Positions 1 through 64,000 of a stretch of DNA of 64,000 bases are shown here, piece by piece. Source of the DNA: Thermococcus profundus (lineage in GTDB: Archaea; Methanobacteriota_B; Thermococci; Thermococcales; Thermococcaceae); contig NZ_CP014862.1 in assembly GCF_002214585.1 (NCBI RefSeq), positions 372,001 through 436,000 on the forward strand. Reading direction: 5' to 3'. A program made the position numbers and the translations under genes. Within the stretch, counting starts at the first letter, position 1, and every line of letters begins with the position of its first letter. Below the pieces are notes generated by a model, which worked only from the letters and a program-made list of their open reading frames with translations, made no database searches and had not been told where the DNA came from.

Positions 1-1
1 G

Positions 2-271
2 ATAGGGGCTCTCGGAACCGGCTTCAAGAAGTGCCTCGCCCACGACTACGAGTGGGAGTTCAGGAAGACGGCCGAGAGGGCTCTATTCTACAAGAAGCTC
101 GGCATGAAGTACAGGGACATCATACTTAGAACCATAGCGGACGTTGAGGAGGAGACGAGCTACGACCACAAGGTTCAGACGATGAACGCCCAGTCCAAAG
201 GGGACTACAGAGACCAGGAGACGAGGATACGCTACTACATCAACAGGCTCTACGGGGAGGGTAAGATATGA
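2..271 (+). CDS. C-terminal part of an unrecognised protein, cut by window start
   Basis: An open frame runs from the left edge to TGA at 269-271, giving 89 residues of a soluble, charged, Tyr-rich C-terminus (for example RYYINRLYGEGKI at the end). The true start lies outside the window. The stop overlaps the ATG of the next gene (ATGA at 268-271), so the two are almost certainly co-transcribed and translationally coupled. I do not recognise a family. It looks helical, with no membrane segment and no Cys-pair motif in the visible part. Confidence 0.7.
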   Translation: MGALGTGFKKCLAHDYEWEFRKTAERALFYKKLGMKYRDIILRTIADVEEETSYDHKVQTMNAQSKGDYRDQETRIRYYINRLYGEGKI

Positions 272-1584
272 AGGGAAAGGTCATCTTCCTGCTCCTACTC
301 CTGATTGCTGGATACCTCTACTTCAATGGCTATATCGAAGTCCCCGACAACAACCCCTATTCCGGAAGCTCAGGTTCAGGGAGCTTCAGCAACGGGCTCA
401 CACCCGGCGATGCCCAGAACCTCAGGCAGTCGGTCATCTCAATGGGTGCGTCGGATGCCTACGTATCGCTGTCGAGCGGGAGAACCCTCGTCCAGTTCGA
501 GGCCCCGAGCGTAGGCGAGGCCCTGATGGGGATGGCCTACGAGATAGCCAAGAAGGCCTACGAGGCAAATCCGGTCGATGACGTTAGGGTCGAGGCCTAC
601 TATCTCGGCGAGCCGATTTTGGGGTTGACCATAGACAACGGCGACTTCGACAACCCCGAATTTGAGGATATAAGAAGACCGGAGTTCAAGGTCGAGTCCG
701 ACCTCTGGATATTCGATGTCATAGTCGAGGACGTCACGATCACCAACGAAACCGCCAGCGTCACACTTGAGTACCTCGCCGATGGGGACGGCTTCTGGAG
801 GGACTACTTCGGGATGGGCTTCCTCATCCTCGAGGATGCCCCTTGGGTTGAGGAGATCTCAATAACCTACCTCGCCGACAACGGGAGCTTAACAGTGTCC
901 ACTTCAAGCGACGACCTACTGAAGCTCCATTCGGGAGAAATCACGACAGATGAACTTCCCAGCATAGTCCACGTAAGCGTTGGGAATGCCGGTAAAGATA
1001 GCGGGTCCAAGTGCGCCCCAAGCAAGGAGGAGGCTTACAAGCTCTTCGTCCAGGCCTACAACAACGTCACCTCCCTCCAGGCAAACAACGCGAGCGATGA
1101 GAAGATTCAGGAAGCCTACGCAAAATACCAGAAGGCCAGGGCCTGCTACGAGTCTTTCCAGAGCTCAACGACCTCCGCGGCTTCCAGCGGGGAGGTGGGA
1201 GAAATCAGAAATGCAACCCTCGACACCAATGGGGCGGTGGCGATAAAGTTCTCCACAGGCGAGGTGAAGGGCTCCGACGAGATAGGAGCTGACATGTGGA
1301 AGGACGTTGACGTGGCCGTGGAACCGTGGTGCGTTGATTATCCGGCTTTGCTCGGCCACTGGATTGACTTCGGTGAGGGGAGCCTCGATACCCTGGACCC
1401 GAACATGGTGCCGACTTCAGGTTATCCAGTGAACGAAGTGAGCGGCGAGATAAAGGCGGGACACCTCTACGTGAACCTCAACTCCGACGGAACGCTTACC
1501 GCTTTTGAGCTCATATCCCATGAGCAAATCGGCGACTGCTCCCACAGAATAACCATAAGGTACGCAAACTTTGGAGGGGGCTGA
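268..1584 (+). CDS. Exported or membrane-anchored protein of unknown function (438 aa)
   Basis: The protein starts with a short positive stretch (MKGK) and a hydrophobic segment at about residues 5-23, followed by a Ser/Gly/Pro-rich linker. This fits a signal peptide or N-terminal anchor with the bulk of the chain outside the cell. The middle (about 75-230) is acidic and probably beta-rich. A helical hairpin near 250-295 carries two Cys (KCAPSKEEAY and ARACYESF) that could form a disulfide. The start overlaps the upstream stop by ATGA, and the downstream genes on the same strand also encode membrane-anchored proteins. I do not recognise a named family; it is probably lineage-specific to Thermococcales. 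Confidence 0.7.
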   Translation: MKGKVIFLLLLLIAGYLYFNGYIEVPDNNPYSGSSGSGSFSNGLTPGDAQNLRQSVISMGASDAYVSLSSGRTLVQFEAPSVGEALMGMAYEIAKKAYEANPVDDVRVEAYYLGEPILGLTIDNGDFDNPEFEDIRRPEFKVESDLWIFDVIVEDVTITNETASVTLEYLADGDGFWRDYFGMGFLILEDAPWVEEISITYLADNGSLTVSTSSDDLLKLHSGEITTDELPSIVHVSVGNAGKDSGSKCAPSKEEAYKLFVQAYNNVTSLQANNASDEKIQEAYAKYQKARACYESFQSSTTSAASSGEVGEIRNATLDTNGAVAIKFSTGEVKGSDEIGADMWKDVDVAVEPWCVDYPALLGHWIDFGEGSLDTLDPNMVPTSGYPVNEVSGEIKAGHLYVNLNSDGTLTAFELISHEQIGDCSHRITIRYANFGGG

Positions 1585-1711
1585 GACGGAACCCCTAACC
1601 GGACTCCACGTCTTCGGCCCGCTTCTGGGCCTTTTCCTTCTTTTGGTAGCGTTAGCTCTCCTTGTTTTGTTTGCAAAGCTGGCTTTAATGCTCATTAGGA
1701 GGCTTGTTTGA
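1571..1711 (+). CDS. Possible small single-pass membrane protein (46 aa)
   Basis: In the gap after the 438-aa gene, the +1 frame from TTG at 1571 is open to TGA at 1709-1711. It encodes a short N-terminus followed by a strongly hydrophobic stretch (about residues 15-40, Leu/Val/Ala-rich) and ends RRLV. It overlaps the upstream stop by 14 bases. The TTG start and weak ribosome binding site leave doubt, but a transmembrane helix between two membrane-protein genes is unlikely to be pure chance. Confidence 0.4.
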   Translation: MEGAETEPLTGLHVFGPLLGLFLLLVALALLVLFAKLALMLIRRLV

Positions 1712-1744
1712 TGAGATTGGAAAGAAAATGGGAAGGTGTTTGAT

Positions 1745-2194
1745 ATGGAGAAAGTGGTTTATGTTATACCCAACCTGGAGTACCACAAGGGCTTCCTGAA
1801 GAACGCTCTTGTAAACCTTGTTGTCACAGACCAGAGGATAATCATCGCCCACGTGAAGAAGGAGATGATTCAGAAGGCGAGAGAGGAGGCGAAGGCGAGG
1901 GGAGACGGCTTCTTCAAGAGAATCTCTTCCGGCTGGACGATGCACGAGCGCTATTACGAGATGTCTCCCGAGGACATAGCCAGTGAGGCCTCTGAGAACT
2001 TCTCGATCCCTCTGAACGGGATAAAGGAGGTCAAGCTCAAGAGCGGCAACCCTGACGAGGGCAAGAAGGACGAGATGGAGATAAAGTGGAAGGAGAAGAG
2101 CAAGTTCTCCGGGAACATGAACCAGCGGGAGATAAAGAAGAAGCTCTCCGGCCTCGGCGTTAAGGTCAAGGGAGGGGGCTTCTTTGGGTTTTAA
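1745..2194 (+). CDS. Conserved-looking soluble protein, possible PH/GRAM-like fold (149 aa)
   Basis: ATG at 1745 follows AGGTG at 1734-1738 with normal spacing, so I prefer it to the GTG at 1736. The N-terminal half (VVYVIPNLEYHKG... LVVTDQRIIIA) resembles the strand pattern of bacterial PH or GRAM-like domains, in which a 'TDQRII' type strand is typical. That is a structural guess, not a firm family assignment. The C-terminal half is Lys-rich and ends with a Gly/Phe-rich tail (KGGGFFGF). No membrane segment is seen. It lies in the same-strand cluster of exported proteins, so a link to the membrane is plausible. Confidence 0.6.
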   Translation: MEKVVYVIPNLEYHKGFLKNALVNLVVTDQRIIIAHVKKEMIQKAREEAKARGDGFFKRISSGWTMHERYYEMSPEDIASEASENFSIPLNGIKEVKLKSGNPDEGKKDEMEIKWKEKSKFSGNMNQREIKKKLSGLGVKVKGGGFFGF

Positions 2195-2214
2195 AGGTAA
2201 CGGAGGTGAGATAT

Positions 2215-2598
2215 ATGGGACTCATTAAAAAGCTCCTCGTTGGCTTTCTAGTGCTGTTAGTCCTTGGTGTTGCGGGAATCTTCGGCATGCAGTACTACTA
2301 CAACACCTTCTACGAGAAGGTTCCGGTTGAAGTAAAGACCCAAACCGTCAGCGGCGACGTCTTCTACCTTTCACACGTCCTTGAGCCGGGGAAGTACTAC
2401 ATAAACGCGAGCAGCACCGGAACCGTGGAGAAGATAACGATCCTGGACGAGAACGGAAACGTCCTAACTGAGTCGGAAACGGACAGCATGATATACGGCT
2501 CGAGCAAGGCCTTCCAGGTGCGGGTTGACTACAAAAGCCCGACTAACGTCGATAGCTACACCGTGAAAGTCGGAATCTACAGGCTCGTGAAGAAGTGA
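2215..2598 (+). CDS. Small membrane-anchored extracellular protein (127 aa)
   Basis: GGAGGTGA at 2202-2209 places the start at ATG 2215 rather than at the in-frame GTG inside that ribosome binding site. Residues 6-27 form one hydrophobic helix (KKLLVGFLVLLVLGVAG), followed by a predicted beta-rich outer domain of about 90 residues with strands such as YTVKVGIYRLVKK at the end. The pattern resembles a small beta-sandwich like pre-peptidase C-terminal domains, but I cannot prove that. It is 10 bases from the lipoprotein gene downstream and likely shares its transcript. Confidence 0.6.
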   Translation: MGLIKKLLVGFLVLLVLGVAGIFGMQYYYNTFYEKVPVEVKTQTVSGDVFYLSHVLEPGKYYINASSTGTVEKITILDENGNVLTESETDSMIYGSSKAFQVRVDYKSPTNVDSYTVKVGIYRLVKK

Positions 2599-2607
2599 GG
2601 TGGGAAA

Positions 2608-3324
2608 ATGAGGAAGCTCTACGCGCTTTCGGCCCTGCTGCTCGTGGTTGTGGTGCTCGCAAGCGGCTGTGAGAACCCAAAGACGAACGTTAAGACCGAG
2701 AAAACGCTCACGATAAACGACGTTACGGTTCACTACTCCGGCGATGTATCTATGAGTCAAGCGAAGGAGGTCATAAACTTCATCTACAACTACTTTGATG
2801 TAACTGGAAAGACCGATGTCTACCTGGAGAAAGCGAACGGCCGCTACAAAGTCGGGATAGTAACGCCCTACAAGAGCTCTGACGAGATGGGTGGACAGAT
2901 GAAGTTCGCAATAACTCTTGCAGCCTCCCGTCTCTCGCAGGACGTCTTCAACGGAGAACCTGTGGTTCTCCAGTACCTCTCACCGGACAATGATGTTCTC
3001 ATCTCAGCAGAGAGCAGGTACCGCTACCTCGAGAACAGCAGGATATACGTGTGGTATTCAGGCATTGGCCAGGAGGAAGCCGGAAAAGTCCTGGATTACC
3101 TTGTGGGCTTCGCTGGACAGGGACCGTGGGACGTGATCCTTGAAAAGAGCGGCTCCACCTACCACGTTAGGGCCATGAGTTCATTCACCACCGTTGACGA
3201 GGCGAACTCCGCGAAGGACACGTACCTTGAGCTGGTCTCGGGCCTTGAGGAGAGGCTGAACGGAGACGTCGTTCTCCACGTGCTTGATCCAGATGGGAAC
3301 GAGCTGACGACATTCGGTCCGTGA
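2608..3324 (+). CDS. Lipoprotein of unknown function (238 aa)
   Basis: The N-terminus is a lipoprotein-type signal: MRKLYALSALLLVVVV followed by the lipobox LASGC, with Cys21 as the predicted anchor residue. A GAGGTGGGA ribosome binding site sits just upstream. The mature part looks like two related halves of about 95 residues, each with a Tyr-rich strand/helix pattern (INDVTVHYSGD near the start, SRIYVWYSGIG in the middle), so it may be an internal duplication. Last gene of the 5' cluster of exported proteins. Family not recognised. Confidence 0.65.
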   Translation: MRKLYALSALLLVVVVLASGCENPKTNVKTEKTLTINDVTVHYSGDVSMSQAKEVINFIYNYFDVTGKTDVYLEKANGRYKVGIVTPYKSSDEMGGQMKFAITLAASRLSQDVFNGEPVVLQYLSPDNDVLISAESRYRYLENSRIYVWYSGIGQEEAGKVLDYLVGFAGQGPWDVILEKSGSTYHVRAMSSFTTVDEANSAKDTYLELVSGLEERLNGDVVLHVLDPDGNELTTFGP

Positions 3325-3405
3325 ACTCGGCCCTTTGAGTTCTCTGCTTTTTGTGTTCTCTTCTTTTCTCGGAAAGTTAACCTCTATCCATGCTCCCGGC
3401 GGAAA

Positions 3406-3417
3406 GGTTATATTGCC
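3406..3417 (+). promoter_or_regulatory. TATA promoter of the phosphohexomutase gene
   Basis: GGTTATATTGCC lies about 45 bases before ATG 3458, preceded by a purine-rich BRE-like GGAAA. The spacing fits a start of transcription near 3435. Confidence 0.45.
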
Positions 3418-3457
3418 CATTCCATACTCACAACCATAACTCTCACGGGTGGTCATC

Positions 3458-4807
3458 ATGGGGAAGTACTTTGGAACCAGCGGAATCAGGGAGGTCTTCA
3501 ACGAGAGGCTGACGCCGGAGCTGGCCCTTAAAGTTGGAAAGGCCATTGGAACTTACCTTGACGGCGGAACCGTCGTCATCGGCAAGGACACGAGGACGAG
3601 CGGAGAGGTTATCAAATCTGCGGTTATAAGTGGACTCCTAAGCGCGGGCGTTGACGTGATTGACATTGGTCTATCCCCAACCCCACTCACGGGCTTTGCG
3701 ATAAAGCTCTATGGAGCAGATGCTGGGGTTACCATAACGGCTTCCCATAATCCACCGGAATACAACGGCATAAAGGTCTGGCAGGCCAACGGTATGGCCT
3801 ACACTCCGGAGATGGAGAACGAGCTTGAGGCAATAATGGACTCCGGAAACTTCAAAAAAGCATCTTGGAACGAGATTGGAGCGCTCAGAACTGCGGATCC
3901 GCGTGGGGAGTACATAAAAGCGGCATTAAAGTTCATCGGGCTTGAGAACTCCTACACTGTAGTTCTCGATGCCGGAAACGGTGCAGGCTCTATCATAAGT
4001 CCCTACCTCCAGCGTGAGCTCGGCAACAGGGTAATCTCGCTCAACTCCCACTCGAGCGGCTTCTTCGTCAGGGAGCTTGAACCTAACTCAAAGAGCCTTT
4101 CCGCACTGGCAAAGACCGTTAAAGCAATGAAAGCGGACGTTGGGATAGCCCACGACGGTGACGCCGACAGGATTGGGGTCGTTGATGACCAGGGAAACTT
4201 CGTCGAATACGAGGTCATGCTCTCGCTCATAGCGGGCTACATGCTGAGGAAGTTTGGGAAGGGGAAGATCGTAACGACTGTTGATGCGGGCTTCGCTTTG
4301 GACGACTATGTAAGGCCCCTCGGAGGGGAGGTTATAAGGACTCGCGTTGGGGACGTTGCCGTTGCCGACGAGCTTGCCAAGCATGGGGGAATCTTCGGCG
4401 GCGAGCCGAGCGGAACCTGGATAATCCCGCAGTGGAACCTCACTCCGGACGGAATCTTCGCCGGGGCTCTGGTTCTGGAGATGATCGACAGGCTGGGGCC
4501 GATAAGCGAGCTGGCAAAGGAAGTCCCGCGCTACGCAACCCTCCGCGCCAAGATCCCCTGCCCGAACGAGAAGAAGGCAAAGGCAATGGAGATAATAGCC
4601 CGCGAGGCCCTGAACGCCTTTGACTACGACAGGCTGATAGACATCGATGGGATCAGGATAGAGAACTCAGAGTGGTGGATACTGTTTAGACCGAGCGGGA
4701 CCGAGCCGATAATGAGGATAACCCTTGAGGCCCATACAGCGGAGAAGGCAAAGGAGCTGATGGAGAAGGCCGAAAAGCTTGTAAAGAAGGCCATCTCGGA
4801 GGCTTGA
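3458..4807 (+). CDS. glmM: Phosphoglucosamine mutase / phosphomannomutase family enzyme
   Basis: A complete alpha-D-phosphohexomutase of 449 residues, the usual length of the archaeal GlmM-type group. The four signature regions are present: GTSGIRE at the N-terminus, the phosphoserine loop TASHNPP with Ser96 as the phosphorylated residue, the Mg-binding loop DGDADR, the sugar-binding loop GEPSGT, and the phosphate-binding RPSGTEP near the C-terminus. It interconverts hexose 1- and 6-phosphates for sugar-nucleotide synthesis. Whether glucosamine or mannose/glucose is the main substrate cannot be told from sequence alone. ATG 3458 is chosen over GTG 3449 because GGTGG precedes it. The EamA-like gene follows with almost no gap. 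Confidence 0.9.
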
Positions 4808-4809
4808 CA

Positions 4810-5232
4810 GTGAAAATTCCTCTCTACATTATTTACGCCCTTCTCGCGGCTTTCTTTGCCGCTTTGGTTCCGATCTTTGGAAAACTTGGCCTTAGGGACG
4901 TCGATTCAACGGTAGCTACGGTTATCAGGGCGTTCATAATGTTCGCCTTTCTCCTTTTCGTCGCGCTCATAACGGGCAAGACGAACACAGCAGGCTTTGA
5001 CCACCGCGCCCTCTTCTTAGTAACCCTCTCGGGCCTCGCTGGGGCTCTTTCCTGGCTCTTCTACTTTATGGCAATAAAGAACGGAAAAACCACGGCCGTC
5101 ATCGCGATAGACAAGACGAGCGTTGCCCTCGCGATAGTTCTTGCGTGGATTGTTCTGAGGGAGGAGTTCACTTTGAGATCCGCTGTGGGAGCGCTGTTGA
5201 TAGTTATAGGAGCGCTGCTGGTATCTCTGTGA
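4810..5232 (+). CDS. EamA-like small membrane protein (140 aa)
   Basis: A short protein with about five hydrophobic segments and the pattern of one EamA (DUF6/DMT) repeat: AAFFAALVPIFGKLGL at the start, and AVAL-type helices ending in GALLIVIGALLVSL. Full DMT transporters have two such repeats, so this is a half-size form that would act as a dimer. GTG 4810 is preferred because GGAGG lies 7 bases upstream; TTG 4804, overlapping the glmM stop, is the alternative. It is coupled to the mutase gene. The substrate is unknown. Confidence 0.8.
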   Translation: MKIPLYIIYALLAAFFAALVPIFGKLGLRDVDSTVATVIRAFIMFAFLLFVALITGKTNTAGFDHRALFLVTLSGLAGALSWLFYFMAIKNGKTTAVIAIDKTSVALAIVLAWIVLREEFTLRSAVGALLIVIGALLVSL

Positions 5233-5245
5233 TTCATGGTGACGA

Positions 5246-6301
5246 TCATCCTGTAATTCTCTGGAGGATGTGCCACTCCTTCTCGTCCCATACCTTGCTG
5301 TCCGTTACTACAATCACCCTCCCTCTGTTGGCGTAAGCTATGTCCCTCAGCGTGCTGAGAAACTTGGCAATCGCGTTAAAGCCATTGTACATGCTGAGAT
5401 ACTCAACACCGTCAACAATAACTATACCTTCATTCCCAGCGGTTCTGAGGTGTTTGTTCACGATTTCCGTGATTTTTGGTAGGTTTGTGGGGTTTATAGT
5501 ATACCCCTGATTTACTTGACTTAGGGGGTACACCGTCCATTTCTCTGGCATCTCCCGAGGTTTCCGGGTAAAGACCAGTACTGGATGATCGTGGTATGTC
5601 TGGAGGAGCTTCTCGTATTCTTCGGAGGTCACCAGGGTGAGTCCAGCTTTTAATTTTCCCTCTGTATTAAGGTCTTCGGAGTGGGGTTTCATGAATTCTT
5701 CATGGCTGGCGAACTTCACAAAGAAATACGCAATGAGAACGACCAGGAATGCCGCTATGGAGAACCCTATAGGTGCGAACCACTCAACTGGGCGGAGGAA
5801 GGGATAGTCCATCTTATGTAGTCCGTACAGGATGAGCATGCTTCCAAGATACCTTGTCCACCTTCCGTAGATGCCTCCCAGATCCGCGATTAAAACACCG
5901 GAAAGCAAAAAGAACAGCCCTGAACTCGCGTACGCAACGCTCAGGGCGGCAAACCAGCTGAAGTTGCCTGAGCGCGTGACGGCGAGCATGTATACCGTCA
6001 GAAAAAGTGGGGTTATGGAAACGTAGTAGCCTCTGCCGACGGTGAGTGAAAACTCTTCTTCTATGAGTGTTAGGCTGCCATAAAAGAGGAGTGACGCTGA
6101 CAGTGCCTCCATGATTGCTGGGACTTCTTTAACTCCTGTTATTTCTCCCAGAACTGAAAGTGAGGAGGTTAAAAGTACAAAGGCAAAAATAAGGGCTGAC
6201 TTTCTTAGTGAGTGCCGGTAAGAGTGGAACAGATAAAGAGATGCGAATAGCTTTGCCCCTACGTTAAGGGACTGCCCGATGAGGAGTATGGTTGGGTCCA
6301 T
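5246..6301 (-). CDS. Membrane protein with C-terminal DUF835 domain (351 aa)
   Basis: The N-terminal ~215 residues contain about seven hydrophobic segments. The C-terminal ~130 residues (from GLTLVTSEEYEKLL to HILQRITG) match the DUF835 pattern common in Thermococcales, including the central IVIDGVEYLSMYNGF strand and the RVIVVTDSKVW strand. The architecture resembles a sensor: a membrane domain joined to a soluble Rossmann-like domain. No catalytic residues are known. It converges with the EamA-like gene, 13 bases between stops. Confidence 0.75.
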   Translation of the reverse strand: MDPTILLIGQSLNVGAKLFASLYLFHSYRHSLRKSALIFAFVLLTSSLSVLGEITGVKEVPAIMEALSASLLFYGSLTLIEEEFSLTVGRGYYVSITPLFLTVYMLAVTRSGNFSWFAALSVAYASSGLFFLLSGVLIADLGGIYGRWTRYLGSMLILYGLHKMDYPFLRPVEWFAPIGFSIAAFLVVLIAYFFVKFASHEEFMKPHSEDLNTEGKLKAGLTLVTSEEYEKLLQTYHDHPVLVFTRKPREMPEKWTVYPLSQVNQGYTINPTNLPKITEIVNKHLRTAGNEGIVIVDGVEYLSMYNGFNAIAKFLSTLRDIAYANRGRVIVVTDSKVWDEKEWHILQRITG

Positions 6302-6545
6302 CCTGCCTCATCCCATCCCAACTTAAGGTAAACCATCTCATGTTTTTACGTGCCATTGTTTATGCGGCGTGCTATATAATGCCATAAAAAAGGGTATGAG
6401 ATAAAGTTATATAAGCGTTTTGGACGTTTATCTTCAGTTTATTGCATTTACCGTTTTTTTCTGCTCCTTGACGAACTTTTTGCCTCCCCCAGCCCATTCT
6501 TTTTTGGATAATCCTCAACGCTCTCGGTGGAAGAGGATAATTTCT
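6302..6545. other. 244-base AT-rich intergenic region
   Basis: No open frame of note. Reading the minus strand, TATA-like elements lie at about 6371-6379 (CATTATATAGC) and 6403-6411 (TTATATAAC); either could drive the DUF835 gene at 6301. The right half next to 6546 is T/C-rich and could serve as the transcription end of the TudS-like gene. Confidence 0.4.
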
Positions 6546-7115
6546 CTATAGTATCTCCTCAAGCCTTTTGAGGCTCCCCTTTATATCCTCCTTGTCAAAT
6601 TCGGCGTAGACTCCCTCTGGGAACCTGGCCGTGAGTATTTCAAAGAGTATTCCCGGCAGGGGCTTCAGCTCGAAGTTTCCCTCCTTTACGAGCTCTTTTG
6701 AGCGCTTTATCCTCTCTTCCTTGCTCAGGTAGAAGAACTCCTGCATGTCTGTGTATGGATACTTATCCGGGTCGCTGGAGCTCGTGTGGAAGACACCGCA
6801 GGTGGGCGAGCCTTTAACGCCGACAAAAACTACCTTCTCCGGCTTTTCCTCGGTCAGAGCCCTGCCAATGAAATCCGCTATGATCTTCACCCTCTCCCTC
6901 ATGCCGAGCCTCTCGTAGACTTCTCTGCTGGCGGGGGCACGCGGCCAGCCGATCAGCTCGTATTCTGGGCAGGGATAGGCTAGGATCTGCCACTCGTCTC
7001 CGAGCTTTCCTATGAGTTCCCTCAACTTTTTGGCAGTTTCGTACTCCTTTTCCTTCGGCCCGCGGTAGACGTAGAAGGGACTGAGCAGACAGGGGGCTAT
7101 GATGAGGAGCTTCAT
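6546..7115 (-). CDS. TudS/DUF523-like Fe-S protein, possible desulfidase
   Basis: The start is ATG 7115, preceded by GGGGTGA; the longer frame upstream is not coding. The 189-residue protein has three conserved-looking Cys in the order expected for the DUF523 (TudS) group: APCLLSPF near residue 8, YPCPEYELIGWPR near 50, and KGSPTCGVFH near 110. In characterised TudS, three Cys bind a [4Fe-4S] cluster that removes sulfur from thiouracil. The family match is by motif only, and the C-terminal half differs, so the substrate should be treated as unknown. Transcribed divergently from the secreted-protein gene at 7212. Confidence 0.65.
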   Translation of the reverse strand: MKLLIIAPCLLSPFYVYRGPKEKEYETAKKLRELIGKLGDEWQILAYPCPEYELIGWPRAPASREVYERLGMRERVKIIADFIGRALTEEKPEKVVFVGVKGSPTCGVFHTSSSDPDKYPYTDMQEFFYLSKEERIKRSKELVKEGNFELKPLPGILFEILTARFPEGVYAEFDKEDIKGSLKRLEEIL

Positions 7116-7144
7116 ACTTTCACCCCTCGAAAGTTTGTCTCCTT

Positions 7145-7180
7145 TCTTAAAAGCCCTAGCGTCCCGAAATACTTTTAAAC
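7145..7180. promoter_or_regulatory. Divergent promoter pair for the 7115(-) and 7212(+) genes
   Basis: On the plus strand ACTTTTAAAC (7171-7180) is a TATA box about 35 bases before ATG 7212. On the minus strand CTTTTAAG (about 7147-7154) is a TATA box about 32 bases before ATG 7115. Confidence 0.55.
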
Positions 7181-7211
7181 TGCGGACTTTCAGGATTCTC
7201 AGGTGGTAGTA

Positions 7212-8660
7212 ATGAAGAAAGCTCTCGGAGTTCTCATGATCGGGATGCTCCTCCTTCCCTTCGTTTCGGGTGCGGTTGTCCTTAAAAGTACCGGCTACGA
7301 GCTCCACGTGACCCCCGCTGGAAACTACTACGCCGGCTACGCCACGGCCTTCTGGCGGGGCTTTCATCGGCCTTACTACGGGGTTTTCATGAAGGTTTCG
7401 AGGGATGGAAGCCTTGAATGGGCCTACAACTACTCCGCTGGGAGGGGAATTATTCTCTCCACTACCCTCCCTCTCGACGACGGCTTTCTCCTGCTCGGAG
7501 AAGTTGCAGGGGCCGAGAATGCCTTCCCCCTGGCCATGAAGGTCGACGAATCCGGGAAACCCCTCTGGGTCAGGTTTTACAACGTAAGCCTACCCGACGT
7601 TTACAGCGGGACCTTCATTAACGCGATCCGGAGCGAATCGGGTTTTCTGATTCTCGGGTTGATCTTCAGATGGAGCGGTTCCGAGATTCATACAGCGCCC
7701 ATGCTCCTCAACATGAGCCCCTCGGGAGACGTCGCCTCCGCTGAAGTTCTGGACGTGAGGGACGTTAAAGAGTTCCTCTCTGAGCACGGAGACGGCTGGC
7801 TTTCAATGGGAATGAATCTCAGCGATGGAAAGCTCGCTGTGGTTAAAGTCTCCCCTTCCGGGGCCGTTGAAAGTGCCTGGAGCTACACGCTTCCCAGCTC
7901 CCTCGTTGGCCATGATGGAACCAAACTGCCAGGAGCCCTTTACTCATACATTTACCCAACCGGAAGCGGCGGCGTTATCCGGGCGTTGTACTACCTGAAC
8001 GACCGTCCGAACGAGTGGAGCTTCGAGTGGATGACAACCGTCCGCGTTCAGGATGGAAAAGTCGTCTCCTGTCTCAACTCGACGAATCCCTTGCCCGGGA
8101 AGCACTTTTACCCCTCTTCCAGAAGCACGCTGGAGAACCCGGGGATGATTTACGGCACTTTCTTGGACAACTTTACCTTCGAGGAGCTGTCCGGTTCCAA
8201 TTCTCCAGCCTATTCCCGCTTCAGGGTTGTTATGATCAACGTCTCCCTTGGGATCCTTGAGCCGGATGAAAAAGGTGGTAAAGCCTACATCAAACCTCTG
8301 GGGGACAACGTTACCTATGCCATCCTATCCCCCAGGGGCATCGCCGAATACACGGCTGATAACAGAAGCATAGTAACGATCTTTGATAGCGAAAACATCG
8401 ACCCCGAGAACTTCGGGTTCAAAGAAGTCGGCATGGAGACGAAGCCCTGCAAGGTAGAGCTGAAGGCTGAGCCTTTGAACGTGAGCTTTTCGAGCGTTCC
8501 AGTGAGCTACGGGTCTTTGGATGTGCAGTATTCCCCTCTCCATCTTGAGGTCTCTTTGATCAAGGAGGCCAGTGAAACAGCCATGTCCCCTCCCTGGCTG
8601 TCCTTTCTTCTGGTTTTGATAGCTTCGCTCTCCCTCGCCCTCTGGGTCAGGAGGGGGTGA
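7212..8660 (+). CDS. Secreted or surface-anchored protein, probable beta-propeller (482 aa)
   Basis: The start is ATG 7212 with AGGTGG upstream. There is an N-terminal signal peptide (MKKALGVLMIGMLLLPFVSGA) and a C-terminal hydrophobic helix followed by RRG, so the protein is anchored outside with a short cytoplasmic tail. The body contains repeated blocks like FMKVSRDGSLEWAYNY and AMKVDESGKPLWVRFYN, a pattern typical of propeller blades with 'G-x-x-x-W' ends. Many N-x-S/T sequons are present. Function unknown. Its 3' end overlaps the convergent kinase gene by 14 bases. Confidence 0.75.
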   Translation: MKKALGVLMIGMLLLPFVSGAVVLKSTGYELHVTPAGNYYAGYATAFWRGFHRPYYGVFMKVSRDGSLEWAYNYSAGRGIILSTTLPLDDGFLLLGEVAGAENAFPLAMKVDESGKPLWVRFYNVSLPDVYSGTFINAIRSESGFLILGLIFRWSGSEIHTAPMLLNMSPSGDVASAEVLDVRDVKEFLSEHGDGWLSMGMNLSDGKLAVVKVSPSGAVESAWSYTLPSSLVGHDGTKLPGALYSYIYPTGSGGVIRALYYLNDRPNEWSFEWMTTVRVQDGKVVSCLNSTNPLPGKHFYPSSRSTLENPGMIYGTFLDNFTFEELSGSNSPAYSRFRVVMINVSLGILEPDEKGGKAYIKPLGDNVTYAILSPRGIAEYTADNRSIVTIFDSENIDPENFGFKEVGMETKPCKVELKAEPLNVSFSSVPVSYGSLDVQYSPLHLEVSLIKEASETAMSPPWLSFLLVLIASLSLALWVRRG

Positions 8661-9222
8661 CCTCTCTTATTATTCCCTCGACTTTTTCTCTGAGTTCTTT
8701 TAGAGTCCCCTCGTTCACGATCACGTAGTCGGCAATCCCCTTGAGCTTCGTCGTGTGGTAGAGCTTCTCTTCTTCATCATCCATCCTGAGAAAGTCTTCA
8801 AAGCTCTGAATGACCTTGTCCTTTTTGGCTTTCCTCTTCATCAGCCGCTCGTACCTTATCTCTGGGCTTGCTTCCACGTAGATAACCTTCCCGCCGAGCC
8901 GCTTGATAGCCTCGACCTCCTCCCGCGAGCGGACGCCGTCGATGACGATGTTCTCGCAGTTCCTCTTCTTGTCGACGGCGAGGCGAATGAGGATGTCGCC
9001 ACCGTACTTATCCTTCAGGTACTTTCCGAACTCTATCAGCCTGTCCCTCGTTGGCTCACTTCTCTCAGGTAGCTCAGGAATCCATGAGTAGTCGGAGGTA
9101 TTGTGGGTGAGCAGGTCTATCAGAGGGTCGCTGCAGGAAACCCTGCAGAAGCCCTTTTCCTCGAAGAATTTCGCGACAGTTGTTTTTCCGGCCGCTATCT
9201 TACCTACGACGCCTATTATCAT
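8647..9222 (-). CDS. P-loop nucleotide kinase-like protein (dephospho-CoA kinase/UPF0200-like)
   Basis: ATG 9222 has GGAGG directly upstream. The 191-residue protein opens with MIIGVVGKIAAGKTTVAKFF, a Walker A motif (GKIAAGKT), and carries VIDGVRSREEVE, a Walker-B-like region typical of COG0237 and UPF0200 proteins, and an Arg-rich lid (RLMKRKAKKD). It probably phosphorylates a nucleotide or a related small molecule. It should not be called dephospho-CoA kinase with confidence, because Thermococcales are reported to use an unrelated enzyme for that step. It overlaps the upstream gene by 4 bases, so the two are coupled. Confidence 0.7.
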   Translation of the reverse strand: MIIGVVGKIAAGKTTVAKFFEEKGFCRVSCSDPLIDLLTHNTSDYSWIPELPERSEPTRDRLIEFGKYLKDKYGGDILIRLAVDKKRNCENIVIDGVRSREEVEAIKRLGGKVIYVEASPEIRYERLMKRKAKKDKVIQSFEDFLRMDDEEEKLYHTTKLKGIADYVIVNEGTLKELREKVEGIIREVTPS

Positions 9223-10031
9223 TTCCTCCGCCTCCAGGCACGCCATATCAGGTTTGCCCCGTCCGTTGACTCCATAAGGCCCTCGTACGTCAGATCAACA
9301 ACGAACTCGACGAGGGTGTTTTTATCGATGACCGTTGGCCACTCGAAGCCGAAGAGGTACTTGGTTTCAAAAAACCCTATGTGGAGGAAGCGGAACGGGT
9401 TCATGAGAGCTGCATCTCCCTTCCATCTCAGGCCGAAGGGAAAATCTGCAAGAACTAATCCAGCGCCTTTTTCCTCTGCGACCTTCGCAAGCTTCTCCTC
9501 ATCTGGGGAGAAGAGCTCTCTCGGTTCCCCTTCAATCGGCTCGTACTCGAGTTTTGGGAACGCGTACCTCAGCCCTACAGCCGTGTAGGGAAGCTTGAGC
9601 CTCTCGGCAAGGCCGACTAAAGCCCTCGCGTTGAAGCTTAGGAATATCAGGGTTCTAAGATCCCCCCTCACCTCCGGCCATTCCCTTGGAGGAAACCTCA
9701 TCTCGGCCCCGATTATCGGCAGGAGAAACTCAAGCTTAGTTCCCTTAACGGCTTCTTCGGCCTCCTCCAGCTTTCTCCTCTTTATCTCAAGGTCGAGGTT
9801 TGAATAGACAGTCACCTGCTTAATCTTGAGCCTCTCCCTGAGCTTTCCGATGACGAAGCTGTTGCCGATGATAACGCTCTTGTCCGTCCTGTCGTGGGCG
9901 ATTATGAAGAGCTTGTCGTTCTCCTCGTCGTAGCGGATCTCGTCTATCCTGAACGGACTGTCTGGAAAGCCGTTCTCCCTTCGTATCTCCCTCACGAGGT
10001 TCTCTATGAGTTCTGGTGTTATCTCGACCAT
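9219..10031 (-). CDS. Conserved-looking soluble protein of unknown function (270 aa)
   Basis: A mixed alpha/beta protein without membrane segments. The N-terminal part (DKLFIIAHDRTDKSVIIG) looks like a small binding domain. The centre (LRTLIFLSFNARALVGLAERL) and later LVLADFPFGLRWKG give alternating strand and helix. No catalytic motif is recognised. Its stop overlaps the start of the P-loop kinase gene (TCAT at 9219-9222 on the plus strand), so both products may act together, which is the only functional hint. Confidence 0.65.
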   Translation of the reverse strand: MVEITPELIENLVREIRRENGFPDSPFRIDEIRYDEENDKLFIIAHDRTDKSVIIGNSFVIGKLRERLKIKQVTVYSNLDLEIKRRKLEEAEEAVKGTKLEFLLPIIGAEMRFPPREWPEVRGDLRTLIFLSFNARALVGLAERLKLPYTAVGLRYAFPKLEYEPIEGEPRELFSPDEEKLAKVAEEKGAGLVLADFPFGLRWKGDAALMNPFRFLHIGFFETKYLFGFEWPTVIDKNTLVEFVVDLTYEGLMESTDGANLIWRAWRRRK

Positions 10032-10066
10032 CGGAGAAAAGTTGGAGGGAAGGTTAAAAGTCTTCC

Positions 10067-10525
10067 TCAGAGGTTGCCCAGTATCTCTTCTCCCTCTATG
10101 GTTCTCTCGCAGTAGTGGCAGCGGAGCTTGAGGGGCTCCCTGCTCTCGACGCGGAACCTCGGAAGGACATACTCGTGGTTGCTCACGCAGTTGGGGTTCG
10201 GACAGTGGAGTATTCCAACGACCTCGTCCGGTATCTCAACGTTGAACTTCTCCACTATCTTGTAGTCCTTCACTATGTTTACCGTCGCCATCGGCGCTAT
10301 GAGGGCTATCTTGTTGACCTCCTCCTCGCTCAGATAGCGCCCCTCGACCTTGACAATGTCCTTCCTCCCGAGCTTCTTGCTTGGAACGTTCGAGGCTATT
10401 AGGAGAGTCCCGCCGTTCGGCTTTGTTAGATGGAGTATCTCGACGACTTTAAGCCACTTTCCTGCCGGGATGTGGTCTATAACCGTTCCCTCGGGGATTA
10501 CCTCTATCTTGAGGTTCTCAGGCAC
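10067..10525 (-). CDS. pyrI: Aspartate carbamoyltransferase regulatory subunit
   Basis: A full-length PyrI of 152 residues. The N-terminal allosteric domain (GTVIDHIPAGKWLKVVEIL) binds nucleotides. The C-terminal zinc domain has the four Cys in CPNPNCVSNHE and CHYCER and contacts the catalytic chains. The start is GTG 10525, with GGTG in the preceding bases; this ribosome binding site overlaps the pyrB stop three bases upstream, so translation is coupled. It gives feedback control of the first committed step of pyrimidine synthesis. Confidence 0.97.
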   Translation of the reverse strand: MPENLKIEVIPEGTVIDHIPAGKWLKVVEILHLTKPNGGTLLIASNVPSKKLGRKDIVKVEGRYLSEEEVNKIALIAPMATVNIVKDYKIVEKFNVEIPDEVVGILHCPNPNCVSNHEYVLPRFRVESREPLKLRCHYCERTIEGEEILGNL

Positions 10526-10528
10526 TTT

Positions 10529-11500
<972 letters not shown>

Positions 11501-11539
11501 ATTTTTTGCCATGATAATGTCAATGAAATAACCGTCAGG

Positions 11540-11549
11540 TCTTTAAGAA
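11540..11549 (+). promoter_or_regulatory. TATA promoter of the thiR-like operon
   Basis: TCTTTAAGAA stands about 34 bases before ATG 11583 and faces away from pyrB. Confidence 0.5.
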
Positions 11550-11582
11550 ACAACCCGATTATTAGAGGGGCTGGTGGTAGCC

Positions 11583-12491
11583 ATGAGAACTCCCGCCGTG
11601 TACTTAGCGGAGGAGATTATGCCATATCTCAGGGGAAAGTTAGCCGAAATTTTGTATAGAGGGGGCTTTAAGCAGGCGGAGATAGCGGACTACTTGGGTG
11701 TCACTCAAGCGATGGTCAGCAAATACTTGGCCGGGAAATACAAGAAGCCTCCCACTGAACTTGCTGGAAGGATCGATGGGATAGCTGAGGAAGTGGGGAA
11801 GTTCATAATATACGGCGGGAGCAAGGAGGATGCTGTAGTCCTGGTCTCCAGGCGCTTGGTGGAGCTTTTCCAGAGCGGTTTTCTGTGCAAATTCTATTCC
11901 GAGTACGCTGGAATAAGCGAGGAGGCGTGCCGCACTATATACTCTGTCCAGAGGCACAGGGGGGAGGTTCTTGAGAAGCTGGCGGTTGCACTTAGAACTC
12001 TCCTGGAGCTTCGGGGGTTCGGTGAGCTTATCCCCGAAGTTAGAACCAACTTTGCCTACGCCCTTCCATCCCCCATGGGGCCTGAGGACGTTGCGGCGGT
12101 TCCTGGGAGGATAACCATCGCCAAGGGCAAACCCTACGCCCTGCCTCCTGAGTTTGGGGCCAGCAGGTTTACCTCTGGGATACTGGTGGAGGTGGGGAAG
12201 CTGAGGCCCGAGATAAGGAGCGTCATCAACTTGAGGTACGGGGAGGATGTGGAGAACGCCCTAAAGAGGGCAGGATTTGAATACGTGCGGGTCAGAACAG
12301 GCGGAATGAGTGAGGAAGAGGCTGTAAAGGTTATTGCCTCCGTTTTTGGCTCTGGGCTATATGATGCTGTCGTGGATGAAGGCGGTCATGGGGTAGAGCC
12401 ATTGGTGTACATCTTTGGGAGAGATCCCTTTGAGGTAGTTGACAAGCTAAGAAAGCTGGTGAGAGCCCTTGAAAACGAAAAGGCGAAATGA
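11583..12491 (+). CDS. thiR: ThiR-like regulator: HTH domain plus ThiN domain
   Basis: The 302-residue protein starts at ATG 11583 after GGTGGTAG. Residues about 22-55 form a helix-turn-helix (GFKQAEIADYLGVTQAMVSK). The C-terminal ~170 residues match a thiamine-phosphate synthase ThiN domain (VINLRYGEDVENALKRAG, ending in VEPLVYIFGRDPFEVV). The HTH-ThiN architecture is that of ThiR, described as an archaeal repressor of thiamine genes that senses a thiamine phosphate. The two genes behind it overlap in sequence, and the third encodes YjbQ, which can show thiamine-phosphate synthase activity. That context supports the thiamine reading. Confidence 0.8.
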   Translation: MRTPAVYLAEEIMPYLRGKLAEILYRGGFKQAEIADYLGVTQAMVSKYLAGKYKKPPTELAGRIDGIAEEVGKFIIYGGSKEDAVVLVSRRLVELFQSGFLCKFYSEYAGISEEACRTIYSVQRHRGEVLEKLAVALRTLLELRGFGELIPEVRTNFAYALPSPMGPEDVAAVPGRITIAKGKPYALPPEFGASRFTSGILVEVGKLRPEIRSVINLRYGEDVENALKRAGFEYVRVRTGGMSEEEAVKVIASVFGSGLYDAVVDEGGHGVEPLVYIFGRDPFEVVDKLRKLVRALENEKAK

Positions 12492-12798
12492 TGTTCTTTT
12501 AGTGATATACCTGCTCTTCCTGTTTCTGGCTAATCTCTCCCCGCGCGTTCCTCAGTCCCCTCTGGATAACGGCGACAAGATTGCTCATTTCTCGATGTTT
12601 CTCCTGCTTGGGCTGATCGGCTACGCTCGCTGGCCCTATCTTCTTCCGCTTCCTTTCCTTGAGTTTCTCCAGCGGTTCATCCCCGGCAGGACCTTCTCGC
12701 TCCTCGACCTCTCCGCAAACCTAATAGGCTTTGTTGTTGGAGTCCTCCTCGGGTGGTGGTATGAAAGTTCACACCGAGGAACTCCGCTTCTCGACTGA
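12469..12798 (+). CDS. VanZ-like membrane protein (109 aa)
   Basis: Four hydrophobic segments with the VanZ pattern: DKIAHFSMFLLLG, then FLEFLQRFIPGRTFSLLDL, then SANLIGFVVGVLLGWW. The TTG start at 12469 is inside the end of thiR but has a near-perfect GGTGA at 12458-12462, six bases upstream. The role of VanZ-like proteins is unclear (glycopeptide resistance accessory in bacteria); here it probably just rides in the operon. Its end overlaps the yjbQ gene by 38 bases. Confidence 0.8.
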   Translation: MKTKRRNDVLLVIYLLFLFLANLSPRVPQSPLDNGDKIAHFSMFLLLGLIGYARWPYLLPLPFLEFLQRFIPGRTFSLLDLSANLIGFVVGVLLGWWYESSHRGTPLLD

Positions 12799-13174
12799 AG
12801 GGGAGATAGACTTGGTTGACATAACCGCGGAGGTTGAGCGGGTCGTTGAGGAGAGCGGAATAGAGAACGGCCAGGTTCTCGTCTTCGTACCAGGTGCCAC
12901 TGGGGCAATAATAACGATAGAACACGAGAGCGGCCTTCTGGAGGACTTCAAGAGGGCTTTGAAGGAGCTGATACCGAGGGGAAAGGGCTACCTCCACGAC
13001 AGGATAGACGACAACGCCCACAGCCACCTCAGGGCCACTCTACTGGGCGCGAGTGAGTGCTTCCCCGTGGTGGATGGAAGGCTCGTTAGAGGAACGTGGC
13101 AGCAGATATTCTTCGTTGAGCTCGACGTGAGGCCGAGGCACAGGCGTGTTATCGTGCAGGTTGTTGGGGAGTGA
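12761..13174 (+). CDS. yjbQ: YjbQ/UPF0047 family protein, secondary thiamine-phosphate synthase type
   Basis: A 137-residue protein with the conserved UPF0047 pattern: GQVLVFVPGATGAIITIEHE, then YLHDRIDDNAHSHLRATLLG with clustered His/Asp, then GTWQQIFFVELDVRPRHR. The family forms trimers and can replace thiamine-phosphate synthase in some bacteria, although the native role is uncertain. The start is ATG 12761 after GGTGGTGGT, inside the end of the VanZ-like gene. Co-location with a ThiR-like regulator strengthens a thiamine role here. Confidence 0.85.
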   Translation: MKVHTEELRFSTEGEIDLVDITAEVERVVEESGIENGQVLVFVPGATGAIITIEHESGLLEDFKRALKELIPRGKGYLHDRIDDNAHSHLRATLLGASECFPVVDGRLVRGTWQQIFFVELDVRPRHRRVIVQVVGE

Positions 13175-13236
13175 GAACTGGCGATTCTCACCAGTTTATA
13201 AACTTTGAGAACTTTGAGTTCTCACCTTTTATAAAT
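13171..13236 (+). promoter_or_regulatory. Inverted repeats and TATA box downstream of yjbQ
   Basis: Two inverted repeats share the arm GAGAA. The first is GTGAGAA/TTCTCAC at 13171-13191, overlapping the yjbQ stop. The second is the perfect palindrome GAGAACT-TTG-AGTTCTC at 13207-13223. A TATA box TTTTATAAAT follows at 13227-13236. The first may act as a terminator hairpin; the second sits where an operator or upstream element for the next transcript would be. Confidence 0.5.
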
Positions 13237-13255
13237 GAACACTGGCATAACGGTA

Positions 13256-13366
13256 TTTGCCTGCTTTGGTTCATAGAATAAGGGGGTAATAACCCGCCCA
13301 AGTTCATCGGCTCCGCCTTCGGCGGCACTCCCCGGGCGGAGGGAGTAGGTGTTCATCCCTAAAAAG
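13256..13366 (+). ncRNA. Candidate structured non-coding RNA, GC-rich
   Basis: No open frame covers this gap. A TATA box at 13227-13236 predicts transcription from about 13256. The downstream sequence can form several hairpins: GGGTTATTACCC-type pairing at 13282-13295, CCGCC-TTC-GGCGG at 13313-13325, and ACTCCC/GGGAGT at 13327-13346. An alternative pairing joins CCGCCC near 13294 with GGGCGG near 13334. The segment is richer in G+C than its flanks, the usual mark of structured RNA in AT-richer intergenic DNA. No C/D or H/ACA box is convincing. Class unknown. Confidence 0.4.
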
Positions 13367-13373
13367 CTTCCGC

Positions 13374-13643
13374 TCAGAACACTATGGGTTCATCCGGATT
13401 CTCGATGTTATCCACCTGCTTCTCTTCGTACTTGTGGCTGGCCTTGACAACGATGTAGTACACTACAGCGCCGATTATGCCGAGGAAGAGGGCAACGATT
13501 ATCCAGATGACCTTCTCAACGTCTGGCATGGCTTTCTGCTTTGTGAGAACGTCGTATATCACCCAGATCATCGAGCCGAGGCTGATTATCCACAGTATCA
13601 CTCCAATTCCCCACAGCGCAAAGAACATTCCCATTCCCATCAT
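13374..13643 (-). CDS. Small membrane protein with PLDc_N-like domain (89 aa)
   Basis: The start is the first ATG of an ATGATG pair at 13643, preceded by GGTGA with 5-base spacing; the upstream extension to 13757 overlaps the end of the cpgS gene and has no such signal. Two hydrophobic helices flank the loop YDVLTKQKAMPDVEKVIW, the pattern of the phospholipase D nuclease N-terminal (PLDc_N) membrane hairpin that also exists as a stand-alone protein. A soluble acidic tail follows (DNIENPDEP). Function unknown. Confidence 0.75.
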   Translation of the reverse strand: MMGMGMFFALWGIGVILWIISLGSMIWVIYDVLTKQKAMPDVEKVIWIIVALFLGIIGAVVYYIVVKASHKYEEKQVDNIENPDEPIVF

Positions 13644-13728
13644 CGCGTTCACCGAGTATGCGGGGGTTATTCTCCATAAAAAGGTTACCATTAAGAAAGA
13701 GTATAGAAAAGAAAACTGGGATTTGAAA

Positions 13729-15075
13729 TCACTTCTTGAGCTTCTCGCACTTCTCAACGAAGTCCTTGAGGATGTCCTTGAGCTTCGGCTCGCCGATCTC
13801 CTCGAGCTCGTAGCGGACCCTTACGGCCGGCTTGTTGAGCTTCATAACGCGCCTGAGGTCGATTGGGGTACCCATGATGACGACGTCGGCGTCAGCGCGG
13901 TTGATGGTCTCCTCGAGCTCCTTGATCTGCTTGGCGCCGTATCCCATTGCCGGGAGGATGACGTCGAGGTGGCTGTACTTCTTGTAGGTGTCGACTATTG
14001 AGCCGACGGCGTAGGGCCTTGGATCGACGATCTCAGCGGCACCGTACTTCTTGGCCGCGATGTAGCCGGCTCCGTACTTCATGCCGCCGTGGGTGAGTGT
14101 CGGGCCGTCCTCAACAACGAGAACGCGCTTGCCCTTGATGAGTTCTGGCTTGTCAACGTAGAGCGGTGAGGCGCCGTCGATGACGATGGCGTTCGGGTTA
14201 ACCTTCTCGATGCTCTCCCTGACCTTCTGGATGTCGTCCCTGTTGGCGGTGTCGATCTTGTTGATGATGATGACGTCAGCGGCCCTGAAGTTGGTCTCAC
14301 CGGGGTGGTATTTCAACTCATGCCCGGGCCTGTGCGGATCCGTGACGACTATCCAGAGGTCCGGCTCGTAGAACGGGAAGTCGTTGTTTCCTCCGTCCCA
14401 GAGGATTATGTCTGCCTCCTTCTCGGCCTCTCTGAGGATCTTCTCGTAGTCAACGCCGGCGTAGACTACCATTCCCCTGTCGATGTAGGGCTCGTACTCT
14501 TCCCTCTCCTCGATGGTGCACTCGTACCTGTCGAGGTCCTCGTAGCTGGCAAAGCGCTGGACGATCTGCTTCCTGAGGTCGCCGTAGGGCATCGGGTGTC
14601 TAATAGCGACGACCTTGTAGCCCATCTCCTGGAGGAGCTGAGCGACCTTCCTGCTGGTCTGGCTCTTGCCGCAGCCGGTCCTCACGGCGGTGACCGCTAT
14701 AACCGGCTTGCTTGACTTGAGCATGGTGCTCTTCGGTCCAAGGAGCCAGAAGTCGGCTCCGGCGCTGTGGGCCCTTGAAGCGAGGTGCATGACGTGCTCG
14801 TGGGAAACGTCGGAGTAGGCGAAGACAACTATGTCGATGTCGTGCTCCTTGATGATCTTCTCAAGGTCGTCCTCGCTCCATATCGGGATTCCGTTCGGGT
14901 AGAGCTCTCCAGCGAGCTCGGGCGGGTAGATCCTTCCCTCGATGTCCGGAATCTGGGTCGCGGTGAAGGCAACTACCTCGTATTCGGGATTGTCCCTGAA
15001 GAACGTGTTGAAGTTGTGGAAGTCCCTTCCGGCGGCCCCAAGAATAACAACCCTCTTCCTCCTCTTCTCGGCCAT
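13729..15075 (-). CDS. cpgS: Cyclic 2,3-diphosphoglycerate synthetase
   Basis: A 448-residue protein with an N-terminal Rossmann-like domain (VVILGAAGRDFHNFNTFF) and a central P-loop-like region (VTAVRTGCGKSQTS). Later blocks DIILWDGGNNDFPF, IIINKIDTANRDD and VVEDGPTLTHGGMKYG are those of the cyclic 2,3-diphosphoglycerate synthetase family. The enzyme closes 2,3-diphosphoglycerate to the cyclic solute with ATP, in the cytoplasm. Homologues are often annotated this way in Thermococcales, where the physiological role of the product is less clear than in methanogens. GAGGTGA precedes ATG 15075. Confidence 0.85.
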   Translation of the reverse strand: MAEKRRKRVVILGAAGRDFHNFNTFFRDNPEYEVVAFTATQIPDIEGRIYPPELAGELYPNGIPIWSEDDLEKIIKEHDIDIVVFAYSDVSHEHVMHLASRAHSAGADFWLLGPKSTMLKSSKPVIAVTAVRTGCGKSQTSRKVAQLLQEMGYKVVAIRHPMPYGDLRKQIVQRFASYEDLDRYECTIEEREEYEPYIDRGMVVYAGVDYEKILREAEKEADIILWDGGNNDFPFYEPDLWIVVTDPHRPGHELKYHPGETNFRAADVIIINKIDTANRDDIQKVRESIEKVNPNAIVIDGASPLYVDKPELIKGKRVLVVEDGPTLTHGGMKYGAGYIAAKKYGAAEIVDPRPYAVGSIVDTYKKYSHLDVILPAMGYGAKQIKELEETINRADADVVIMGTPIDLRRVMKLNKPAVRVRYELEEIGEPKLKDILKDFVEKCEKLKK

Positions 15076-15267
15076 CCTAGTTCACCTCGGACTCTTTGTG
15101 CGTTCGTGTATATGTTTTGGCGTTTATAACGGTTTTTGTTGAATGGCGCAACCTTTTGGCGCGGTTTATTCGGAAATGGTTGAACAGAATTGAAAAACAT
15201 TCAAAAAGGGCTGAACAACTCCAGTGCCGCTGTACTATTGTCTGTGGGTTTTCCTCTAGTTGGGACG
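15076..15267. other. Intergenic region with cpgS promoter
   Basis: On the minus strand CGTTATAAACGCC (about 15120-15133) is a TATA box about 45 bases before the cpgS start. The rest (15140-15260) has short imperfect repeats of TTGAACA/TGAACAAC type but no gene that I can support. Confidence 0.4.
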
Positions 15268-16068
15268 TTACCTTTCGATGTCTTGCCTTACCCACAGCGC
15301 TCCGGCCATGCCGAAGTAGGTTGGGCAGGCGTAGGCGCTCGCCTTGAGTTCGAAGTTCCCCTTTCTCATAGCTCCAAGCATTATGAGCATCTGCCAGTAG
15401 CTGTCGGGGAGAGCCCTTTCTATCAGCCCATCTGGAATTGACGGGAGCTCCTCAAGGCGGTTTTCATTTATCAGTTTCATTATCAGCTCATCGTACTCCT
15501 CGCTCTCCTTTCTGTAGCCGTAGGGGCCGTTCTCGTCGTGTGCGTGCCCGTGGTCCGCGCTTACTATGAGCGCAATTTTCTTTTCACTCCCCTCAAGGAC
15601 CTCGCCGAGGACTTCCCCAGCTTTGATGAGGGTCTCCCTACCCAGTCCTCTCGCTGGAGTGAGCAGAACGAGGGACTTCTTCTCAAGGAACTGGAGAGGT
15701 ATGAGCTCTCCCCATGTGAGGGGCCACCTCGAATACTGCCCGCTCCTGCTGGCGAAGTGCAGGTCTACTACTGGAATTCCAGCCCTCTTCCAGGTGTTAT
15801 ATACTTCTTCAGCGAGCTCCCGGTCGGTCTCCCACTCCCCCGGCAGTTCAACTCCCTCAAAGCCGAGCCAGGAGATTAGGTGCTGGGCCATGATGACTCC
15901 GAGGTGGTCGCTCATTCTGACGTTGTGAGGGCTTATGAGAACGTAGGCGTCAACACTGCTGAACTCCCTTCCGATCTCCGTCAAAACATCTCTGAGCTTC
16001 TTGGTTTCCTCGTCGGGCGGGTCTAAGACGGGGTTTCCGTGCGGCATTAACCCTATTCCGACCAGCAT
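15268..16068 (-). CDS. LigB-like class III extradiol dioxygenase family protein
   Basis: A 266-residue protein with the metal-site pattern of the LigB superfamily: GLMPHGNPVL near the start, VLISPHNVRMSDH, and IVSADHGHAHDENGPYG in the C-terminal half. These archaeal LigB-like proteins (COG3885 type) are related to ring-cleaving dioxygenases and to the Memo proteins; the real substrate is not known. The start at 16068 follows GGGGTGA; an ATG two codons earlier overlaps the thrC stop. It is the last gene of a four-gene minus-strand run that may share a transcript. Confidence 0.8.
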   Translation of the reverse strand: MLVGIGLMPHGNPVLDPPDEETKKLRDVLTEIGREFSSVDAYVLISPHNVRMSDHLGVIMAQHLISWLGFEGVELPGEWETDRELAEEVYNTWKRAGIPVVDLHFASRSGQYSRWPLTWGELIPLQFLEKKSLVLLTPARGLGRETLIKAGEVLGEVLEGSEKKIALIVSADHGHAHDENGPYGYRKESEEYDELIMKLINENRLEELPSIPDGLIERALPDSYWQMLIMLGAMRKGNFELKASAYACPTYFGMAGALWVRQDIER

Positions 16069-16073
16069 CTCCA

Positions 16074-17234
16074 TCACCCCAAACATTCTTCAAGGCTTTC
16101 AAGCGGACACTCCCTTATTTTTCCACCTTCAACGTGGGAGAGCGTCTTTAGACCAGAACCGGTGAGGATTGAAACAACTTTTGCCCCTTCATCGATTTCT
16201 CCGCTCTCGACGAGCCTTCTGAGGGCGGCAATCCCCGTTGCACTTGCCGGCTGGACGAAGAGGCCTTCTCCCGCTAGCTCTCTCTGCGCTTTGAGGATCT
16301 CTTCGTCGCTCACGGTGATGCACTTCCAGCCGAACTCGCGGAGAAGTTTAAGGACGGCGTTTCCACTCGGGGGATACGGATTGGCTATTGCCTTCGCTAC
16401 CGTCTTCGGATTTTCAAAGCGCTTTATTCTCTCCTTCCCTTCGCTGAATGCCCTGCATATCGGTGAGCATCCTTCTGCCTGAACCGCTGTCAGAGTTGGA
16501 AGTTCATCGATAAGCCCGCTCTCCTTCAGCTCGATGAATCCCTTGGCAATCCCTCTGAAGAGGCCGCCGGAGCTCGTTGGGATTAGGATGTAGTCCGGTG
16601 TTATCTCCTCCGCTATCTCGAAGGCGATGCTTTTATAACCCTCGACCCGGAAGGGGTTGTCGGAGTTGATGAAATATATCCCAAGCTTCTCTCCCAGCTT
16701 CAGACTCTCGAAGTATAACTTCCCGTAGTCGCCTCTGACCCTTATCACGTCAGCTCCGTAAACGCTCACCGCCTTGAGCTTCTCATCGCTCGCGCTCTCT
16801 GAAACGAGGATTTTGGTCTCAAGTCCGGCTCTGGTAGCGTAAGCCGCTACACTGGCCGCCATATTGCCGGTCGAGACTGTTCCGACGGCTTTGTAGCCAG
16901 CTTTGAGAGCGTAGCTTACCGCCAGAAACGTCCCCCTGTCCTTGAAGCTCCAGGTTGGGTTTACGGTCTCGTTCTTTAAGTAAAGCCTCACGCCGAGCTC
17001 CTTTCCAAGTTTGGACTTCACGAGCGGCGTGTCCCCCTCGCCGAGTGAAAGCTCAAGTTCTGGTTCCACTGGCCAGAAATCCCAGAAGCGCTCCCAGACG
17101 GTCTTTCCTATGTAAGGTTCCCCCTTGAGGGTCTCGAACTCAACGGGCTCCCCGCAGGAACAGCGCTGAACTGGGTCATGGTATTTTGATCCACACATCG
17201 GGCAGGTTAACTTCGTCTTGAGTTTCGGTTTCAT
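16074..17234 (-). CDS. thrC: Threonine synthase
   Basis: A PLP enzyme of 386 residues. A zinc-ribbon-like Cys cluster opens the chain (CPMCGSKYHD and CSCGEP), common in archaeal threonine synthases. The PLP lysine lies in WSFKDRGT, the phosphate-binding loop in STGNMAAS, and the Gly-rich end in SILTGSGLKT. It converts O-phosphohomoserine to threonine. The ATG at 17234 has a strong GGAGGTGA signal even though it lies inside the upstream gene, with a 59-base overlap. Homoserine dehydrogenase of the same pathway is encoded separately at 57.4 kb. Confidence 0.92.
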   Translation of the reverse strand: MKPKLKTKLTCPMCGSKYHDPVQRCSCGEPVEFETLKGEPYIGKTVWERFWDFWPVEPELELSLGEGDTPLVKSKLGKELGVRLYLKNETVNPTWSFKDRGTFLAVSYALKAGYKAVGTVSTGNMAASVAAYATRAGLETKILVSESASDEKLKAVSVYGADVIRVRGDYGKLYFESLKLGEKLGIYFINSDNPFRVEGYKSIAFEIAEEITPDYILIPTSSGGLFRGIAKGFIELKESGLIDELPTLTAVQAEGCSPICRAFSEGKERIKRFENPKTVAKAIANPYPPSGNAVLKLLREFGWKCITVSDEEILKAQRELAGEGLFVQPASATGIAALRRLVESGEIDEGAKVVSILTGSGLKTLSHVEGGKIRECPLESLEECLG

Positions 17235-18381
17235 TCTGCTTCACCTCCTTCACATCCCTGGCAACCTTCAGAGTGACCTCGTTTCCCGTTAGGGATATCA
17301 AGAAGAAGTCTGCGTAGTGGTTTTCTTCTGTTATCTTATCCAGGAAGTCCTTGAAGTCTGCGGCGTGCATGTGGTCGCTGAAGACGACCTTCCAGACGAG
17401 GACTCTCCTTATTTTGCCGCTCTCGTTCATGTCGCCCATCATTAACCAGTCGCCCTCCCATGATCTCGCCTCTTCGAGGGCCCGTTTTCTATCGGCGTCG
17501 TGGCCCCAGTAGATCAGAAAGACGTAGTAGGCCCCCATTCTGTTGGAGTACTTAACCTTGGCGTTCTCGGGGAGCAGCTTCTCCACTTCGCTCCGGATGT
17601 CAATGGGTGTCCAGTTCTGGAGGTAGAGTTCGGGGAACATTACGACCTTCGTCGTGTTTGGAAGGCTGCTGTACATGCTGTTCACCAGCTCCCAGCCGCC
17701 TTTTTTGTAGAGGTACGCAACGAACCTGTCCCCGAAGACATAGGGAAAGATCCCGAGGGCCGTAACCGGATCCCTCGTGTAGAGGTCGGTTATCTTGTGT
17801 ATCGGGATTCCGGTTTCGTTGCAGTAGAGGTCGGCTACCAAGTCGGCATCCCCCTCTATCGCCGCCTGGATAGCCTTCGTTGTGTCGAGGGTTGGCCCGC
17901 CGTAGGGGGCGTTGAACCACTGCCTCTGGAGAACATGAACGCTCTCGTGGGCTATGACGCGCCTCGCCGTGTCTGGATCTGCGAGGAAGTTCTCCTTTAT
18001 GATGTATATCTCATCTCCTATCGTCGCCGCTATCCAGCCGAGGCTCTGCTCCACCTTCTCGTGAACGTAGGGATAGTTTGGGCCGAGGAGAAGGCTCATT
18101 TTGTAGACGTCCTCCTCCAGCCTCATCCTCTCTATGTCGGGCTTTCCTGGCTTGAAGTGCTCCCTCGCTTCGGCCCTTGTCATCACGATGATCTTCGGCG
18201 GCTCTTTGAACTCCAGCCCTCTTATACCCTCCACTTTCTCGAGGATGGAGCTTACCTGGGAGAGGACGTCTTCGTTTGGTTGGGTTATCTGAACTGCCTC
18301 TATGAGGTTCAGGGCGATCAGTACAATGAGGATGGACGAAATGAGGATCTTTTGATGGTTCTTTAACCCGGTCATGGTCAT
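17176..18381 (-). CDS. Membrane-anchored putative HExxH metalloprotease (401 aa)
   Basis: One N-terminal hydrophobic segment (ISSILIVLIALNLIEAV) is followed by a large outer domain. It carries RRVIAHESVHVLQRQWF, an HExxH zinc-protease signature, and a downstream acidic helix (AIEGDADLVADLYCNE) that could supply the third metal ligand Glu, as in gluzincins. The start is uncertain: ATG 18381 or 18375, neither with a good ribosome binding site; I reject the longer frame to 18492 because it runs into the promoter of the divergent MBL gene. It shares 59 bases with thrC. Confidence 0.7.
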   Translation of the reverse strand: MTMTGLKNHQKILISSILIVLIALNLIEAVQITQPNEDVLSQVSSILEKVEGIRGLEFKEPPKIIVMTRAEAREHFKPGKPDIERMRLEEDVYKMSLLLGPNYPYVHEKVEQSLGWIAATIGDEIYIIKENFLADPDTARRVIAHESVHVLQRQWFNAPYGGPTLDTTKAIQAAIEGDADLVADLYCNETGIPIHKITDLYTRDPVTALGIFPYVFGDRFVAYLYKKGGWELVNSMYSSLPNTTKVVMFPELYLQNWTPIDIRSEVEKLLPENAKVKYSNRMGAYYVFLIYWGHDADRKRALEEARSWEGDWLMMGDMNESGKIRRVLVWKVVFSDHMHAADFKDFLDKITEENHYADFFLISLTGNEVTLKVARDVKEVKQNETETQDEVNLPDVWIKIP

Positions 18382-18468
18382 CGTTAGTTCTAGGGTTCCA
18401 GACCTTAAACGCTTTTCTTGGGAAACGTTTAAGTTCTCAACCCCCAATCCAATCTCTGGTGAGACGTG

Positions 18469-19104
18469 ATGAAGATCATATGGTACGGTCACGCGTGCTT
18501 CTGGATAGAGACCAAGGGGGTCAAGATACTGATCGACCCGTACCCGGACGTTGAGGACGACCTGATAGGGGATGTTGACTACATCCTAATAACCCACGAG
18601 CACACGGACCACTACGGCAAGGTGGAACTACTGTCCCGGCTTAGGGATGCGGAGGTCATAGGGCCAAAACCCGTCTACCTGACTGCAGTGAGCGACGGGA
18701 TCACGAAGGTTCGTGTTATAGAAGCGGATGAGACGATTGAACTCGGGAACGGCGTTAAAGTTACCGCCTTTTTCATGGAGCATCCCTCCAGTCAGTATCC
18801 CCTCGGGTACCTGATCGAGGGTGATAAGACCGTCTTCCATACTGGAGACACCTACTCTTTCCCAGCCCTCCAGAGCCTCCGCGGAAAGGTTGACGTCCTC
18901 CTAGTTCCGATAAGCGGTCGCTCGACTGCCAACGAGCGTGAGGCGGCCCAGATAATAGAGGACATCAAACCGAGAGTTGTTATACCCATGCACTACGGTG
19001 TTTACGGAGAGGGGAGCCCTGAGAAGCTCATGGAAGAGCTCAGGAAGAACAGGATCTTTGCTTTCGTTAAGGTTCTCCAGCCGGGGGAGGAGCTTACCCT
19101 CTGA
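18469..19104 (+). CDS. MBL-fold metal-dependent hydrolase (UPF0173)
   Basis: A 211-residue metallo-beta-lactamase fold protein: N-terminal [13 protein letters not shown], the metal motif THEHTDHYG (HxHxDH), later HTGDTY and the C-terminal PMHYGVYG. This is the UPF0173 pattern of small stand-alone hydrolases; the substrate is unknown. ATG 18469 follows GGTGAG. radB begins 9 bases after its stop and is likely co-transcribed. Confidence 0.88.
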
Positions 19105-19113
19105 GGGTTCGCC

Positions 19114-19776
19114 ATGCTTGCCACGGGGGTTAAATCGCTCGATGAACTCCTGGGCGGGGGCTTTGGAGAGGGCGTTCTGACCCAGGTCTACGGTCCTTAC
19201 GCCTCGGGCAAAACAACCCTCGCCCTCCAGGCCGGCCTTCTCAGCGGGAGAAAGGTGGCCTACGTTGATACCGAGGGGGGCTTCTCCCCTGAGAGGCTGG
19301 CCCAGATTGCCGAGAACAGGGGTTTTGACCCGGAGGCTGTTCTCCAGAGGTTCGTCCTCTTTACTCCCGGCGATATACGGGAGCAGAGGAGGATAATAGG
19401 CTCGCTTAAGAGGGTCGTCACCGGGGAGTTCGGTCTAGTGGTCGTTGATTCCATAACGGCACACTACCGTGCTGAGGAGGACTGGAGGGCTTTAACCTCC
19501 GAGCTGAGCAAGCAGCTCCAGGTCCTCCTTTGGATAGCGAGGAAAAACGGCATCCCCGTTCTCGTCATCAACCAGGTCCACTTCGACAGCCACGCGGAGA
19601 GGACGAGGCCAGTGGCGGAGCACACTCTCGGCTACCGATGCAAGGACATCCTCAGACTCGACAGACTCCCCGTTCCAGGAAAACGCGTGGCTGTTCTCGA
19701 GAGGCACCGCTTCAGGCCCGAGGGATTGATGGCCTACTTCAGGATCACGGACAAGGGGGTAGAGGACGTTGAGTGA
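19114..19776 (+). CDS. radB: DNA repair and recombination protein RadB
   Basis: A 220-residue RecA-fold protein without the N-terminal helix-hairpin-helix domain of RadA, which is the diagnostic difference. It has Walker A (GPYASGKTTLA), Walker B (LVVVDSITAHY) and the VLVINQVHFD strand. RadB is an archaeal RadA paralogue that modulates recombination, with weak ATPase activity and partners such as RadA and Hjc. It follows the MBL gene in the same direction. Confidence 0.95.
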   Translation: MLATGVKSLDELLGGGFGEGVLTQVYGPYASGKTTLALQAGLLSGRKVAYVDTEGGFSPERLAQIAENRGFDPEAVLQRFVLFTPGDIREQRRIIGSLKRVVTGEFGLVVVDSITAHYRAEEDWRALTSELSKQLQVLLWIARKNGIPVLVINQVHFDSHAERTRPVAEHTLGYRCKDILRLDRLPVPGKRVAVLERHRFRPEGLMAYFRITDKGVEDVE

Positions 19777-19962
19777 GAACCTCGTCGAGGCCAATGGAGT
19801 CCCTGTTCCCTGCCGTAGGACATATTACTCGCTGGGTACATTACTGATCTGGTATTATCCGCTGGTTGTGGGGTAGAGTCAGCATGAACCTGTAAAAAGG
19901 GTAGCCACGTACGATAAGAGGCTGAAAAAAGAGGCGGAAAAGAGGGGAATTCAAACCCTCCC

Positions 19963-21384
19963 CTAAACCCTGTCAAAGACCTCCTGCGTTATCTTCAAAA
20001 CTGCGCGGTAGAGCTTCTCCCCGATGATCCCGTCCTCGTAGTGCTCTTTGAGCTTGTCTTTGTCTATGATCTCCTTCTTTCCGTCGGGCCACTTCACGAT
20101 GTCTATCTCAAGGTCTATGTACCTGGCCCTGTCAGGGTAGATCTCGATGGGTGTGTTGATGTTGTAGTACTCGCCCTTGAGGTTGCCGTTCCTGTCGTAG
20201 TACCTGTGCACGAACCACCATTTGCCTGCTTCTATCTCCGTTATGGCGTAGTCCCCAACCTCTATGGGCAGGTCCAGGCCGTCGTAGAACTTTCCTGGCT
20301 TGAGGTTCCGCTTTATGGTGACCTTGAGCGGGTTGAGTGAAACCTCCAGAACCTCCCCCGGTCCGAGCTTGTACCTCTGGCCATCTGGCTTGTTGTGCTC
20401 GAGGAAGAACAGCCATCCTCTCTTGGGGCCTTTCGAGTCAATGAGCGCCTCCCAGAACCCCTGGTTTATCCTGAGCCTCTGGGACGGGATCTTGCTCAGT
20501 ATTCCCTCCGCTATCTCAACGGCAAAGCTGAACTCGATGTCGTAGGCCTTCAACTGGTGGTGGCCCTCCACAGTAGGAACGGCCCTGTTCCTTATCTCGT
20601 CTAGCTTCTTCTTTGCCCCTCCTCCGAACTCGACCTCGTATATGTTCCTCCCCTCGACTATCTGCTCCGGTGCCGAGTAGCGGTCGGCCTTTTTGAGCCT
20701 GTCGGCTATCTTCGACAGCCTTATTATCTCATCCTTGAGGGTGTTCCAGTCCTTGTAGGCCGCCGCTGTTCTCCAGAGAATTCCCCATTCACCCATGTCT
20801 ATGCTCAGTCCGAGGATCCGCAGTCTCTCCCTCTCGGAGTTCTCCCGTATCTTGCGGGAGATCTTGACGTGCCTCTGGGAGCCGAGGGGTTTGGGAATTA
20901 GAACGGCGTAATCGCCCGGAATGGTCAGGGTCGTGCTGAGGTGGGGCAGGAGGTTGTGCTTCTTGACCTGAACGAGAACCTCGTCCCCTTCACCAAGGTG
21001 CCTCCCTTCGTCTATCGGGATAGTTCCTATGGCGCTCCCTATATCGACGTAGACGTACCTCTCATCTTTCTTAACCACAAGCCCTTTGTAGATGCCGTAG
21101 AGCTGGTAAGGGAGCCTTCTGAAGAGGACGTCTATGAACTCCTCCTCAAAAACGGCCTTAACCTTCTCTACCTGGTTGCCAACCAGGATTACACCGTGGT
21201 GATCCCGCTTGTCGTAGATATCGACGTCGAACTCGTCGTAGGTCTTTTCAATCCCAAGCCGTTCCGCTATCCTCTGGCTCGGCTGGCTTATCCTGAACCC
21301 CCTGTCGAGGAGCAGTTTGGTGAGGGCCGTGCTGTATATTCCCCTAACCCGAACTGAAACTCCTGTGTCTGTAGACACTTTCAC
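19963..21384 (-). CDS. fau-1: RNase FAU-1 (RNase E/G-like AU-rich RNA-binding protein)
   Basis: A 473-residue protein. The N-terminal half contains an S1-like RNA-binding block ([20 protein letters not shown]) and RNase E/G-like sequence ([19 protein letters not shown]). The C-terminal ~150 residues form a DUF402 domain with the conserved [24 protein letters not shown] and [14 protein letters not shown]. This order identifies FAU-1, which binds AU-rich RNA and takes part in rRNA processing. The GTG start at 21384 is weak, because the best ribosome binding site overlaps it; a start a few codons later is possible. It overlaps the upstream coiled-coil gene by 41 bases. Confidence 0.9.
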
Positions 21385-22102
21385 CCCCCCGTTCCTTCCT
21401 TTCCACTACTCCAATGAGAGTGAGTCCTTCAAGTATCTCGTCGGCGCTTTTGACGCCGCTCATCTTCTCCACGTTTCTAGCTTCAACCCAGAGCAGTCCC
21501 ATCCTGTGCCAGCTGATTAGAGCTTCTTCAACCTTGTGAACGTCCCCAGGATGCAGGTAAAGCCTTCTCATGAAGGCAAGAGTTTTGGTGAGCGTTTCCT
21601 CAATCTCGTCGATCCTTTTGAGCCTTTCGATTATACTTGCCGGTGCCTTTTTCTGGTTTTCGCTCTCGACGCCCATCCTCTCGATGAACTCGAGGCTTTC
21701 AATTTCCCTGCCTATAACCTGGAGGGCCTGTCTGACGGTGTAGTCGTGTATCCTATGGAAGTGGACGAGCCTCTCAAGGGCCGCCTTCAGCCTGGTCCTC
21801 TCTGAATAGCCTTCGGGTTTGGAGAGGATCGTCATTATCTCCTCCAGTCTGAACTTCATCTGGTGTTCGCTTCTCTGGAGCTCCTTGGCGGTGGATTCAA
21901 CCTCTCCCCCGATGGGCGTTATCTCACGGTATAGTTCCCCTGCCAGATCCATTTTCTCGCTCGTAATGGCGTACAGCCTCTTGACGGCATCATAGAGCCC
22001 CTCATAACTTTTCTCCTCATAGAGAAGGGGAAATCTGGATTCAAACTCTCGGTGGAGGCTTTCTATCTTCTCCACAATTTCTCGAACCCTATCGGCCCTC
22101 AT
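21344..22102 (-). CDS. Helical protein with possible C-terminal winged helix (252 aa)
   Basis: Almost entirely predicted helix, rich in Glu, Arg, Leu and Ile with heptad-like spacing, so probably coiled coil. The last ~40 residues ([27 protein letters not shown]) read like a winged-helix unit. The family is not recognised. ATG 22102 has GGAGGG upstream. It overlaps the FAU-1 start, which suggests a linked role in RNA metabolism, but this is inferred from position only. Confidence 0.65.
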
Positions 22103-22195
22103 GCTGTTCCCTCCGTCTAAGCCTGTAATCCCTACTCCCTCACCCTACTTTACCTTTTTCCTGCCTTTTGTTAAATTAATTCGTTTACCCAAAAC

Positions 22196-22206
22196 GTTTT
22201 TTTAAG
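22196..22206 (+). promoter_or_regulatory. TATA promoter of moaA
   Basis: GTTTTTTTAAG lies about 36 bases before ATG 22237. Confidence 0.5.
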
Positions 22207-22236
22207 CTCTAGAGTTATCTCTCTCAGGTGCGTGGA

Positions 22237-23163
22237 ATGGTTTTGATAGACCGCTTCGGAAGGCCAGTGACGAACCTCAGGATATCCCTTACGCAGGAAT
22301 GCAACTACAGCTGTTTCTTCTGCCACAGGGAGGGCCAGCGCTTCCTGGCGAAGAATGAACTCACTCCAGAGGAGATAGAGAGAATAGTTAGAATCGCCTC
22401 AAGGCTCGGGATAAGGAAGGTCAAGCTTACCGGCGGAGAGCCAACCGTCCGTGAAGATATCATAGAGATCGTGAGGAGGATAAAGCCCTACGTTATCGAC
22501 CTCAGCATGACGACCAACGGGAGCAGGCTGAAGGAGCTGGCTGAGCCATTAGCCAAAGCGGGCCTCGACAGGGTGAACGTCTCACTCCACAGCCTCAAAC
22601 CGGAGGTTTACAAGCGCATAACCGGCGTTGATGGGCTTGAGATCGTCCTTGATGGCATTGAGGAAGCTGTGAAGTACCTTTCACCCGTGAAGCTCAACAT
22701 GACGGTCATGAAGGGCCTGAACGACGGCGAAATCTGGGACATGGTGGACTTCGCGGCGAAGACGGGTGCGATACTCCAGCTGATAGAGCTTGAAGCCCCG
22801 AGGGAGATGACGGAAACGGCCTTCTTCAGGAAGTACTTCTACCCGCTAAAGCCCGTTGAAGAGAGGCTGGAAAAGCTCGCGATTGAGACTCGCGAGAGAA
22901 GGATGCACCGGCGGAAGAAGTACTTCATTCCAACGGACTACGGCATGGCAGAGGTGGAGGTAGTCAGGGCAATGCATAACACGGTCTTCTGCGCCAACTG
23001 TACCCGTTTAAGGGTTACCTCCGATGGCAAGTTCAAGACCTGCCTCCTGAGGAACGATGACCTCATCGACTTCGTTTCGGCTATGAGAGAAGGGGCAAGC
23101 GATGAAGAAATCGTGGAAATTTTTAAGAGGGCCGTTCTCATGAGGGAGCCCTACTGGAAGTGA
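22237..23163 (+). CDS. moaA: GTP 3',8-cyclase, molybdenum/tungsten cofactor synthesis
   Basis: A radical-SAM enzyme of 308 residues. The first cluster motif is CNYSCFFCH (CxxxCxxC near residue 24). Near the C-terminus a second Cys set ([18 protein letters not shown]) binds the second [4Fe-4S] cluster, as MoaA requires. It makes the first intermediate of molybdopterin from GTP; in Thermococcales this feeds tungsten enzymes such as the aldehyde ferredoxin oxidoreductases. The start follows AGGTG six bases upstream. Confidence 0.95.
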
Positions 23164-24216
<1,053 letters not shown>

Positions 24217-24223
24217 GGCGCTT

Positions 24224-25723
24224 TTACTTCTTCCCCAGAAAGTCGAACAGCGTCGCCTGCTTGCCCTTTTTCTTTGACTTGTCTATTTTTCCCTCTTTTC
24301 CAACGGATTCAATCTCTTCCTCGGCCTTTTCGAGCTCTTCTTCCGTTATCTCTTCGGATTCTTCTTCGGTTTCCTCAGCTTCTGTGGTCTCTTCTTTCTC
24401 TGTGACAGCTTCTTCGACTTCTTCTATCTTCCTCCCGGCTTCCCTCGCCCTAGCCTCAAGCTCGCCTTCCTTCTTGAGCTTCTTCTCGATGTTCATGCTC
24501 TTGGCCCATATTGTCTTCGCTTTCTCAGCATCGCCGGCTATGAACTCTACCTCCTTGAGGTCAAGGTCGAGGTAGACGACGAAGTGGGCCGCCATGTCAG
24601 GGTTGTACTCGAAGATGGCCTTGAGGTAGTTGAGGGTCTCCAGCGCCTCGAGCTTTGCCATGTGCATCTCTTTCATTATCTTCTTGACAACCGAGTCCCT
24701 CAGCGACCGTTCTGTCTTGCTCTCGGTGAGGAGCTTTATCGTCTTCGGCGGATAAATCCTCACGAAGCCCTTCTTCTTGACACCGGCAACGGCAACTCCT
24801 GCCGTCATCATGTCGGTTGCGTACTTCCACAGAGAATAGGCTCCGGTCCTCTGCGCCCTCCCGAGATAGATGTCGGCCCTGCTGATGGCCTCGTAGGCCC
24901 TAGCGATGTCCTCGGGTCTGTAGTAGACGTAGGGCACGTTCTCGTCTATCCACTGGAGGAGTTCATGGGGGAACATGTCAACGCCGAGGACTGCGAGTTT
25001 GGCCTTCTTCGCGTTGTCCGTTGCGAAAATTTGAGCTAAAGCCTGAAAGACGCTCTTCTCGGTGTCGCGGTAGGCGAGGATTTCGTGGGCGTCTTCAACT
25101 CCGCCGGTAACAACCGTTTGGAGGTCGTTGACGGCCGCCCTCAAATCGCCGTTGGCGTGCTTGGCTATGTCGTAGAGGACTTCTTTCGGGACGGTCTTCT
25201 TTTCCATGTGGAGGATTCTCACCAGAGCCTTGATTATGTCCCTCTGCGTTAACCGCTTGTACTCGACGATCTGGGCCTTGTTGCGTATCTCCCTCGGAAC
25301 CTCCCAGTAGTGGTTGGCTGCCATTATTATGGGGTTCCTCGCTCTATCGATGAGTTTGGCTATCTCCTTCCCCCCGCTCGGCTCTATGTTGTCCGCCTCG
25401 TCGAGGAAGATGAGCTTCCTGTGCTTTCCAAGGATGTCCATTGTGTAAGCAGCCTGAACGTAGCGCTCTATCTTCTCGTAGGTTCTCTCGTCGCTCGCGT
25501 TCAGCTCGATGACCTCGAAGCCGTATTCGTGAGCTAAGGCGTAGACGGTGGTTGTCTTCCCGCTGCCAGGGGGACCAGCTAGTATAAGCGCTTTCTTCTT
25601 CGGAGGCTTACCTGAGAGCCATGCCTCAATCCAAGCCCTAACCTGTTCGATGGCCTTGGTCTGATTGACTATCTCGCTCAGCTTCCTCGGCCTGTACTTC
25701 TCGACCCAGGGAACTTCTCCCAT
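24224..25723 (-). CDS. rfcL: Replication factor C large subunit
   Basis: A 499-residue clamp-loader subunit. The AAA+ ATPase has Walker A ([15 protein letters not shown]) and Walker B ([11 protein letters not shown]). A long acidic Glu-rich stretch (about residues 420-485) precedes the C-terminal PCNA-binding box QATLFDFL. The start at 25723 ([12 protein letters not shown]) is preferred by family comparison; two earlier in-frame starts overlap the rfcS stop. With the small subunit it loads the PCNA clamp on DNA. Confidence 0.96.
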
Positions 25724-25728
25724 ATCCA

Positions 25729-26709
25729 TCACTTGCCCATTATGGTGAACTGCGCGAGGAGCGCCTCGAGCTGTATCATCTCGTTGGCTCCCTCAACGAG
25801 GCGGAAGTTGTACTCGCCTATCTTGTCAGCTAACGCCACCTTCTTGTCCTCAGGAATCGGGAGGTTGAAGACCTCCTTGTGCATCTGAATGAGAACGTCT
25901 TCTCCGCTCAAGCCCTGCTTGAGGAGGATCTCCCTCAGCTTCTCCCTCGCCTTAAGGAAGTTGCCCTCAAGGGCGAGCTCCATCATGCCGCGCACATCCT
26001 CTGGTCTGGCCCTGCTCGCAACGAGGAAGACGTTCTCGTCGGTTATCCTCGTGTCGAGGGCGGCAGCAGCCTGGAGGACGTTGATTGCCCTCCTCATGTC
26101 GCCCTCGGCAACGTAGAGGAGTGCCTGGAGTCCCTCTTCGGTGAGTTCGAGACCTTCGTTTTCTGCTATGTATTTGATGCGCTCCGCTATGGCGTCGTCG
26201 TTGAGCGGCCTGAAGCGGAAGATGGCACACCTTGACTGAATCGGCTCGATTATCTTGGAGGAGTAGTTGCAACTCAGGATAAAGCGGACGTTGTTCGAGA
26301 ACATCTCCATAGTCCTTCTGAGGGCCTGCTGGGCGTCCTGCGTGAGGGCATCGGCTTCATCCAGAAAGATTATCTTGAAGCTCGCCCCTGCCACCGGCTT
26401 CGTCCTCGCGAACTCCTTCACCTTCTCGCGGATGACGTTTATACCCCTCTCATCGCTGGCATTAAGCTCCAGAAAGTTGTGCCTCCAGCCCTCTCCGAAG
26501 AGCTCTCTGGCTAAGGCAAGGGCGGCAGTCGTTTTTCCAACTCCCGGCGGACCGGCAAAGAGAAGGTGGGGCATTGAACCGGTTTTAGCATAGTGCTTGA
26601 GCCTCTTAACTATGTGAGCCTGTCCAACTATATCGTCGAGCTTCTCGGGCCTGTACTTCTCTACCCAGGGCTTCTCAAGAATTTTAACCTCTTTGACTTC
26701 CTCTGGCAT
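25729..26709 (-). CDS. rfcS: Replication factor C small subunit (no intein)
   Basis: A 326-residue AAA+ protein with Walker A ([16 protein letters not shown]), Walker B ([12 protein letters not shown]) and the arginine-finger SRC motif (PIQSRCAIF). The length equals the mature protein: no intein interrupts the Walker A region, unlike some Thermococcales relatives. It is the first gene of the rfcS-rfcL operon and directly precedes rfcL with overlapping stop and start signals. Confidence 0.97.
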
Positions 26710-26800
26710 GGCTATCCCCTTTGATGTCTTGGTCTGTTTTCTTCTTAACCTTTTACATTGCTTTCTCTCTGGGAACTTCTATTATTTGATACAACAAAAA

Positions 26801-26810
26801 GTTTTTAAAT
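26801..26810 (+). promoter_or_regulatory. TATA promoter of the AT-rich secreted orphan
   Basis: GTTTTTAAAT lies 30 bases before ATG 26840 in an unusually AT-rich stretch with a run of eight T residues after it. Confidence 0.55.
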
Positions 26811-26839
26811 TATTTTTTTTTCATATGGTGGTGATGCAA

Positions 26840-28426
26840 ATGATGTCTCTAAAAAAGATTGGAGCCGCTCTGTTGGTGTTGTTTTTATTTAGTGTTTCAG
26901 TTAATCATTTCTTTACAAGAGTTGCAGCCGACAATTTCAATGAGGTCACTGTGACATACAGCAAATCCCCTCTCTCGGGCCTTATTGTGAACAAGGCAGA
27001 GAGATTTGCCGTGCATTTCGGAAAGGGCTATGGTACTTTCACCGCGGTTGGAATGCTGCCGAATGGCACTCCTGTCTTCCTTGGGTTTTATGGGGGGACC
27101 GGGATGTTCAGAATGAACTTTAAGGCCCTTCTCAAATATTCGAAGATATGGAATGATTACATGGTTAGAATGGGTATTGACCCAGAATCCGTTAACCCGG
27201 GGATACTCTTCCTTGGAACTGTTAAGAAAGACGACCATCTGTATTCGACTGCATTTTCGGTTCCCATCCGTGTGGACAAGATTTTGAAAGGATACAGCAC
27301 TAAGGTCGAAGCAACTCCTTCGATGGTGAAGCTTTCAGATTCGTATCTAAAGCCACTAAAAAAGCAAGTAAGCAATGAAACTGTAAGTGTTAATTCCATT
27401 TGGGACGACTATCCGCCATCTTTGCAGGATTCTACTATTACTTACTTATTAAACCTAGTTCCTGCTCGCTTAGATGAAAACTGCTACACGAGTGGAGTGT
27501 GCTTGTACTGGGCCCCTGACTACAGGATCCTCTCCTACGGTCTCAACGCCAGCATCCCAGTGGTCATCACCCATATATGGGGCCAAGTTGACGACCGGGA
27601 TGCTGGCTATGTTAGTATGTTCATGGCCACTAAAAGCTCCTCGGGCGTCTCCATCTCGTTCTCGGCTCTTGGGGTCCAGAACGATGGAGGCTCTGTGACT
27701 CCTATATCTGGTGGCCCAATGTTTACTCTAAAGGACCAGGGAGAGTGGATAGATCACGTCATTCAATTTCATGGAAGAGATCTTCCCAATGGGGAGGACA
27801 GCTATGTAATATCTGGGATCGTTGGACACTATGTTGTCATGCGCTTTAGGCTGTACGGTGAGGGAACAGATGACACTGGGCAAAAGGTGATTTTGCCATA
27901 TGATGATAGGGCTTTCTTCACGATAGTTGTCCCAGTCTTTGAGAAAACTCCTGAAGGAACGAGGATAAGGACTTGGGATGGAATCTTCAGCGGAAGTGAC
28001 GGGTCAAAACTTGTGGGGGAAGTAAAGGACATCACCCACACCTTTGAGGAATACAGAGATTATAATTTTGTGGGGCAATTCCATGTGGATATGTGGCAAC
28101 TCAAAAGCGAATCCCATTATACCCCTCTGCTCTCATTGGGAGTTTCAGTAGACGACCTTGGGGCAATACCCGTGGCGGGATTTTCCATAGGTATGTCTTC
28201 AAAGGATGCATCCCTCCTTAAAATGGACGTTGGATACAATCCCTGGAACAGCAATCAGAAGTTCGAGGTAACCACGTACAAGCTAAATGACATGTTTGTG
28301 TATAACAAAGAAAGTTACATCATTCCAGTAATGTACGTTGATATCTATGAGTTGCCAAAGTACGTTTCGCTACCATCACCGCCTCATCCAGTGTATCCAC
28401 CGGTATACCCACTGGACACATCTTAG
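26840..28426 (+). CDS. AT-rich secreted protein of unknown function (528 aa)
   Basis: The start is ATG 26840 with GGTGA at 26830-26834. A signal peptide spans about residues 4-30 (KKIGAALLVLFLFSVSVNHF). The mature chain is beta-rich with many aromatic residues and one Cys pair (NCYTSGVCLYW) that may form a disulfide. It ends in a short Pro-rich tail (LPSPPHPVYPP). Codon choice is richer in A and T than in neighbouring genes (many AAA, GAT, TTT and ACT codons). No family is recognised. It stands alone between rfcS and a decayed gene and may be a recent acquisition. Confidence 0.75.
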   Translation: MMSLKKIGAALLVLFLFSVSVNHFFTRVAADNFNEVTVTYSKSPLSGLIVNKAERFAVHFGKGYGTFTAVGMLPNGTPVFLGFYGGTGMFRMNFKALLKYSKIWNDYMVRMGIDPESVNPGILFLGTVKKDDHLYSTAFSVPIRVDKILKGYSTKVEATPSMVKLSDSYLKPLKKQVSNETVSVNSIWDDYPPSLQDSTITYLLNLVPARLDENCYTSGVCLYWAPDYRILSYGLNASIPVVITHIWGQVDDRDAGYVSMFMATKSSSGVSISFSALGVQNDGGSVTPISGGPMFTLKDQGEWIDHVIQFHGRDLPNGEDSYVISGIVGHYVVMRFRLYGEGTDDTGQKVILPYDDRAFFTIVVPVFEKTPEGTRIRTWDGIFSGSDGSKLVGEVKDITHTFEEYRDYNFVGQFHVDMWQLKSESHYTPLLSLGVSVDDLGAIPVAGFSIGMSSKDASLLKMDVGYNPWNSNQKFEVTTYKLNDMFVYNKESYIIPVMYVDIYELPKYVSLPSPPHPVYPPVYPLDTS

Positions 28427-28465
28427 ACTTGTAGCTCTTATTTTTTCTTAACCTTCTCCCCTACT

Positions 28466-28860
28466 ATGGGCCCGCTGGACCACGCCTCGATACCGACCCT
28501 GGCCTACCTTGCGCTGAGTCATTCTCCCGACCCGATTAGTGCGCTTACGTTGCTGGTTTTCTCCCCGTTTATGCTCCTTGGCTGGATTGCTGGGGAATAC
28601 TCTCTTCTCTTTGCCCTTGCATGGACCAGTCATCTATTTTTGGACTTCTTTATAGGGGCTATTCGCCGGTTTATCCGCTGAGCAGGCGCTGCTGGGGATT
28701 GTCTGTGAGGATGTGGGGGGTCTGACCGGAGTGCACTTTGGGGTTGAAGTCACCAAGCGCTACCCTGAGCCGCGTAGGGAGTAACGGCTGGAGGTTGGAG
28801 GGGGATTTGTGCCGTTTCTAATTGCTCTGGTTCTCCCCATAGTCCGATGCACCAACCTGT
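28466..28860 (+). pseudogene. Decaying membrane-protein gene with frameshift in a G run
   Basis: The first frame (28466-28681) encodes 71 residues with two hydrophobic segments and ends in WTSHLFLDFFIG, then AIRRFIR and a stop. There is no ribosome binding site. Restoring one G in the run at about 28654-28657 would continue the reading as GYSPVYPLSRRCWGL, a plausible membrane-hydrolase (YdjM/DUF457-like) continuation after an SHLxLD motif. Further on, another frame encodes LLGIVCEDVGG and a last hydrophobic stretch (VPFLIALVLPIV) at about 28805-28860, broken by an additional stop. Together these look like remains of one membrane protein. The family assignment is weak. Confidence 0.45.
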
Positions 28861-28871
28861 GAAGTGAAAAA

Positions 28872-28880
28872 CTTTTATAC
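28872..28880 (+). promoter_or_regulatory. TATA promoter of kbl
   Basis: CTTTTATAC is 31 bases before ATG 28911, giving a leader of only a few bases. Confidence 0.6.
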
Positions 28881-28910
28881 CTTGATGCCCAAAGGAATGC
28901 GGTGGTTCTC

Positions 28911-30098
28911 ATGGCGAAACTCGACTGGATTAAGGAAGAGCTCCAGGAGCTTAAGGATAAGGGGCTCTACGTGACCATTAGAAAGCTCGAAAGCGCCCAG
29001 GGCCCGTGGGTTGTCGTTGATGGAAAGAGAGTCCTCAACATGTGCTCTAACAACTACCTCGGTTTGGCGGCCCATCCTGAGATAAGGTACGCTGCCATTA
29101 GGGCCATTCTCGACTACGGCGTTGGTGCCGGAGCGGTTAGAACCATAGCAGGAACCATGGAGCTCCACGTGGAGCTTGAGGAAAAGCTGGCCAAGTTCAA
29201 GAAGAGGGAAGCGGCAATACTCTTCCAGAGCGGCTACAACGCCAACCTCGGAGCTTTAAGTGCTCTCCTCACCAAGAAGGATGATGGAGTTTTCATCAGC
29301 GAGGAGCTCAACCACGCGAGCATCATCGATGGAATGCGCCTCAGCGGAGCGCCGAAGGTTATCTACAAGCACCTCGACATGGAGGACCTGAAGAAGCGCC
29401 TCGAGGAGAATAAGGACAAGAAGAAGAAAATCATCGTCAGCGACGGTGTCTTCTCGATGGATGGTGACCTCGCGCCGGTTCCGGAGATGGCGGAGCTTGC
29501 CGAGCAGTACGACGCGATGCTCTACATCGATGACGCCCATGGTGAAGGAGTTTTGGGCGACAGCGGAAGGGGTATCGTCGACCACTTCAAGCTCCACGAC
29601 AGGGTCGACTTCGAGATGGGTACGCTCAGCAAGGCCTTCGGTGTCATAGGTGGCTACGTGGCCGGTCCAGAGGAGGCCATCGAGTACCTCCGCCAGCGCG
29701 GAAGGCCGTTCCTCTTCTCAAGTGCCCCGAACCCGCCCGATGTTGCAGCCGCCATAGCCGCTGTAGAGATCCTCCAGAGGAGCGACGAGCTGGTTAAGAA
29801 GCTCTGGGACAACACCCACTTCCTCCAGAACGGACTCAGGGAGCTCGGCTACGATCTCGGCAACACCAAGCACCCGATAACTCCGGTCATGCTCTACGAC
29901 GAGAAGCTCGCCCAGGAGTTCTCTAGGAGGCTCTACGACGAGTACAACATCTTCGCACAGGCTATCGTCTACCCGACCGTCCCGCTTGGAACTGCAAGAA
30001 TAAGGCTCGAGCCTTCCGCTGGCCACAGTAAGGAGGACCTACAGTACGTCCTCGATGCCTTCGAGGACCTTGGAAAGAAAACCGGGTTCCTGAAGTGA
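28911..30098 (+). CDS. kbl: Glycine C-acetyltransferase (2-amino-3-ketobutyrate CoA ligase)
   Basis: A complete 395-residue alpha-oxoamine synthase. It shows MCSNNYLGLAAHPE, AGTMELHVELE, SDGVFSMDGDLAP, YIDDAHGEGVLG and the PLP lysine in GTLSKAFGVIGGY. With threonine dehydrogenase it turns threonine into glycine and acetyl-CoA; it could also act on other alpha-oxoamine substrates, as the family is hard to split by sequence. ATG 28911 follows GCGGTGG. Confidence 0.9.
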   Translation: MAKLDWIKEELQELKDKGLYVTIRKLESAQGPWVVVDGKRVLNMCSNNYLGLAAHPEIRYAAIRAILDYGVGAGAVRTIAGTMELHVELEEKLAKFKKREAAILFQSGYNANLGALSALLTKKDDGVFISEELNHASIIDGMRLSGAPKVIYKHLDMEDLKKRLEENKDKKKKIIVSDGVFSMDGDLAPVPEMAELAEQYDAMLYIDDAHGEGVLGDSGRGIVDHFKLHDRVDFEMGTLSKAFGVIGGYVAGPEEAIEYLRQRGRPFLFSSAPNPPDVAAAIAAVEILQRSDELVKKLWDNTHFLQNGLRELGYDLGNTKHPITPVMLYDEKLAQEFSRRLYDEYNIFAQAIVYPTVPLGTARIRLEPSAGHSKEDLQYVLDAFEDLGKKTGFLK

Positions 30099-30562
30099 TC
30101 TCTTTCATTTCTCCTTTTGAGGAGAATCTACGAGAGCTGGGGGATTATCCGGTGGACTGGATTGAACTCCTGCCGCACGAAGAGGGGATTGGGAAAATAG
30201 GGAAAGAGGCCGTCTCCTGCTTTGTTCTCCTATTCTGGTTTTACATGACCGCAATGTGGGCAATTTCGAGCGGAATGGCCGTGGATCCAAGGGAATTTTA
30301 CAGTATGGAGGCACTATCCAAGGCAATTCCTACTGGTCTCCTGGCGGTGATCGTTGCCGTTTCGATGAGAAAGCTCAGCGGCCACAGGCCTTCCCCCTAC
30401 CGCTACGGGTGGGCCCTGACCGTGATAGGTATGCTCCTTTTCCCCTTTGTTTCTCTTTCAAGGAGCTATCTTGTGGTGACTCTGTTCTTCCTCCTGTGGT
30501 ACTATCTTGTCGTCTGGACTTTCTCCCGGGAAGCGGCCCCCCAGAAAACGAAATCCTTGTAG
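30095..30562 (+). CDS. Membrane protein of unknown function (155 aa)
   Basis: GTG 30095 overlaps the kbl stop. The first ~35 residues are polar. Four hydrophobic segments follow (about 42-62, 80-92, 105-122, 125-143) and the chain ends in a short Lys-rich tail. No family is recognised. The start lacks a clear ribosome binding site, but overlap with kbl allows coupled translation. A T-rich tract (30561-30578) directly after the stop may end the transcript. Confidence 0.55.
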   Translation: MISFISPFEENLRELGDYPVDWIELLPHEEGIGKIGKEAVSCFVLLFWFYMTAMWAISSGMAVDPREFYSMEALSKAIPTGLLAVIVAVSMRKLSGHRPSPYRYGWALTVIGMLLFPFVSLSRSYLVVTLFFLLWYYLVVWTFSREAAPQKTKSL

Positions 30563-30658
30563 TTTTTCTTCTTTTTCTAAACTGCCTCCTGAGAACATCT
30601 ACGATGAACTAGCGGGATGATTTAGGTGTTAAAAATGTGCTCAGCAAAAATAAGCCCC

Positions 30659-31165
30659 TCAGAACTTCACCCACTCAACCTTATAGTAGGTCACATCGGC
30701 GTCTTCGTCAACTATCGCCATGACCATGTTCTTCCTAACGCCGTGGGCGACCCTCACGCGGGCCGTTATGTCGTTCGGACTTAACCGGGAGTTCTCCGGA
30801 ACGACCCAGATGAGCCACTCGGAGTGCTCCTCCATTCCCCTCCGGTACACCCTGAAATGGGAGCCGAACTTCAGGCCGGACTTCACGGTGTATCCCCTAT
30901 CGCGCAGGTCTTTGTAGACGAGGTACTTGGCGTCAAAAAGCTCGTCCTTTGATCTTCCGAGGTTCATCAGCTCCTCGAGCGACAGCTTCCTCTTGCCGTC
31001 TCTGACTTCTATCTTGCCGCGCTCGACCAGATAAGCCGCCTCGAGGAGCGACAGGAAGAGCTTCCCCTCGACGACCTTCCCAAAGTACCTCTTGTTGTAG
31101 AGGCCGTTTATCGCGTTCTGATCCGTTGAAAAGACCCTGTCTCCGCTGAGATAGAAGATCATCAT
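30659..31165 (-). CDS. endA: tRNA-splicing endonuclease
   Basis: A 168-residue protein typical of the homodimer-type archaeal splicing endonuclease. Candidate catalytic residues are Tyr in DLRDRGYTVKSG, His in KFGSHFRVYRRG and Lys in GVRKNMVMA. It cuts at bulge-helix-bulge sites in pre-tRNA and in pre-rRNA, including the rRNA stems found in this window. The start overlaps the rimI stop (TGATGATG), with GGAGGGG upstream. Confidence 0.95.
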   Translation of the reverse strand: MMIFYLSGDRVFSTDQNAINGLYNKRYFGKVVEGKLFLSLLEAAYLVERGKIEVRDGKRKLSLEELMNLGRSKDELFDAKYLVYKDLRDRGYTVKSGLKFGSHFRVYRRGMEEHSEWLIWVVPENSRLSPNDITARVRVAHGVRKNMVMAIVDEDADVTYYKVEWVKF

Positions 31166-31665
31166 CAGTTACCCCTCCATTCGTCCGCTGGAAGGATCAT
31201 GTAGTATGCGTCCTCACCGTCGGAGTAGTAGCCTATGACCCTCTTCACTTTTCTGAAGCCGAAGCGCTCGTAAAGCTTTATTGCCTTTTCGTTGCTCACC
31301 CTGACCTCAAGGCCGATGTACCTTGCCCCGCGGTTTATGAGCCTTTCGATGACCTCCCGCAGAAGGGCGGAGCCTATGCCGTTTCCCCTGTACTCGGGGT
31401 CAACGGCGATGCTCATTATATGGCCTTCCAGATCCGGGCGGAGGTAGCCCATGACGTAGCCGATTATCCTGCCGTTGTACTCAGCCACAAGAAACGTGTC
31501 CGGATTGTTTTCGAGGAAGGTCAGGAATATGCCCCGTGGGTACTGCTCGCGGAAAGAGGCCCTCTCAATTCGCATAACTTCCGGGATGTCAAAGAGCCTC
31601 GCGGGTCTTATGCCAACCATTGCCAGGGGGATTCTTCCGGTTAGCCCTCTGGTGGAGACGCTCAT
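31165..31665 (-). CDS. rimI: N-terminal acetyltransferase (RimI/Ard1 type)
   Basis: A GNAT-fold protein of 166 residues. It shows IRPARLFDIPEVMRIE, the acetyl-CoA loop EYRGNGIGSALL (Q/RxxGxG/A), VSNEKAIKLYERFGF and a Tyr-rich end YYSDGEDAYYM. Archaeal members acetylate N-terminal residues of proteins. A shared TATA element at 31689-31698 lies about 25 bases upstream, so the message may be leaderless. An in-frame ATG near residue 16 (MVGIRPARL) is an alternative start. Operon with endA. Confidence 0.9.
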   Translation of the reverse strand: MSVSTRGLTGRIPLAMVGIRPARLFDIPEVMRIERASFREQYPRGIFLTFLENNPDTFLVAEYNGRIIGYVMGYLRPDLEGHIMSIAVDPEYRGNGIGSALLREVIERLINRGARYIGLEVRVSNEKAIKLYERFGFRKVKRVIGYYSDGEDAYYMILPADEWRGN

Positions 31666-31721
31666 GTATTCACATACGATCGAAGGGCTTTTAAGACTTA
31701 AGGGGCCTTAACTGATGATCA

Positions 31722-31785
31722 CCGTGGGTGATGACCACTCTCGAAGCTGACCGCGGGATGATGACCGGATTCCTGGCTGATAATC
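31722..31785 (+). ncRNA. C/D box small RNA (2'-O-methylation guide)
   Basis: All four boxes are present with correct order and spacing: C box GTGATGA (31728-31734), a 12-nt guide, D' box CTGA (31747-31750), a 7-nt spacer, C' box ATGATGA (31758-31764), a 12-nt guide, D box CTGA (31777-31780). A TATA-like CTTTTAAGAC lies at 31688-31697, about 30 bases before the 5' end. The D guide can pair with 23S rRNA bases 40596-40606 over 11 positions (one G-U). The N+5 rule predicts methylation of G at 40600. The D' guide has only a partial match, near 36757-36765 in 16S rRNA. It should bind L7Ae, Nop5 and fibrillarin. Confidence 0.75.
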
Positions 31786-31793
31786 TTGACCAA

Positions 31794-31823
31794 AATCTTT
31801 AAACGGCTGGACAAATAGTCCAA
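31794..31823 (+). promoter_or_regulatory. Promoter and 17-bp palindromic operator of the ABC permease
   Basis: The TATA box ATCTTTAAAC (about 31795-31804) is followed directly by CTGGACAAATAGTCCAA (31807-31823), in which TGGAC and GTCCA form an inverted repeat around AAATA. The palindrome covers the expected transcription start, 5 bases before ATG 31827, where a bound repressor would block initiation. A closely similar palindrome stands upstream of mmdA at 63151-63167. Confidence 0.55.
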
Positions 31824-31826
31824 CAC

Positions 31827-32912
31827 ATGCGGAAGTGGCTGGCGACCCTTATCATGCTCTCGCTCCTCTCGATCTTCCTGGGAGTTTACGTGGGGTCCGT
31901 GAGCGTAGGACCGGAAACCGTTACTTCTGGGATAGTTCACGGAGTAAAGACTACGCTGGCTGGGTGGCTCTCTTCGCTCTCTGAGAGGCTTGGTTCATCC
32001 CTTCACTCCGGGACCCTCATGAGGCTCTCTTCATCCCTCCGCGATGTTGCCAAAGAGAAGCCTCCAAGATACTTCGTGATAGTGTGGAGCCTTCGTCTTC
32101 CTCGCGTTCTGCTGGCTTATCTGGTGGGTCTCTCACTGGCCAGTGCGGGCGTCGCTTCTCAGGCCCTCTTCAAGAACCCCATGGCCGATCCCTACATAAT
32201 CGGAGTGAGCGGCGGGGCGAGTGTGGGTGCCGCCCTGGGGATGATCTACGCTCCCAACTACGTTTCGATTTTCTCGTTCCTCTTCGCCCTCGCGGCGGTT
32301 TACGTTGTTTACAGTGTAGCCCGGGTTGACGGCAGGATTCCAATCGACACCCTCCTTCTGGCAGGAGTAGCCTTTGGATTCATGGCCGGAGCCGTTACCT
32401 CCTACCTCGTCCTGACCCTCGGGCCCAAGGCCCACCTAACCCAGATGTGGCTTCTCGGAAGCTTCAACGATGCGACGTGGGCCGATGTTAGGGACGTCTT
32501 CATAGTTTCCCTGGCGGGCCTTTCCTTCCTCCTGTGGAAGTGGCGGGAGCTCAACCTTCTTCTCTTTGGCGAAGAAAGCGTTGCCCTCGGCCTTGATGTT
32601 GAGCGCTTCAGAAAGGAGGTTATCCTGGTCATAACGGTTATGAGCGGAGTCGCCGTCGCGACCTCAGGGATAATAGGGTTCATCGGGCTGGTTGGGCCCC
32701 ACATAGCGAGACTGCTTGTGGGGCCGAACCACAGAAGACTCACGATAAACGCCGCCCTCCTTGGCGGGATTCTAATGGTCTTGGCGGATCTGGTAGCCAG
32801 GATCATCGCTAGACCAACGGAGATTCCGGTGGGGATAGTTACGGCCATGATGGGGGGTCCCTTCTTCCTCTACCTGCTCAGGAAGCACAAGCGGGGGGAG
32901 ATGAGGCTATGA
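31827..32912 (+). CDS. FecCD/BtuC-type ABC transporter permease
   Basis: A 361-residue permease with about ten hydrophobic segments. Family signatures include WSLRLPRVLLAYLVG, LFKNPMADPYIIGVSGGAS, and GFIGLVGPHIARLLVGPNHR. Such permeases take up cobalamin, heme or ferric siderophores; sequence does not settle the ligand. A roughly 80-residue extension before the first LRLPR block contains the first TM and a Ser-rich stretch. The substrate-binding protein is not encoded nearby. There is no clear ribosome binding site; a leaderless message fits the TATA position. Confidence 0.88.
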   Translation: MRKWLATLIMLSLLSIFLGVYVGSVSVGPETVTSGIVHGVKTTLAGWLSSLSERLGSSLHSGTLMRLSSSLRDVAKEKPPRYFVIVWSLRLPRVLLAYLVGLSLASAGVASQALFKNPMADPYIIGVSGGASVGAALGMIYAPNYVSIFSFLFALAAVYVVYSVARVDGRIPIDTLLLAGVAFGFMAGAVTSYLVLTLGPKAHLTQMWLLGSFNDATWADVRDVFIVSLAGLSFLLWKWRELNLLLFGEESVALGLDVERFRKEVILVITVMSGVAVATSGIIGFIGLVGPHIARLLVGPNHRRLTINAALLGGILMVLADLVARIIARPTEIPVGIVTAMMGGPFFLYLLRKHKRGEMRL

Positions 32913-33628
32913 GGCTCGATGTGAGGGTCTCCTTCTCGTACAACGGGGAGGAGATCCTTAAGGACGTTTCGTTTGGGGCTCACAAGGGAGAGCTTCTGGC
33001 CATAATAGGGCCCAACGGTGCCGGGAAGTCCACCCTGCTGAAGTGCATAGCTGGGATCCTTAAGCCGGAAGGAAGAATTACCCTCGACGGCCTCGATCTC
33101 CTCTCCATGAAACCCTCTGAGAGAGCGAAACTTGTTTCCTACGTTCCTCAGACATCCTTTCCGGAGTTCAGCTTCACCATAGAGGAGTTCGTTGAGATGG
33201 GAGCTTATTTCACTCAGGGAAGCGTTGAGGTTGCCTTAAAGCGCGTTGGCCTCTGGGAGAGGAGGAATGAATCCGTCTTTGCCCTCTCTGGAGGGGAGTA
33301 CCAGCTGGTCCTTATAGCGAGGGCCCTGGCGCAGGGGGGAAGAGTTCTCCTCCTTGACGAACCAACGAGCCATCTTGATGTAAACAACGCCCTGGAGATA
33401 ATGGAGCTCCTGAGAGAGCTCAAAGACGAGAAGGTGGTTATAGCGGTGCTCCACGATCTCAACTTAGCACTGAGGTACGCTGACAGGCTCCTTGTTCTAA
33501 GGAAAGGCTCTAAGGTTTGGGAAGGGAAAGCGAGCGAGCTTGATCCCAAGGTTCTTGAGGAGGTTTATGGGGTTCGCGTTGAGTTCGTCGAGGGAAAGCT
33601 GGGCAGGGCCATTGTTGCGTCCCCATGA
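32909..33628 (+). CDS. FecE/BtuD-type ABC transporter ATP-binding protein
   Basis: A 239-residue ATPase with Walker A GPNGAGKSTLLK, Q-loop YVPQTSF, signature LSGGEYQLVLIARAL, Walker B VLLLDEPTSHLD and switch His in AVLHDLNLA. It overlaps the permease gene by 4 bases and powers the same uptake system at the inner face of the membrane. The missing binding protein must be supplied from elsewhere in the genome. Confidence 0.93.
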   Translation: MRLDVRVSFSYNGEEILKDVSFGAHKGELLAIIGPNGAGKSTLLKCIAGILKPEGRITLDGLDLLSMKPSERAKLVSYVPQTSFPEFSFTIEEFVEMGAYFTQGSVEVALKRVGLWERRNESVFALSGGEYQLVLIARALAQGGRVLLLDEPTSHLDVNNALEIMELLRELKDEKVVIAVLHDLNLALRYADRLLVLRKGSKVWEGKASELDPKVLEEVYGVRVEFVEGKLGRAIVASP

Positions 33629-33640
33629 GGGCTACCAAAC

Positions 33641-33648
33641 CTTTAAAT
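33641..33648 (+). promoter_or_regulatory. TATA promoter of psmB
   Basis: CTTTAAAT, preceded by ACCAAAC, lies 35 bases upstream of ATG 33683. Confidence 0.55.
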
Positions 33649-33682
33649 TCTCGGGAAGAAAGTTACCTCGGGGTGAGAGATT

Positions 33683-34285
33683 ATGGAGGAGAAGAAGACC
33701 GGAACGACTACCGTGGGGATAAGGGCCAAGGATGGGGTGGTTCTCGCCGCCGATACCCAGGCATCCCTCGGCAACATGGTCGAGACCCTCAACATAAGGA
33801 AGATCCTCCCGATAACCGACAGGATAGCCATAACCACCGCGGGGAGCGTTGGAGACGTCCAGGCCTTGGCTAGAATGCTCGAGGCCCAGGCGCGCTATTA
33901 CCAGTTCACCTGGGGGAGGCCGATGACCACGAGGGCCATGGCTAATCTGCTCAGCAACATCCTCAACGAGAATAAGTGGTTCCCGTACATGGTTCAGATA
34001 CTCATAGGGGGCTACGTTGATGAGCCCGAACTCGCCAGTCTAGATGCCCTCGGTGGGCTGGTATTTGAGAAGTACACCGCGACCGGCTCGGGCAGTCCTT
34101 TCGCCATAGCCATTATCGAAGATGGTTATAGGGAGGACATGAGCATTGAAGAAGCAAGGGATCTCGCTGTTAGGGCAGTAAGGACCGCCGGGAAGAGGGA
34201 TGTCTACACCGGCGAGAGGAAGGTTCAGGTCGTTACCATAACCCGGGATGGAATGAAGGAGGAGTTAGTTGAATTCAAGGAGTGA
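33683..34285 (+). CDS. psmB: Proteasome subunit beta
   Basis: A 200-residue Ntn hydrolase. A six-residue propeptide (MEEKKTG) precedes the catalytic Thr in [21 protein letters not shown]; self-cleavage after Gly exposes that Thr. Further active-site residues are the Asp in AADTQAS, the Lys in NIRKILPI and SGSP near residue 130. Thermococcales carry two beta genes; which of the two this is cannot be stated safely. It assembles with the alpha subunit encoded at 51.2 kb into the 20S particle. Confidence 0.95.
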
Positions 34286-34348
34286 AGGGAATGCCTTTCC
34301 CTTTCAACTCTTCCAAAGGAGGGTATATCGGGCTCGGTGGGGGAGGAA

Positions 34349-35053
34349 ATGCCCCGTTATAGGTACGTGATACCCCCAATAGCGTTGCCTTTCTTTTTGC
34401 TCCTCCTGCTTCTTTTTGCGTTCTTCTTCACGATATTTTCTGGAATCGTGACTGCGGCCTTCCAGAGGCTTGGCATACCCCCTGCCGTCGCATACACCCT
34501 CTTCCTCGTTTCCCTCCTCGGAAGCCTGATCAACATACCGATAGCCGAGGAGAAATCGTACGTCCCGGTCGTTAGGGTGAAGGAGGTTCGCTTCTTCGGA
34601 ATCCAGTATCCTGTCCCATATTTCGACTGGGAGGAACAGAAGGTTGTTATAGCCGTCAATGTTGGTGGCGCCCTCGTTCCCCTCAGCATAGTGCTCTACG
34701 AAACGATGAGGCTCATCTCCCTGGAAGAGTACGGGGTTCTGCTCCAGCTTGCGGTTTCAATTGCCCTTGCCTCTGCAATAAGCTATAGCGTTGCCAGACC
34801 CGTCCCGGGAGTTGGGATAGCCCTTCCCACCCTGGTCCCTCCTCTCATTGCGGTCTCCATTGCCCTCTTAATCGGTGGCCCGTATAAGCCCCTCATAGCC
34901 TACGCCAGTGGGACAATGGGTGTTCTTATAGGGGCCGATCTGATGAACTGGAAGCGCATCAAAAACCTCGGTGCCCAGATGGTCAGCATTGGTGGGGCTG
35001 GGACTTTTGACGGCATATTCCTAGCGGGGGTTATAGCGGTTCTACTCGTTTGA
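34349..35053 (+). CDS. DUF1614 family membrane protein (234 aa)
   Basis: ATG 34349 has GGGGGAGG right upstream; the GTG at 34337 is less likely. The protein has about six hydrophobic helices, with the conserved-looking IPIAEEKSYVP, FFGIQYPVPYFDW and VNVGGALVPLSIVLY blocks, then GAGTFDGIFLAG near the end. This is the DUF1614 pattern. Function is unknown. It is encoded between psmB and prs in the same direction. Confidence 0.85.
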   Translation: MPRYRYVIPPIALPFFLLLLLLFAFFFTIFSGIVTAAFQRLGIPPAVAYTLFLVSLLGSLINIPIAEEKSYVPVVRVKEVRFFGIQYPVPYFDWEEQKVVIAVNVGGALVPLSIVLYETMRLISLEEYGVLLQLAVSIALASAISYSVARPVPGVGIALPTLVPPLIAVSIALLIGGPYKPLIAYASGTMGVLIGADLMNWKRIKNLGAQMVSIGGAGTFDGIFLAGVIAVLLV

Positions 35054-35072
35054 CATATTCCCGTCACAGTCG

Positions 35073-35082
35073 ATTTTTTAAG
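35073..35082 (+). promoter_or_regulatory. TATA promoter of prs
   Basis: ATTTTTTAAG stands about 42 bases before ATG 35124. Confidence 0.45.
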
Positions 35083-35123
35083 GGGAAATGATTTACAGGC
35101 TTGCGGCAATAGGGGTGATCGCG

Positions 35124-35963
35124 ATGATGGTCATTGGATCCGGTGCATCTCACCTTAGAGAAGAGATCGAAAGCCTTGGTGTAGATCTTGGAAAAGTGGA
35201 GATAAGGAAGTTCCCCGACGGGGAGAAGTACGTGAGGGTTCTCTCGTTCGGTGAGGAGGCCACGGTTGTTCAGTCCACATACAAGCCGCAGGACGAGAAC
35301 ATCCTCGAGGCCCTCATCCTAGGGGATGCCCTGCGTGAGAGTGGATTTGACAGGCTGCGCCTCGTTGTTCCGTACCTGGCCTACTCAAGACAGGATAGGG
35401 TCACGAAGGAGGGGGAACCGGTAAGCGTCAGGGCGGTCATGAGGGCCCTGGGGCTCTACTACGATGAGCTTTACGTTGTTGACGTGCACAATCCAAAAAC
35501 CCTGAGGTTCTTCCCCGGGAAGGCCGTCAACCTCTCACCTGCGAGGGCAATAGCCGAGTACTTCAGGGAAAAGCTTGGGGAGGGAATCGTTTTGGCTCCC
35601 GACAAGGGTGCTAGGGAGAGGGCAAAGGCAGTAGCGGAGAAGCTCGGTTTGGAGTTCAGTCATTTTGAAAAGAAGCGTATCTCCCCAACTGAAGTTCAGA
35701 TGAGGCCCGTTGACATAGAGGTGGAGGGCAGGAACGTCCTCATAGTTGATGACATAATAAGCACCGGTGGAACGATGATTAAAGCGGCAAATCTGCTGAG
35801 GGATATGGGTGCTGGAAAAGTGTTCGTCGCGGCTACCCACGGGGTCTTCGCTGAGGGTGCGATAGAGAGGGTGAGTGAGGCGGTTGACGAGCTGGCCGTT
35901 ACCAACACCATACCCACGCCTGTCTCGAAGATAAGCATAGTTCCAGACATAGTGAAGCTCTGA
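35124..35963 (+). CDS. prs: Ribose-phosphate pyrophosphokinase
   Basis: A 279-residue PRPP synthetase. ATG 35124 follows GGTGA with 5-base spacing; the longer frame from 35088 is rejected. Visible are [29 protein letters not shown], the ATP/metal region [16 protein letters not shown] and the PRPP loop [14 protein letters not shown]. It transfers pyrophosphate from ATP to ribose 5-phosphate, feeding nucleotide and (with pyrBI) pyrimidine synthesis. Last gene before the rRNA operon. Confidence 0.95.
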
Positions 35964-36475
35964 TCGAGATGCTTCATTCGCTTTTCTCTTTGCCCGTTAT
36001 GGTGTTGGTCCTCTGATCATCCCGGCGAAGCTGGGCAATGCATCATTTGCCGTTGGATGGTTGTGGTTTGCTTTCTAATGTTGCTTCTAGGCTCCCGTTG
36101 CAAAAATTTTGCCGTTTTTATGTCTAAATTTGTGCATTTTGTTGAGGTATTTTAACAGCTTTATTTCTAAAAATATCACCGTATGGAGGTTTTGCAAAAA
36201 TTTTGTACTGGTAGAGTTCAGCCCTATAGGGTGGAGCGCCCGAACAGGGCGCGACGAAACCCGAGCGCCAAGACGGCGGCGTCGGGGGGACAGGGTGCAA
36301 AGCACCCACGATGAACCCCGCCCTCCAGCTCGGGTCACAGCAACGTGCGCTCCCGAGGAAACGCCGAAAGGCGGACCCCTCGGGGGTAAGGCAGGCCCGG
36401 CACCTCGACCAAACCCCGGACGGATATTTGGTACTTCCCCTTGAGGGAAGTCCCACCGGCCGTACTCCTTGCTCA
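35964..36475 (+). promoter_or_regulatory. rRNA operon promoter region and leader (512 bases)
   Basis: No protein gene is supported here. The stretch 36080-36210 is very AT-rich. It contains the 14-base sequence TTGCAAAAATTTTG twice, at 36098-36111 and 36192-36205. Each copy centres on a palindromic CAAAAATTTTG that could act as a TATA element, so two tandem promoters are possible. From about 36225 the sequence turns GC-rich and forms the pre-16S leader, which holds several small hairpins and the left arm of the 16S processing stem (36390-36423). Confidence 0.6.
36390..36423 (+). repeat. Left arm of the 16S rRNA processing stem
   Basis: Bases 36390-36406 (GGCAGGCCCGGCACCTC) are perfectly complementary to 37992-38008 downstream of 16S. 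After a short bulge, CCCCGGACGGA (about 36413-36423) pairs with TCCGTCCGGGG (37974-37984). The two helices separated by bulges form the bulge-helix-bulge motif cut by the splicing endonuclease. Confidence 0.85.
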
Positions 36476-37961
<1,486 letters not shown>

Positions 37962-37973
37962 ATCGCCGGAAAA

Positions 37974-38008
37974 TCCGTCCGGGGGGTTTAAGAGGTGCCG
38001 GGCCTGCC
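37974..38008 (+). repeat. Right arm of the 16S rRNA processing stem
   Basis: Complementary to 36390-36423, as described for the left arm. It lies between the 16S 3' end and tRNA-Ala. Confidence 0.85.
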
Positions 38009-38013
38009 ATCGT

Positions 38014-38090
38014 GGGCCGGTAGCTCAGCCTGGGAGAGCGTCGGCTTTGCAAGCCGAAGGCCCCGGGTTCGAATCCCGGCCGGTCCACCA
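38014..38090 (+). tRNA. tRNA-Ala (anticodon TGC)
   Basis: A 77-base cloverleaf with CCA encoded in the DNA. The acceptor stem GGGCCGG pairs with CCGGTCC, which includes the G3-U70 pair that marks alanine tRNAs. The D arm is GCTC...GAGC. The anticodon stem is TCGGC/GCCGA with loop TTTGCAA (TGC at 38048-38050). The T arm is CCGGG TTCGAAT CCCGG. It lies in the 16S-23S spacer, as in most euryarchaea. Confidence 0.98.
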
Positions 38091-38158
38091 CGAAGAGGTG
38101 CACATCCCGAGCTTGGCTCGGGATGGAAGGGCCTGAGACCCCGAACAGGGGTCACGAT

Positions 38159-38198
38159 GAGGGCCGTGCATAGGCGAGCTGGTCCAGGAAACGTCCCG

Positions 38199-38203
<5 letters not shown>
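38159..38203 (+). repeat. Left arm of the 23S rRNA processing stem
   Basis: Bases 38159-38182 are a perfect 24-base complement of 41241-41264. After a short unpaired gap, ACGTCCCGCCCGG (38191-38203) pairs with CCGGGCGGGACGT (41219-41231). The interruption between the two helices is where the bulge-helix-bulge cut is expected. Confidence 0.85.
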
Positions 38204-41218
<3,015 letters not shown>

Positions 41219-41226
<8 letters not shown>

Positions 41227-41264
41227 GGACGTCTGAGAGGCCAGCTCGCCTATGCACGGCCCTC
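41219..41264 (+). repeat. Right arm of the 23S rRNA processing stem
   Basis: The complement of 38159-38203. Downstream, from 41265, comes an AT-richer spacer with T-rich tracts where transcription probably ends. Confidence 0.85.
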
Positions 41265-41403
41265 AAGCCCCAATAACCCTTCTGAAGAATTCTGTTCTCC
41301 TTGTGATTGTTGTGTTTGATTCCTATGGTAATTTTGATTGCGTTCCTGTTGCTCTTGTAGCAACCGTTAAATGCACACTTATCAAGGTCCTTTGGTGGTC
41401 TGC

Positions 41404-41889
41404 ATGAGGCTTCTGGTTCTTGACCTCGATGGCACCCTTTGGGATCACGAGGACGCTTCTCAGCTTACGCCACCATACGAATTTCATGAGGACTACCTCG
41501 TCGACGCCTGTGGTGAAGAACTGCACCTTTTTCCAGGTGTCTGTGAGTTCCTCGAGTGGGCCAGCGAGCGCTTTCTCCTTTCAATAGCCAGCTGGAACGT
41601 TGAAGAAAAGGTCAGGCCCATTTTGGAGGGCTTTGACCTCTGGGACTACTTCCTCTTCCCGAAAATTGAGGGCCATCCTGACAAGGCAGACATGATACGG
41701 AGGATCATTGAGGAACTGGAGTCGATCGGCTACACCATTGACGACGTCATCTACGTTGATGATATGGCAATCCACGTCGACAGGATCAAGATGGAGCTCC
41801 TCGATGTGGATTTCATCCACATGTGGGTTGACGTAAAGTCTTTTGAGGAACTCAGGCAACTCTTGGAAAAGCTGGAGTGGGGTGACTGA
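41404..41889 (+). CDS. HAD-superfamily phosphatase, MDP-1 type
   Basis: A 161-residue protein starting at ATG 41404 after GGTGG. The nucleophile motif is LLVLDLDGTLWDH (DxDGT), motif II is LLSIASWN, and the C-terminal acidic motif is VIYVDDMAIHV. The short size and DLDGTLW pattern fit the magnesium-dependent phosphatase-1 (acid-phosphatase-like) group. The substrate is unknown. Only one base separates its stop from the DUF366 gene, whose ribosome binding site overlaps its end. Confidence 0.85.
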   Translation: MRLLVLDLDGTLWDHEDASQLTPPYEFHEDYLVDACGEELHLFPGVCEFLEWASERFLLSIASWNVEEKVRPILEGFDLWDYFLFPKIEGHPDKADMIRRIIEELESIGYTIDDVIYVDDMAIHVDRIKMELLDVDFIHMWVDVKSFEELRQLLEKLEWGD

Positions 41890-41890
41890 T

Positions 41891-42457
41891 ATGGAACTGT
41901 TTATCGTTAAGGACAGAAGAATAGACTACGACGGCTCGGCCATTCAGAGTCACTGGGCCTACAGGAACTTTGGAATCCTCGGCAACTCAGTTGTAGTCTT
42001 CCGAGGGAAGTGCGACGTTAAAGTGGAGGAGATGATTGATATAGAAGACCTCAGGGAGAGCAAAGAGATAAAGAGCGACGACATGGTGCACTACATTATC
42101 GAGGTGTTCGATCTGGTAAACACCCTCTTTGCCTCGACCCTCCAGAAGCTCTTCATAGCGAAGCTGTGCGAGGTTTTGAGAGAGTACGGGATAAAGACAG
42201 AAAGGAGGGGCGACGACATCTACGTTAACGGCAGGAAGCTCAGCATATCGATAGCAACAGTTTCTCCCGTCAGCGTGAAGATCCACATCGGGATAAACGT
42301 CGAAGCCAGGGGGATTCCTGAAGGCGTTGAGGCAATAGGTCTAAAGGAGCTCGGCATTACAGACATTGATGAGTTTATGGAGAAGACCGGTAAGGCGCTT
42401 GTTGAAGAGTTCAACAAGGTAAAGAAGGACAGCCTGAAGGTGCGCTGGGCTCAGTAG
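41891..42457 (+). CDS. DUF366 family protein (188 aa)
   Basis: ATG 41891 follows GGGGTGACTGAT. The sequence pattern MELFIVKDRRIDYDGSAIQSHWAY and later DDMVHYIIEVFDLVNTLFA, ISIATVSPVSVKIHIGINV matches DUF366, a small archaeal family of unknown role related in fold to biotin/lipoate-ligase-like proteins by some accounts; I cannot confirm that fold. No membrane segment. It overlaps the convergent kinase-like gene by 7 bases. Confidence 0.8.
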   Translation: MELFIVKDRRIDYDGSAIQSHWAYRNFGILGNSVVVFRGKCDVKVEEMIDIEDLRESKEIKSDDMVHYIIEVFDLVNTLFASTLQKLFIAKLCEVLREYGIKTERRGDDIYVNGRKLSISIATVSPVSVKIHIGINVEARGIPEGVEAIGLKELGITDIDEFMEKTGKALVEEFNKVKKDSLKVRWAQ

Positions 42458-43062
42458 AGGAGGTACAAGAGTGATCCGACCACCGGAACGGCCAGATTGT
42501 CATCGAGCCATCTCTGGTACTCGGCGAGCATGAGAACGGCCGCCCAGAGGGCCTTTCCTATTATCCCTCCATCCAGGAGCCAGAGGGCTATCGGTAAAGC
42601 CGTGAGAAAGTAGCCCAAGCTTCCAGTCCAGTGCTTTTTGAGCTTCACGTTGAAGCCGTTCCGCTTGAAGTAGTAGTGTCTGATTATCCCCGTAATTCCA
42701 TCGCTTACGGCCATCGCCAGCAGAAGTGCAGTGGTGTACTTCGGTGGGAATATCAGGGGAATAACTGAGGCGGAGAAGGCGAAGAAGACCTCCCCGTAGT
42801 TGTGCTCTATCTGGTACCACGAGAACTCCCTCCGCTCCAGATGGGGCCACAGCTGAAACGCCCCAAAGGCAAAGGCAGCTATGCTAAAAACCCACGCGGG
42901 GATTAGACCGTAGTAAAACATCAGAACGGCCGGGACGATGCTGAAGTGGATTATCTTCCTGTTCACCCACGCCCACTCTGGGCCGAGCCTTCTCGTCCCG
43001 TATATTGAGGCCAGGATGAAGGAGGCGGCTATGCCAGCCCATAGGGGCCAGTCCGGAACCAT
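42451..43062 (-). CDS. Dolichol/phytol kinase-like membrane protein (COG0170)
   Basis: About seven hydrophobic helices in 203 residues. The cytoplasmic motifs of the family are visible: VNRKIIHFSIVPAVL near residue 33, and AVSDGITGIIRHYYF followed by KKHWTGSLGYF, comparable to the DxxA...GR...KTxEGS motif of CTP-dependent polyprenol kinases. It may phosphorylate dolichol or geranylgeraniol for lipid or glycan synthesis. The start at 43062 has GGTGA five bases upstream. Confidence 0.75.
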   Translation of the reverse strand: MVPDWPLWAGIAASFILASIYGTRRLGPEWAWVNRKIIHFSIVPAVLMFYYGLIPAWVFSIAAFAFGAFQLWPHLERREFSWYQIEHNYGEVFFAFSASVIPLIFPPKYTTALLLAMAVSDGITGIIRHYYFKRNGFNVKLKKHWTGSLGYFLTALPIALWLLDGGIIGKALWAAVLMLAEYQRWLDDNLAVPVVGSLLYLLY

Positions 43063-43104
43063 CGATTTCACCAAAATAAAAGAGGGGGTTGGGGTTAAAT
43101 AGCT

Positions 43105-43977
43105 TTATCCGAAGGCGCTCATTACCTTGCTTAGTGCGTTGGCAAAGTCCTCCGTGTGGACGACGATGTACCACTCATCCGTCCTCGTCAGCTCACCCCT
43201 TGACTTCCCCATCAGCTCGCTGTAGAGACCCTGAATCTTTATCCGCGGCTCAGTCGTCGAGAGCTTGAGGGTAATCTCGCTTGGCTTACCATCTTCCCAT
43301 ACGACGCCAATTTTCAACCCAGCTTTTGTTTCCCTTCTCTTCCTGAGGCCCAGCTTAAGGTAGCGGAGCCTCTCCTCGGGAACACCGTTCTCTTCGGCCT
43401 TCTCGCGAAGATACTCGTCCGCTAGAGTTAGCCCTTGAAGGCCCAAGGCGTAGCCGAAGACGGGGATTCCCAAGTCCTTCCTGTTCCGTCCCTTGTACGC
43501 ATAGACCTCTATCCTCTTCCCGGAGCCTTTCGATGCCAGATAGAAGCCGTTGGTTTCTGCCCCCTTGAACTCGCTGAGGAAATCGGCGAGCTCCCCATAG
43601 AAAGAGAAGGGGATTGAAAAGCTCGCCCACGTTCCCCATATCCTCGGCGGAACGGACACGAAGCCCATTTCCTCGAGGTGATATTCGAGGGGCTTCGGTT
43701 TCAGTATCAGAAAACCCCTCTCCGTTGGCTCTATCTCAATGATCGCCCTCTCACCTGGCACCAGCGCGAACTTTCCATCACTCTCGAAGTCCGTTGCCTT
43801 CAGAAGCCTGTTCATCCTTAGCCTTCGCTCGCCCCTTGAGCTGACGACCACTGGAATCGGCGTTTTCCTTCCGGTTTCCTTGTCGTAGGGTACCTTAAAG
43901 CCCGCCTTCAGGAGCTCTTCCTGTATCTCGAGGGAAGCTGGAAAGAATATTCCCATCCTCTCTAATTCAACTTCCAT
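43105..43977 (-). CDS. Protein of unknown function (290 aa)
   Basis: A soluble alpha/beta protein. The opening MEVELERMGIFFPASL and the block IPVVVSSRGERRLRMNRLL suggest strands. The centre has VPPRIWGTWASFSIPF. A Lys/Arg-rich loop (KLGLRKRRETKAGLK) precedes a C-terminal alpha/beta section. I do not recognise a family. ATG 43977 follows GGAGGGCC. Its upstream side is divergent to lysS. Confidence 0.65.
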   Translation of the reverse strand: MEVELERMGIFFPASLEIQEELLKAGFKVPYDKETGRKTPIPVVVSSRGERRLRMNRLLKATDFESDGKFALVPGERAIIEIEPTERGFLILKPKPLEYHLEEMGFVSVPPRIWGTWASFSIPFSFYGELADFLSEFKGAETNGFYLASKGSGKRIEVYAYKGRNRKDLGIPVFGYALGLQGLTLADEYLREKAEENGVPEERLRYLKLGLRKRRETKAGLKIGVVWEDGKPSEITLKLSTTEPRIKIQGLYSELMGKSRGELTRTDEWYIVVHTEDFANALSKVMSAFG

Positions 43978-44064
43978 TAATGGCCCTCCTTACGCTTTAT
44001 GGTTGTTTTACTTTTTAAGTTTATAAATTTTGCCCTAGGGGAAGTAGTTCAGAACGGACCTTAA

Positions 44065-44074
44065 CCTTAAAAGG
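44065..44074 (+). promoter_or_regulatory. TATA promoter of lysS
   Basis: CCTTAAAAGG, 31 bases before ATG 44105. Confidence 0.5.
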
Positions 44075-44104
44075 GGGTTTCCCGAGCTAAGCGCGGTGGT
44101 GAGA

Positions 44105-45682
44105 ATGGTTCACTGGGCAGACTACATGGCCGGGAAGATAATCAGGGAAAGGGGCGACAAGGAGGAGTACGTCGTCGAGAGCGGGATAACCCCGAGCGGT
44201 TACGTTCACATAGGCAACTTCCGCGAGTTCTTCACAGCTTATATAGTCGGACATGCACTCCGCGACAGGGGTAAGAAGGTGAGGCACATCCACATGTGGG
44301 ACGACTACGACCGCTTTAGGAAAGTGCCGAAGAACGTCCCGCCCGAGTGGAAGGAGCACCTCACGAAGCCCGTCCGTGAGGTTCCAGACCCCTGGAGCTG
44401 CCACGAGAGCTACGCTGACCACTTCATGAGCCTCTTCGAGGAGGAGGTTTCAAAGCTCGGCATCGAAGTGGACTTCCTCCACGCGAGCGAGCTGTACAGG
44501 AGCGGTGAATACGCGGAGGAGGTTAAGCTGGCCCTTGAAAATAGGGATGAGATAAAGGCCATCCTCGACGAATTCCGCGACAGGGCCAAGCAGCCGCACC
44601 TAGAGGATTCCTGGCAGCCTGTAATGGTCTACTGCCCGCACTGCAGGAAGGAGGCGGACTTCGTTTCCTGGGACGGCGAGTGGAAAGTCCGCTATAAATG
44701 CCCACAGTGCGGTGCCGAGGGAGAGACGGACATCCGCGAGGGCAACGTCAAGCTCCGCTGGCGCGTCGACTGGCCGATGAGGTGGGCCCACTTCAAGGTT
44801 GACTTCGAGCCGGCTGGAAAGGACCATCTAGCGGCTGGAAGCTCCTATGACACTGGAAAGGAGATAGTCAAACTCTTCGGCTGGAAGGCTCCACTAACGC
44901 TCATGTACGAGTTCGTCGGCATTAAGGGACAGAAGGGCAAGATGTCTGGAAGCAAGGGCAACGTGATTCTGCTTTCCGACCTCTTTGAGGTTCTCGAGCC
45001 CGGGATAATCCGCTTTATCTACGCGAAGGCTAGGCCGAACAAGGAGCTGAAAATAGACCTCGGTCTCGGCCTGCTCAACCTCTACGACGAGTTTGACAAG
45101 GTTGAAAGGATATACTTCGGTCTTGAGCATGCTAAAAACTCGGAGGAAGAGGAAGAGCTGAAGAGAACCTACGAGCTATCAATGCCGAAGCTTCCTGAGA
45201 GACTCCTCGCCCAGGCCCCGTTCCGCTTCCTGGCTACTCTCGTCCAGATGCCCCACCTGGATGAGGACGGGATAATAAGGATTCTCCAGGAGCAGGGACA
45301 CGTCCCCGAGAACCTAACCGAAGAGGACATAGAGAGGATAAGGCTCCGCATACGCTTAGCTAAGAACTGGGTCGAGAAGTACGCGCCCGAGGAAGTTAAG
45401 TTCAGCCTGCTTGAGAAGCCCCCTGAGATCGAGCTTGGGCCGGAAGTCAGGGAGGCTATGCTTGAAGTTGCGGAGTGGCTGGAAACCCACGAGAAGTTCA
45501 GCGTCGATGACCTTAACAACGTCATCTTTGACGCGGCGAAGAAGCGTGGAATCCCGAGCAAGAAGTGGTTCAAGACCCTCTACAACGTCTTCATCGGCAA
45601 GGACAGGGGGCCAAGACTTGCCCCGTTCCTGGCTTCTCTTAAAAAGGAGTTCGTGGTAAGGCGCCTCCGCATGGAGGCATGA
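44105..45682 (+). CDS. lysS: Lysyl-tRNA synthetase, class I
   Basis: A class I LysRS of 525 residues, the archaeal form unrelated to bacterial class II enzymes. It has the HIGN motif in [12 protein letters not shown], a zinc-ribbon insertion with CPHCRKE and CPQCGAE, and the KMSGSKGN loop. The C-terminal part is the helical anticodon-binding cage. It charges tRNA-Lys. GGTGGTGAGA precedes the ATG. Confidence 0.97.
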
Positions 45683-45694
45683 TCGTCCTCTTTT

Positions 45695-46381
45695 TCACTT
45701 CTTCGGCACGTACACCTGGAAGTAGCTGTGCTCGTTGAGCCTCTCCTCGGCTATCCTCCTGAAGTACAGCTTTGCCAGCAGTTCGACGGCCGTTTTTCCC
45801 CACACGTTGAAGCGCACCCTAAAGCTCTCCTTCTCGCTCTGGAACTCTATGACCACTGTCTTTTCATCGGGATCCGTCAGGACTTTGCTTATCCAGTACT
45901 CCGCCCCGACCACCTGGCCGTTCATCAAAACGGGGAGCAGTTCCCTGAGGTCAGTGAACTGGATGACGAACCTTCCCCCTGGTTTGAGAACCCTCCCGAT
46001 CTCTTTGAAGACGGCGTTGAGTTCCCCGGGTTCGAAGTGGATGAGGCTGTCTATGAGGAGGACGTAATCGAAGGAGTTCTCGTCGAAGGGAAGATTCCTC
46101 GCGTCTCCTTTGATGAACTCCACCTTTGACCTCCTGTCCTTTGCAAACTCCTTGGCCCTCTCCAGCATTGATTCACTTGAGTCGAGGCCGACCACCTGAA
46201 ATCCCAGGTCTTCGAGAAGGAAAGAAAAGCCCCCAGCGCCGCAGGCGAGATCTAGAACTCTGCCTTTTTGGGGCATGTATTTGAGAAGGAGTGGTTCAAG
46301 AGTTTCGATCCTCCTCTTGTACTCGTCGGAGTACACGTCGCTGTATGCCTTGAATACGGAGTAGTACTTCTCAAAGCTCAT
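45695..46381 (-). CDS. Class I SAM-dependent methyltransferase (228 aa)
   Basis: A Rossmann-fold methyltransferase. SAM motif I is VLDLACGAGGFSFLL, motif II VVGLDSSESML, then FIKGDARNLPFDENSFD and the VLKPGGRFVIQF post-motif. The C-terminal ~80 residues are specific and may bind the substrate. It resembles stand-alone archaeal methyltransferases with unknown substrates. It converges with lysS and diverges from the GHMP gene. Confidence 0.85.
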   Translation of the reverse strand: MSFEKYYSVFKAYSDVYSDEYKRRIETLEPLLLKYMPQKGRVLDLACGAGGFSFLLEDLGFQVVGLDSSESMLERAKEFAKDRRSKVEFIKGDARNLPFDENSFDYVLLIDSLIHFEPGELNAVFKEIGRVLKPGGRFVIQFTDLRELLPVLMNGQVVGAEYWISKVLTDPDEKTVVIEFQSEKESFRVRFNVWGKTAVELLAKLYFRRIAEERLNEHSYFQVYVPKK

Positions 46382-46443
46382 GTTTAGAACTTGTCCCGTA
46401 TCACTTAAATACTTGTCTCAGTTCTCCCAATGGGGTGAATGCA

Positions 46444-47391
46444 GTGAGAATACGTGCACCGGCCCACCTGCATACCGGAAACCCCGACCTCAGCGGGGAC
46501 ATGGGCAGACTCTACGGTACCGTCGGCTTTGCGATAGAAACTCCCTCACTGGAGCTGGAAATCAAGAAATCGGACAGGGATAGATCAAACGACGAGGATG
46601 CCCTTAGGTTTCTGAGGAGGTTCAGGGAATCTTACGACTTCCCTCCAGTTGAGGTTGTAGTTCACAGGTACATACCGAAGTGGGTGGGAGTCGGCTTTCA
46701 CACTACCCTCGCGCTGACAATTGGAGTGGGTGTGTCCAGGCTCTACGGCCTTGAACTGTCCCTGGAAGATATCGCTTTGGCCATGCGCAGGGGGCTCATA
46801 ACGGCCCTTGGTTTTTACGCGGTCAAAGTAGGGGGCTTCATATACGAAGGCGGCTTTCCCGTTGATAAGCGGGAAAAAGCTGTTCCACCACTGATATTTA
46901 GGGGAGAAATGCCCGAAGACTGGCTCCTTGTTGTGGCAATCCCAGAGACTCCGAGAAAAGCTCTGGCAGAGGTCAGAAAGAGAGAAGACGAAATACTTGG
47001 AAACCTGAAGAAGATGCCGCCGGAACTAGCGGACAGACTTTCAAGGATAGTCCTCATGAAGATCCTTCCATCCTTCGTTGAGAGGAACATCAAAACCTTT
47101 GGGGAAGGTCTCTACCAGTTCAACCATCTCCTTGGCGAGTTCTGGAGCGACTACCAGGAGAACGTTTACTGCTGTGACCTCGTGAACGAGGGGATAAAAG
47201 TCATGCTCGAAAAGGCTCACTGCGCCTGCCAGACGAGCTGGGGGCCGACTTTCTACGGCCTTGTGGATGGTATTGAACAGGCTGAAGCGCTCAGGGCTGA
47301 AGTTGAGGCTTTCCTGAGAGAGAACGGTGACGGTGGTGAGGTTTTCATCACGAAGGGCGACAACAGGGGGATGGTGGTGCTGGATGGTTAA
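46444..47391 (+). CDS. GHMP-superfamily protein, beta-ribofuranosylaminobenzene phosphate synthase-like
   Basis: A 315-residue protein beginning at GTG 46444, with GGTGA five bases upstream. It shows RAPAHLHTGNPDLSGD, a central VGVGFHTTLALTIGVGVSRL that replaces the usual GHMP ATP loop, and QTSWGPTFYGLVDG near the C-terminus. These are features of the COG1907 family, whose methanogen members catalyse the first step of tetrahydromethanopterin synthesis. A pterin-type role in Thermococcales is plausible but unproven. It overlaps the next gene by 8 bases. Confidence 0.8.
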   Translation: MRIRAPAHLHTGNPDLSGDMGRLYGTVGFAIETPSLELEIKKSDRDRSNDEDALRFLRRFRESYDFPPVEVVVHRYIPKWVGVGFHTTLALTIGVGVSRLYGLELSLEDIALAMRRGLITALGFYAVKVGGFIYEGGFPVDKREKAVPPLIFRGEMPEDWLLVVAIPETPRKALAEVRKREDEILGNLKKMPPELADRLSRIVLMKILPSFVERNIKTFGEGLYQFNHLLGEFWSDYQENVYCCDLVNEGIKVMLEKAHCACQTSWGPTFYGLVDGIEQAEALRAEVEAFLRENGDGGEVFITKGDNRGMVVLDG

Positions 47392-48535
47392 GGCGGTTGG
47401 AATAGACTCCGGAACTAAGAGCATGGATCTCTTTGGTTTTGACGACCGGACTGGAGAGGTTATAGTTGACACATCCGTTGATAGGAACCGCGTTACCGAA
47501 AATCCCGGCATAATAATTGAAATTCTCAGGGAGGTTCAGGAGGAGTATGGGAAGATAGACGCTATAGTCGGCCCATGCGGCTACGGAATCCCTCTGAAGC
47601 CAGCAAGGGAAGCGACTGATGCCGAGATAGCTTTGGCCACTTTCATAACCGAGGCCGACGTTAGGAGAAGGCTCAAGATAGTTGGACTGAGGGAGCTAAT
47701 GCTCATGATGAGGGAGGCTAAGGATCTTAACATCTACTTCACCCCTGGGGTTATACATCTCCCCACCGTTCCCGAGTGGAGGAAGGCCAACAGGATTGAC
47801 CTCGGCACTGCTGACAAGGTATTCACAGCGGTCCTCTCCATCGTCAGGGAGGCGGAGCGGAAAAGGGTATCTTATGCTGAAACCAACCTCATAGCAGTCG
47901 AGATAGGCTTTGCATACACTTCTGCCATGGCAGTCAAAAACGGCCAGATAGTTGACGGTATGGCGGGCACCGCTGGATTTCCGGGCTACCTGGGGATGGG
48001 CTTCATGGACGGTGAGCTTGCCTATGCCTTAGCGAACGCTCTGGATGACTTCGGGAAGATGGTTCTCTTCCAGGGTGGCTCAGCATACGTAGCTGGAATA
48101 GATCCCTTCAGCGTTTCTCCAGAGGAGTTTGTCAAGCTAGCGAAGAAGGACGATGAAGTGAGGAATGGCTACGAGGCGATGGTAGAGGCCGTAGTCAAGG
48201 ACGTCTTTGCACTGCTCCCCTCAGTGAAGCCTGATTCAATCTACCTGAGCGGCCGCTTCTCGAGGATTCCGGAGTTCTTCAGGGACGTTAAGGAGGCACT
48301 TGAAAACGCCTTCGGAACCTACGGTTTTTCCGTGGAAGTGCTTAAGCTTGAGAGTAGGGCAAAGGCGAAGGAAGCGGCGGAAGGAAGTGCAATAATAGCG
48401 AACGGCATAGCCGGCGGAGTTTATGCACCTCTGGTTGAGACGCTTAGGCTGAGGGAAAGCTCAGGCTCGATATTTGACTGGGTCAAGCTTAAGGAGAGGG
48501 AAAAGCTCAGGATATTCGAGAAACTGATAGTTTAG
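47384..48535 (+). CDS. DUF1464 family protein (ASKHA fold)
   Basis: A 383-residue protein with an N-terminal acid sugar kinase-like phosphate loop (VGIDSGTKSMDLFGFD), a central Gly-rich part (MAGTAGFPGYLGMGFMDGE) and an ASKHA-type C-terminal strand (SIYLSGRFSRIPEFF). This matches DUF1464 (COG2441), predicted to be a kinase of small acids. The start follows GGTGGTGCTGG and overlaps the GHMP-type gene, so the two are tightly linked in translation; a shared pathway is likely. Confidence 0.8.
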   Translation: MVKAVGIDSGTKSMDLFGFDDRTGEVIVDTSVDRNRVTENPGIIIEILREVQEEYGKIDAIVGPCGYGIPLKPAREATDAEIALATFITEADVRRRLKIVGLRELMLMMREAKDLNIYFTPGVIHLPTVPEWRKANRIDLGTADKVFTAVLSIVREAERKRVSYAETNLIAVEIGFAYTSAMAVKNGQIVDGMAGTAGFPGYLGMGFMDGELAYALANALDDFGKMVLFQGGSAYVAGIDPFSVSPEEFVKLAKKDDEVRNGYEAMVEAVVKDVFALLPSVKPDSIYLSGRFSRIPEFFRDVKEALENAFGTYGFSVEVLKLESRAKAKEAAEGSAIIANGIAGGVYAPLVETLRLRESSGSIFDWVKLKEREKLRIFEKLIV

Positions 48536-48554
48536 CCGAACTTTTTTGCCCTTA

Positions 48555-48565
48555 GGTTTTTATTC
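48555..48565 (+). promoter_or_regulatory. TATA promoter of iorB
   Basis: GGTTTTTATTC, about 36 bases before ATG 48596. Confidence 0.4.
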
Positions 48566-48595
48566 TCCCTCCTTGAATTTTTTCCGGTGGTGCTT

Positions 48596-49180
48596 ATGGA
48601 GTTCAACCTCATAATCACGGGTGTCGGTGGTCAGGGAGGATTAACGCTCTCCAGAATAGTGGGAAACGCCGCGATGGTTGAGGGCTACAACGTTAGAATC
48701 GGCGAAACCCTCGGAATGAGCCAGCGCTACGGAAGCGTCCTCAGCTACCTCCGCTTCGGTGAGGAGGTTTATTCTCCACTAATCGAGGAAGGGCAGGCTG
48801 ACCTAATGCTCGCCCTCGAACCCGCAGAAGCTTTGAGGAATGCTCGTTTCCTCGGGAAGAAGAGCGTTGCAATAATCAACGCCTATCCCATACACACAGC
48901 AACAACCCTCGTCGGCAAGGAGCGCTATCCGGAACTCGACAAGATAAGGGACGCGATAGGCAAAATCTGCCCAGTTTACATGTTCAACTTCCAGAAGGAA
49001 GCCGATAAAATAAACCCGAGAACCCTCGGAGTCCTCATGCTCGGCTACGCCTTCGGAAAGGACCTTGTCCCGCTCAAAAAGGAGAGCCTCTACGAGGGAA
49101 TCAAAAAGACCCTCCGCGAGAAGCTCTGGGAGATAAACTTCAGGGCCCTTGAGAGGGGGATCGAGCTGGCCCGGGAATGA
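48596..49180 (+). CDS. iorB: Indolepyruvate ferredoxin oxidoreductase beta subunit-like
   Basis: A 194-residue protein of the 2-oxoacid oxidoreductase gamma-domain family: LIITGVGGQGGLTLSRIV at the start, GETLGMSQRYGSVLSYLRFG, and DLMLALEPAEALRNARF. This is the IorB pattern. IorB works with the TPP- and Fe-S-containing IorA to oxidise aryl pyruvates in the amino-acid fermentation of these archaea. No iorA lies next to it here, so it may be a second copy or the partner is elsewhere. ATG follows GGTGGTGCTT. Confidence 0.85.
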   Translation: MEFNLIITGVGGQGGLTLSRIVGNAAMVEGYNVRIGETLGMSQRYGSVLSYLRFGEEVYSPLIEEGQADLMLALEPAEALRNARFLGKKSVAIINAYPIHTATTLVGKERYPELDKIRDAIGKICPVYMFNFQKEADKINPRTLGVLMLGYAFGKDLVPLKKESLYEGIKKTLREKLWEINFRALERGIELARE

Positions 49181-49195
49181 GGGCTTTTCTTTTCT
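49181..49195 (+). terminator. T-rich stretch after iorB
   Basis: GGGCTTTTCTTTTCTT follows the iorB stop; U-rich ends of this kind terminate archaeal transcripts. Confidence 0.35.
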
Positions 49196-50361
49196 TCATT
49201 CGTGGTGCCCTCTGAAGAATGTGTAGAACATCGCCGTCGCCAGGGCGTAGAGGGAGGCCGTGGCGTAGAAGGGGTAGCTTAGGGAAAGCGCGAAGAGGGC
49301 TCCCCCCATAGAGTTCCCGATTCCCCTCATGAAGGTTGAGAACGCCTGCTGAATTCCGCTGGCAGTTGCCTTCTCCTCCGTCTTGAAGAATCCCATCATG
49401 AAGGAGCTGTTTATCGGCCAGATGACGTTCATCAGGACTGCTCTGAGGACGTATAGGGTCCCGGCTAACGTGAACGTTCCTATCGATGGGAAGATAGCGA
49501 AGAGGAGCGTTGCTAGCCCCTGAAAGAGGGTAATGACTTTCACCGGCCCCATCTTCCTCACCAGTCCCGCAGACCGAAGGAGGTCAGCCCCATCGTCAGC
49601 TCCTGGAAGAAGTAGACGAGGCTTATCTCCCCCAGGCTTCGTCCAAAGCGCAGGTTGAAGTACAGCCCCATGAATGGTATGGTTATCCCTGCTCCGAGGC
49701 CTATGAGGGCGCTGGGAAGGGAGAACTTGAGGATCTTTGCCGCTAGGTCCCTCCTCCACCTTATCCTCTTTTCCCTCACTTGGACGTCCGAGACGAGCAG
49801 GAGGGCGGGGATCACGAAGACGAACTGAAGGGTTGAGAGGGAAAACGTTATCCTGTACGCTTCCACGGGGCTGAAACCCAGGGAAGTGAGCTTTTCCGGG
49901 AGAAAGCCGGCCAGTAGGACTCCAACCGAGTTGAACATCATCCCGAGTCCAAAGCTCCTTGAGAACGCCTCGTGCCTCTTTTCGTCCGGGATGAGCTCGC
50001 TCAAATATGCGTTGAAGTTTGGCTGTCTCAGCCCCATATTGATCCCGACCAGGATAAAGCCAGCCAAGAGGATCACGTTGCTGTCGTCAGCAACCTGAAG
50101 GGTTCTTCCGATCAGGCCGAGGAAAGCACTCAGGAGGAGCGTTTTTCTGTAGCCGAGCCTTAGTGAGAGGCCTCCAGCCAAGAGAAAGAAAATGCCTCCG
50201 ACCAACGTCTGAACTGAGAAGAAGCCCCCTATCTCTTTCATCCCATAGCCTAAGGCCTTGAGATAGAAAGGCAGTATGAAGAATGAGAACCAGAGGAAGG
50301 TCTGACCCAGGGCGTTGGCGGTTATGATTATCCTCGCGTCCCTGCCGTACTCGGAGAGCAT
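49196..50361 (-). pseudogene. MFS transporter gene with a frameshift
   Basis: Two overlapping frames encode one Major Facilitator protein of about 388 residues. The N-terminal frame (50361 to 49558) holds about seven helices and the MFS loop-2/3 motif GGLSLRLGYRKT, and stops after GLTSFGLRDW. The C-terminal frame continues with AGLVRKMGPVKVITLFQG, then five helices to HHE. Adding one G to the run at about 49572-49575 (plus-strand CCGAA region) joins them as GLTSFGSAGLVRKMG. Either the gene is inactivated or the base was lost in sequencing. A TATA box (ATTATAAACG, 50381-50390 minus strand) suggests a leaderless start. Confidence 0.8.
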
Positions 50362-50391
50362 GTTGAAATATCTCTCATAGCGTTTATAATC

Positions 50392-50847
50392 TTATCGAAG
50401 CGCAAGTAGCGCTTTCCTTAGTTCAACTCTTTCTTCCTCACCCAGCCTGTTGCGCTCCCATCTCTCTTTCCTGTCGAGGTTCTCATCCTCTATGTCGAGT
50501 ACCGCCTTCCTGACGCCTCCCCTCGGCTTCTCACAGTCCCCTCTCCACCGCGGGATGACGTGGACGTGGAGGTGTGGAACGGTCTGTCCTGCGGCTTCTC
50601 CGAGGTTCATGCCGACGTTGAAGCCGTCTGGGGATAGTGTCCTCTTTAGGGCTTCCATAGCCATTTCGATCTCCTTGATCATGGCCACCTTTTCCTCCTC
50701 TTCCAGCTCTTCGAGCCTCTCAACGTGCCTCGCGGGCACAACTAGGAGGTGTCCCCTGCTGGCTGGATATCCGTCTAGGAGGATCCTGATAAGCTCGTCT
50801 TCATAGAGAAGGCTTCCCTCACTCGGGTTGCAGAACGGACATTCCAT
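50392..50847 (-). CDS. HIT family nucleotide-binding hydrolase
   Basis: A 151-residue histidine-triad protein starting at ATG 50847 after GGTGATAGA. It has N-terminal ECPFCNPSE (a Cys pair typical of the group), RGHLLVVPARHVERL and the triad PHLHVHVIPRW. Such enzymes hydrolyse nucleotide phosphoramidates or dinucleoside phosphates; the substrate is not fixed. The C-terminal tail is Arg/Glu-rich. Confidence 0.92.
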   Translation of the reverse strand: MECPFCNPSEGSLLYEDELIRILLDGYPASRGHLLVVPARHVERLEELEEEEKVAMIKEIEMAMEALKRTLSPDGFNVGMNLGEAAGQTVPHLHVHVIPRWRGDCEKPRGGVRKAVLDIEDENLDRKERWERNRLGEEERVELRKALLALR

Positions 50848-50906
50848 TCTATCACCTACCAAAGGCTTAAAACCCGAAATTTTAACCCTTTCCATCGGTG
50901 GTGTCA

Positions 50907-51128
50907 ATGGGTGAGGATCTTTCTCGGCTCCAGGGGACTTACAGGAAGCTGATGCTCGCGGGTCTCTTTCTGCTCCTGACGGCGTTCGGGCTCTTGATAC
51001 TCAAGCCGTTCGGCACTGCTTCCATAGTGGTGGGGGCACTGCTCTTTCCCGTGGCCATGGTTCCGCTGGAGCTGGCCAGGAGAGCGGCTCAGAGACTCGC
51101 CCTTATGGCCATTAACAGCATGGAATAA
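50907..51128 (+). CDS. Small two-helix membrane protein (73 aa)
   Basis: ATG 50907 follows GGTGGTGTCA. After a polar N-terminus (GEDLSRLQGTYRK) there are two hydrophobic helices (LAGLFLLLTAFGLLIL and ASIVVGALLFPVAMV) and a basic amphipathic end. Family not recognised. It is divergent from the HIT gene and 52 bases before psmA. Confidence 0.65.
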   Translation: MGEDLSRLQGTYRKLMLAGLFLLLTAFGLLILKPFGTASIVVGALLFPVAMVPLELARRAAQRLALMAINSME

Positions 51129-51180
51129 ATAGAAAAGCTTAATTATCAAGCTGAAAAATGAGTGTTGGGAGGTGATTGGG

Positions 51181-51963
51181 ATGGCGTTCGTACCACCGCA
51201 GGCTGGTTACGACAGGGCTATAACCGTTTTCAGCCCTGATGGCAGGCTCTTCCAGGTCAACTATGCTAGGGAAGCAGTGAAGCGCGGTGCCACCGCCGTC
51301 GGCGTTAAGTGGAAGGACGGTGTGGTTCTCGCGGTGGAAAAGAGGATAACGAGCAGGTTGATTGAACCGAGCAGCTATGAGAAGATATTCCAGATAGACG
51401 ATCACATCGCGGCCGCCCCGAGCGGCATCATAGCCGATGCCAGGGTTTTAGTTGATAGGGCGAGGCTCGAGGCTCAAATCTACAGGCTCACTTATGGCGA
51501 GCCGGTCCCGCTCACCGTTCTGGTGAAGAAGATCTGCGACCTTAAACAGGCCCACACCCAGTACGGCGGTGTGAGGCCCTTCGGAGCGGCCCTGCTTATG
51601 GCCGGTGTCAACGAGAAGCCCGAGCTGTACGAGACGGATCCGAGCGGTGCCTACTTCGAGTGGAAGGCCGTCGCTATCGGAAGCGGCAGGAACACGGCTA
51701 TGGCGATCTTCGAGGAGCACTACAGCGACGACATCGACATGGATGGGGCCGTAAAGCTGGCTGTACTCGCTCTAGCCAAAACCCTCGAGGAGCCGAGCGC
51801 GGAGGGAATAGAGGTTGCCTACATAACCACAGAAGACAAGCGCTGGAAGAAGCTCTCCAGGGAAGACGTTGAAAAGTACCTCAAGGGAATCCTTGAGGAG
51901 CTCAAAGAGGAAGAGGTCGAGGAGAAGGAAGAGGACTACTCCGAACTCGACCAGAACTACTGA
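51181..51963 (+). CDS. psmA: Proteasome subunit alpha
   Basis: A 260-residue alpha subunit beginning with GGAGGTGA upstream. The N-terminal gate sequence [20 protein letters not shown] is diagnostic, followed by [18 protein letters not shown]. The C-terminus is a long acidic tail (Glu-rich). It forms the outer rings of the 20S core. First gene of the conserved psmA-SBDS-rrp4-rrp41-rrp42 operon, which joins protein and RNA turnover. Confidence 0.97.
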
Positions 51964-51974
51964 GGTGACGGGCG

Positions 51975-52685
51975 ATGCCCATAAGCGTTGATAAAGCCGT
52001 CATCGCCCGTCTGAAGACGCACGGCGAGACCTTTGAGATACTGGTGGACCCCTACTTAGCTAGGGACTTCAAGGAGGGCAAGGAGGTTCCCATGGAAGAA
52101 ATCCTCGCCACCCCTTACGTTTTCAAGGACGCCCACAAGGGGGACAAGGCGAGCGAGCACGAGATGGAGAAGATATTCGGAACGAGCGACCCCTACGAGG
52201 TCGCCAAGGTTATCCTCAAGAAGGGGGAGGTTCAGCTCACAGCGGAGCAGAGAAGGCAGATGATCGAGGAGAAGAGGCGCTACATAGCGACGGTGATACA
52301 CAGGCACGCCGTTGACCCGAGGACTGGCTATCCTCACCCCGTCGACAGGATCCTCCGCGCCATGGAAGAGGCAGGAGTTCACGTCGATCTCTTCAAGGAT
52401 GCAGAGGCGCAGGTTCCGGGAGTTATCAAGGCCATAAGGCCCATCCTTCCGCTGAAGCTTGAGATGAAGGTGGTGGCCGTTAAGATACCGAGCGACTACG
52501 TGGGTAAAGCCTACGGGGAAGTCAGGAAGTTCGGCAGCATAAAGCGGGAGGAATGGGCGAGCGACGGCTCCTGGATGTTCCTGATTGAGATTCCTGGAGG
52601 GGTCGAGGAGGAGTTTTATGAGAAGTTGAACGCCCTCACGAAGGGCACCGCCGTAACTAAACTGATAGAGAGGAAGGGAATATGA
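51975..52685 (+). CDS. Ribosome assembly factor SBDS homologue
   Basis: A 236-residue SBDS protein with the N-terminal FYSH domain ([37 protein letters not shown]), the helical middle ([19 protein letters not shown]) and the ferredoxin-like C-terminal domain ([18 protein letters not shown]). It is involved in ribosome maturation and 60S-type subunit activation. GAGGTGACGGGCG precedes the ATG; the stop overlaps the rrp4 start. Confidence 0.96.
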
Positions 52686-53446
52686 GGAGAGTTTTTGTAA
52701 AACCCCGGGAGTTAGTGGTTCCAGGGACGCTACTGGCGCAGGGCCCCTTCAAAAGCGGAAGGGGAACATTTAGAGAAGGCAACAGGATCTACTCAACGGT
52801 AGTTGGTCTCGTTGAGGTCAGGGGAGATCTCATAAGGGTAATACCCCTTGAGGGTCCCTACATGCCTGAAGTTGGGGACAACGTTCTGGGCAAGATAATC
52901 GACGTTAAGTTCTCGGCTTGGTCAGTGGACATAGGAGCCCCCTACCAGGCCAGCCTCCGTGTTCAAGATGCGGTTGAGGAAAGGATCGATCTCATGAAGA
53001 CCGATTTGAGGAAGATCTTTGACATAGGGGACATAATCTACGCCCGGATTAAGGCTTACAACGAAGTGAACCAGATAGACCTGACCACAAAAGGAATGCC
53101 GTTCAGGGGAGGTCCCCTCAGAGGAGGGAGGCTCGTCACCATAACGCCCTCAAAGGTTCCGAGGGTTATAGGAAAGGGCGGCTCAATGATAAACACGATA
53201 AAGAAGCTCACTAGAACGCGCATAATAGTCGGTCAGAACGGCTGGGTCTGGGTCAGCGGAAAGAACGAGGAACTGGAGAACCTCGCCGTTGAGGCCATAC
53301 TCAAGGTGAACAGGGAAAGCCACACGCAGGGCCTCACCGACAGGGTTAAGGAGTTCCTCCTTTCTAGACTCCAGGACCTCAAAGAGCGGGGAGTGATCGA
53401 TGAGATTCCCCAGCTGGATGAGGATAACGAAGGTGAAGGACAATGA
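52682..53446 (+). CDS. rrp4: Exosome RNA-binding subunit Rrp4
   Basis: A 254-residue subunit with an N-terminal domain ([20 protein letters not shown]), an S1 domain ([21 protein letters not shown]) and a KH domain ([19 protein letters not shown]). It forms the RNA-entry cap of the archaeal exosome. Start and stop overlap its neighbours, consistent with equal expression of subunits. Confidence 0.96.
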
Positions 53447-54192
53447 TGGGTAGGCCTGAGGGTTTGAAGCTCATCGATGAGAACGGGAGAAGGGTTGACG
53501 GGAGAAAGAAGTACGAACTCAGACCCCTCAAGATGGAGGTGGGGGTTCTCAAGAACGCCGACGGTTCGGCCTACGTTGAGTGGGGGAAGAACAAGATACT
53601 GGCTGCCGTCTACGGCCCGAGGGAGATACATCCCAAGCACCTCCAGAGGCCGGACATGGCCGTCCTTAGGGTCAGGTACAACATGGCCCCCTTCAGCGTT
53701 GAGGAGAGGAAGAAGCCGGGTCCGGACAGAAGGAGCGTCGAGATAAGCAAGGTCATAAAGGGTGCCCTTGAGCCCGCGCTGATCCTTGAGATGTTCCCGA
53801 GAACCGTTATTGACGTATTCATCGAGGTTCTCCAGGCCGATGCAGGAACAAGGGTTGCCGGAATAACCGCCGCTTCCCTGGCTTTAGCTGATGCGGGCGT
53901 TCCGATGAGGGATCTTGTGGCAGCATGCGCAGCCGGGAAGATCGATGGGGAGATAGTCCTTGACCTCAACAAGGACGAGGACAACTACGGCGAGGCGGAC
54001 GTTCCTGTTGCGATAATGCCGCTCAAGAACGACATAACCCTCCTTCAGATGGACGGCTATCTCACCAAAGAGGAGTTCATGGAGGCGGTGAGGCTGGCCA
54101 TCAAGGGCGCCAAGGCGGTCTACCAGAAGCAGAGGGAAGCGCTGAAGGAGAAGTACCTCAGGATAGCCCAGGAGGTGGCCGGGAATGAGTGA
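53443..54192 (+). CDS. rrp41: Exosome catalytic subunit Rrp41
   Basis: A 249-residue RNase PH-fold protein. It shows [59 protein letters not shown] and the active-site Asp region [17 protein letters not shown]. It degrades or adds tails to RNA 3' ends with phosphate. Overlaps rrp4 and rrp42. Confidence 0.96.
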
Positions 54193-55003
54193 TGTGGAGA
54201 TAATGGCGGGCATAATCCGGGACAGGATAGTCAGCCTCCTCAAAGAAGGGAAGAGGATAGACGGCAGGGGTTTCGAGGATTACAGGGACATCGAGATTAA
54301 GACCGGCATCATAGAAAAGGCGGAAGGTTCTGCGTGGGTCAGGCTCGGCGATACCAGGGTTCTCGTCGGAATAAAAATCGACGTCGGAGAGCCTTTCCCG
54401 GATCTTCCGGACAAGGGTGTAATGACTACCAATGTTGAACTCGTCCCGCTCGCTTCGCCAACGTTTGAACCGGGACCTCCCGATGAGAGGGCCATTGAGC
54501 TCGCCCGCGTCGTTGACAGGGGTATAAGGGAGAGCGGGGCGGTGGAGCTTGAGAAGCTCGTAATAGTCCCGGGCAAACTCGTCAGGGTGGTTTTCATCGA
54601 CGTCCACGTCCTTGACCACGACGGAAACCTCTTCGATGCAACTGGCCTCGCCGCCATGGCTGCTCTCCTGACCACAAGGGTGCCCAAGGTTGAGTACAAC
54701 GAGGAGACTGGCGAGCTTGTTAAGCTGGATGAGTACGAACCACTGCCCGTGAGGCACATACCATTACCAGTCACCTTCGCCAAGATAGGCTCCAGCATAA
54801 TAGTCGATCCCAACCTGGACGAAGAAACCGTCATGGACAGCAGGATAACCGTTACCACAGACGAGACTGGACATATTTCAGCGGTTCAGAAGGGTGAAGG
54901 TGGCTCTTTCAAGCTTGAGGAGGTTATGTACGCCGTTGATACGGCTATAAAGAAGGCTGAGGAGCTCAGAAAGATTCTCCTTGAGGCGGTCGGTTCATCC
55001 TGA
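54185..55003 (+). CDS. rrp42: Exosome subunit Rrp42
   Basis: A 272-residue RNase PH-fold subunit: [56 protein letters not shown]. It forms the hexamer ring with Rrp41 and lacks the catalytic residues itself, but is needed for the active site at the interface. It ends the exosome operon here; no rpl37Ae gene follows. Confidence 0.96.
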
Positions 55004-55035
55004 CCCCTTTAATTTTGCCGCCCCTTTGGGAAAGA

Positions 55036-55043
55036 AATATAAA
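55036..55043 (+). promoter_or_regulatory. TATA promoter of sepF
   Basis: AATATAAA, about 57 bases upstream of ATG 55100. Confidence 0.45.
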
Positions 55044-55099
55044 CATTGGAGTGCATAAAAGTTCAGCTTTCGTTACGATCAAACCCCGGGGTGAAAAAT

Positions 55100-55516
55100 A
55101 TGGGATTGTTCGATGGAATTATCAAGAAAGGCGAAAAGGAAAAGCCGAAGAAAAAACCTCCCGCGGTTAAAGAGGCAGTTTCGGGTAAGGAAGAGAAGCC
55201 ACTGCCAAAGGACGTTGAGGTAATACCGCTCGAGGAGGACGTTCTTGCGAGGGAGATCGTAAAGCCTCAGATCAGGTACATACGGAAGATAATAGTCACC
55301 AGCTACTCCGACCTTGAGAGGATCTCAGAGGAGCTCCAGAACGGGAACCTCGTCCTCGTTGACCTGAGCCCCCTTGAGATAAAGCCCGACATCCTTGAGA
55401 AAGTCGTCGAGCAGATCAAGGGTATGACCTCGGCCCTCGGCGGCCAGGTTGCCAAGGTCTGCAAGTCCGAGATAAGGCTCCTCCTCACTCCGGAGGACAT
55501 AAAGCTCGCCAAGTGA
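55100..55516 (+). CDS. sepF: Archaeal SepF, FtsZ membrane anchor
   Basis: A 138-residue protein. MGLFDGIIKKG forms a short amphipathic N-terminal helix that inserts in the membrane. After a Lys/Pro-rich linker, the C-terminal core (RKIIVTSYSDLERISEEL, VLVDLSPLEIKPDILEKVV, VAKVCKSEIRLLLTPEDI) is the SepF fold that binds the FtsZ tail. It tethers the Z-ring during cell division. ATG 55100 has GGGGTGA upstream. Confidence 0.9.
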   Translation: MGLFDGIIKKGEKEKPKKKPPAVKEAVSGKEEKPLPKDVEVIPLEEDVLAREIVKPQIRYIRKIIVTSYSDLERISEELQNGNLVLVDLSPLEIKPDILEKVVEQIKGMTSALGGQVAKVCKSEIRLLLTPEDIKLAK

Positions 55517-55557
55517 TCTTCCTCGTTTTGATCTCTTCGATTTTCTCAGTGCCTCAC

Positions 55558-55568
55558 ATTTATAAACC
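55558..55568 (+). promoter_or_regulatory. TATA promoter of the ZPR1 gene
   Basis: ATTTATAAACC, 30-40 bases before ATG 55598. Confidence 0.6.
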
Positions 55569-55597
55569 TCTTTTCCATTTCCAAGCCGGTGGTGAGA

Positions 55598-56293
55598 ATG
55601 GCTGAGAAGCGCGAGAAAGAGCCCACTCCCGATGACGTTCAGGTCATCTCCCTCGGCGACTGCCCGATATGCGGTGGGAAGGGCACGCTCAAGGCCATCC
55701 AGTACGTCCATGAGATTCCCTACTTCGGAAAGGTCATGGAGAGCACGATAATCTGCGAGAAATGCGGCTACCGCAATGCCGACGTCATGATCCTGGAGGA
55801 CAGACCTCCGAAGCTCTACACCGTAAAGGTTGAGGAGGAGAAGGACCTCTTCACGAGGATGGTCAGGAGCAAGAGCGGGACGATAGAGCTTGACGAGATC
55901 GGCGTCAAGATCGAACCGGGTCCTGCAGCCGAGGGCTTCATCACGAACGTCGAGGGTGTTCTGGAGCGCGTTAGGGAGACCCTGCTGATGGCCAAGGAGT
56001 TCAAGCGGCAGGAGGGCGACGAAGAGGCGGTGAAGAGGGCGGATGAGATCCTCGAGTACATCAAAGAAGTCAAGGAGGGCAAGAAGCCCCTAACCGTCAG
56101 GATAATGGACCCCCTCGGCAACAGCGCCCTGGTGGGCGAGAAGGTCAAGAGCAGGCTCCTAACGCAGGAGGAGATAGACTCCCTCAGCCTCGGTCCGTAC
56201 GTTAAGGTTGAACCTGAGGATTCCAGTGGCGGGAAGGATCAGGGGAGGAGCTCCGGGGAGGGGGTTAGAGATAGAGAGCTTCCCTCGTCATGA
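55598..56293 (+). CDS. ZPR1 zinc-finger domain protein
   Basis: A 231-residue archaeal single-unit ZPR1 protein. The zinc finger is built from CPICGGKG and CEKCGYRN, followed by the ZPR1 beta-sandwich region (FTRMVRSKSGTIELDEIGVKIEPGPAAEGFITNVEGVL). In eukaryotes ZPR1 assists translation-factor eEF1A folding; the archaeal role is not established. Its 3' end overlaps the convergent ASCH gene by 29 bases. Confidence 0.9.
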   Translation: MAEKREKEPTPDDVQVISLGDCPICGGKGTLKAIQYVHEIPYFGKVMESTIICEKCGYRNADVMILEDRPPKLYTVKVEEEKDLFTRMVRSKSGTIELDEIGVKIEPGPAAEGFITNVEGVLERVRETLLMAKEFKRQEGDEEAVKRADEILEYIKEVKEGKKPLTVRIMDPLGNSALVGEKVKSRLLTQEEIDSLSLGPYVKVEPEDSSGGKDQGRSSGEGVRDRELPSS

Positions 56294-56789
56294 GGTCTTC
56301 AATCAGATTTTTCACCCACTCCTTCCTCGTTCTCCTTGAGAGGTGTATGACGCCCTCGACGTGAACACCGTATCGCTCCTTCATTTCCTCCCTGCTCATC
56401 GGTTCTTTGAACAGGAAGGGCCTCTCTATCGTGAAGGCGTATCCGAAGTCCTTTATGTACTCCCCAAGCCATTTCTTTCCGTTCTCGCCGTGGACGAGAG
56501 CTAACCCGCTTGTTTCTTTGGTCATCTCCCACAGGGTATCGAGGTCGGCCTTGATGACCTCCCCTACCTCGAAGCCTCCCGCTATCGTTCCCCTTTTTGT
56601 AAGCGTCTGCTCCTCGTGGAGGCCGAGCCTCCTGAGTGTGTCCCTCAACTCGTAGGGGTTTCCCCTTGCCACGTAGAGGAAAACGAGATCACCCTCGTTG
56701 AAGGCCCTTCTCTTCCTCAGCTCCACCGTCTTCAATCCCCTGAATATCAGCTCCGCGTAGACCTGGTGGAGGGCTATGACGTGCTCCAT
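56265..56789 (-). CDS. ASCH-domain protein (174 aa)
   Basis: The N-terminal ~100 residues have the ASCH/PUA-like pattern: ALHQVYAELIFRGLKTVELRKRRAFNEGDLVFLYVA, then TIAGGFEVGEVIKAD. ASCH domains bind RNA or act on nucleosides. The C-terminal part (FLFKEPMSREEMKERYGVH) is basic and could contact RNA. Function unknown. Confidence 0.75.
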   Translation of the reverse strand: MEHVIALHQVYAELIFRGLKTVELRKRRAFNEGDLVFLYVARGNPYELRDTLRRLGLHEEQTLTKRGTIAGGFEVGEVIKADLDTLWEMTKETSGLALVHGENGKKWLGEYIKDFGYAFTIERPFLFKEPMSREEMKERYGVHVEGVIHLSRRTRKEWVKNLIEDLMTREALYL

Positions 56790-56926
56790 GCTCTTTCCAC
56801 CGTTCCATAGCTTGATGAAGGATTAAAAAGGGTTGCGCGCAATTTCGTTGTGGGGGGCATATCGATTTGAAGATGGACTCGTGATAAAGCTGGAAAAAAG
56901 AAAGTCAGATCTTCCGAGTGGGGCAA

Positions 56927-56937
56927 ATCTTAAAAAT
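56927..56937 (+). promoter_or_regulatory. TATA promoter of the 56973 gene
   Basis: ATCTTAAAAAT lies about 36 bases upstream of GTG 56973. The rest of the 56790-56972 gap contains no gene that I can see. Confidence 0.45.
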
Positions 56938-56972
56938 GGTTTGTTACTTATTGTCAGAGTGGTGGATGTTTA

Positions 56973-57395
56973 GTGATTGTGGTTAAAAAATATCGGCACT
57001 ACGACAGAAAAGCTGCAACGGCTTCTCTAGCCCTCTCGGTCTTGCTGTTCGCCCTTTTCGTATTGTTCATAGCCCCCTTCACATCCTCAGCGCTTGTGGG
57101 GGCACTTTTTGGTGGAATGGTCCTGGGACCTCTAGTTGGGGTGGCGATGCGCGGGAAACCGGCGCTAAGGATAACCAACGGTGAAAAGACCTGTGACCTG
57201 ATTTACTGGTATGATGTGGATACTCCAGTTCTCTCCGTTTTGGAAGATGGCTACAGCTCGCGGGAGCTTCGCCTGAAGGAACCCATTGAAACAGCGGTGT
57301 GCGATATCCCAATCCGCGCCTACCTCACCCCAACTAAGCTTGGGACCACACGGGTTGTGGTGGAGATCGAAGGGGAGAGGTATTACCTTCCATAG
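56973..57395 (+). CDS. Membrane protein of unknown function (140 aa)
   Basis: GTG 56973 is preceded by GGTGG with 7-base spacing. A basic N-terminus (KKYRHYDRK) leads to a two-helix hairpin (about residues 15-36 and 42-58). A soluble domain of about 75 residues, predicted mostly beta (DLIYWYDVDTPVLSVLED), follows on the cytoplasmic or outer side. Family not recognised. Confidence 0.6.
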   Translation: MIVVKKYRHYDRKAATASLALSVLLFALFVLFIAPFTSSALVGALFGGMVLGPLVGVAMRGKPALRITNGEKTCDLIYWYDVDTPVLSVLEDGYSSRELRLKEPIETAVCDIPIRAYLTPTKLGTTRVVVEIEGERYYLP

Positions 57396-57439
57396 ATAGG
57401 TTTTCTCGGAAAAATGTTGGGGAGAATACGCAGTCCGGT

Positions 57440-58444
57440 TCAGTCCTCTAGCATCATCGAGGCCTTTATGATGTCGCTCACGACACCGCTGGCGGTCTCC
57501 TTAAGCCCCGCTCCGGCCCCTCTTATAACCAGCTCCCCAAGGAGGTCGGTCCATACCACTGCGGCGTTTTCGTGGCTTTCAACTGCCAGCGGACTGTCAA
57601 GGGGAACCTCCTTGGGCTCGACGGTTATCTTCCCCCTCTCGACCGTCGCGACGAGTCTTATCGTTTTCCCCTTCTTTCTGGCTCTCTGTACCTCCCCTGC
57701 AGTTACCTCCGCTATGCCCCTGACCTTTGCCTCGTTAAACGTTACTGGCCCAAAGGCGACGCAGTGTAGTATCGTCGCCTTGTAGCCTACGTCTGTTCCC
57801 AAAACGTCGCCGCTTGGATCCCTCTCTGCTATTCCAAGTCTTTGAGCCTGTCTCAGGGCATCCTCGAACTCAACTCCCACCTCCATCCTGCTCAGGATAA
57901 ACGTTGTTGTTGCGTTGAGAACGGCCTCTATCCTCTGAACCGTATCTCCGAGCAGGCTCTCGCGCAGGATGCCTATTATCGGCGTTCCCGCCATGACTGT
58001 CGCCTCGAAGAGGTAGGGACGGCTCCTCTTCTCTGCCTCCTTTGTTAGCTCGGAATAGTGAAACGCGAGGGGCGGCTTGTTGCTTGTGACGACGGCCTTT
58101 CCGTCCTTGAGTGCCGCAAGCTGCCACTTCCAGGCCTCCTTGTCGTTAGTGACGTCGACGGCGATATCCGCTTCTATTTCCCGGACGGCCTTCTCCGGCG
58201 TGAAGTCGTAGACCTCATAGTCGTTGGTCCAGGATGAGAGCTTTCCGAGGGTCTCCTTTATCAGGAGAGCCTCCCTCAGGTCTATCCCCTCAGGAAGCCA
58301 GACCACTCCGCTTCTGTCCGCCACGCTGACTACCTTAAACTCCAGTCCGTACCTCTCGCGGAAGAGGGCTTTCTTTTCAAGGAGAACCCTCGCGATGGCC
58401 CTTCCAACGTTTCCAAAACCGAAGAGGGAAAGCTTTACCTCCAA
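57440..58444 (-). CDS. hom: Homoserine dehydrogenase
   Basis: A 334-residue stand-alone enzyme without an ACT domain. It shows the nucleotide loop LFGFGNVGRAIARVLLE, VDVTNDKEAWKWQ, SNKPPLAFHYSEL, the LNATTTFILSRM region and GDVLGTDVGYKATI with the catalytic Asp/Lys set. It reduces aspartate semialdehyde to homoserine for threonine and methionine. TTG 58444 (MEVKLSLFG) is preferred because GGTGGT precedes it; earlier GTG codons overlap that signal. Confidence 0.92.
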   Translation of the reverse strand: MEVKLSLFGFGNVGRAIARVLLEKKALFRERYGLEFKVVSVADRSGVVWLPEGIDLREALLIKETLGKLSSWTNDYEVYDFTPEKAVREIEADIAVDVTNDKEAWKWQLAALKDGKAVVTSNKPPLAFHYSELTKEAEKRSRPYLFEATVMAGTPIIGILRESLLGDTVQRIEAVLNATTTFILSRMEVGVEFEDALRQAQRLGIAERDPSGDVLGTDVGYKATILHCVAFGPVTFNEAKVRGIAEVTAGEVQRARKKGKTIRLVATVERGKITVEPKEVPLDSPLAVESHENAAVVWTDLLGELVIRGAGAGLKETASGVVSDIIKASMMLED

Positions 58445-58484
58445 CTGCACCACCTTTGAGAAGGGAGAAAAGGAACTTAAAAGC

Positions 58485-59330
58485 TCACTTATTGAGGATG
58501 ACCTTTATTATGTCCATGTCTCTGACGATGCCGACGAGTTCTCCCTCGCCCCTGATGACGGGCAGCTGTTCGATGTGATACTGAACCATCTTTTGAGCCA
58601 CGTCGTAGACGCTCATGTGGGGTGTTGCAACAATGAGCTCGCGGTTCATTATATCCTCGACCGGCTTCATTGGGAGCTGGAGCTCGGCCTTCTCAAACAG
58701 CAGTGTTGGGTTGCTCTCGAGCATCCACTCCTCCTCGCTTAAAGCGGCCAGGGATGTCTGCTTCATAACTCTGACGACCTCGCTGTCCTTGAGGATGTCC
58801 GTTTCGTCCACCATGCCAACGAGGTTGCCGTCGTCGTCGATGACGGGTATGGCCATGGCATTGCAGAGCAGGAGCGCCTTGAGTGCAGCCTTGAGCGGTG
58901 TTCCGCGCCACACGACGCCTACGTTCTTCTGGTAGTATCTCTCTATCGTCACGTCCTTCAGCTTCTCGTTCTTTGCCAGATAGCGCCTCACTATATCGCC
59001 GACGGTGAGGATACCAACGACCTTTCCGTCATCATCAACGACTACCACCCTGCGGTAGTCCATATCGAGCATCTTCCTAACTGCCTTCTTAAGGTCGTCG
59101 TCCGGCTTTACGACTGGCACCTCACGCCTTATGAGCATCGCGAGCTGATCCTCATCTGGATGGAGGAGAACACGCTTGATGCTTATTATCCCTGCGAGCT
59201 GACCGGTCTTTTTGTTAACAACCGGAAACGCCCTGACCTTGTGCTTTTTGAAGAGTTCAAGGGCGTAGCTCCTGGTTGCCGGAAGTTCGATAACCACTGG
59301 ATCCTTCGTCATTATCGTCTTTACCCTCAT
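58485..59330 (-). CDS. Four-CBS-domain protein
   Basis: A 281-residue protein made of four CBS domains in a row, that is two Bateman modules (first MRVKTIMTKDPVVIEL, second DDLKKAVRKMLDMDYRRVVVVDD, third PLKAALKALLLCNAMAIPVIDD, fourth VYDVAQKMVQYHIEQLPVIRG). Such proteins bind adenosyl nucleotides such as AMP, ATP or SAM and regulate partners. The partner is unknown; it sits between hom and the mmd operon. GGTGGTGAGC precedes the ATG. Confidence 0.9.
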   Translation of the reverse strand: MRVKTIMTKDPVVIELPATRSYALELFKKHKVRAFPVVNKKTGQLAGIISIKRVLLHPDEDQLAMLIRREVPVVKPDDDLKKAVRKMLDMDYRRVVVVDDDGKVVGILTVGDIVRRYLAKNEKLKDVTIERYYQKNVGVVWRGTPLKAALKALLLCNAMAIPVIDDDGNLVGMVDETDILKDSEVVRVMKQTSLAALSEEEWMLESNPTLLFEKAELQLPMKPVEDIMNRELIVATPHMSVYDVAQKMVQYHIEQLPVIRGEGELVGIVRDMDIIKVILNK

Positions 59331-59420
59331 GCTCACCACCGCTTAACCTAAAGAGGCGTCCTATTATTTAAGGTTTTGTTTTGGGCCGAGAAAAATAGTG
59401 GGGGGTGAAAAATAAAACCC

Positions 59421-60614
59421 TCAGCCGAGCAGGGCCAGGAAGACTCCAGCTACAACGGCGGTTCCAATAACTCCTGCAACGTTTGGTCCCATGGCGTGCA
59501 TGAGGATGAAGTTCCCTGGATCCTCTTCGCTGGCTATCCTCTGGACGACCCTTGCCGCCATGGGCACCGCTGAAACACCTGCCGCGCCGACCATCGGGTT
59601 GATCTTTCCGCCGCTCATCTTCATCATGAACTTTCCGAAGAGGACTCCACCGGCCGTCGCGCTTGCGAAGGCGATGACACCGAGGCCGAGTATCTCAAGG
59701 GTCTGGGTTGTGAGGAAGCTCTCCGCCCTCATAGTTGAGCCGACGCCGAGGCCGAGGAAGATCGTGACGATGTTCATCAGCTCCTCCTGGGCGGCTTTAC
59801 TCAAGCGCTCGACGACGCCGCTCTCCCTGAAGAGGTTGCCTATCATGAGCATGCCTATCAGCGGTGCGGCGCTCGGGACGAGGAGGCCTATGACTATCAT
59901 GGTGATTATTGGGAAGAGTATCTTCTCCCTCTTGGATACCGGCCTGAGCTGCTCCATGCGGATTCTCCTTTCTTCCGGAGTCGTTAGCGCCTTTATGATG
60001 GGTGGCTGAATGAGCGGGACGAGGCTCATGTATGAGTAGGCAGCCACGGCAGTTGCCGCCAGTATCTCAGGGGCAAGCTTCGTTGTGAGGTATATCGTAG
60101 TTGGACCGTCGGCTCCTCCGATGATTCCTATGCTCGCCGACTGGTTGAGGTTGAAGCCGAGAGCTAAGGCTGTGAGCATCGCTATGAACACACCTATCTG
60201 TGCTGCCGCGCCCATCAGCGCCGTCTTTGGATCCGCTATCATCGGCCCGAAGTCGGTCATTGCCCCGAGGCCGAAGAATATGAGGAGCGGAACAACCTCC
60301 GTCTTCACTAGGAGGTAGTAGATGAGGTCGAACAGACCAGGAGCGCCGTAGTGATCACTCATGTAGGATATGGTCTTGAAGATGCTCTCGCTGACGTTCT
60401 CTGGCAGGTTCACGGCAACGGGCCAGTTGGCTATGCCGCTCAGAGGCAGATTGACCAGCACTGCGGTTATGCCTATTGGGAGGAGCAGGAGCGGCTCCAT
60501 CTCGTACCTGATGGCTAGATAAACCAGTGTCAGGCCCACTATTATCATGATGACGTTCCCTACCGTGAGATGAAGGAGGCCGAGGGTGTTGATGAAGTCT
60601 AGGAACGTTGCCAT
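59421..60614 (-). CDS. mmdB: Na+-translocating methylmalonyl-CoA decarboxylase beta subunit
   Basis: A 397-residue membrane subunit with about ten helices. The Asp in GIIGGADGPTTIYLT and the SKAAQEELMNIVTIFLGLGVG / GGKINPMVGAAGVSAVP repeats are hallmarks of the OadB/MmdB family, where they line the Na+ channel. It decarboxylates carboxybiotin and pumps Na+ out. Last gene of the operon. Confidence 0.93.
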   Translation of the reverse strand: MATFLDFINTLGLLHLTVGNVIMIIVGLTLVYLAIRYEMEPLLLLPIGITAVLVNLPLSGIANWPVAVNLPENVSESIFKTISYMSDHYGAPGLFDLIYYLLVKTEVVPLLIFFGLGAMTDFGPMIADPKTALMGAAAQIGVFIAMLTALALGFNLNQSASIGIIGGADGPTTIYLTTKLAPEILAATAVAAYSYMSLVPLIQPPIIKALTTPEERRIRMEQLRPVSKREKILFPIITMIVIGLLVPSAAPLIGMLMIGNLFRESGVVERLSKAAQEELMNIVTIFLGLGVGSTMRAESFLTTQTLEILGLGVIAFASATAGGVLFGKFMMKMSGGKINPMVGAAGVSAVPMAARVVQRIASEEDPGNFILMHAMGPNVAGVIGTAVVAGVFLALLG

Positions 60615-60620
60615 GGCTCT

Positions 60621-61106
60621 TCACCCGATTTCTATTAGTGGGTCGCCGGTGTTTACGGTGTCGCCTTCTTTTACTAGGATTTTCTTTATTGTGCCGTCTT
60701 TTGGTGCTGGGATTTCGTTTTCCATTTTCATTGCTTCGAGAATGAGTAGTCCTTGGCCGGTCTTGACTTGTTCTCCTTCTTTGACTAGTATTCTGAGGAT
60801 TTTTCCGGGCATTGGGGCTGTGACGACTCCTTCGCCAGTGGCGGCTGGAGCTGGTGAGGGTGCTGCTGGGGCTGCTGGAGCAGCGGGAACCGGAGCAGAC
60901 GAAGGAACAACAGGAGCAGGGGTAGCTGTAGCTGAAACGGTTGTAGTGCCTGTGGGGGCGCTGAGGGTGCTCACGTCTATTCCCAATCCCTGGGCTTCGA
61001 CGGTGTATTCCTTGTCCTCAAAGCTCACCTTGAATTTTCCTCCGGGGAGTTCCTCAACCTCAACCTCGTACTCAACACCATCAACGATGACCTTGACCTT
61101 GGCCAT
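60621..61106 (-). CDS. mmdC: Biotin carrier protein of methylmalonyl-CoA decarboxylase
   Basis: A 161-residue carrier. An N-terminal beta domain (KVIVDGVEYEVEVEEL), a flexible Ala/Pro/Thr linker (about 47-90), and a biotinyl domain with the biotin Lys127 in EAMKMENEIPAPKDG. All seven Glu codons of the biotinyl domain (from about residue 111) are GAA and most Lys codons AAA, unlike the first half and the neighbouring genes, which prefer GAG and AAG. The start has GGTGA very close; GTG 61115 or 61112 are alternatives. Confidence 0.92.
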   Translation of the reverse strand: MAKVKVIVDGVEYEVEVEELPGGKFKVSFEDKEYTVEAQGLGIDVSTLSAPTGTTTVSATATPAPVVPSSAPVPAAPAAPAAPSPAPAATGEGVVTAPMPGKILRILVKEGEQVKTGQGLLILEAMKMENEIPAPKDGTIKKILVKEGDTVNTGDPLIEIG

Positions 61107-61108
61107 TT

Positions 61109-61489
61109 TCACCACTTCCCCATCTCGTAGTTGAAATCTTCAACTTCTTCCATCTGGCTCTGGACGCCGTAGAGGCGCCAGGCGTCTGAAACCTTCCTCC
61201 TGAAGGGCAGGGGTCTGAGCTGGCTCACCTTCTCCGCGGTGTAAGCAAGCACTGCCGCTGTTATAACTGCCAGATCCCTCGGCGGTATCGTCGGCTTCCT
61301 CTCCTCGATCTTAGCGGCTGGAGTTGGGGTCGGTGTGGGGAGGGGAGTTGGTTTCTCCTTCTCCACCAGCCTTCTCTCGAGCCAGCCGACGAAGTAGAGG
61401 ATCAGGGCTAGGATTCCGAGTATTGCGAAGACGACCGTGACACCGATTACAGTTATCCACCCGCCTTCGACGAGCTGGGCCATGTCCAT
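61109..61489 (-). CDS. mmdD: OadG/MmdD-like subunit of methylmalonyl-CoA decarboxylase
   Basis: A 126-residue protein with one N-terminal membrane helix (WITVIGVTVVFAILGILALILYFVG), a Pro/Thr-rich linker (PTPLPTPTPTP) and a soluble tail ending in EDFNYEMGKW. This is the OadG-type assembly subunit that holds the carboxyltransferase to the membrane part. Ten bases after the mmdA stop. Confidence 0.85.
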   Translation of the reverse strand: MDMAQLVEGGWITVIGVTVVFAILGILALILYFVGWLERRLVEKEKPTPLPTPTPTPAAKIEERKPTIPPRDLAVITAAVLAYTAEKVSQLRPLPFRRKVSDAWRLYGVQSQMEEVEDFNYEMGKW

Positions 61490-61499
61490 TCTTCACACC

Positions 61500-63068
61500 T
61501 CACAGCGGTATGTTGCCGTGCTTCTTCGGTGGGAGCTTTACCCTCTTGCTCTCGAGGGCTTCGAGGGCCATAACGACCTTCGCCCTGGTCTTGGCTGGAT
61601 CGATAACGTCGTCGATGTATCCGCGCGAAGCGGCCACGTAGGGGTTGGCGAACTTGTCGCGGTACTCTGCTATCTTCTGCTGCCTGACTTCCTCGGGGTT
61701 CTCGGCAGCAGCTATCTCCTTCCTGAATATGATGTTCGCCGCTCCCTCAGGGCCCATAACGGCTATCTCCGCGGTGGGCCAGGCGAAGACGAAGTCGGCA
61801 CCGAGGTGCTTGCTTCCCATAGCTAAGTAAGCCCCACCGTAGGCTTTTCTGAGGATGACGGTGACCATCGGAACCGTTGCCTCAGCGTAGGCGTAGAGAA
61901 CCTTGGCTCCGTGCCTTATGATCCCACCATATTCTTGTTGGGTTCCTGGCAAATAGCCCGGAACGTCGACGAGGGTAACTATCGGTATGTTGAAGGCGTC
62001 GCACGTCCTCACGAAGCGCGCTATCTTGTCGGAGCTGTCTATGTCGAGGACTCCTGCGAAGTGGATCGGGTTGTTTGCCACTATTCCAACCGTCTGGCCG
62101 TTCATCCTTCCGAAGCCGACAACAGCGTTCGGTGCGAAATATGGGAGTATCTCAAGGAAGTCCGGGTTGCCGTTTTCGTCCCTGTCGACTATCTCGTAGA
62201 TGACCTGCCTCACGTCGTAGCCCTTGTTCGGGTCGTCCGGGACGATGCTGTAGAGGTTCTCGGTCTTCCTGAATGGTAAATCGTTCGTCTTAACCCTCGG
62301 CGGCTTCTCCATATTGTTTGACGGCAGATAACCAACGAGGCGCCTTATCAACGCGAGAACTTCCTCGTCGCTCTTGCCTATGAGGTGGGCCTGTCCGCTC
62401 TTCTGGGCGTGAACCATCGCACCTCCGAGCTGTATCGGTGTAACCTCGACTCCAGTGACCGCCTTGACGACCTGCGGGCCGGTGATGAACATGAAGCTCG
62501 CCGGGTTGTCGACCATCAGGATGAAGTCACCGATGGCAGGGCTGTAAACTGCACCGCCGGCACAGGGACCCATAATCGCTGTGATCTGCGGAACCACGCC
62601 GCTGAGAAGCGTGTTCATCTTGAAGATGTCGCCGTATCCCTTGAGCGAGTCGACGCCCTCCTGAATTCTCGCTCCACCGGAGTCGTTGAGGCCTATAACC
62701 GGGGCACCGGCTTCTAGGGCCAGCTCCATTATGCGTTTTATCTTCGCTGCATGCATCTCTCCGAGCGAACCGCCCATGACGGTGAAGTCCTGGGCGTAGA
62801 CGAAGACGAGCCTTCCGTCGATGGTTCCGTAGCCGGTGATGACTCCATCGGCCGGAAGCTCCTTCTTGTCGAGGCCGAACTCGGTACCGCGGTGCTTCAC
62901 GAACATGCCTATCTCAACGAAGCTTCCGGGGTCGAGGAGCTTTTCGATCCTCTCCCTGGCGGTGAGCTTTCCCTTGGCATGCTGCTTTTCAACGGCCTTT
63001 TCGCCGCCCATTTCCATGATCTTCTTCTTCCTCTCATACAGTTCGCTAACCTTTTCCTCCATGCCCAT
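61500..63068 (-). CDS. mmdA: Methylmalonyl-CoA decarboxylase / propionyl-CoA carboxylase carboxyltransferase subunit
   Basis: A 522-residue carboxyltransferase. It has the two crotonase-like halves, including LNDSGGARIQEGVDSLKGYG, MGPCAGGAVYSPAIGDF, and in the second half VDVPGYLPGTQQEYGGIIRHGAKVL and KAYGGAYLAMGSKHLGAD. It moves CO2 from (S)-methylmalonyl-CoA to biotin on MmdC. With the Na+-pumping MmdB present, decarboxylation is the likely direction. First gene of mmdA-D-C-B. GGGGGAG precedes the ATG. Confidence 0.94.
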   Translation of the reverse strand: MGMEEKVSELYERKKKIMEMGGEKAVEKQHAKGKLTARERIEKLLDPGSFVEIGMFVKHRGTEFGLDKKELPADGVITGYGTIDGRLVFVYAQDFTVMGGSLGEMHAAKIKRIMELALEAGAPVIGLNDSGGARIQEGVDSLKGYGDIFKMNTLLSGVVPQITAIMGPCAGGAVYSPAIGDFILMVDNPASFMFITGPQVVKAVTGVEVTPIQLGGAMVHAQKSGQAHLIGKSDEEVLALIRRLVGYLPSNNMEKPPRVKTNDLPFRKTENLYSIVPDDPNKGYDVRQVIYEIVDRDENGNPDFLEILPYFAPNAVVGFGRMNGQTVGIVANNPIHFAGVLDIDSSDKIARFVRTCDAFNIPIVTLVDVPGYLPGTQQEYGGIIRHGAKVLYAYAEATVPMVTVILRKAYGGAYLAMGSKHLGADFVFAWPTAEIAVMGPEGAANIIFRKEIAAAENPEEVRQQKIAEYRDKFANPYVAASRGYIDDVIDPAKTRAKVVMALEALESKRVKLPPKKHGNIPL

Positions 63069-63110
63069 GAGAACTCCCCCTGGGATTAACTGGGCCCTTG
63101 TAGTTTGTAA

Positions 63111-63167
63111 AGTTTAAAAGGGTTTTCAAGGAAATTCGGGCGGTCTAAAATTGGATATTTTGTCCAA
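63111..63167 (-). promoter_or_regulatory. mmd operon promoter and 17-bp palindrome
   Basis: On the minus strand a TATA box CTTTTAAACT (63111-63120) lies about 43 bases before the mmdA ATG. About 30 bases further upstream stands TTGGACAAAATATCCAA (63151-63167, minus-strand reading), an inverted repeat TTGGA/TCCAA. It matches the ABC-permease operator at 31807-31823 in 13 of 17 positions. The upstream position relative to TATA suits an activator or a dual regulator. Confidence 0.55.
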
Positions 63168-63199
63168 CTAGTTCATGAGGAAATTGAAAAAGAATGAAA

Positions 63200-63631
63200 T
63201 CACAGGTGCGCTATTGGGGTCTCGGCTCCACAGGCCTCGCACTTGAGGAAGTGGAAGCGGTCCTTCTTGATGATCTTTGTGTCCGGGCTTCCACAGACCG
63301 GACAGATAACGAACTCCTTGAGGTACTTCTTGAGCTTGTTCCCTATGAGGTACGGTGTAAAGCGGCCCTGGAGTATGGCCCTCCTTCCCTCTATCGTTCC
63401 CGCCGTGGCAACCTCCCTGAGGATGAACTTGAGGAGGTGGTTGGGGTCTCGGTTCATGGCTTCTGCTATGTCCACGAAGTTCTCGATGATCGTCCTGTTG
63501 CCGGCTATCGTGACCTGGGCGGCGGGAACTTCAAAACGTGAGCGGTGGTGCTTCACGTTCTCGGGAAGCTCCTCGTAAGCCTTATCCAAAAGGCCCTCGA
63601 AATCGTAAAAGTCGACCTTTTTCTCGCTCAT
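63200..63631 (-). CDS. Translation initiation factor aIF2 beta
   Basis: A 143-residue aIF2-beta subunit: N-terminal helix, central alpha/beta domain ([39 protein letters not shown]), and the C-terminal zinc finger with CPVCGSPDT and CEACGAE. It is part of the ternary complex with Met-tRNAi and GTP. The start at 63631 has the strong GGAGGTGA; a TATA box GGTTATAAACC is at 63664-63674. Confidence 0.96.
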
Positions 63632-63700
63632 CCCTCTCACCTCCATCATAGCTGGACAGGGCGGTTTATAACCTTGTTGCTTAAAATGTGGGGGATGAAC

Positions 63701-64000
63701 TCAGAGGGTCTTGTAAAAGCCTGCCCTCGGCTCGTATATCCTCGCGTCCCTCTTGAGGTCGTTCAGGAGCTTTTTGATGTCGTTCTCGGTTCCGAGTCCC
63801 GCCTGTTTGGCCGCTTCTATCACACTGTCCTCCGGCGCACCGAACTCCCCTTCGCTCTCAAGGGCGTTTATTATGTCTATGAGCTTCTCTATCTTGTTGA
63901 GCTTTCTCGTGCTCTTCCCTACCTCAAGTATCGCGGCGTCCAGTGATCCCTCCTCGTCAACGGCTATCGTCCTCAGCATGTCCTCCACGATCCTTATGGC
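63701..64000 (-). CDS. mcm: C-terminal end of an MCM replicative helicase (cut by window end)
   Basis: The last 99 residues of a minus-strand gene that continues beyond the window. It starts in AIRIVEDMLRTIAVD, the end of the AAA+ lid where MCM proteins carry a DAxxAIxLxxxxL motif, and goes on through a short linker to the C-terminal winged helix (IEKLIDIINALE, then DIKKLLNDLKRDARIYEPR, ending GFYKTL). This arrangement is typical of archaeal MCM. aIF2 beta lies directly downstream. Confidence 0.75.
   Translation of the reverse strand, partial: AIRIVEDMLRTIAVDEEGSLDAAILEVGKSTRKLNKIEKLIDIINALESEGEFGAPEDSVIEAAKQAGLGTENDIKKLLNDLKRDARIYEPRAGFYKTL

Follow-up and report, generated by a model that had tools for sequence, protein, structure and literature searches.

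A conserved RNA gene between yjbQ and a PLDc_N gene in Thermococcaceae, likely orthologous to Pyrococcus abyssi sRk11 and predicted to carry an L7Ae kink-turn

The gap between yjbQ and a PLDc_N gene in the analysed window (the whole stretch of 64,000 nucleotides) holds a real non-coding RNA gene, a single-copy gene retained by nearly all Thermococcaceae. The RNA occupies a core of about 58 nt on the minus strand (13280..13337, with its 5' end, G1, at 13337), as located by blastn and a covariance model, and it is likely the orthologue of sRk11 of Pyrococcus abyssi, with a predicted kink-turn of the L7Ae type. The direct evidence is comparative sequence for conservation, strand, promoter and kink-turn, and orthology for the start. 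The RNA most likely belongs to a predicted L7Ae-nucleated ribonucleoprotein, perhaps an H/ACA-like one. sRk11 itself has been known since 2011; what is added here is the evidence for a kink-turn and the likeness to the Pyrobaculum guide family PyrR204. This orphan RNA occurs in practically every Thermococcaceae member, matches no Rfam family and, in the literature surveyed, has no reported function 15 years after its discovery. The probable L7Ae kink-turn makes its role open to a simple binding test.

Conservation of the locus and identity with sRk11

Between yjbQ (UPF0047) and the PLDc_N gene lies a gap of 200 nt; it contains 13256-13366, a segment that the earlier note had described as a GC-rich structured island that may encode a new non-coding RNA. 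The gap is as described there, and the island is indeed richer in GC (59% in 13250-13349) than the first, AT-rich part of the gap (38-40%), with hairpins possible. Neither property is exceptional, however: the genes around the gap have as high a GC content as 13256-13366, 59% being ordinary for coding DNA here, and the 111-nt segment has folding z scores against shuffled sequences of -0.80 on the plus and -0.52 on the minus strand, neither strand being better. Because the neighbours are equally GC-rich and the fold is no better than shuffled, GC content and hairpins are not enough for an RNA claim; the locus is recognized as real by its conservation, which is not visible from a single sequence.

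When the whole gap was used as a DNA query against 60 relatives and its own genome, strong matches were obtained in nearly all congeners from about query position 101 on (13275-13373), and among the relatives 13175-13274 showed no conservation apart from a palindromic motif. Two palindromes of the form TGAGAAN(7)TTCTCA lie beside yjbQ at 13172-13190 and 13206-13224, the only ones in the window (0.08 expected); similar sequences occur in the gaps of several relatives, and they are possibly a regulator site or an intergenic repeat. A blastn search with 13276-13373 (E up to 0.001) returned matches in 91 of 94 Thermococcaceae genomes including its own, with 80-98% identity in the 90 others, and the conserved core was delimited as 13280-13337. 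The 86 loci fetched were reduced to 81 by removal of five same-place duplicates, other matching genomes being outside this set, and gave a gap-free alignment of 46 rows distinct over 58 nt.

The covariance model built from this alignment scored 91.7 bits at the window locus and recovered the RNA from 92 of the 94 genomes of the family, so that the conservation in relatives on which the earlier note had made its proposal depend is family-wide. In the rest of the class, all 21 genomes were without a hit, and the phylum search covers the same 115 genomes. Both family members without a match are incomplete, G006 at 53% and G077 at 69%. In G003, the third genome in which blastn saw nothing, the model detected a divergent copy scoring 49.9 bits. 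G115 carries an additional, partial copy that an N run interrupts. Among named genomes, a scan by pattern picked out 18 stretches, each with Thermococcus, Thermococci, Thermococcaceae or Thermococcales as its title. Rfam assigned no family to the locus at gathering score, and the proposal of a structured non-coding RNA gene is supported.

One of the matching genomes, which we take to be P. abyssi GE5, carries the RNA at 197484-197425 on the minus strand, with the upstream ORF from 197536 and the downstream ORF from ~197248, 181 nt past RNA position 56. Open reading frames overlap the core (62 aa in this genome), and a protein-coding reading was set aside because the changes track base pairs. 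In P. abyssi, sRk11 is listed in the region 197248-197534 as a leftward RNA of 50 nt with a TATA element (Phok 2011, Table 1, PMC3124441). The same source gives a 5' start at 197484 by primer extension, Northern verification, expression about equal in all growth conditions and conservation in all seven Thermococcales compared. The start base, the strand and both gap borders agree between that genome and the published RNA, and for this reason the window RNA is regarded as the sRk11 orthologue; locus type, Thermococcales conservation and size class, 50 nt on the Northern blot, are shared as well. The difference lies in the kink-turn, which the main text of PMC3124441 does not assign to sRk11, naming kink-turns for sRkB and sRkC and a K-loop in sRk52. 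An orthologue described in 2011 thus leaves no room for the claim that the RNA is new. Eight Pyrococcus orphan RNAs were detected in T. kodakarensis according to Jager 2014 (PMC4247193).

Predicted structure and kink-turn

The structural model comprises a 5' hairpin interrupted by an internal loop and a short 3' hairpin. The basal stem pairs positions 1-4 with 39-42, 5 with 37 and 6 with 36 (5' arm 13332..13337, 3' arm 13296-13302, position 38 bulged); 100% of its cells are paired, and pair 5-37 is found as G-U, A-U and G-C. Above it, G7.A35, G8.A34 and A9.G33 are followed by the bulge N30 A31 U32 and by pair G10-C29. The non-bulged strand G7 G8 A9 G10 (13328..13331) is invariant at each position in all 46 distinct sequences; on the bulged strand, C29-N30 A31 U32-G33 A34-A35 (13303..13309), the residues C29, A31, U32, G33 and A34 are equally invariant (46/46), A35 is conserved in 45 of 46, and N30 is free. 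The apical part (13310..13326) consists of R12-Y28, seen as AU in 29 and GC in 17 sequences and never mismatched, and of a 5-bp hairpin, 13-17/21-25. The 3' tail GGGUUAUUACCC (13284..13295), with GGGUU invariant in 46/46, forms either a short hairpin (43-46/51-54, 96.2% of cells paired) or a single-stranded guide; it is followed by T in most genomes and by TT in 76 of 81 loci.

The Kt-7 class of kink-turns, named from 23S rRNA, has the consensus C-NNN-GA-A / G-GA-G. The same arrangement, with A.G at the third position, is predicted in sRk11, the two differing in RNA context and in that the fold of sRk11 is derived here from sequence comparison. The combination G8 A9 / G33 A34, G10-C29 and N30 A31 U32 is present in all 46 rows, the exception being the G003 copy, which stands outside the alignment. 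That copy (L097 1501-1556) has lost A26 G27 as well as two bases within 8-10, which are probably the non-bulged strand's GA. Its promoter looks intact, it lies directly before a gene of the EamA cluster discussed below, and it is perhaps decaying. The bulged-strand 8-mer CGATGAAC is also present, identically, in Pab19 (RF02794, 36236-36339 in the window), a canonical Thermococcales H/ACA sRNA. A genome-wide search with the kink-turn pattern was too loose to be informative, giving 2118 matches against 986 in a backward control.

Pairing in the model reaches 99.0% of cells, compared with 96.5% in shuffles, none of 500 of which was as high, and changes on both sides of a pair involve 21 cells in three pairs. 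Compensatory changes of 15-23 (GC to UA) and 17-21 (CG to AU) occur once each on the tree, which was built from a 1200-nt piece of 23S rRNA in 56 of 60 genomes (G003, G079, G080 and G095 left out). For R12-Y28, parsimony on this tree counts five changes for the pair and five for each column alone, so R12 and Y28 changed together.

An alternative is that the conserved RNA adopts the minimum free energy (MFE) register, with pairs G10-Y28, Y11-G27 and G7-C36, and that it has no kink-turn and no relation to L7Ae. This register, without the GA pairs, is the one that both MFE folding and RNAalifold choose, and 98.6% of its cells pair. The substitution pattern argues against it: 10-28 and 11-27 vary one-sidedly, whereas 12-28 varies on both sides together; only four cells in two pairs are changed on both sides; and 5-38 fails in three of 46 rows, 5-37 in none. 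Moreover, G8 A9 A31 U32 G33 A34 would be invariant although unpaired, and the commonest changes on the tree, partnerless ones at N30 (13) and Y11 (11), affect positions that are free in the kink-turn model. We therefore consider the MFE register unlikely, and, judged by sequence conservation, sRk11 very probably carries an L7Ae kink-turn. Kink-turns in general are reviewed in PMC4316175, and PMC5539422 reports L7Ae RIP-seq. The predicted kink-turn of the 5' hairpin would be bound by L7Ae, and the RNA would work in trans as a ribonucleoprotein.

Genomic context, promoter and strand

In 73 of 81 loci the RNA is preceded by a gene of its own strand, at a distance of 27-44 nt in 48, and this upstream gene varies by clade. 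It encodes PLDc_N here; others, recognized from their sequences, are presumably an aminotransferase, ribose-1,5-bisphosphate isomerase and deoxyhypusine synthase. The downstream gene likewise differs between clades and is on the same strand in 52 of 80 loci. A stand-alone, trans-acting gene fits this context best.

A cis-acting, riboswitch-like leader of the downstream gene would be suggested by nine of 80 loci, where an ORF on the RNA's own strand begins no more than 20 nt past it. In seven of the nine, and additionally in G003, which is not counted among them, the downstream gene falls in one cluster whose tested member is an EamA transporter. The change of downstream gene between clades, its location on the same strand in only part of the full set, the convergent orientation of yjbQ, which is the downstream gene in the window, and the ~50-nt RNA seen by Northern in P. 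abyssi (PMC3124441) make such a leader very unlikely.

Upstream of the RNA, 29 sequences less than 65% alike were anchored on position 1 of the minus strand. Information peaks appear at -35..-32, at -28..-24, and also at -10 and -8, with A/T at 100% at -27 and 97% at -26. The first two correspond to a BRE-like element (13372-13369) and a TATA-like element (13365-13361), which together span 13361..13372 on the minus strand and reach into the 3' end of PLDc_N. The close same-strand spacing to the upstream gene would also suit a processed fragment of its 3' UTR, PLDc_N in the window; the BRE/TATA pair, conserved at the right distance from G1 despite clade-varying upstream genes, leaves that origin little credit.

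On the other flank, 54 divergent sequences showed no conserved promoter, their only clear signal being a 3-nt T-tract at positions 57-59, where the RNA ends. The core folds at -25.0 kcal/mol on the minus strand (z -1.20, which speaks against exceptional stability) and at -17.8 kcal/mol (z +0.95) on the plus strand. Among 13 unambiguous pairs, wobbles number four G-U against one A-C, a weak count alone. The promoter and the fold, together with the 5' end published for P. abyssi, place the RNA on the minus strand. The earlier note had instead drawn a plus-strand RNA beginning at 13256 behind a good TATA box (~13228-13235), and its strand and promoter are wrong: a TATA-like stretch, TTTTATAAATG, does lie 20-30 nt before 13256, but it is not conserved, and the promoterless flanks on that side, the poorer plus-strand fold and the published sRk11 on the other strand make this the least credible of the alternatives. 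Transcription would start from the RNA's own minus-strand BRE/TATA promoter at 13337 and run to near 13280, giving an RNA of ~50-60 nt.

At three loci (L010, L046 and L072), a TnpB/OrfB_IS605-type sequence abuts the 3' hairpin of sRk11 at the same base, with RNA positions 1-53 intact. Pfam, run on the L072 protein alone, identified PF07282 and PF01385. The left ends of the elements were not found at these three loci, and the reading frames of the L010 and L046 elements look broken. Identity among the three elements is just ~76% over 1.2 kb, and the host genomes fall in separate places of the 23S tree, a pattern that suggests repeated insertion of TnpB elements at the sRk11 gene.

Likeness to H/ACA-like guides and possible targets

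Canonical guide RNA classes do not describe sRk11, in agreement with the earlier note, which had seen neither a C/D nor an H/ACA pattern. A C box (RUGAUGA) occurs in none of the 81 loci and CUGA in one. An ANA box is found in none of the 81 at 14 nt and in one at 15 nt from the GA stem, and the model contains no lower stem closing a pocket with both guides, so that canonical H/ACA membership fails. By the same two features, sRk11 differs from Pab19. By the rules given in Toffano-Nioche 2015 (PMC4652768), the GA stem has 10 layers and the ANA box is 14-15 nt away; in H/ACA-like forms the lower stem is absent, the GA stem has 10 layers (8-13 seen) and 14% are without any box, productive guides having a GA stem of 10. 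PabO78, a '9/14' H/ACA-like RNA of the 2015 set, might or might not be the same RNA as sRk11. The GA stem of sRk11 has 9 pairs and one bulge, within a single predicted kink-turn hairpin without a lower stem, and, since by its published 5' end the RNA begins at the upper stem, a 5' guide has no place in it.

Atypical guides are where the earlier statement needs amending, as the hairpin resembles H/ACA-like guides of Pyrobaculum. Bernick reportedly dealt with such Pyrobaculum guides in 2012. With relaxed thresholds, PyrR204 (RF02802) was the only Rfam family above noise. Its alignment takes in the entire hairpin, RNA positions 1-42, with no mispaired bases; it scores 15.8 bits (E 0.27) compared with a gathering score of 71, and none of 41 genomes exceeded the cut-off. 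In these genomes, four of the seven sub-threshold matches fell at sRk11 loci; given the homology of those loci, the four amount to a single observation. Both RNAs have a kink-turn hairpin of the form GAG-N-R-(5 bp)-Y-C-NAUGA with a GA-stem bulge and no lower stem, and they differ in the 5' and 3' guide tails, in the extra A26 G27 bulge of sRk11 and in the low score. An H/ACA-like particle would thus be built on a kink-turn hairpin without a lower stem, like Pyrobaculum sR203-sR210, and the 3' tail would be its sole possible guide segment. Action as such a ribonucleoprotein is possible, and from this comparison we tentatively regard it as the likeliest of the mechanisms considered.

The tail segment GGGUUAU pairs 7/7 with AUAACCC-U at 23S position 2028, a rare exact fit, equalled by 83 of 5000 shuffled tails. 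In general duplex energy with rRNA the tail is unremarkable, since 19 of 60 shuffles do as well. Position 2028 is placed in helix 69 by the E. coli sequence. No report of a pseudouridine at U 2028 was found in the literature surveyed, and among P. abyssi pseudouridine sites lacking a guide, the passages considered here name only 2585 and 2603. No fit to the tail was found among 44 tRNAs. That sRk11 is a minimal stand-alone H/ACA-like guide of Thermococcales, a hairpin kinked by L7Ae without lower stem or ACA and with a 3' guide only, directing Cbf5/Nop10/Gar1 to this helix-69 site in 23S rRNA, is a rather improbable proposal. If true, it would put sRk11 in the class of a "new type of guide RNA" that Fujikane et al. 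2018 (PMC6138745) inferred for another site, psi2589 of T. kodakarensis, for which an L7Ae/Cbf5-dependent guide was still sought in 2018. On architecture sRk11 is a candidate for that guide as well, though its sequence does not fit the site. At the three offsets tried, no more than 2, 4 or 1 bases of the tail are paired, on which grounds the assignment was rejected; the whole RNA forms a duplex of -14.4 kcal/mol with the mini-23S-2589 sequence, a value reached by 315 of 500 shuffles.

In the phylum of G060, inferred to be Thermoproteota with the genus Pyrobaculum, 11 of 250 genomes gave PyrR204-like RNAs, eight of them over the cut-off, and 10 of the 11 loci were inspected. The tails at the over-cut-off loci, 5' GAGU in 8/8 and 3' UUCCCCGGC in 6/8, are not common to sRk11; PyrR204 was for this reason rejected as an orthologue of sRk11 and kept as an architectural analogue. 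A search of the phylum of G059 gave 0/151 with no positive anywhere and is hence uninformative. Three PyrR204-like RNAs lie below the cut-off at 27-38 bits (L132, L133 and G264:C4:62322-62369), two of these coming from beyond the family to which the over-cut-off genomes belong, and the PyrR204 Rfam family seems wider than its name.

Follow-up and report, generated by a model that had tools for sequence, protein, structure and literature searches.

A conserved sR5 C/D box guide RNA locus between rimI and an ABC permease gene, with two predicted target sites in 23S rRNA

The intergenic space between rimI and an ABC permease gene in the window (the whole stretch of DNA analyzed, 64,000 nucleotides) was described in an earlier note as the site of a C/D box sRNA. 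This raises the question of whether a guide RNA gene is present and which RNAs its two guides would address. The locus very probably encodes the C/D box guide sRNA sR5, a small RNA of heat-loving archaea, which would be expressed and would pair with two stretches of 23S rRNA domain V for methylation. The RNA is of an already known kind, and the orthologue found here, although real and well conserved, is an ordinary member of a catalogued guide RNA family; its expression, the target of its D' guide in this species, and methylation are what we infer.

Identification of sR5 in the window

The locus was compared across 94 genomes of the family; genus g1 is that of the window, and the codes g2 to g6 stand for further genera of the family. 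The following features were identified:

31725 to 31781, plus strand: sR5 C/D box guide sRNA, match to Rfam RF01304 (cmscan of the whole window, 55.4 bits against a gathering cut-off of 40; E value, 5.9e-10)
31728 to 31734, plus strand: box C, GTGATGA, by direct reading; kept in 74 loci from about 60 genomes
31735 to 31746, plus strand: D' guide CCACTCTCGAAG, 12 nt; GCACTCTCGAAC in most sister species
31747 to 31750, plus strand: box D', CTGA, by direct reading and locus comparison
31751 to 31757, plus strand: D'-C' spacer, CCGCGGG; 4 to 8 nt in the window's genus, 3 nt in genus g3
31758 to 31764, plus strand: box C', ATGATGA, by direct reading and locus comparison
31765 to 31776, plus strand: D guide CCGGATTCCTGG, 12 nt; near-invariant in six genera
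31777 to 31780, plus strand: box D, CTGA, by direct reading and locus comparison

The perfect C-type boxes, the CTGA boxes and the two 12-nt guides reported in the earlier note were thus all found in place, and its assignment to the C/D box sRNAs was borne out by an Rfam score above the cut-off and by conservation of the boxes in relatives. Boxes C and C' fit the RUGAUGA consensus of archaeal C/D box guide sRNAs, boxes D and D' fit CUGA, and the guides between C and D' and between C' and D, at 12 nt each, match the ∼10 to 12 nt of the class. When two C-type and two D boxes were strictly required, with guides of 10 to 13 nt, the pattern had a single match on the two strands of the window (31728 to 31780) and none in 100 order-1 random windows. 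A chance arrangement of boxes was rejected on this result together with the Rfam score. The predicted precursor fold was no stronger than that of shuffled sequences (z between −0.8 and 0.6); no strong precursor fold is expected of C/D RNAs. The ends of the mature RNA likely lie a few bases beyond the Rfam match on either side.

The full RF01304 model was covered, with the likeness extending to the boxes, their order and spacing, and the D guide core. Compared with the Rfam consensus, the D'-C' spacer in the window is 4 nt longer and the D' guide reads CCACTCTCGAAG rather than gcgCCaUcGAAa; both differences are common to the rest of the window's genus. The second-best family, sR7 (RF01310), has the C/D frame in common with the locus but differs in its guides, and its score of 27.8 bits was under the sR7 cut-off of 37. 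RNAs of the same kind have been detected in Thermococcus kodakarensis, where 54 C/D box sRNAs were found (PMC4247193), many of them circular and about 60 to 71 nt long (PMC9014305). Judged from the Rfam matches and the relatives carrying sR5, T. kodakarensis probably belongs to the same archaeal family as the window.

Conservation across the family

The sR5 family cut-off was exceeded in 60 of the 94 genomes, and the block from C' through the D guide to D was identified with at most one mismatch in 62. In the parsed set of 74 loci, which covers about 60 genomes with some counted twice, the boxes were nearly invariant while the D'-C' spacer varied freely. The D guide was almost constant, with an identical core (CGGAUUCCUG) in most genomes of six genera; the D' guide was near-constant inside most genera and different between genera. 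The gene order endA-rimI-sR5 was common to nearly all loci of the window's genus, g5 and g6 and to one g3 locus, and the gene on the side away from rimI changed between relatives. Nearly invariant boxes and an almost constant D guide in a shared endA-rimI neighborhood are what a functional orthologue is expected to show.

In some two dozen genomes of the genus, at loci L043, L041, L016, L025 and others (for example, G018:C1:200756-200767), box C was preceded at a distance of 0 to 4 nt by a perfect palindrome, GGGTGGCCACCC, which often reads GGGGTGGCCACCCC. It had a single genomic occurrence in most of these genomes and was absent from the window's sR5 and from the empty sites inspected. As RNA it could fold into a hairpin of five pairs with GGCC as the loop, and as DNA it could serve as an operator.

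Target of the D guide

The N+5 rule for C/D guides is established (PMC4644070). In all 21 genomes compared, the D guide is complementary to stable RNA in this register; the D' guide is so in part. The following site was identified for the D guide:

40596 to 40606, plus strand: 23S rRNA target of the D guide, with a predicted 2'-O-methyl group on G40600

Pairing at this site comprises 10 Watson-Crick pairs and one G-U pair, with G40600 at N+5, as the earlier note had proposed; the methylation itself is a prediction. The site was the best in rRNA, in the same register, in all 21 genomes examined from five genera. The match alone is not extreme, as 10 of 300 shuffled guides reached the same score in 16S and 23S rRNA, and the strength of this target comes from its conservation in the 21 genomes and not from the match score by itself. 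G40600 faces A2309 of the E. coli 23S rRNA in a MAFFT alignment. The target is invariant and so offers no covariation test.

Target of the D' guide

For the D' guide, comparison with relatives pointed to a second 23S site:

40565 to 40573, plus strand: probable 23S rRNA target of the D' guide, on the 3' side of a hairpin that corresponds by position to helix 81 of E. coli

The N+5 position here is G40567, a predicted site of 2'-O-methylation that is aligned to E. coli G2276 (MAFFT alignment) and lies 33 nt upstream of G40600. Archaeal dual guides usually aim within 100 nt (PMC7994747), and the 33-nt gap fits this habit. The guide GCACTCTCGAAC of the sister species pairs with 40565 to 40574 through nine Watson-Crick pairs and one G-U pair, and the G40567 site ranked top over 16S and 23S rRNA in all five sister species compared. 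Despite different guide letters, the same position also ranked top in g4 (all four genomes) and in g5 (two of four); in the remaining two g5 genomes the site pairs by eye over 11 positions, with a G-U pair at N+5. Guides of g1, g4 and g5 scored 9.1 to 9.8 on the rRNA of their own genus and 4.2 to 5.3 on several foreign rRNAs, an imperfect covariation given that a g4 guide scored 10.1 on g3 rRNA and a g5 guide 9.2 on g1 rRNA. The fit to G40567 fails in g2, where the D' guide is different; in g3 it is poor for 12-nt guides, and 13-nt guides need one bulged A (by eye). Taken across the genera, these sequences make it probable that the D' guide targets 23S 40565 to 40573 and would direct methylation of G40567. 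Neither a published target list for sR5 nor a P. furiosus methylation map was found in the literature searched; RiboMeth-seq data for P. furiosus are deposited as GEO GSE153501 (PMC7758197).

The window's own D' guide differs from that of the sister species at its first and last bases and forms eight Watson-Crick pairs and one G-U pair at 23S 40565 to 40573. Its score of 8.4 was alike at 23S 40567, 16S 36757 and one tRNA, a three-way tie, and was matched by 87 of 300 shuffled guides. Both the tie with a tRNA of the same genome and the frequency of this score among shuffled guides are compatible with a D' guide that is directed at a tRNA or lacks any target, leaving the D guide alone functional, as is the finding that several g3 genomes have no good rRNA partner for it and g2 a different one. 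Such an arrangement is nevertheless unlikely, given that GCACTCTCGAAC scored at most 7.8 on this genome's tRNAs versus 9.4 at the 23S site and that the near-constancy of the D' guide across the genus speaks against its having no target. A tRNA target was rejected as a candidate, no tRNA scoring above the rRNA sites.

The earlier note had left the D' target open, offering a partial match in 16S rRNA and naming a tRNA as another possibility. That match is real, with eight Watson-Crick pairs and one G-U pair and a score equal to that of the 23S site, and would have the D' guide of the same sRNA act in this species on 16S 36756 to 36764, with G36757 at N+5. However, in none of the 20 other genomes compared did this site rank among the three best rRNA sites of the D' guide, the 23S site is top in the sister species, and the methyl position would fall near the end of the duplex. 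Action on 16S rRNA is thus quite improbable, and 23S 40565 to 40573 is the better site on comparative grounds. Changed at both ends relative to the sister species, the window's guide has lost one 23S pair and gained one 16S pair, and a target switch under way, in a genus with repeated guide loss, is conceivable as a long shot. If true, such switching would have one sRNA touch both ribosomal subunits.

Neighboring genes and promoter

The placement between rimI and an ABC permease gene held up in domain searches. The rimI gene beside sR5 is on the minus strand (TIGR01575, 125.8 bits), and the opposite flank carries a FecCD/BtuC-type permease gene (PF01032) with its ATPase gene. The tRNA-intron endonuclease gene endA (TIGR00324), at 30659 to 31165 of the window, adjoins rimI, an adjacency common across the family together with sR5. 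As a distance of 46 nt separates sR5 from the downstream permease ATG, and 5' untranslated regions hold some of the guide-like elements predicted in archaea (PMC4247193), a regulatory leader of the permease gene or chance boxes in place of a guide RNA could be considered, but most relatives keep sR5 despite a different downstream gene, the permease also occupies this position in genomes without sR5, and the Rfam score and conservation make either extremely improbable.

An inverted repeat, TGGACAAATAGTCCA (window 31808 to 31822), was observed immediately before the permease ATG. In relatives with or without sR5 the permease gene is likewise preceded by repeats of this sort (GCTGGACAAAAACTCCAGC and CTGGACAAATAATCCG), and the window's repeat is likely an operator for a metal- or cobalamin-type regulator.

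On the other side of sR5, the following element was identified:

31688 to 31695, no strand: palindromic TATA-like element CTTTTAAG, at −26 of the rimI ATG (31665)

The center of CTTTTAAG is 26 to 27 nt from the rimI ATG at 31665, which is the TATA-to-ATG spacing of leaderless archaeal mRNAs. Leaderless mRNAs account for about 14% in T. kodakarensis (PMC4247193). The element was retained in genomes with rimI but without sR5, and thus gives no support for the sRNA by itself. The upstream TATA-like element invoked earlier is therefore present, but given its rimI promoter position and its persistence without sR5 it was dropped as evidence for the sRNA. It appears to be mainly the rimI promoter and may also start sR5 divergently.

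An H/ACA guide RNA, Pab19 (RF02794, 91.3 bits), was also identified in the window at 36236 to 36339, within the 16S-23S operon leader. Tko-19 of T. kodakarensis has the same placing (PMC4247193).

Absence of sR5 in relatives

Seventeen genomes, 14 of them from the window's genus, lacked a convincing sR5. All 17 carried endA and rimI side by side, with no C/D motif next to rimI, and a search for diverged copies elsewhere in genomes without a match identified none that was convincing up to two mismatches. Both target sequences were unchanged in the nine genomes without sR5 that were checked. A tree of the endA-rimI stretch required at least seven presence/absence changes, a count that cannot separate gain from loss and that comes from a quick method with several weakly supported forks; repeated loss would be the simpler reading. 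With sR5 absent from 14 genomes of the genus, at least seven gains or losses, and targets unchanged in the nine checked, sR5 looks dispensable over evolutionary time.

Model and significance

The transcript of sR5 would form two kink-turn/kink-loop sites, at C/D and C'/D', that would be bound by L7Ae, Nop5 and fibrillarin, which is the known mechanism of this family. Genes for fibrillarin and a Nop domain protein were identified in a search of the genome (E values, 2e-100 and 1e-74). Each guide would pair with its own stretch of 23S domain V, the two predicted methyl sites lying 33 nt from each other. In each stretch fibrillarin would methylate the ribose that faces guide base five, counted upstream from box D (G40600) or box D' (G40567). 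The likeness of the D' guide to the 5' strand of the target hairpin suggests a chaperone-like effect as well, in which the sRNA would hold off the folding of this hairpin until the sRNA is released.

For a guide RNA that was already catalogued, the small added value lies in a concrete, testable pair of predicted methylation sites, G40600 and G40567. The absence of sR5 from 14 genomes of the genus provides, through comparison of close relatives, a natural experiment on the use of a single archaeal rRNA methylation.

Follow-up and report, generated by a model that had tools for sequence, protein, structure and literature searches.

The window analyzed in this work, a stretch of 64,000 nt from Thermococcus profundus, contains two related palindromes in front of two gene clusters. 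The first (box 1, TGGACAAATAGTCCA, positions 31808-31822, or 31807-31823 in its 17-bp version) lies between the TATA element CTTTAAAC (31797-31804) and the ATG (31827) of a btuC-like gene for a FecCD-family permease (31827-32912, + strand; Pfam FecCD, with BtuC as the best NCBIfam model, below its cut-off), and takes up most of this space. The BRE/TATA of btuC (31791-31804, + strand, CAAAAT CTTTAAAC), assigned by consensus scoring, ends 3 bp before the box. The permease gene overlaps a btuD-like ABC ATPase gene (32909-33628, + strand; Pfam ABC_tran). Directly 5' of the btuC promoter, positions 31725-31781 match the Rfam model of a C/D-box RNA, sR5. In three genomes, the gene divergent from btuC (L105:534-2486, L112:523-2472, and L328:2529-4607) encodes an exported protein of 650-692 aa without a Pfam match, which is a possible surface component for B12 uptake.

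The second palindrome (box 2, TGGATATTTTGTCCA on the + strand, 63152-63166) is found 31 bp before the mmdA TATA element (63113-63120 in + strand coordinates; BRE/TATA AAAACC CTTTTAAA at 63113-63126 on the - strand). The mmdA gene (61500-63068, - strand) encodes the alpha subunit of methylmalonyl-CoA decarboxylase (NCBIfam mmdA, 991.9 bits against a cut-off of 998.8); the same strand carries the genes for the biotin carrier protein of the decarboxylase (60621-61115; Pfam Biotin_lipoyl) and its membrane beta subunit of the Na+-pump type (59421-60614; Pfam OAD_beta). Box 1 is downstream of its TATA, where a bound protein would repress, and box 2 is upstream, where it would activate. The initial annotation had located both palindromes correctly, between TATA and ATG of btuC and upstream of the mmdA promoter, and had counted 13 identical positions out of 17 between 31807-31823 and 63151-63167, which we found as well.

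The two sites fit the consensus TGGAY-WWWWW-RTCCA (TGGAY-W5-RTCCA). When TTGGACNNNNNNTCCAA, a loose pattern, was searched with two mismatches allowed, the window gave 13 matches versus 17.8 expected, i.e., no excess, and therefore the palindrome pair by itself is weak evidence; this count is what speaks for chance matches as an explanation. The refined pattern TGGAYWWWWWRTCCA has two exact matches in the window, the two boxes and no others, versus 0.01 expected in dinucleotide shuffles. Since this pattern was refined partly on the same two sites, independent proof has to come from the genome and family counts. A starting genome-wide search with TTGGAC-N5-GTCCAA returned noise plus several AT-centred sites of one type. 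Over the whole genome, TGGAYWWWWWRTCCA gave nine exact sites (none for the reversed control), and 22 sites with up to one mismatch (two for the reversed pattern). At least one exact site was present in each of the 94 Thermococcaceae genomes searched, for a total of 513 sites, against 9 hits for the control; each genome of the sister families had 0-4 exact sites. The initial annotation had called for a search for further sites and for conservation, and both were found. Chance is contradicted by this family-wide enrichment, by the single functional gene set behind the sites and by their fixed promoter positions, and we regard it as practically negligible.

The exact sites in the genome precede nrdD, the alpha subunit gene of an ADP-forming acyl-CoA synthetase, btuC, mmdA, the mutase large subunit gene, the operon of mutase small subunit, MeaB and epimerase, cobQ/cobT, a duplicated binding protein gene with BtuF-like matches, and a radical-SAM gene. 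Sites with one mismatch include a second one at nrdD, a second one at btuF, and those at cobO, a pduO-type adenosyltransferase gene, the cbiB operon, and an aldehyde:ferredoxin oxidoreductase gene. Boxes are thus found before genes of B12 uptake and salvage (btuC, btuF, cobQ/cobT, the cbiB operon, and cobO) and before a B12-independent isozyme, with an nrdD box at all 14 loci examined with mapped starts (one locus is counted with a start-proximal box at one mismatch). The presence of nrdD, which encodes the class III, B12-independent ribonucleotide reductase, points to B12 as the signal rather than the methylmalonyl pathway. Almost all sites could be matched to this B12-linked gene set in those genomes that we sampled in detail. 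The radical-SAM and aldehyde oxidoreductase genes have no known B12 role and count against a B12 regulon. Succinyl-CoA as the substrate of the synthetase would suit the pathway, but this is a guess. The B12-dependent reductase gene nrdJ has a one-mismatch site 172 bp ahead of it, which we excluded as too distant and without support. The gene before cbiB was considered as CobZ; profiles give a family-4 uracil-DNA-glycosylase-like protein instead.

The proposal of the initial annotation that one regulator ties B12 uptake to methylmalonyl-CoA metabolism gains support from the genes that these sites precede, i.e., those for uptake, salvage, the mutase and a B12-independent isozyme. The biotin link that it had suggested checking is not needed to explain the gene set. 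For mmdA itself the claim holds in part: an exact box was present in just 4 of ∼18 Thermococcaceae mmdA promoters, whose core promoter is nearly invariant, and the box is not family-wide. Judging from these promoters, box 2 is lineage-specific, either recently gained or frequently lost. The btuC box was found again in four genera. Outside the Thermococcaceae, two genomes of family f4 (G077 and G079; L332, L333, L334, and L336) carry boxes ∼8-11 bp upstream of a TATA-like sequence at genes for corrinoid proteins or corrinoid methyltransferases. These four sites are an independent hint that the signal tracks corrinoid enzymes there too; the remaining f4 sites, and the f3 sites examined, looked like chance matches.

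We then compared box positions with the best BRE/TATA of each promoter, picked by consensus scoring, so that all positions are predicted from sequence; at the cbiB operon and the divergent cobT/btuF promoters the automatic choice was unreliable and these were judged by eye. Boxes upstream of TATA were found in 15/15 promoters of the mutase large subunit (gap of 32 or 22 bp), 9/9 of the mutase small subunit (31 bp), and all four box-bearing mmdA promoters (30-31 bp). The same is mostly true for the synthetase alpha subunit (31-32 or 11 bp), with exceptions: L123 and L321 have the box downstream of TATA, and L086, L128, and L140 have it out of phase at 6 bp upstream, and the sign of regulation at this gene may vary between genomes. 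Boxes downstream of TATA were found at btuC (5/5), btuF (4/4), nrdD (13), and MeaB (4/4). The TATA-to-box gap is 3-4 bp for btuC (20 bp in L328) and for most cobT, and mostly 19-23 bp at btuF and nrdD, so that boxes of this class would lie between TATA and the expected transcription start, or over the start. A further box on the upstream side of TATA is common at nrdD. Within the mutase small-subunit operon, MeaB has a downstream-class box to itself, 4-8 bp ahead of its start (L091, L125, L324, and L329, from genera g3, g4, and g6). The upstream gaps of 32, 22, and 11 bp differ in steps of one helical turn, a pattern expected of an activator bound to one face of the DNA. What the genomes show directly is the palindromic site with its positions, the genes behind it and the extent of its conservation. 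The opposite placement of the two window boxes, from which repression of one gene and activation of the other had been anticipated, is kept gene by gene, and the regulatory direction would follow from it. In several mutase large and small subunit promoters (L040, L083, L104, L039, and L103), a second conserved element, approximately CCTT(G/T)AGTT(A/T)TG, is present between box and TATA; it is possibly the site of another regulator.

We concluded that the palindrome is very probably the operator (a "B12 box") of a B12-responsive DNA-binding regulator that acts throughout the Thermococcaceae and has a dual role set by position. We infer the protein, its effector (B12 or a cobamide) and the sign at each promoter. 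In B12-replete cells, a regulator dimer would occupy the box. At the uptake, salvage and nrdD genes, where the box separates TATA from the start codon, the bound regulator would block the polymerase and repress; at both mutase genes, in some species at mmdA, and in most cases at the synthetase alpha gene, where the box is upstream of BRE/TATA and helically stepped, it would recruit the basal machinery and activate. B12 scarcity would then raise uptake, salvage and NrdD, and lower the B12-dependent pathway. The reverse scheme, in which the ligand-free form binds DNA, is unlikely because uptake would be repressed exactly when B12 is short. For a single archaeal regulator that represses or activates purely according to position, these boxes may be a clean natural example.

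What reads the box was approached from several sides. A scan of seven regulon stretches, the window among them, gave no cobalamin riboswitch at the Rfam gathering threshold. In bacteria, cobalamin riboswitch regulons put B12 uptake and salvage, and isozymes that work without B12 (ribonucleotide reductase, for example), under the control of B12. The gene set of the B12 box follows the same regulatory logic, but the box is a palindromic DNA site and also occurs at activation positions of B12-dependent enzymes. The Pfam B12-binding domain had two hits in the genome, one in the mutase small subunit and one in a radical-SAM protein that lacks a helix-turn-helix (HTH) domain; none was in an HTH protein. 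Among HTH genes of the tested families adjoining boxes, there was no conserved neighbour except a pair of ArsR genes. A TrpY-family gene was rejected as the reader: the nearby site is directly 3' of the TATA of a divergent radical-SAM gene, and the TrpY promoters bear a different conserved element. These promoters (L171-L200) have CATGGAAACATTTTAATA in common, which is likely a core promoter or the operator of another regulator.

The ArsR neighbourhood raises the alternative that the palindrome is the operator of an ArsR-family protein (L038:4903-5478) encoded divergently from the acyl-CoA synthetase gene, with a regulon of its own and another signal. In Thermococcus the box does lie between the ArsR gene and the synthetase gene, and the ArsR gene is present in 60 of 61 family genomes (the 61st is only 80% complete), with 80-94% identity in nearly all. 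In genus g2, however, the box follows the ArsR genes yet still precedes the synthetase gene, in G004 the synthetase retains its box ∼40 kb away from the ArsR gene, and family f4 has boxes but no ArsR orthologue. Because the box stays with the synthetase when the gene order changes, and f4 lacks the protein, ArsR is disfavoured as the reader and we consider this alternative very improbable. Two ArsR-family genes flank a 101-aa ORF at this locus (L038:4006-5478), and the trio occurs in nearly all sampled family genomes, usually beside synthetase alpha.

An Lrp/AsnC (feast/famine) operator is a second alternative, sensing amino acids or the propionyl- or methylmalonyl-/succinyl-CoA state, in which case the B12 genes would be co-regulated owing to the B12 requirement of the pathway. 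Lrp proteins bind short palindromes whose centre is AT-rich and, depending on where these sit, can act as repressors or activators (PMC2995911); the B12 box shares this palindromic, AT-centred form, a match of architecture only. The archaeal regulators Ptr2, Ss-LrpB, and FL11 resemble the present system in their short AT-centred palindromes and position-based regulation, but differ in the half-site and in having amino acids as effectors, where known (PMC2995911). The genome encodes 11 proteins with an Lrp ligand domain. One of them, L204, was found in every member of the Thermococcaceae checked, as well as in the box-bearing family f4, but also in f5, a family without exact boxes; its distribution is the most suitable of the 11 for a reader, which is suggestive only. 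None of the 11 Lrp gene promoters carries a box, so there is no autoregulatory site, and nrdD, btuF, cobT, and cbiB are accounted for by B12 status, not amino-acid status. We therefore regard an amino-acid- or CoA-sensing Lrp operator as improbable. An Lrp protein could still read the B12 box in response to a B12-related signal.

Comparison with previously described systems helps to place the B12 box. A comparative genomics study (Rodionov et al., 2003, in J Biol Chem) is said to have assigned a "CBL-box" in some archaea to a hypothetical B12 regulator. By this account, the CBL-box is also a DNA signal, not a riboswitch, before archaeal cobalamin genes, and the two may well be the same signal. 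The position code, the helical phasing, the exported-protein genes and the family-wide census come from the present analysis. Our literature search found no paper describing this regulon, nor did the sources searched name an archaeal protein that regulates B12 metabolism. Tar (TK0271) of Thermococcus kodakarensis is an activator of aromatic amino acid genes with the operator TGGACA-N8-TGTCCA (PMC6737238). It resembles the present case in its half-site (TGGACA/TGTCCA), its placement upstream of BRE/TATA, its activator role and its occurrence in the same archaeal order (PMC6737238), and it shows that this half-site is in use by a Thermococcales activator. The B12 box differs in having 3 bp rather than 8 bp between these half-sites and B12 genes rather than aromatic amino acid genes behind it, and so does not match the Tar operator. 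With its position code and gene set, the box provides a direct handle for finding an archaeal B12 regulator in the genetically tractable Thermococcus.

Boxes were also found just 3' of the TATA at genes for exported proteins without a Pfam match in four genomes (G034, G039, G009, and G017; L307, L312, L343, L346, L310, L342, L318, L121, L309, L345, and L088). In two groups, described below, the loci resemble polymorphic effector/immunity cassettes. A speculative and rather doubtful extension is that a B12-sensing regulator of a new type, repressor or helically phased activator by position alone, also runs such effector/immunity-like cassettes, and that B12 starvation would thereby couple competitor antagonism to B12 scavenging. 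Within two groups of the exported proteins (L307/L312/L346 and L310/L342/L318/L121), the N-terminus is conserved and the C-termini diverge. Several of the genes are followed by small ORFs, some of them membrane-like.
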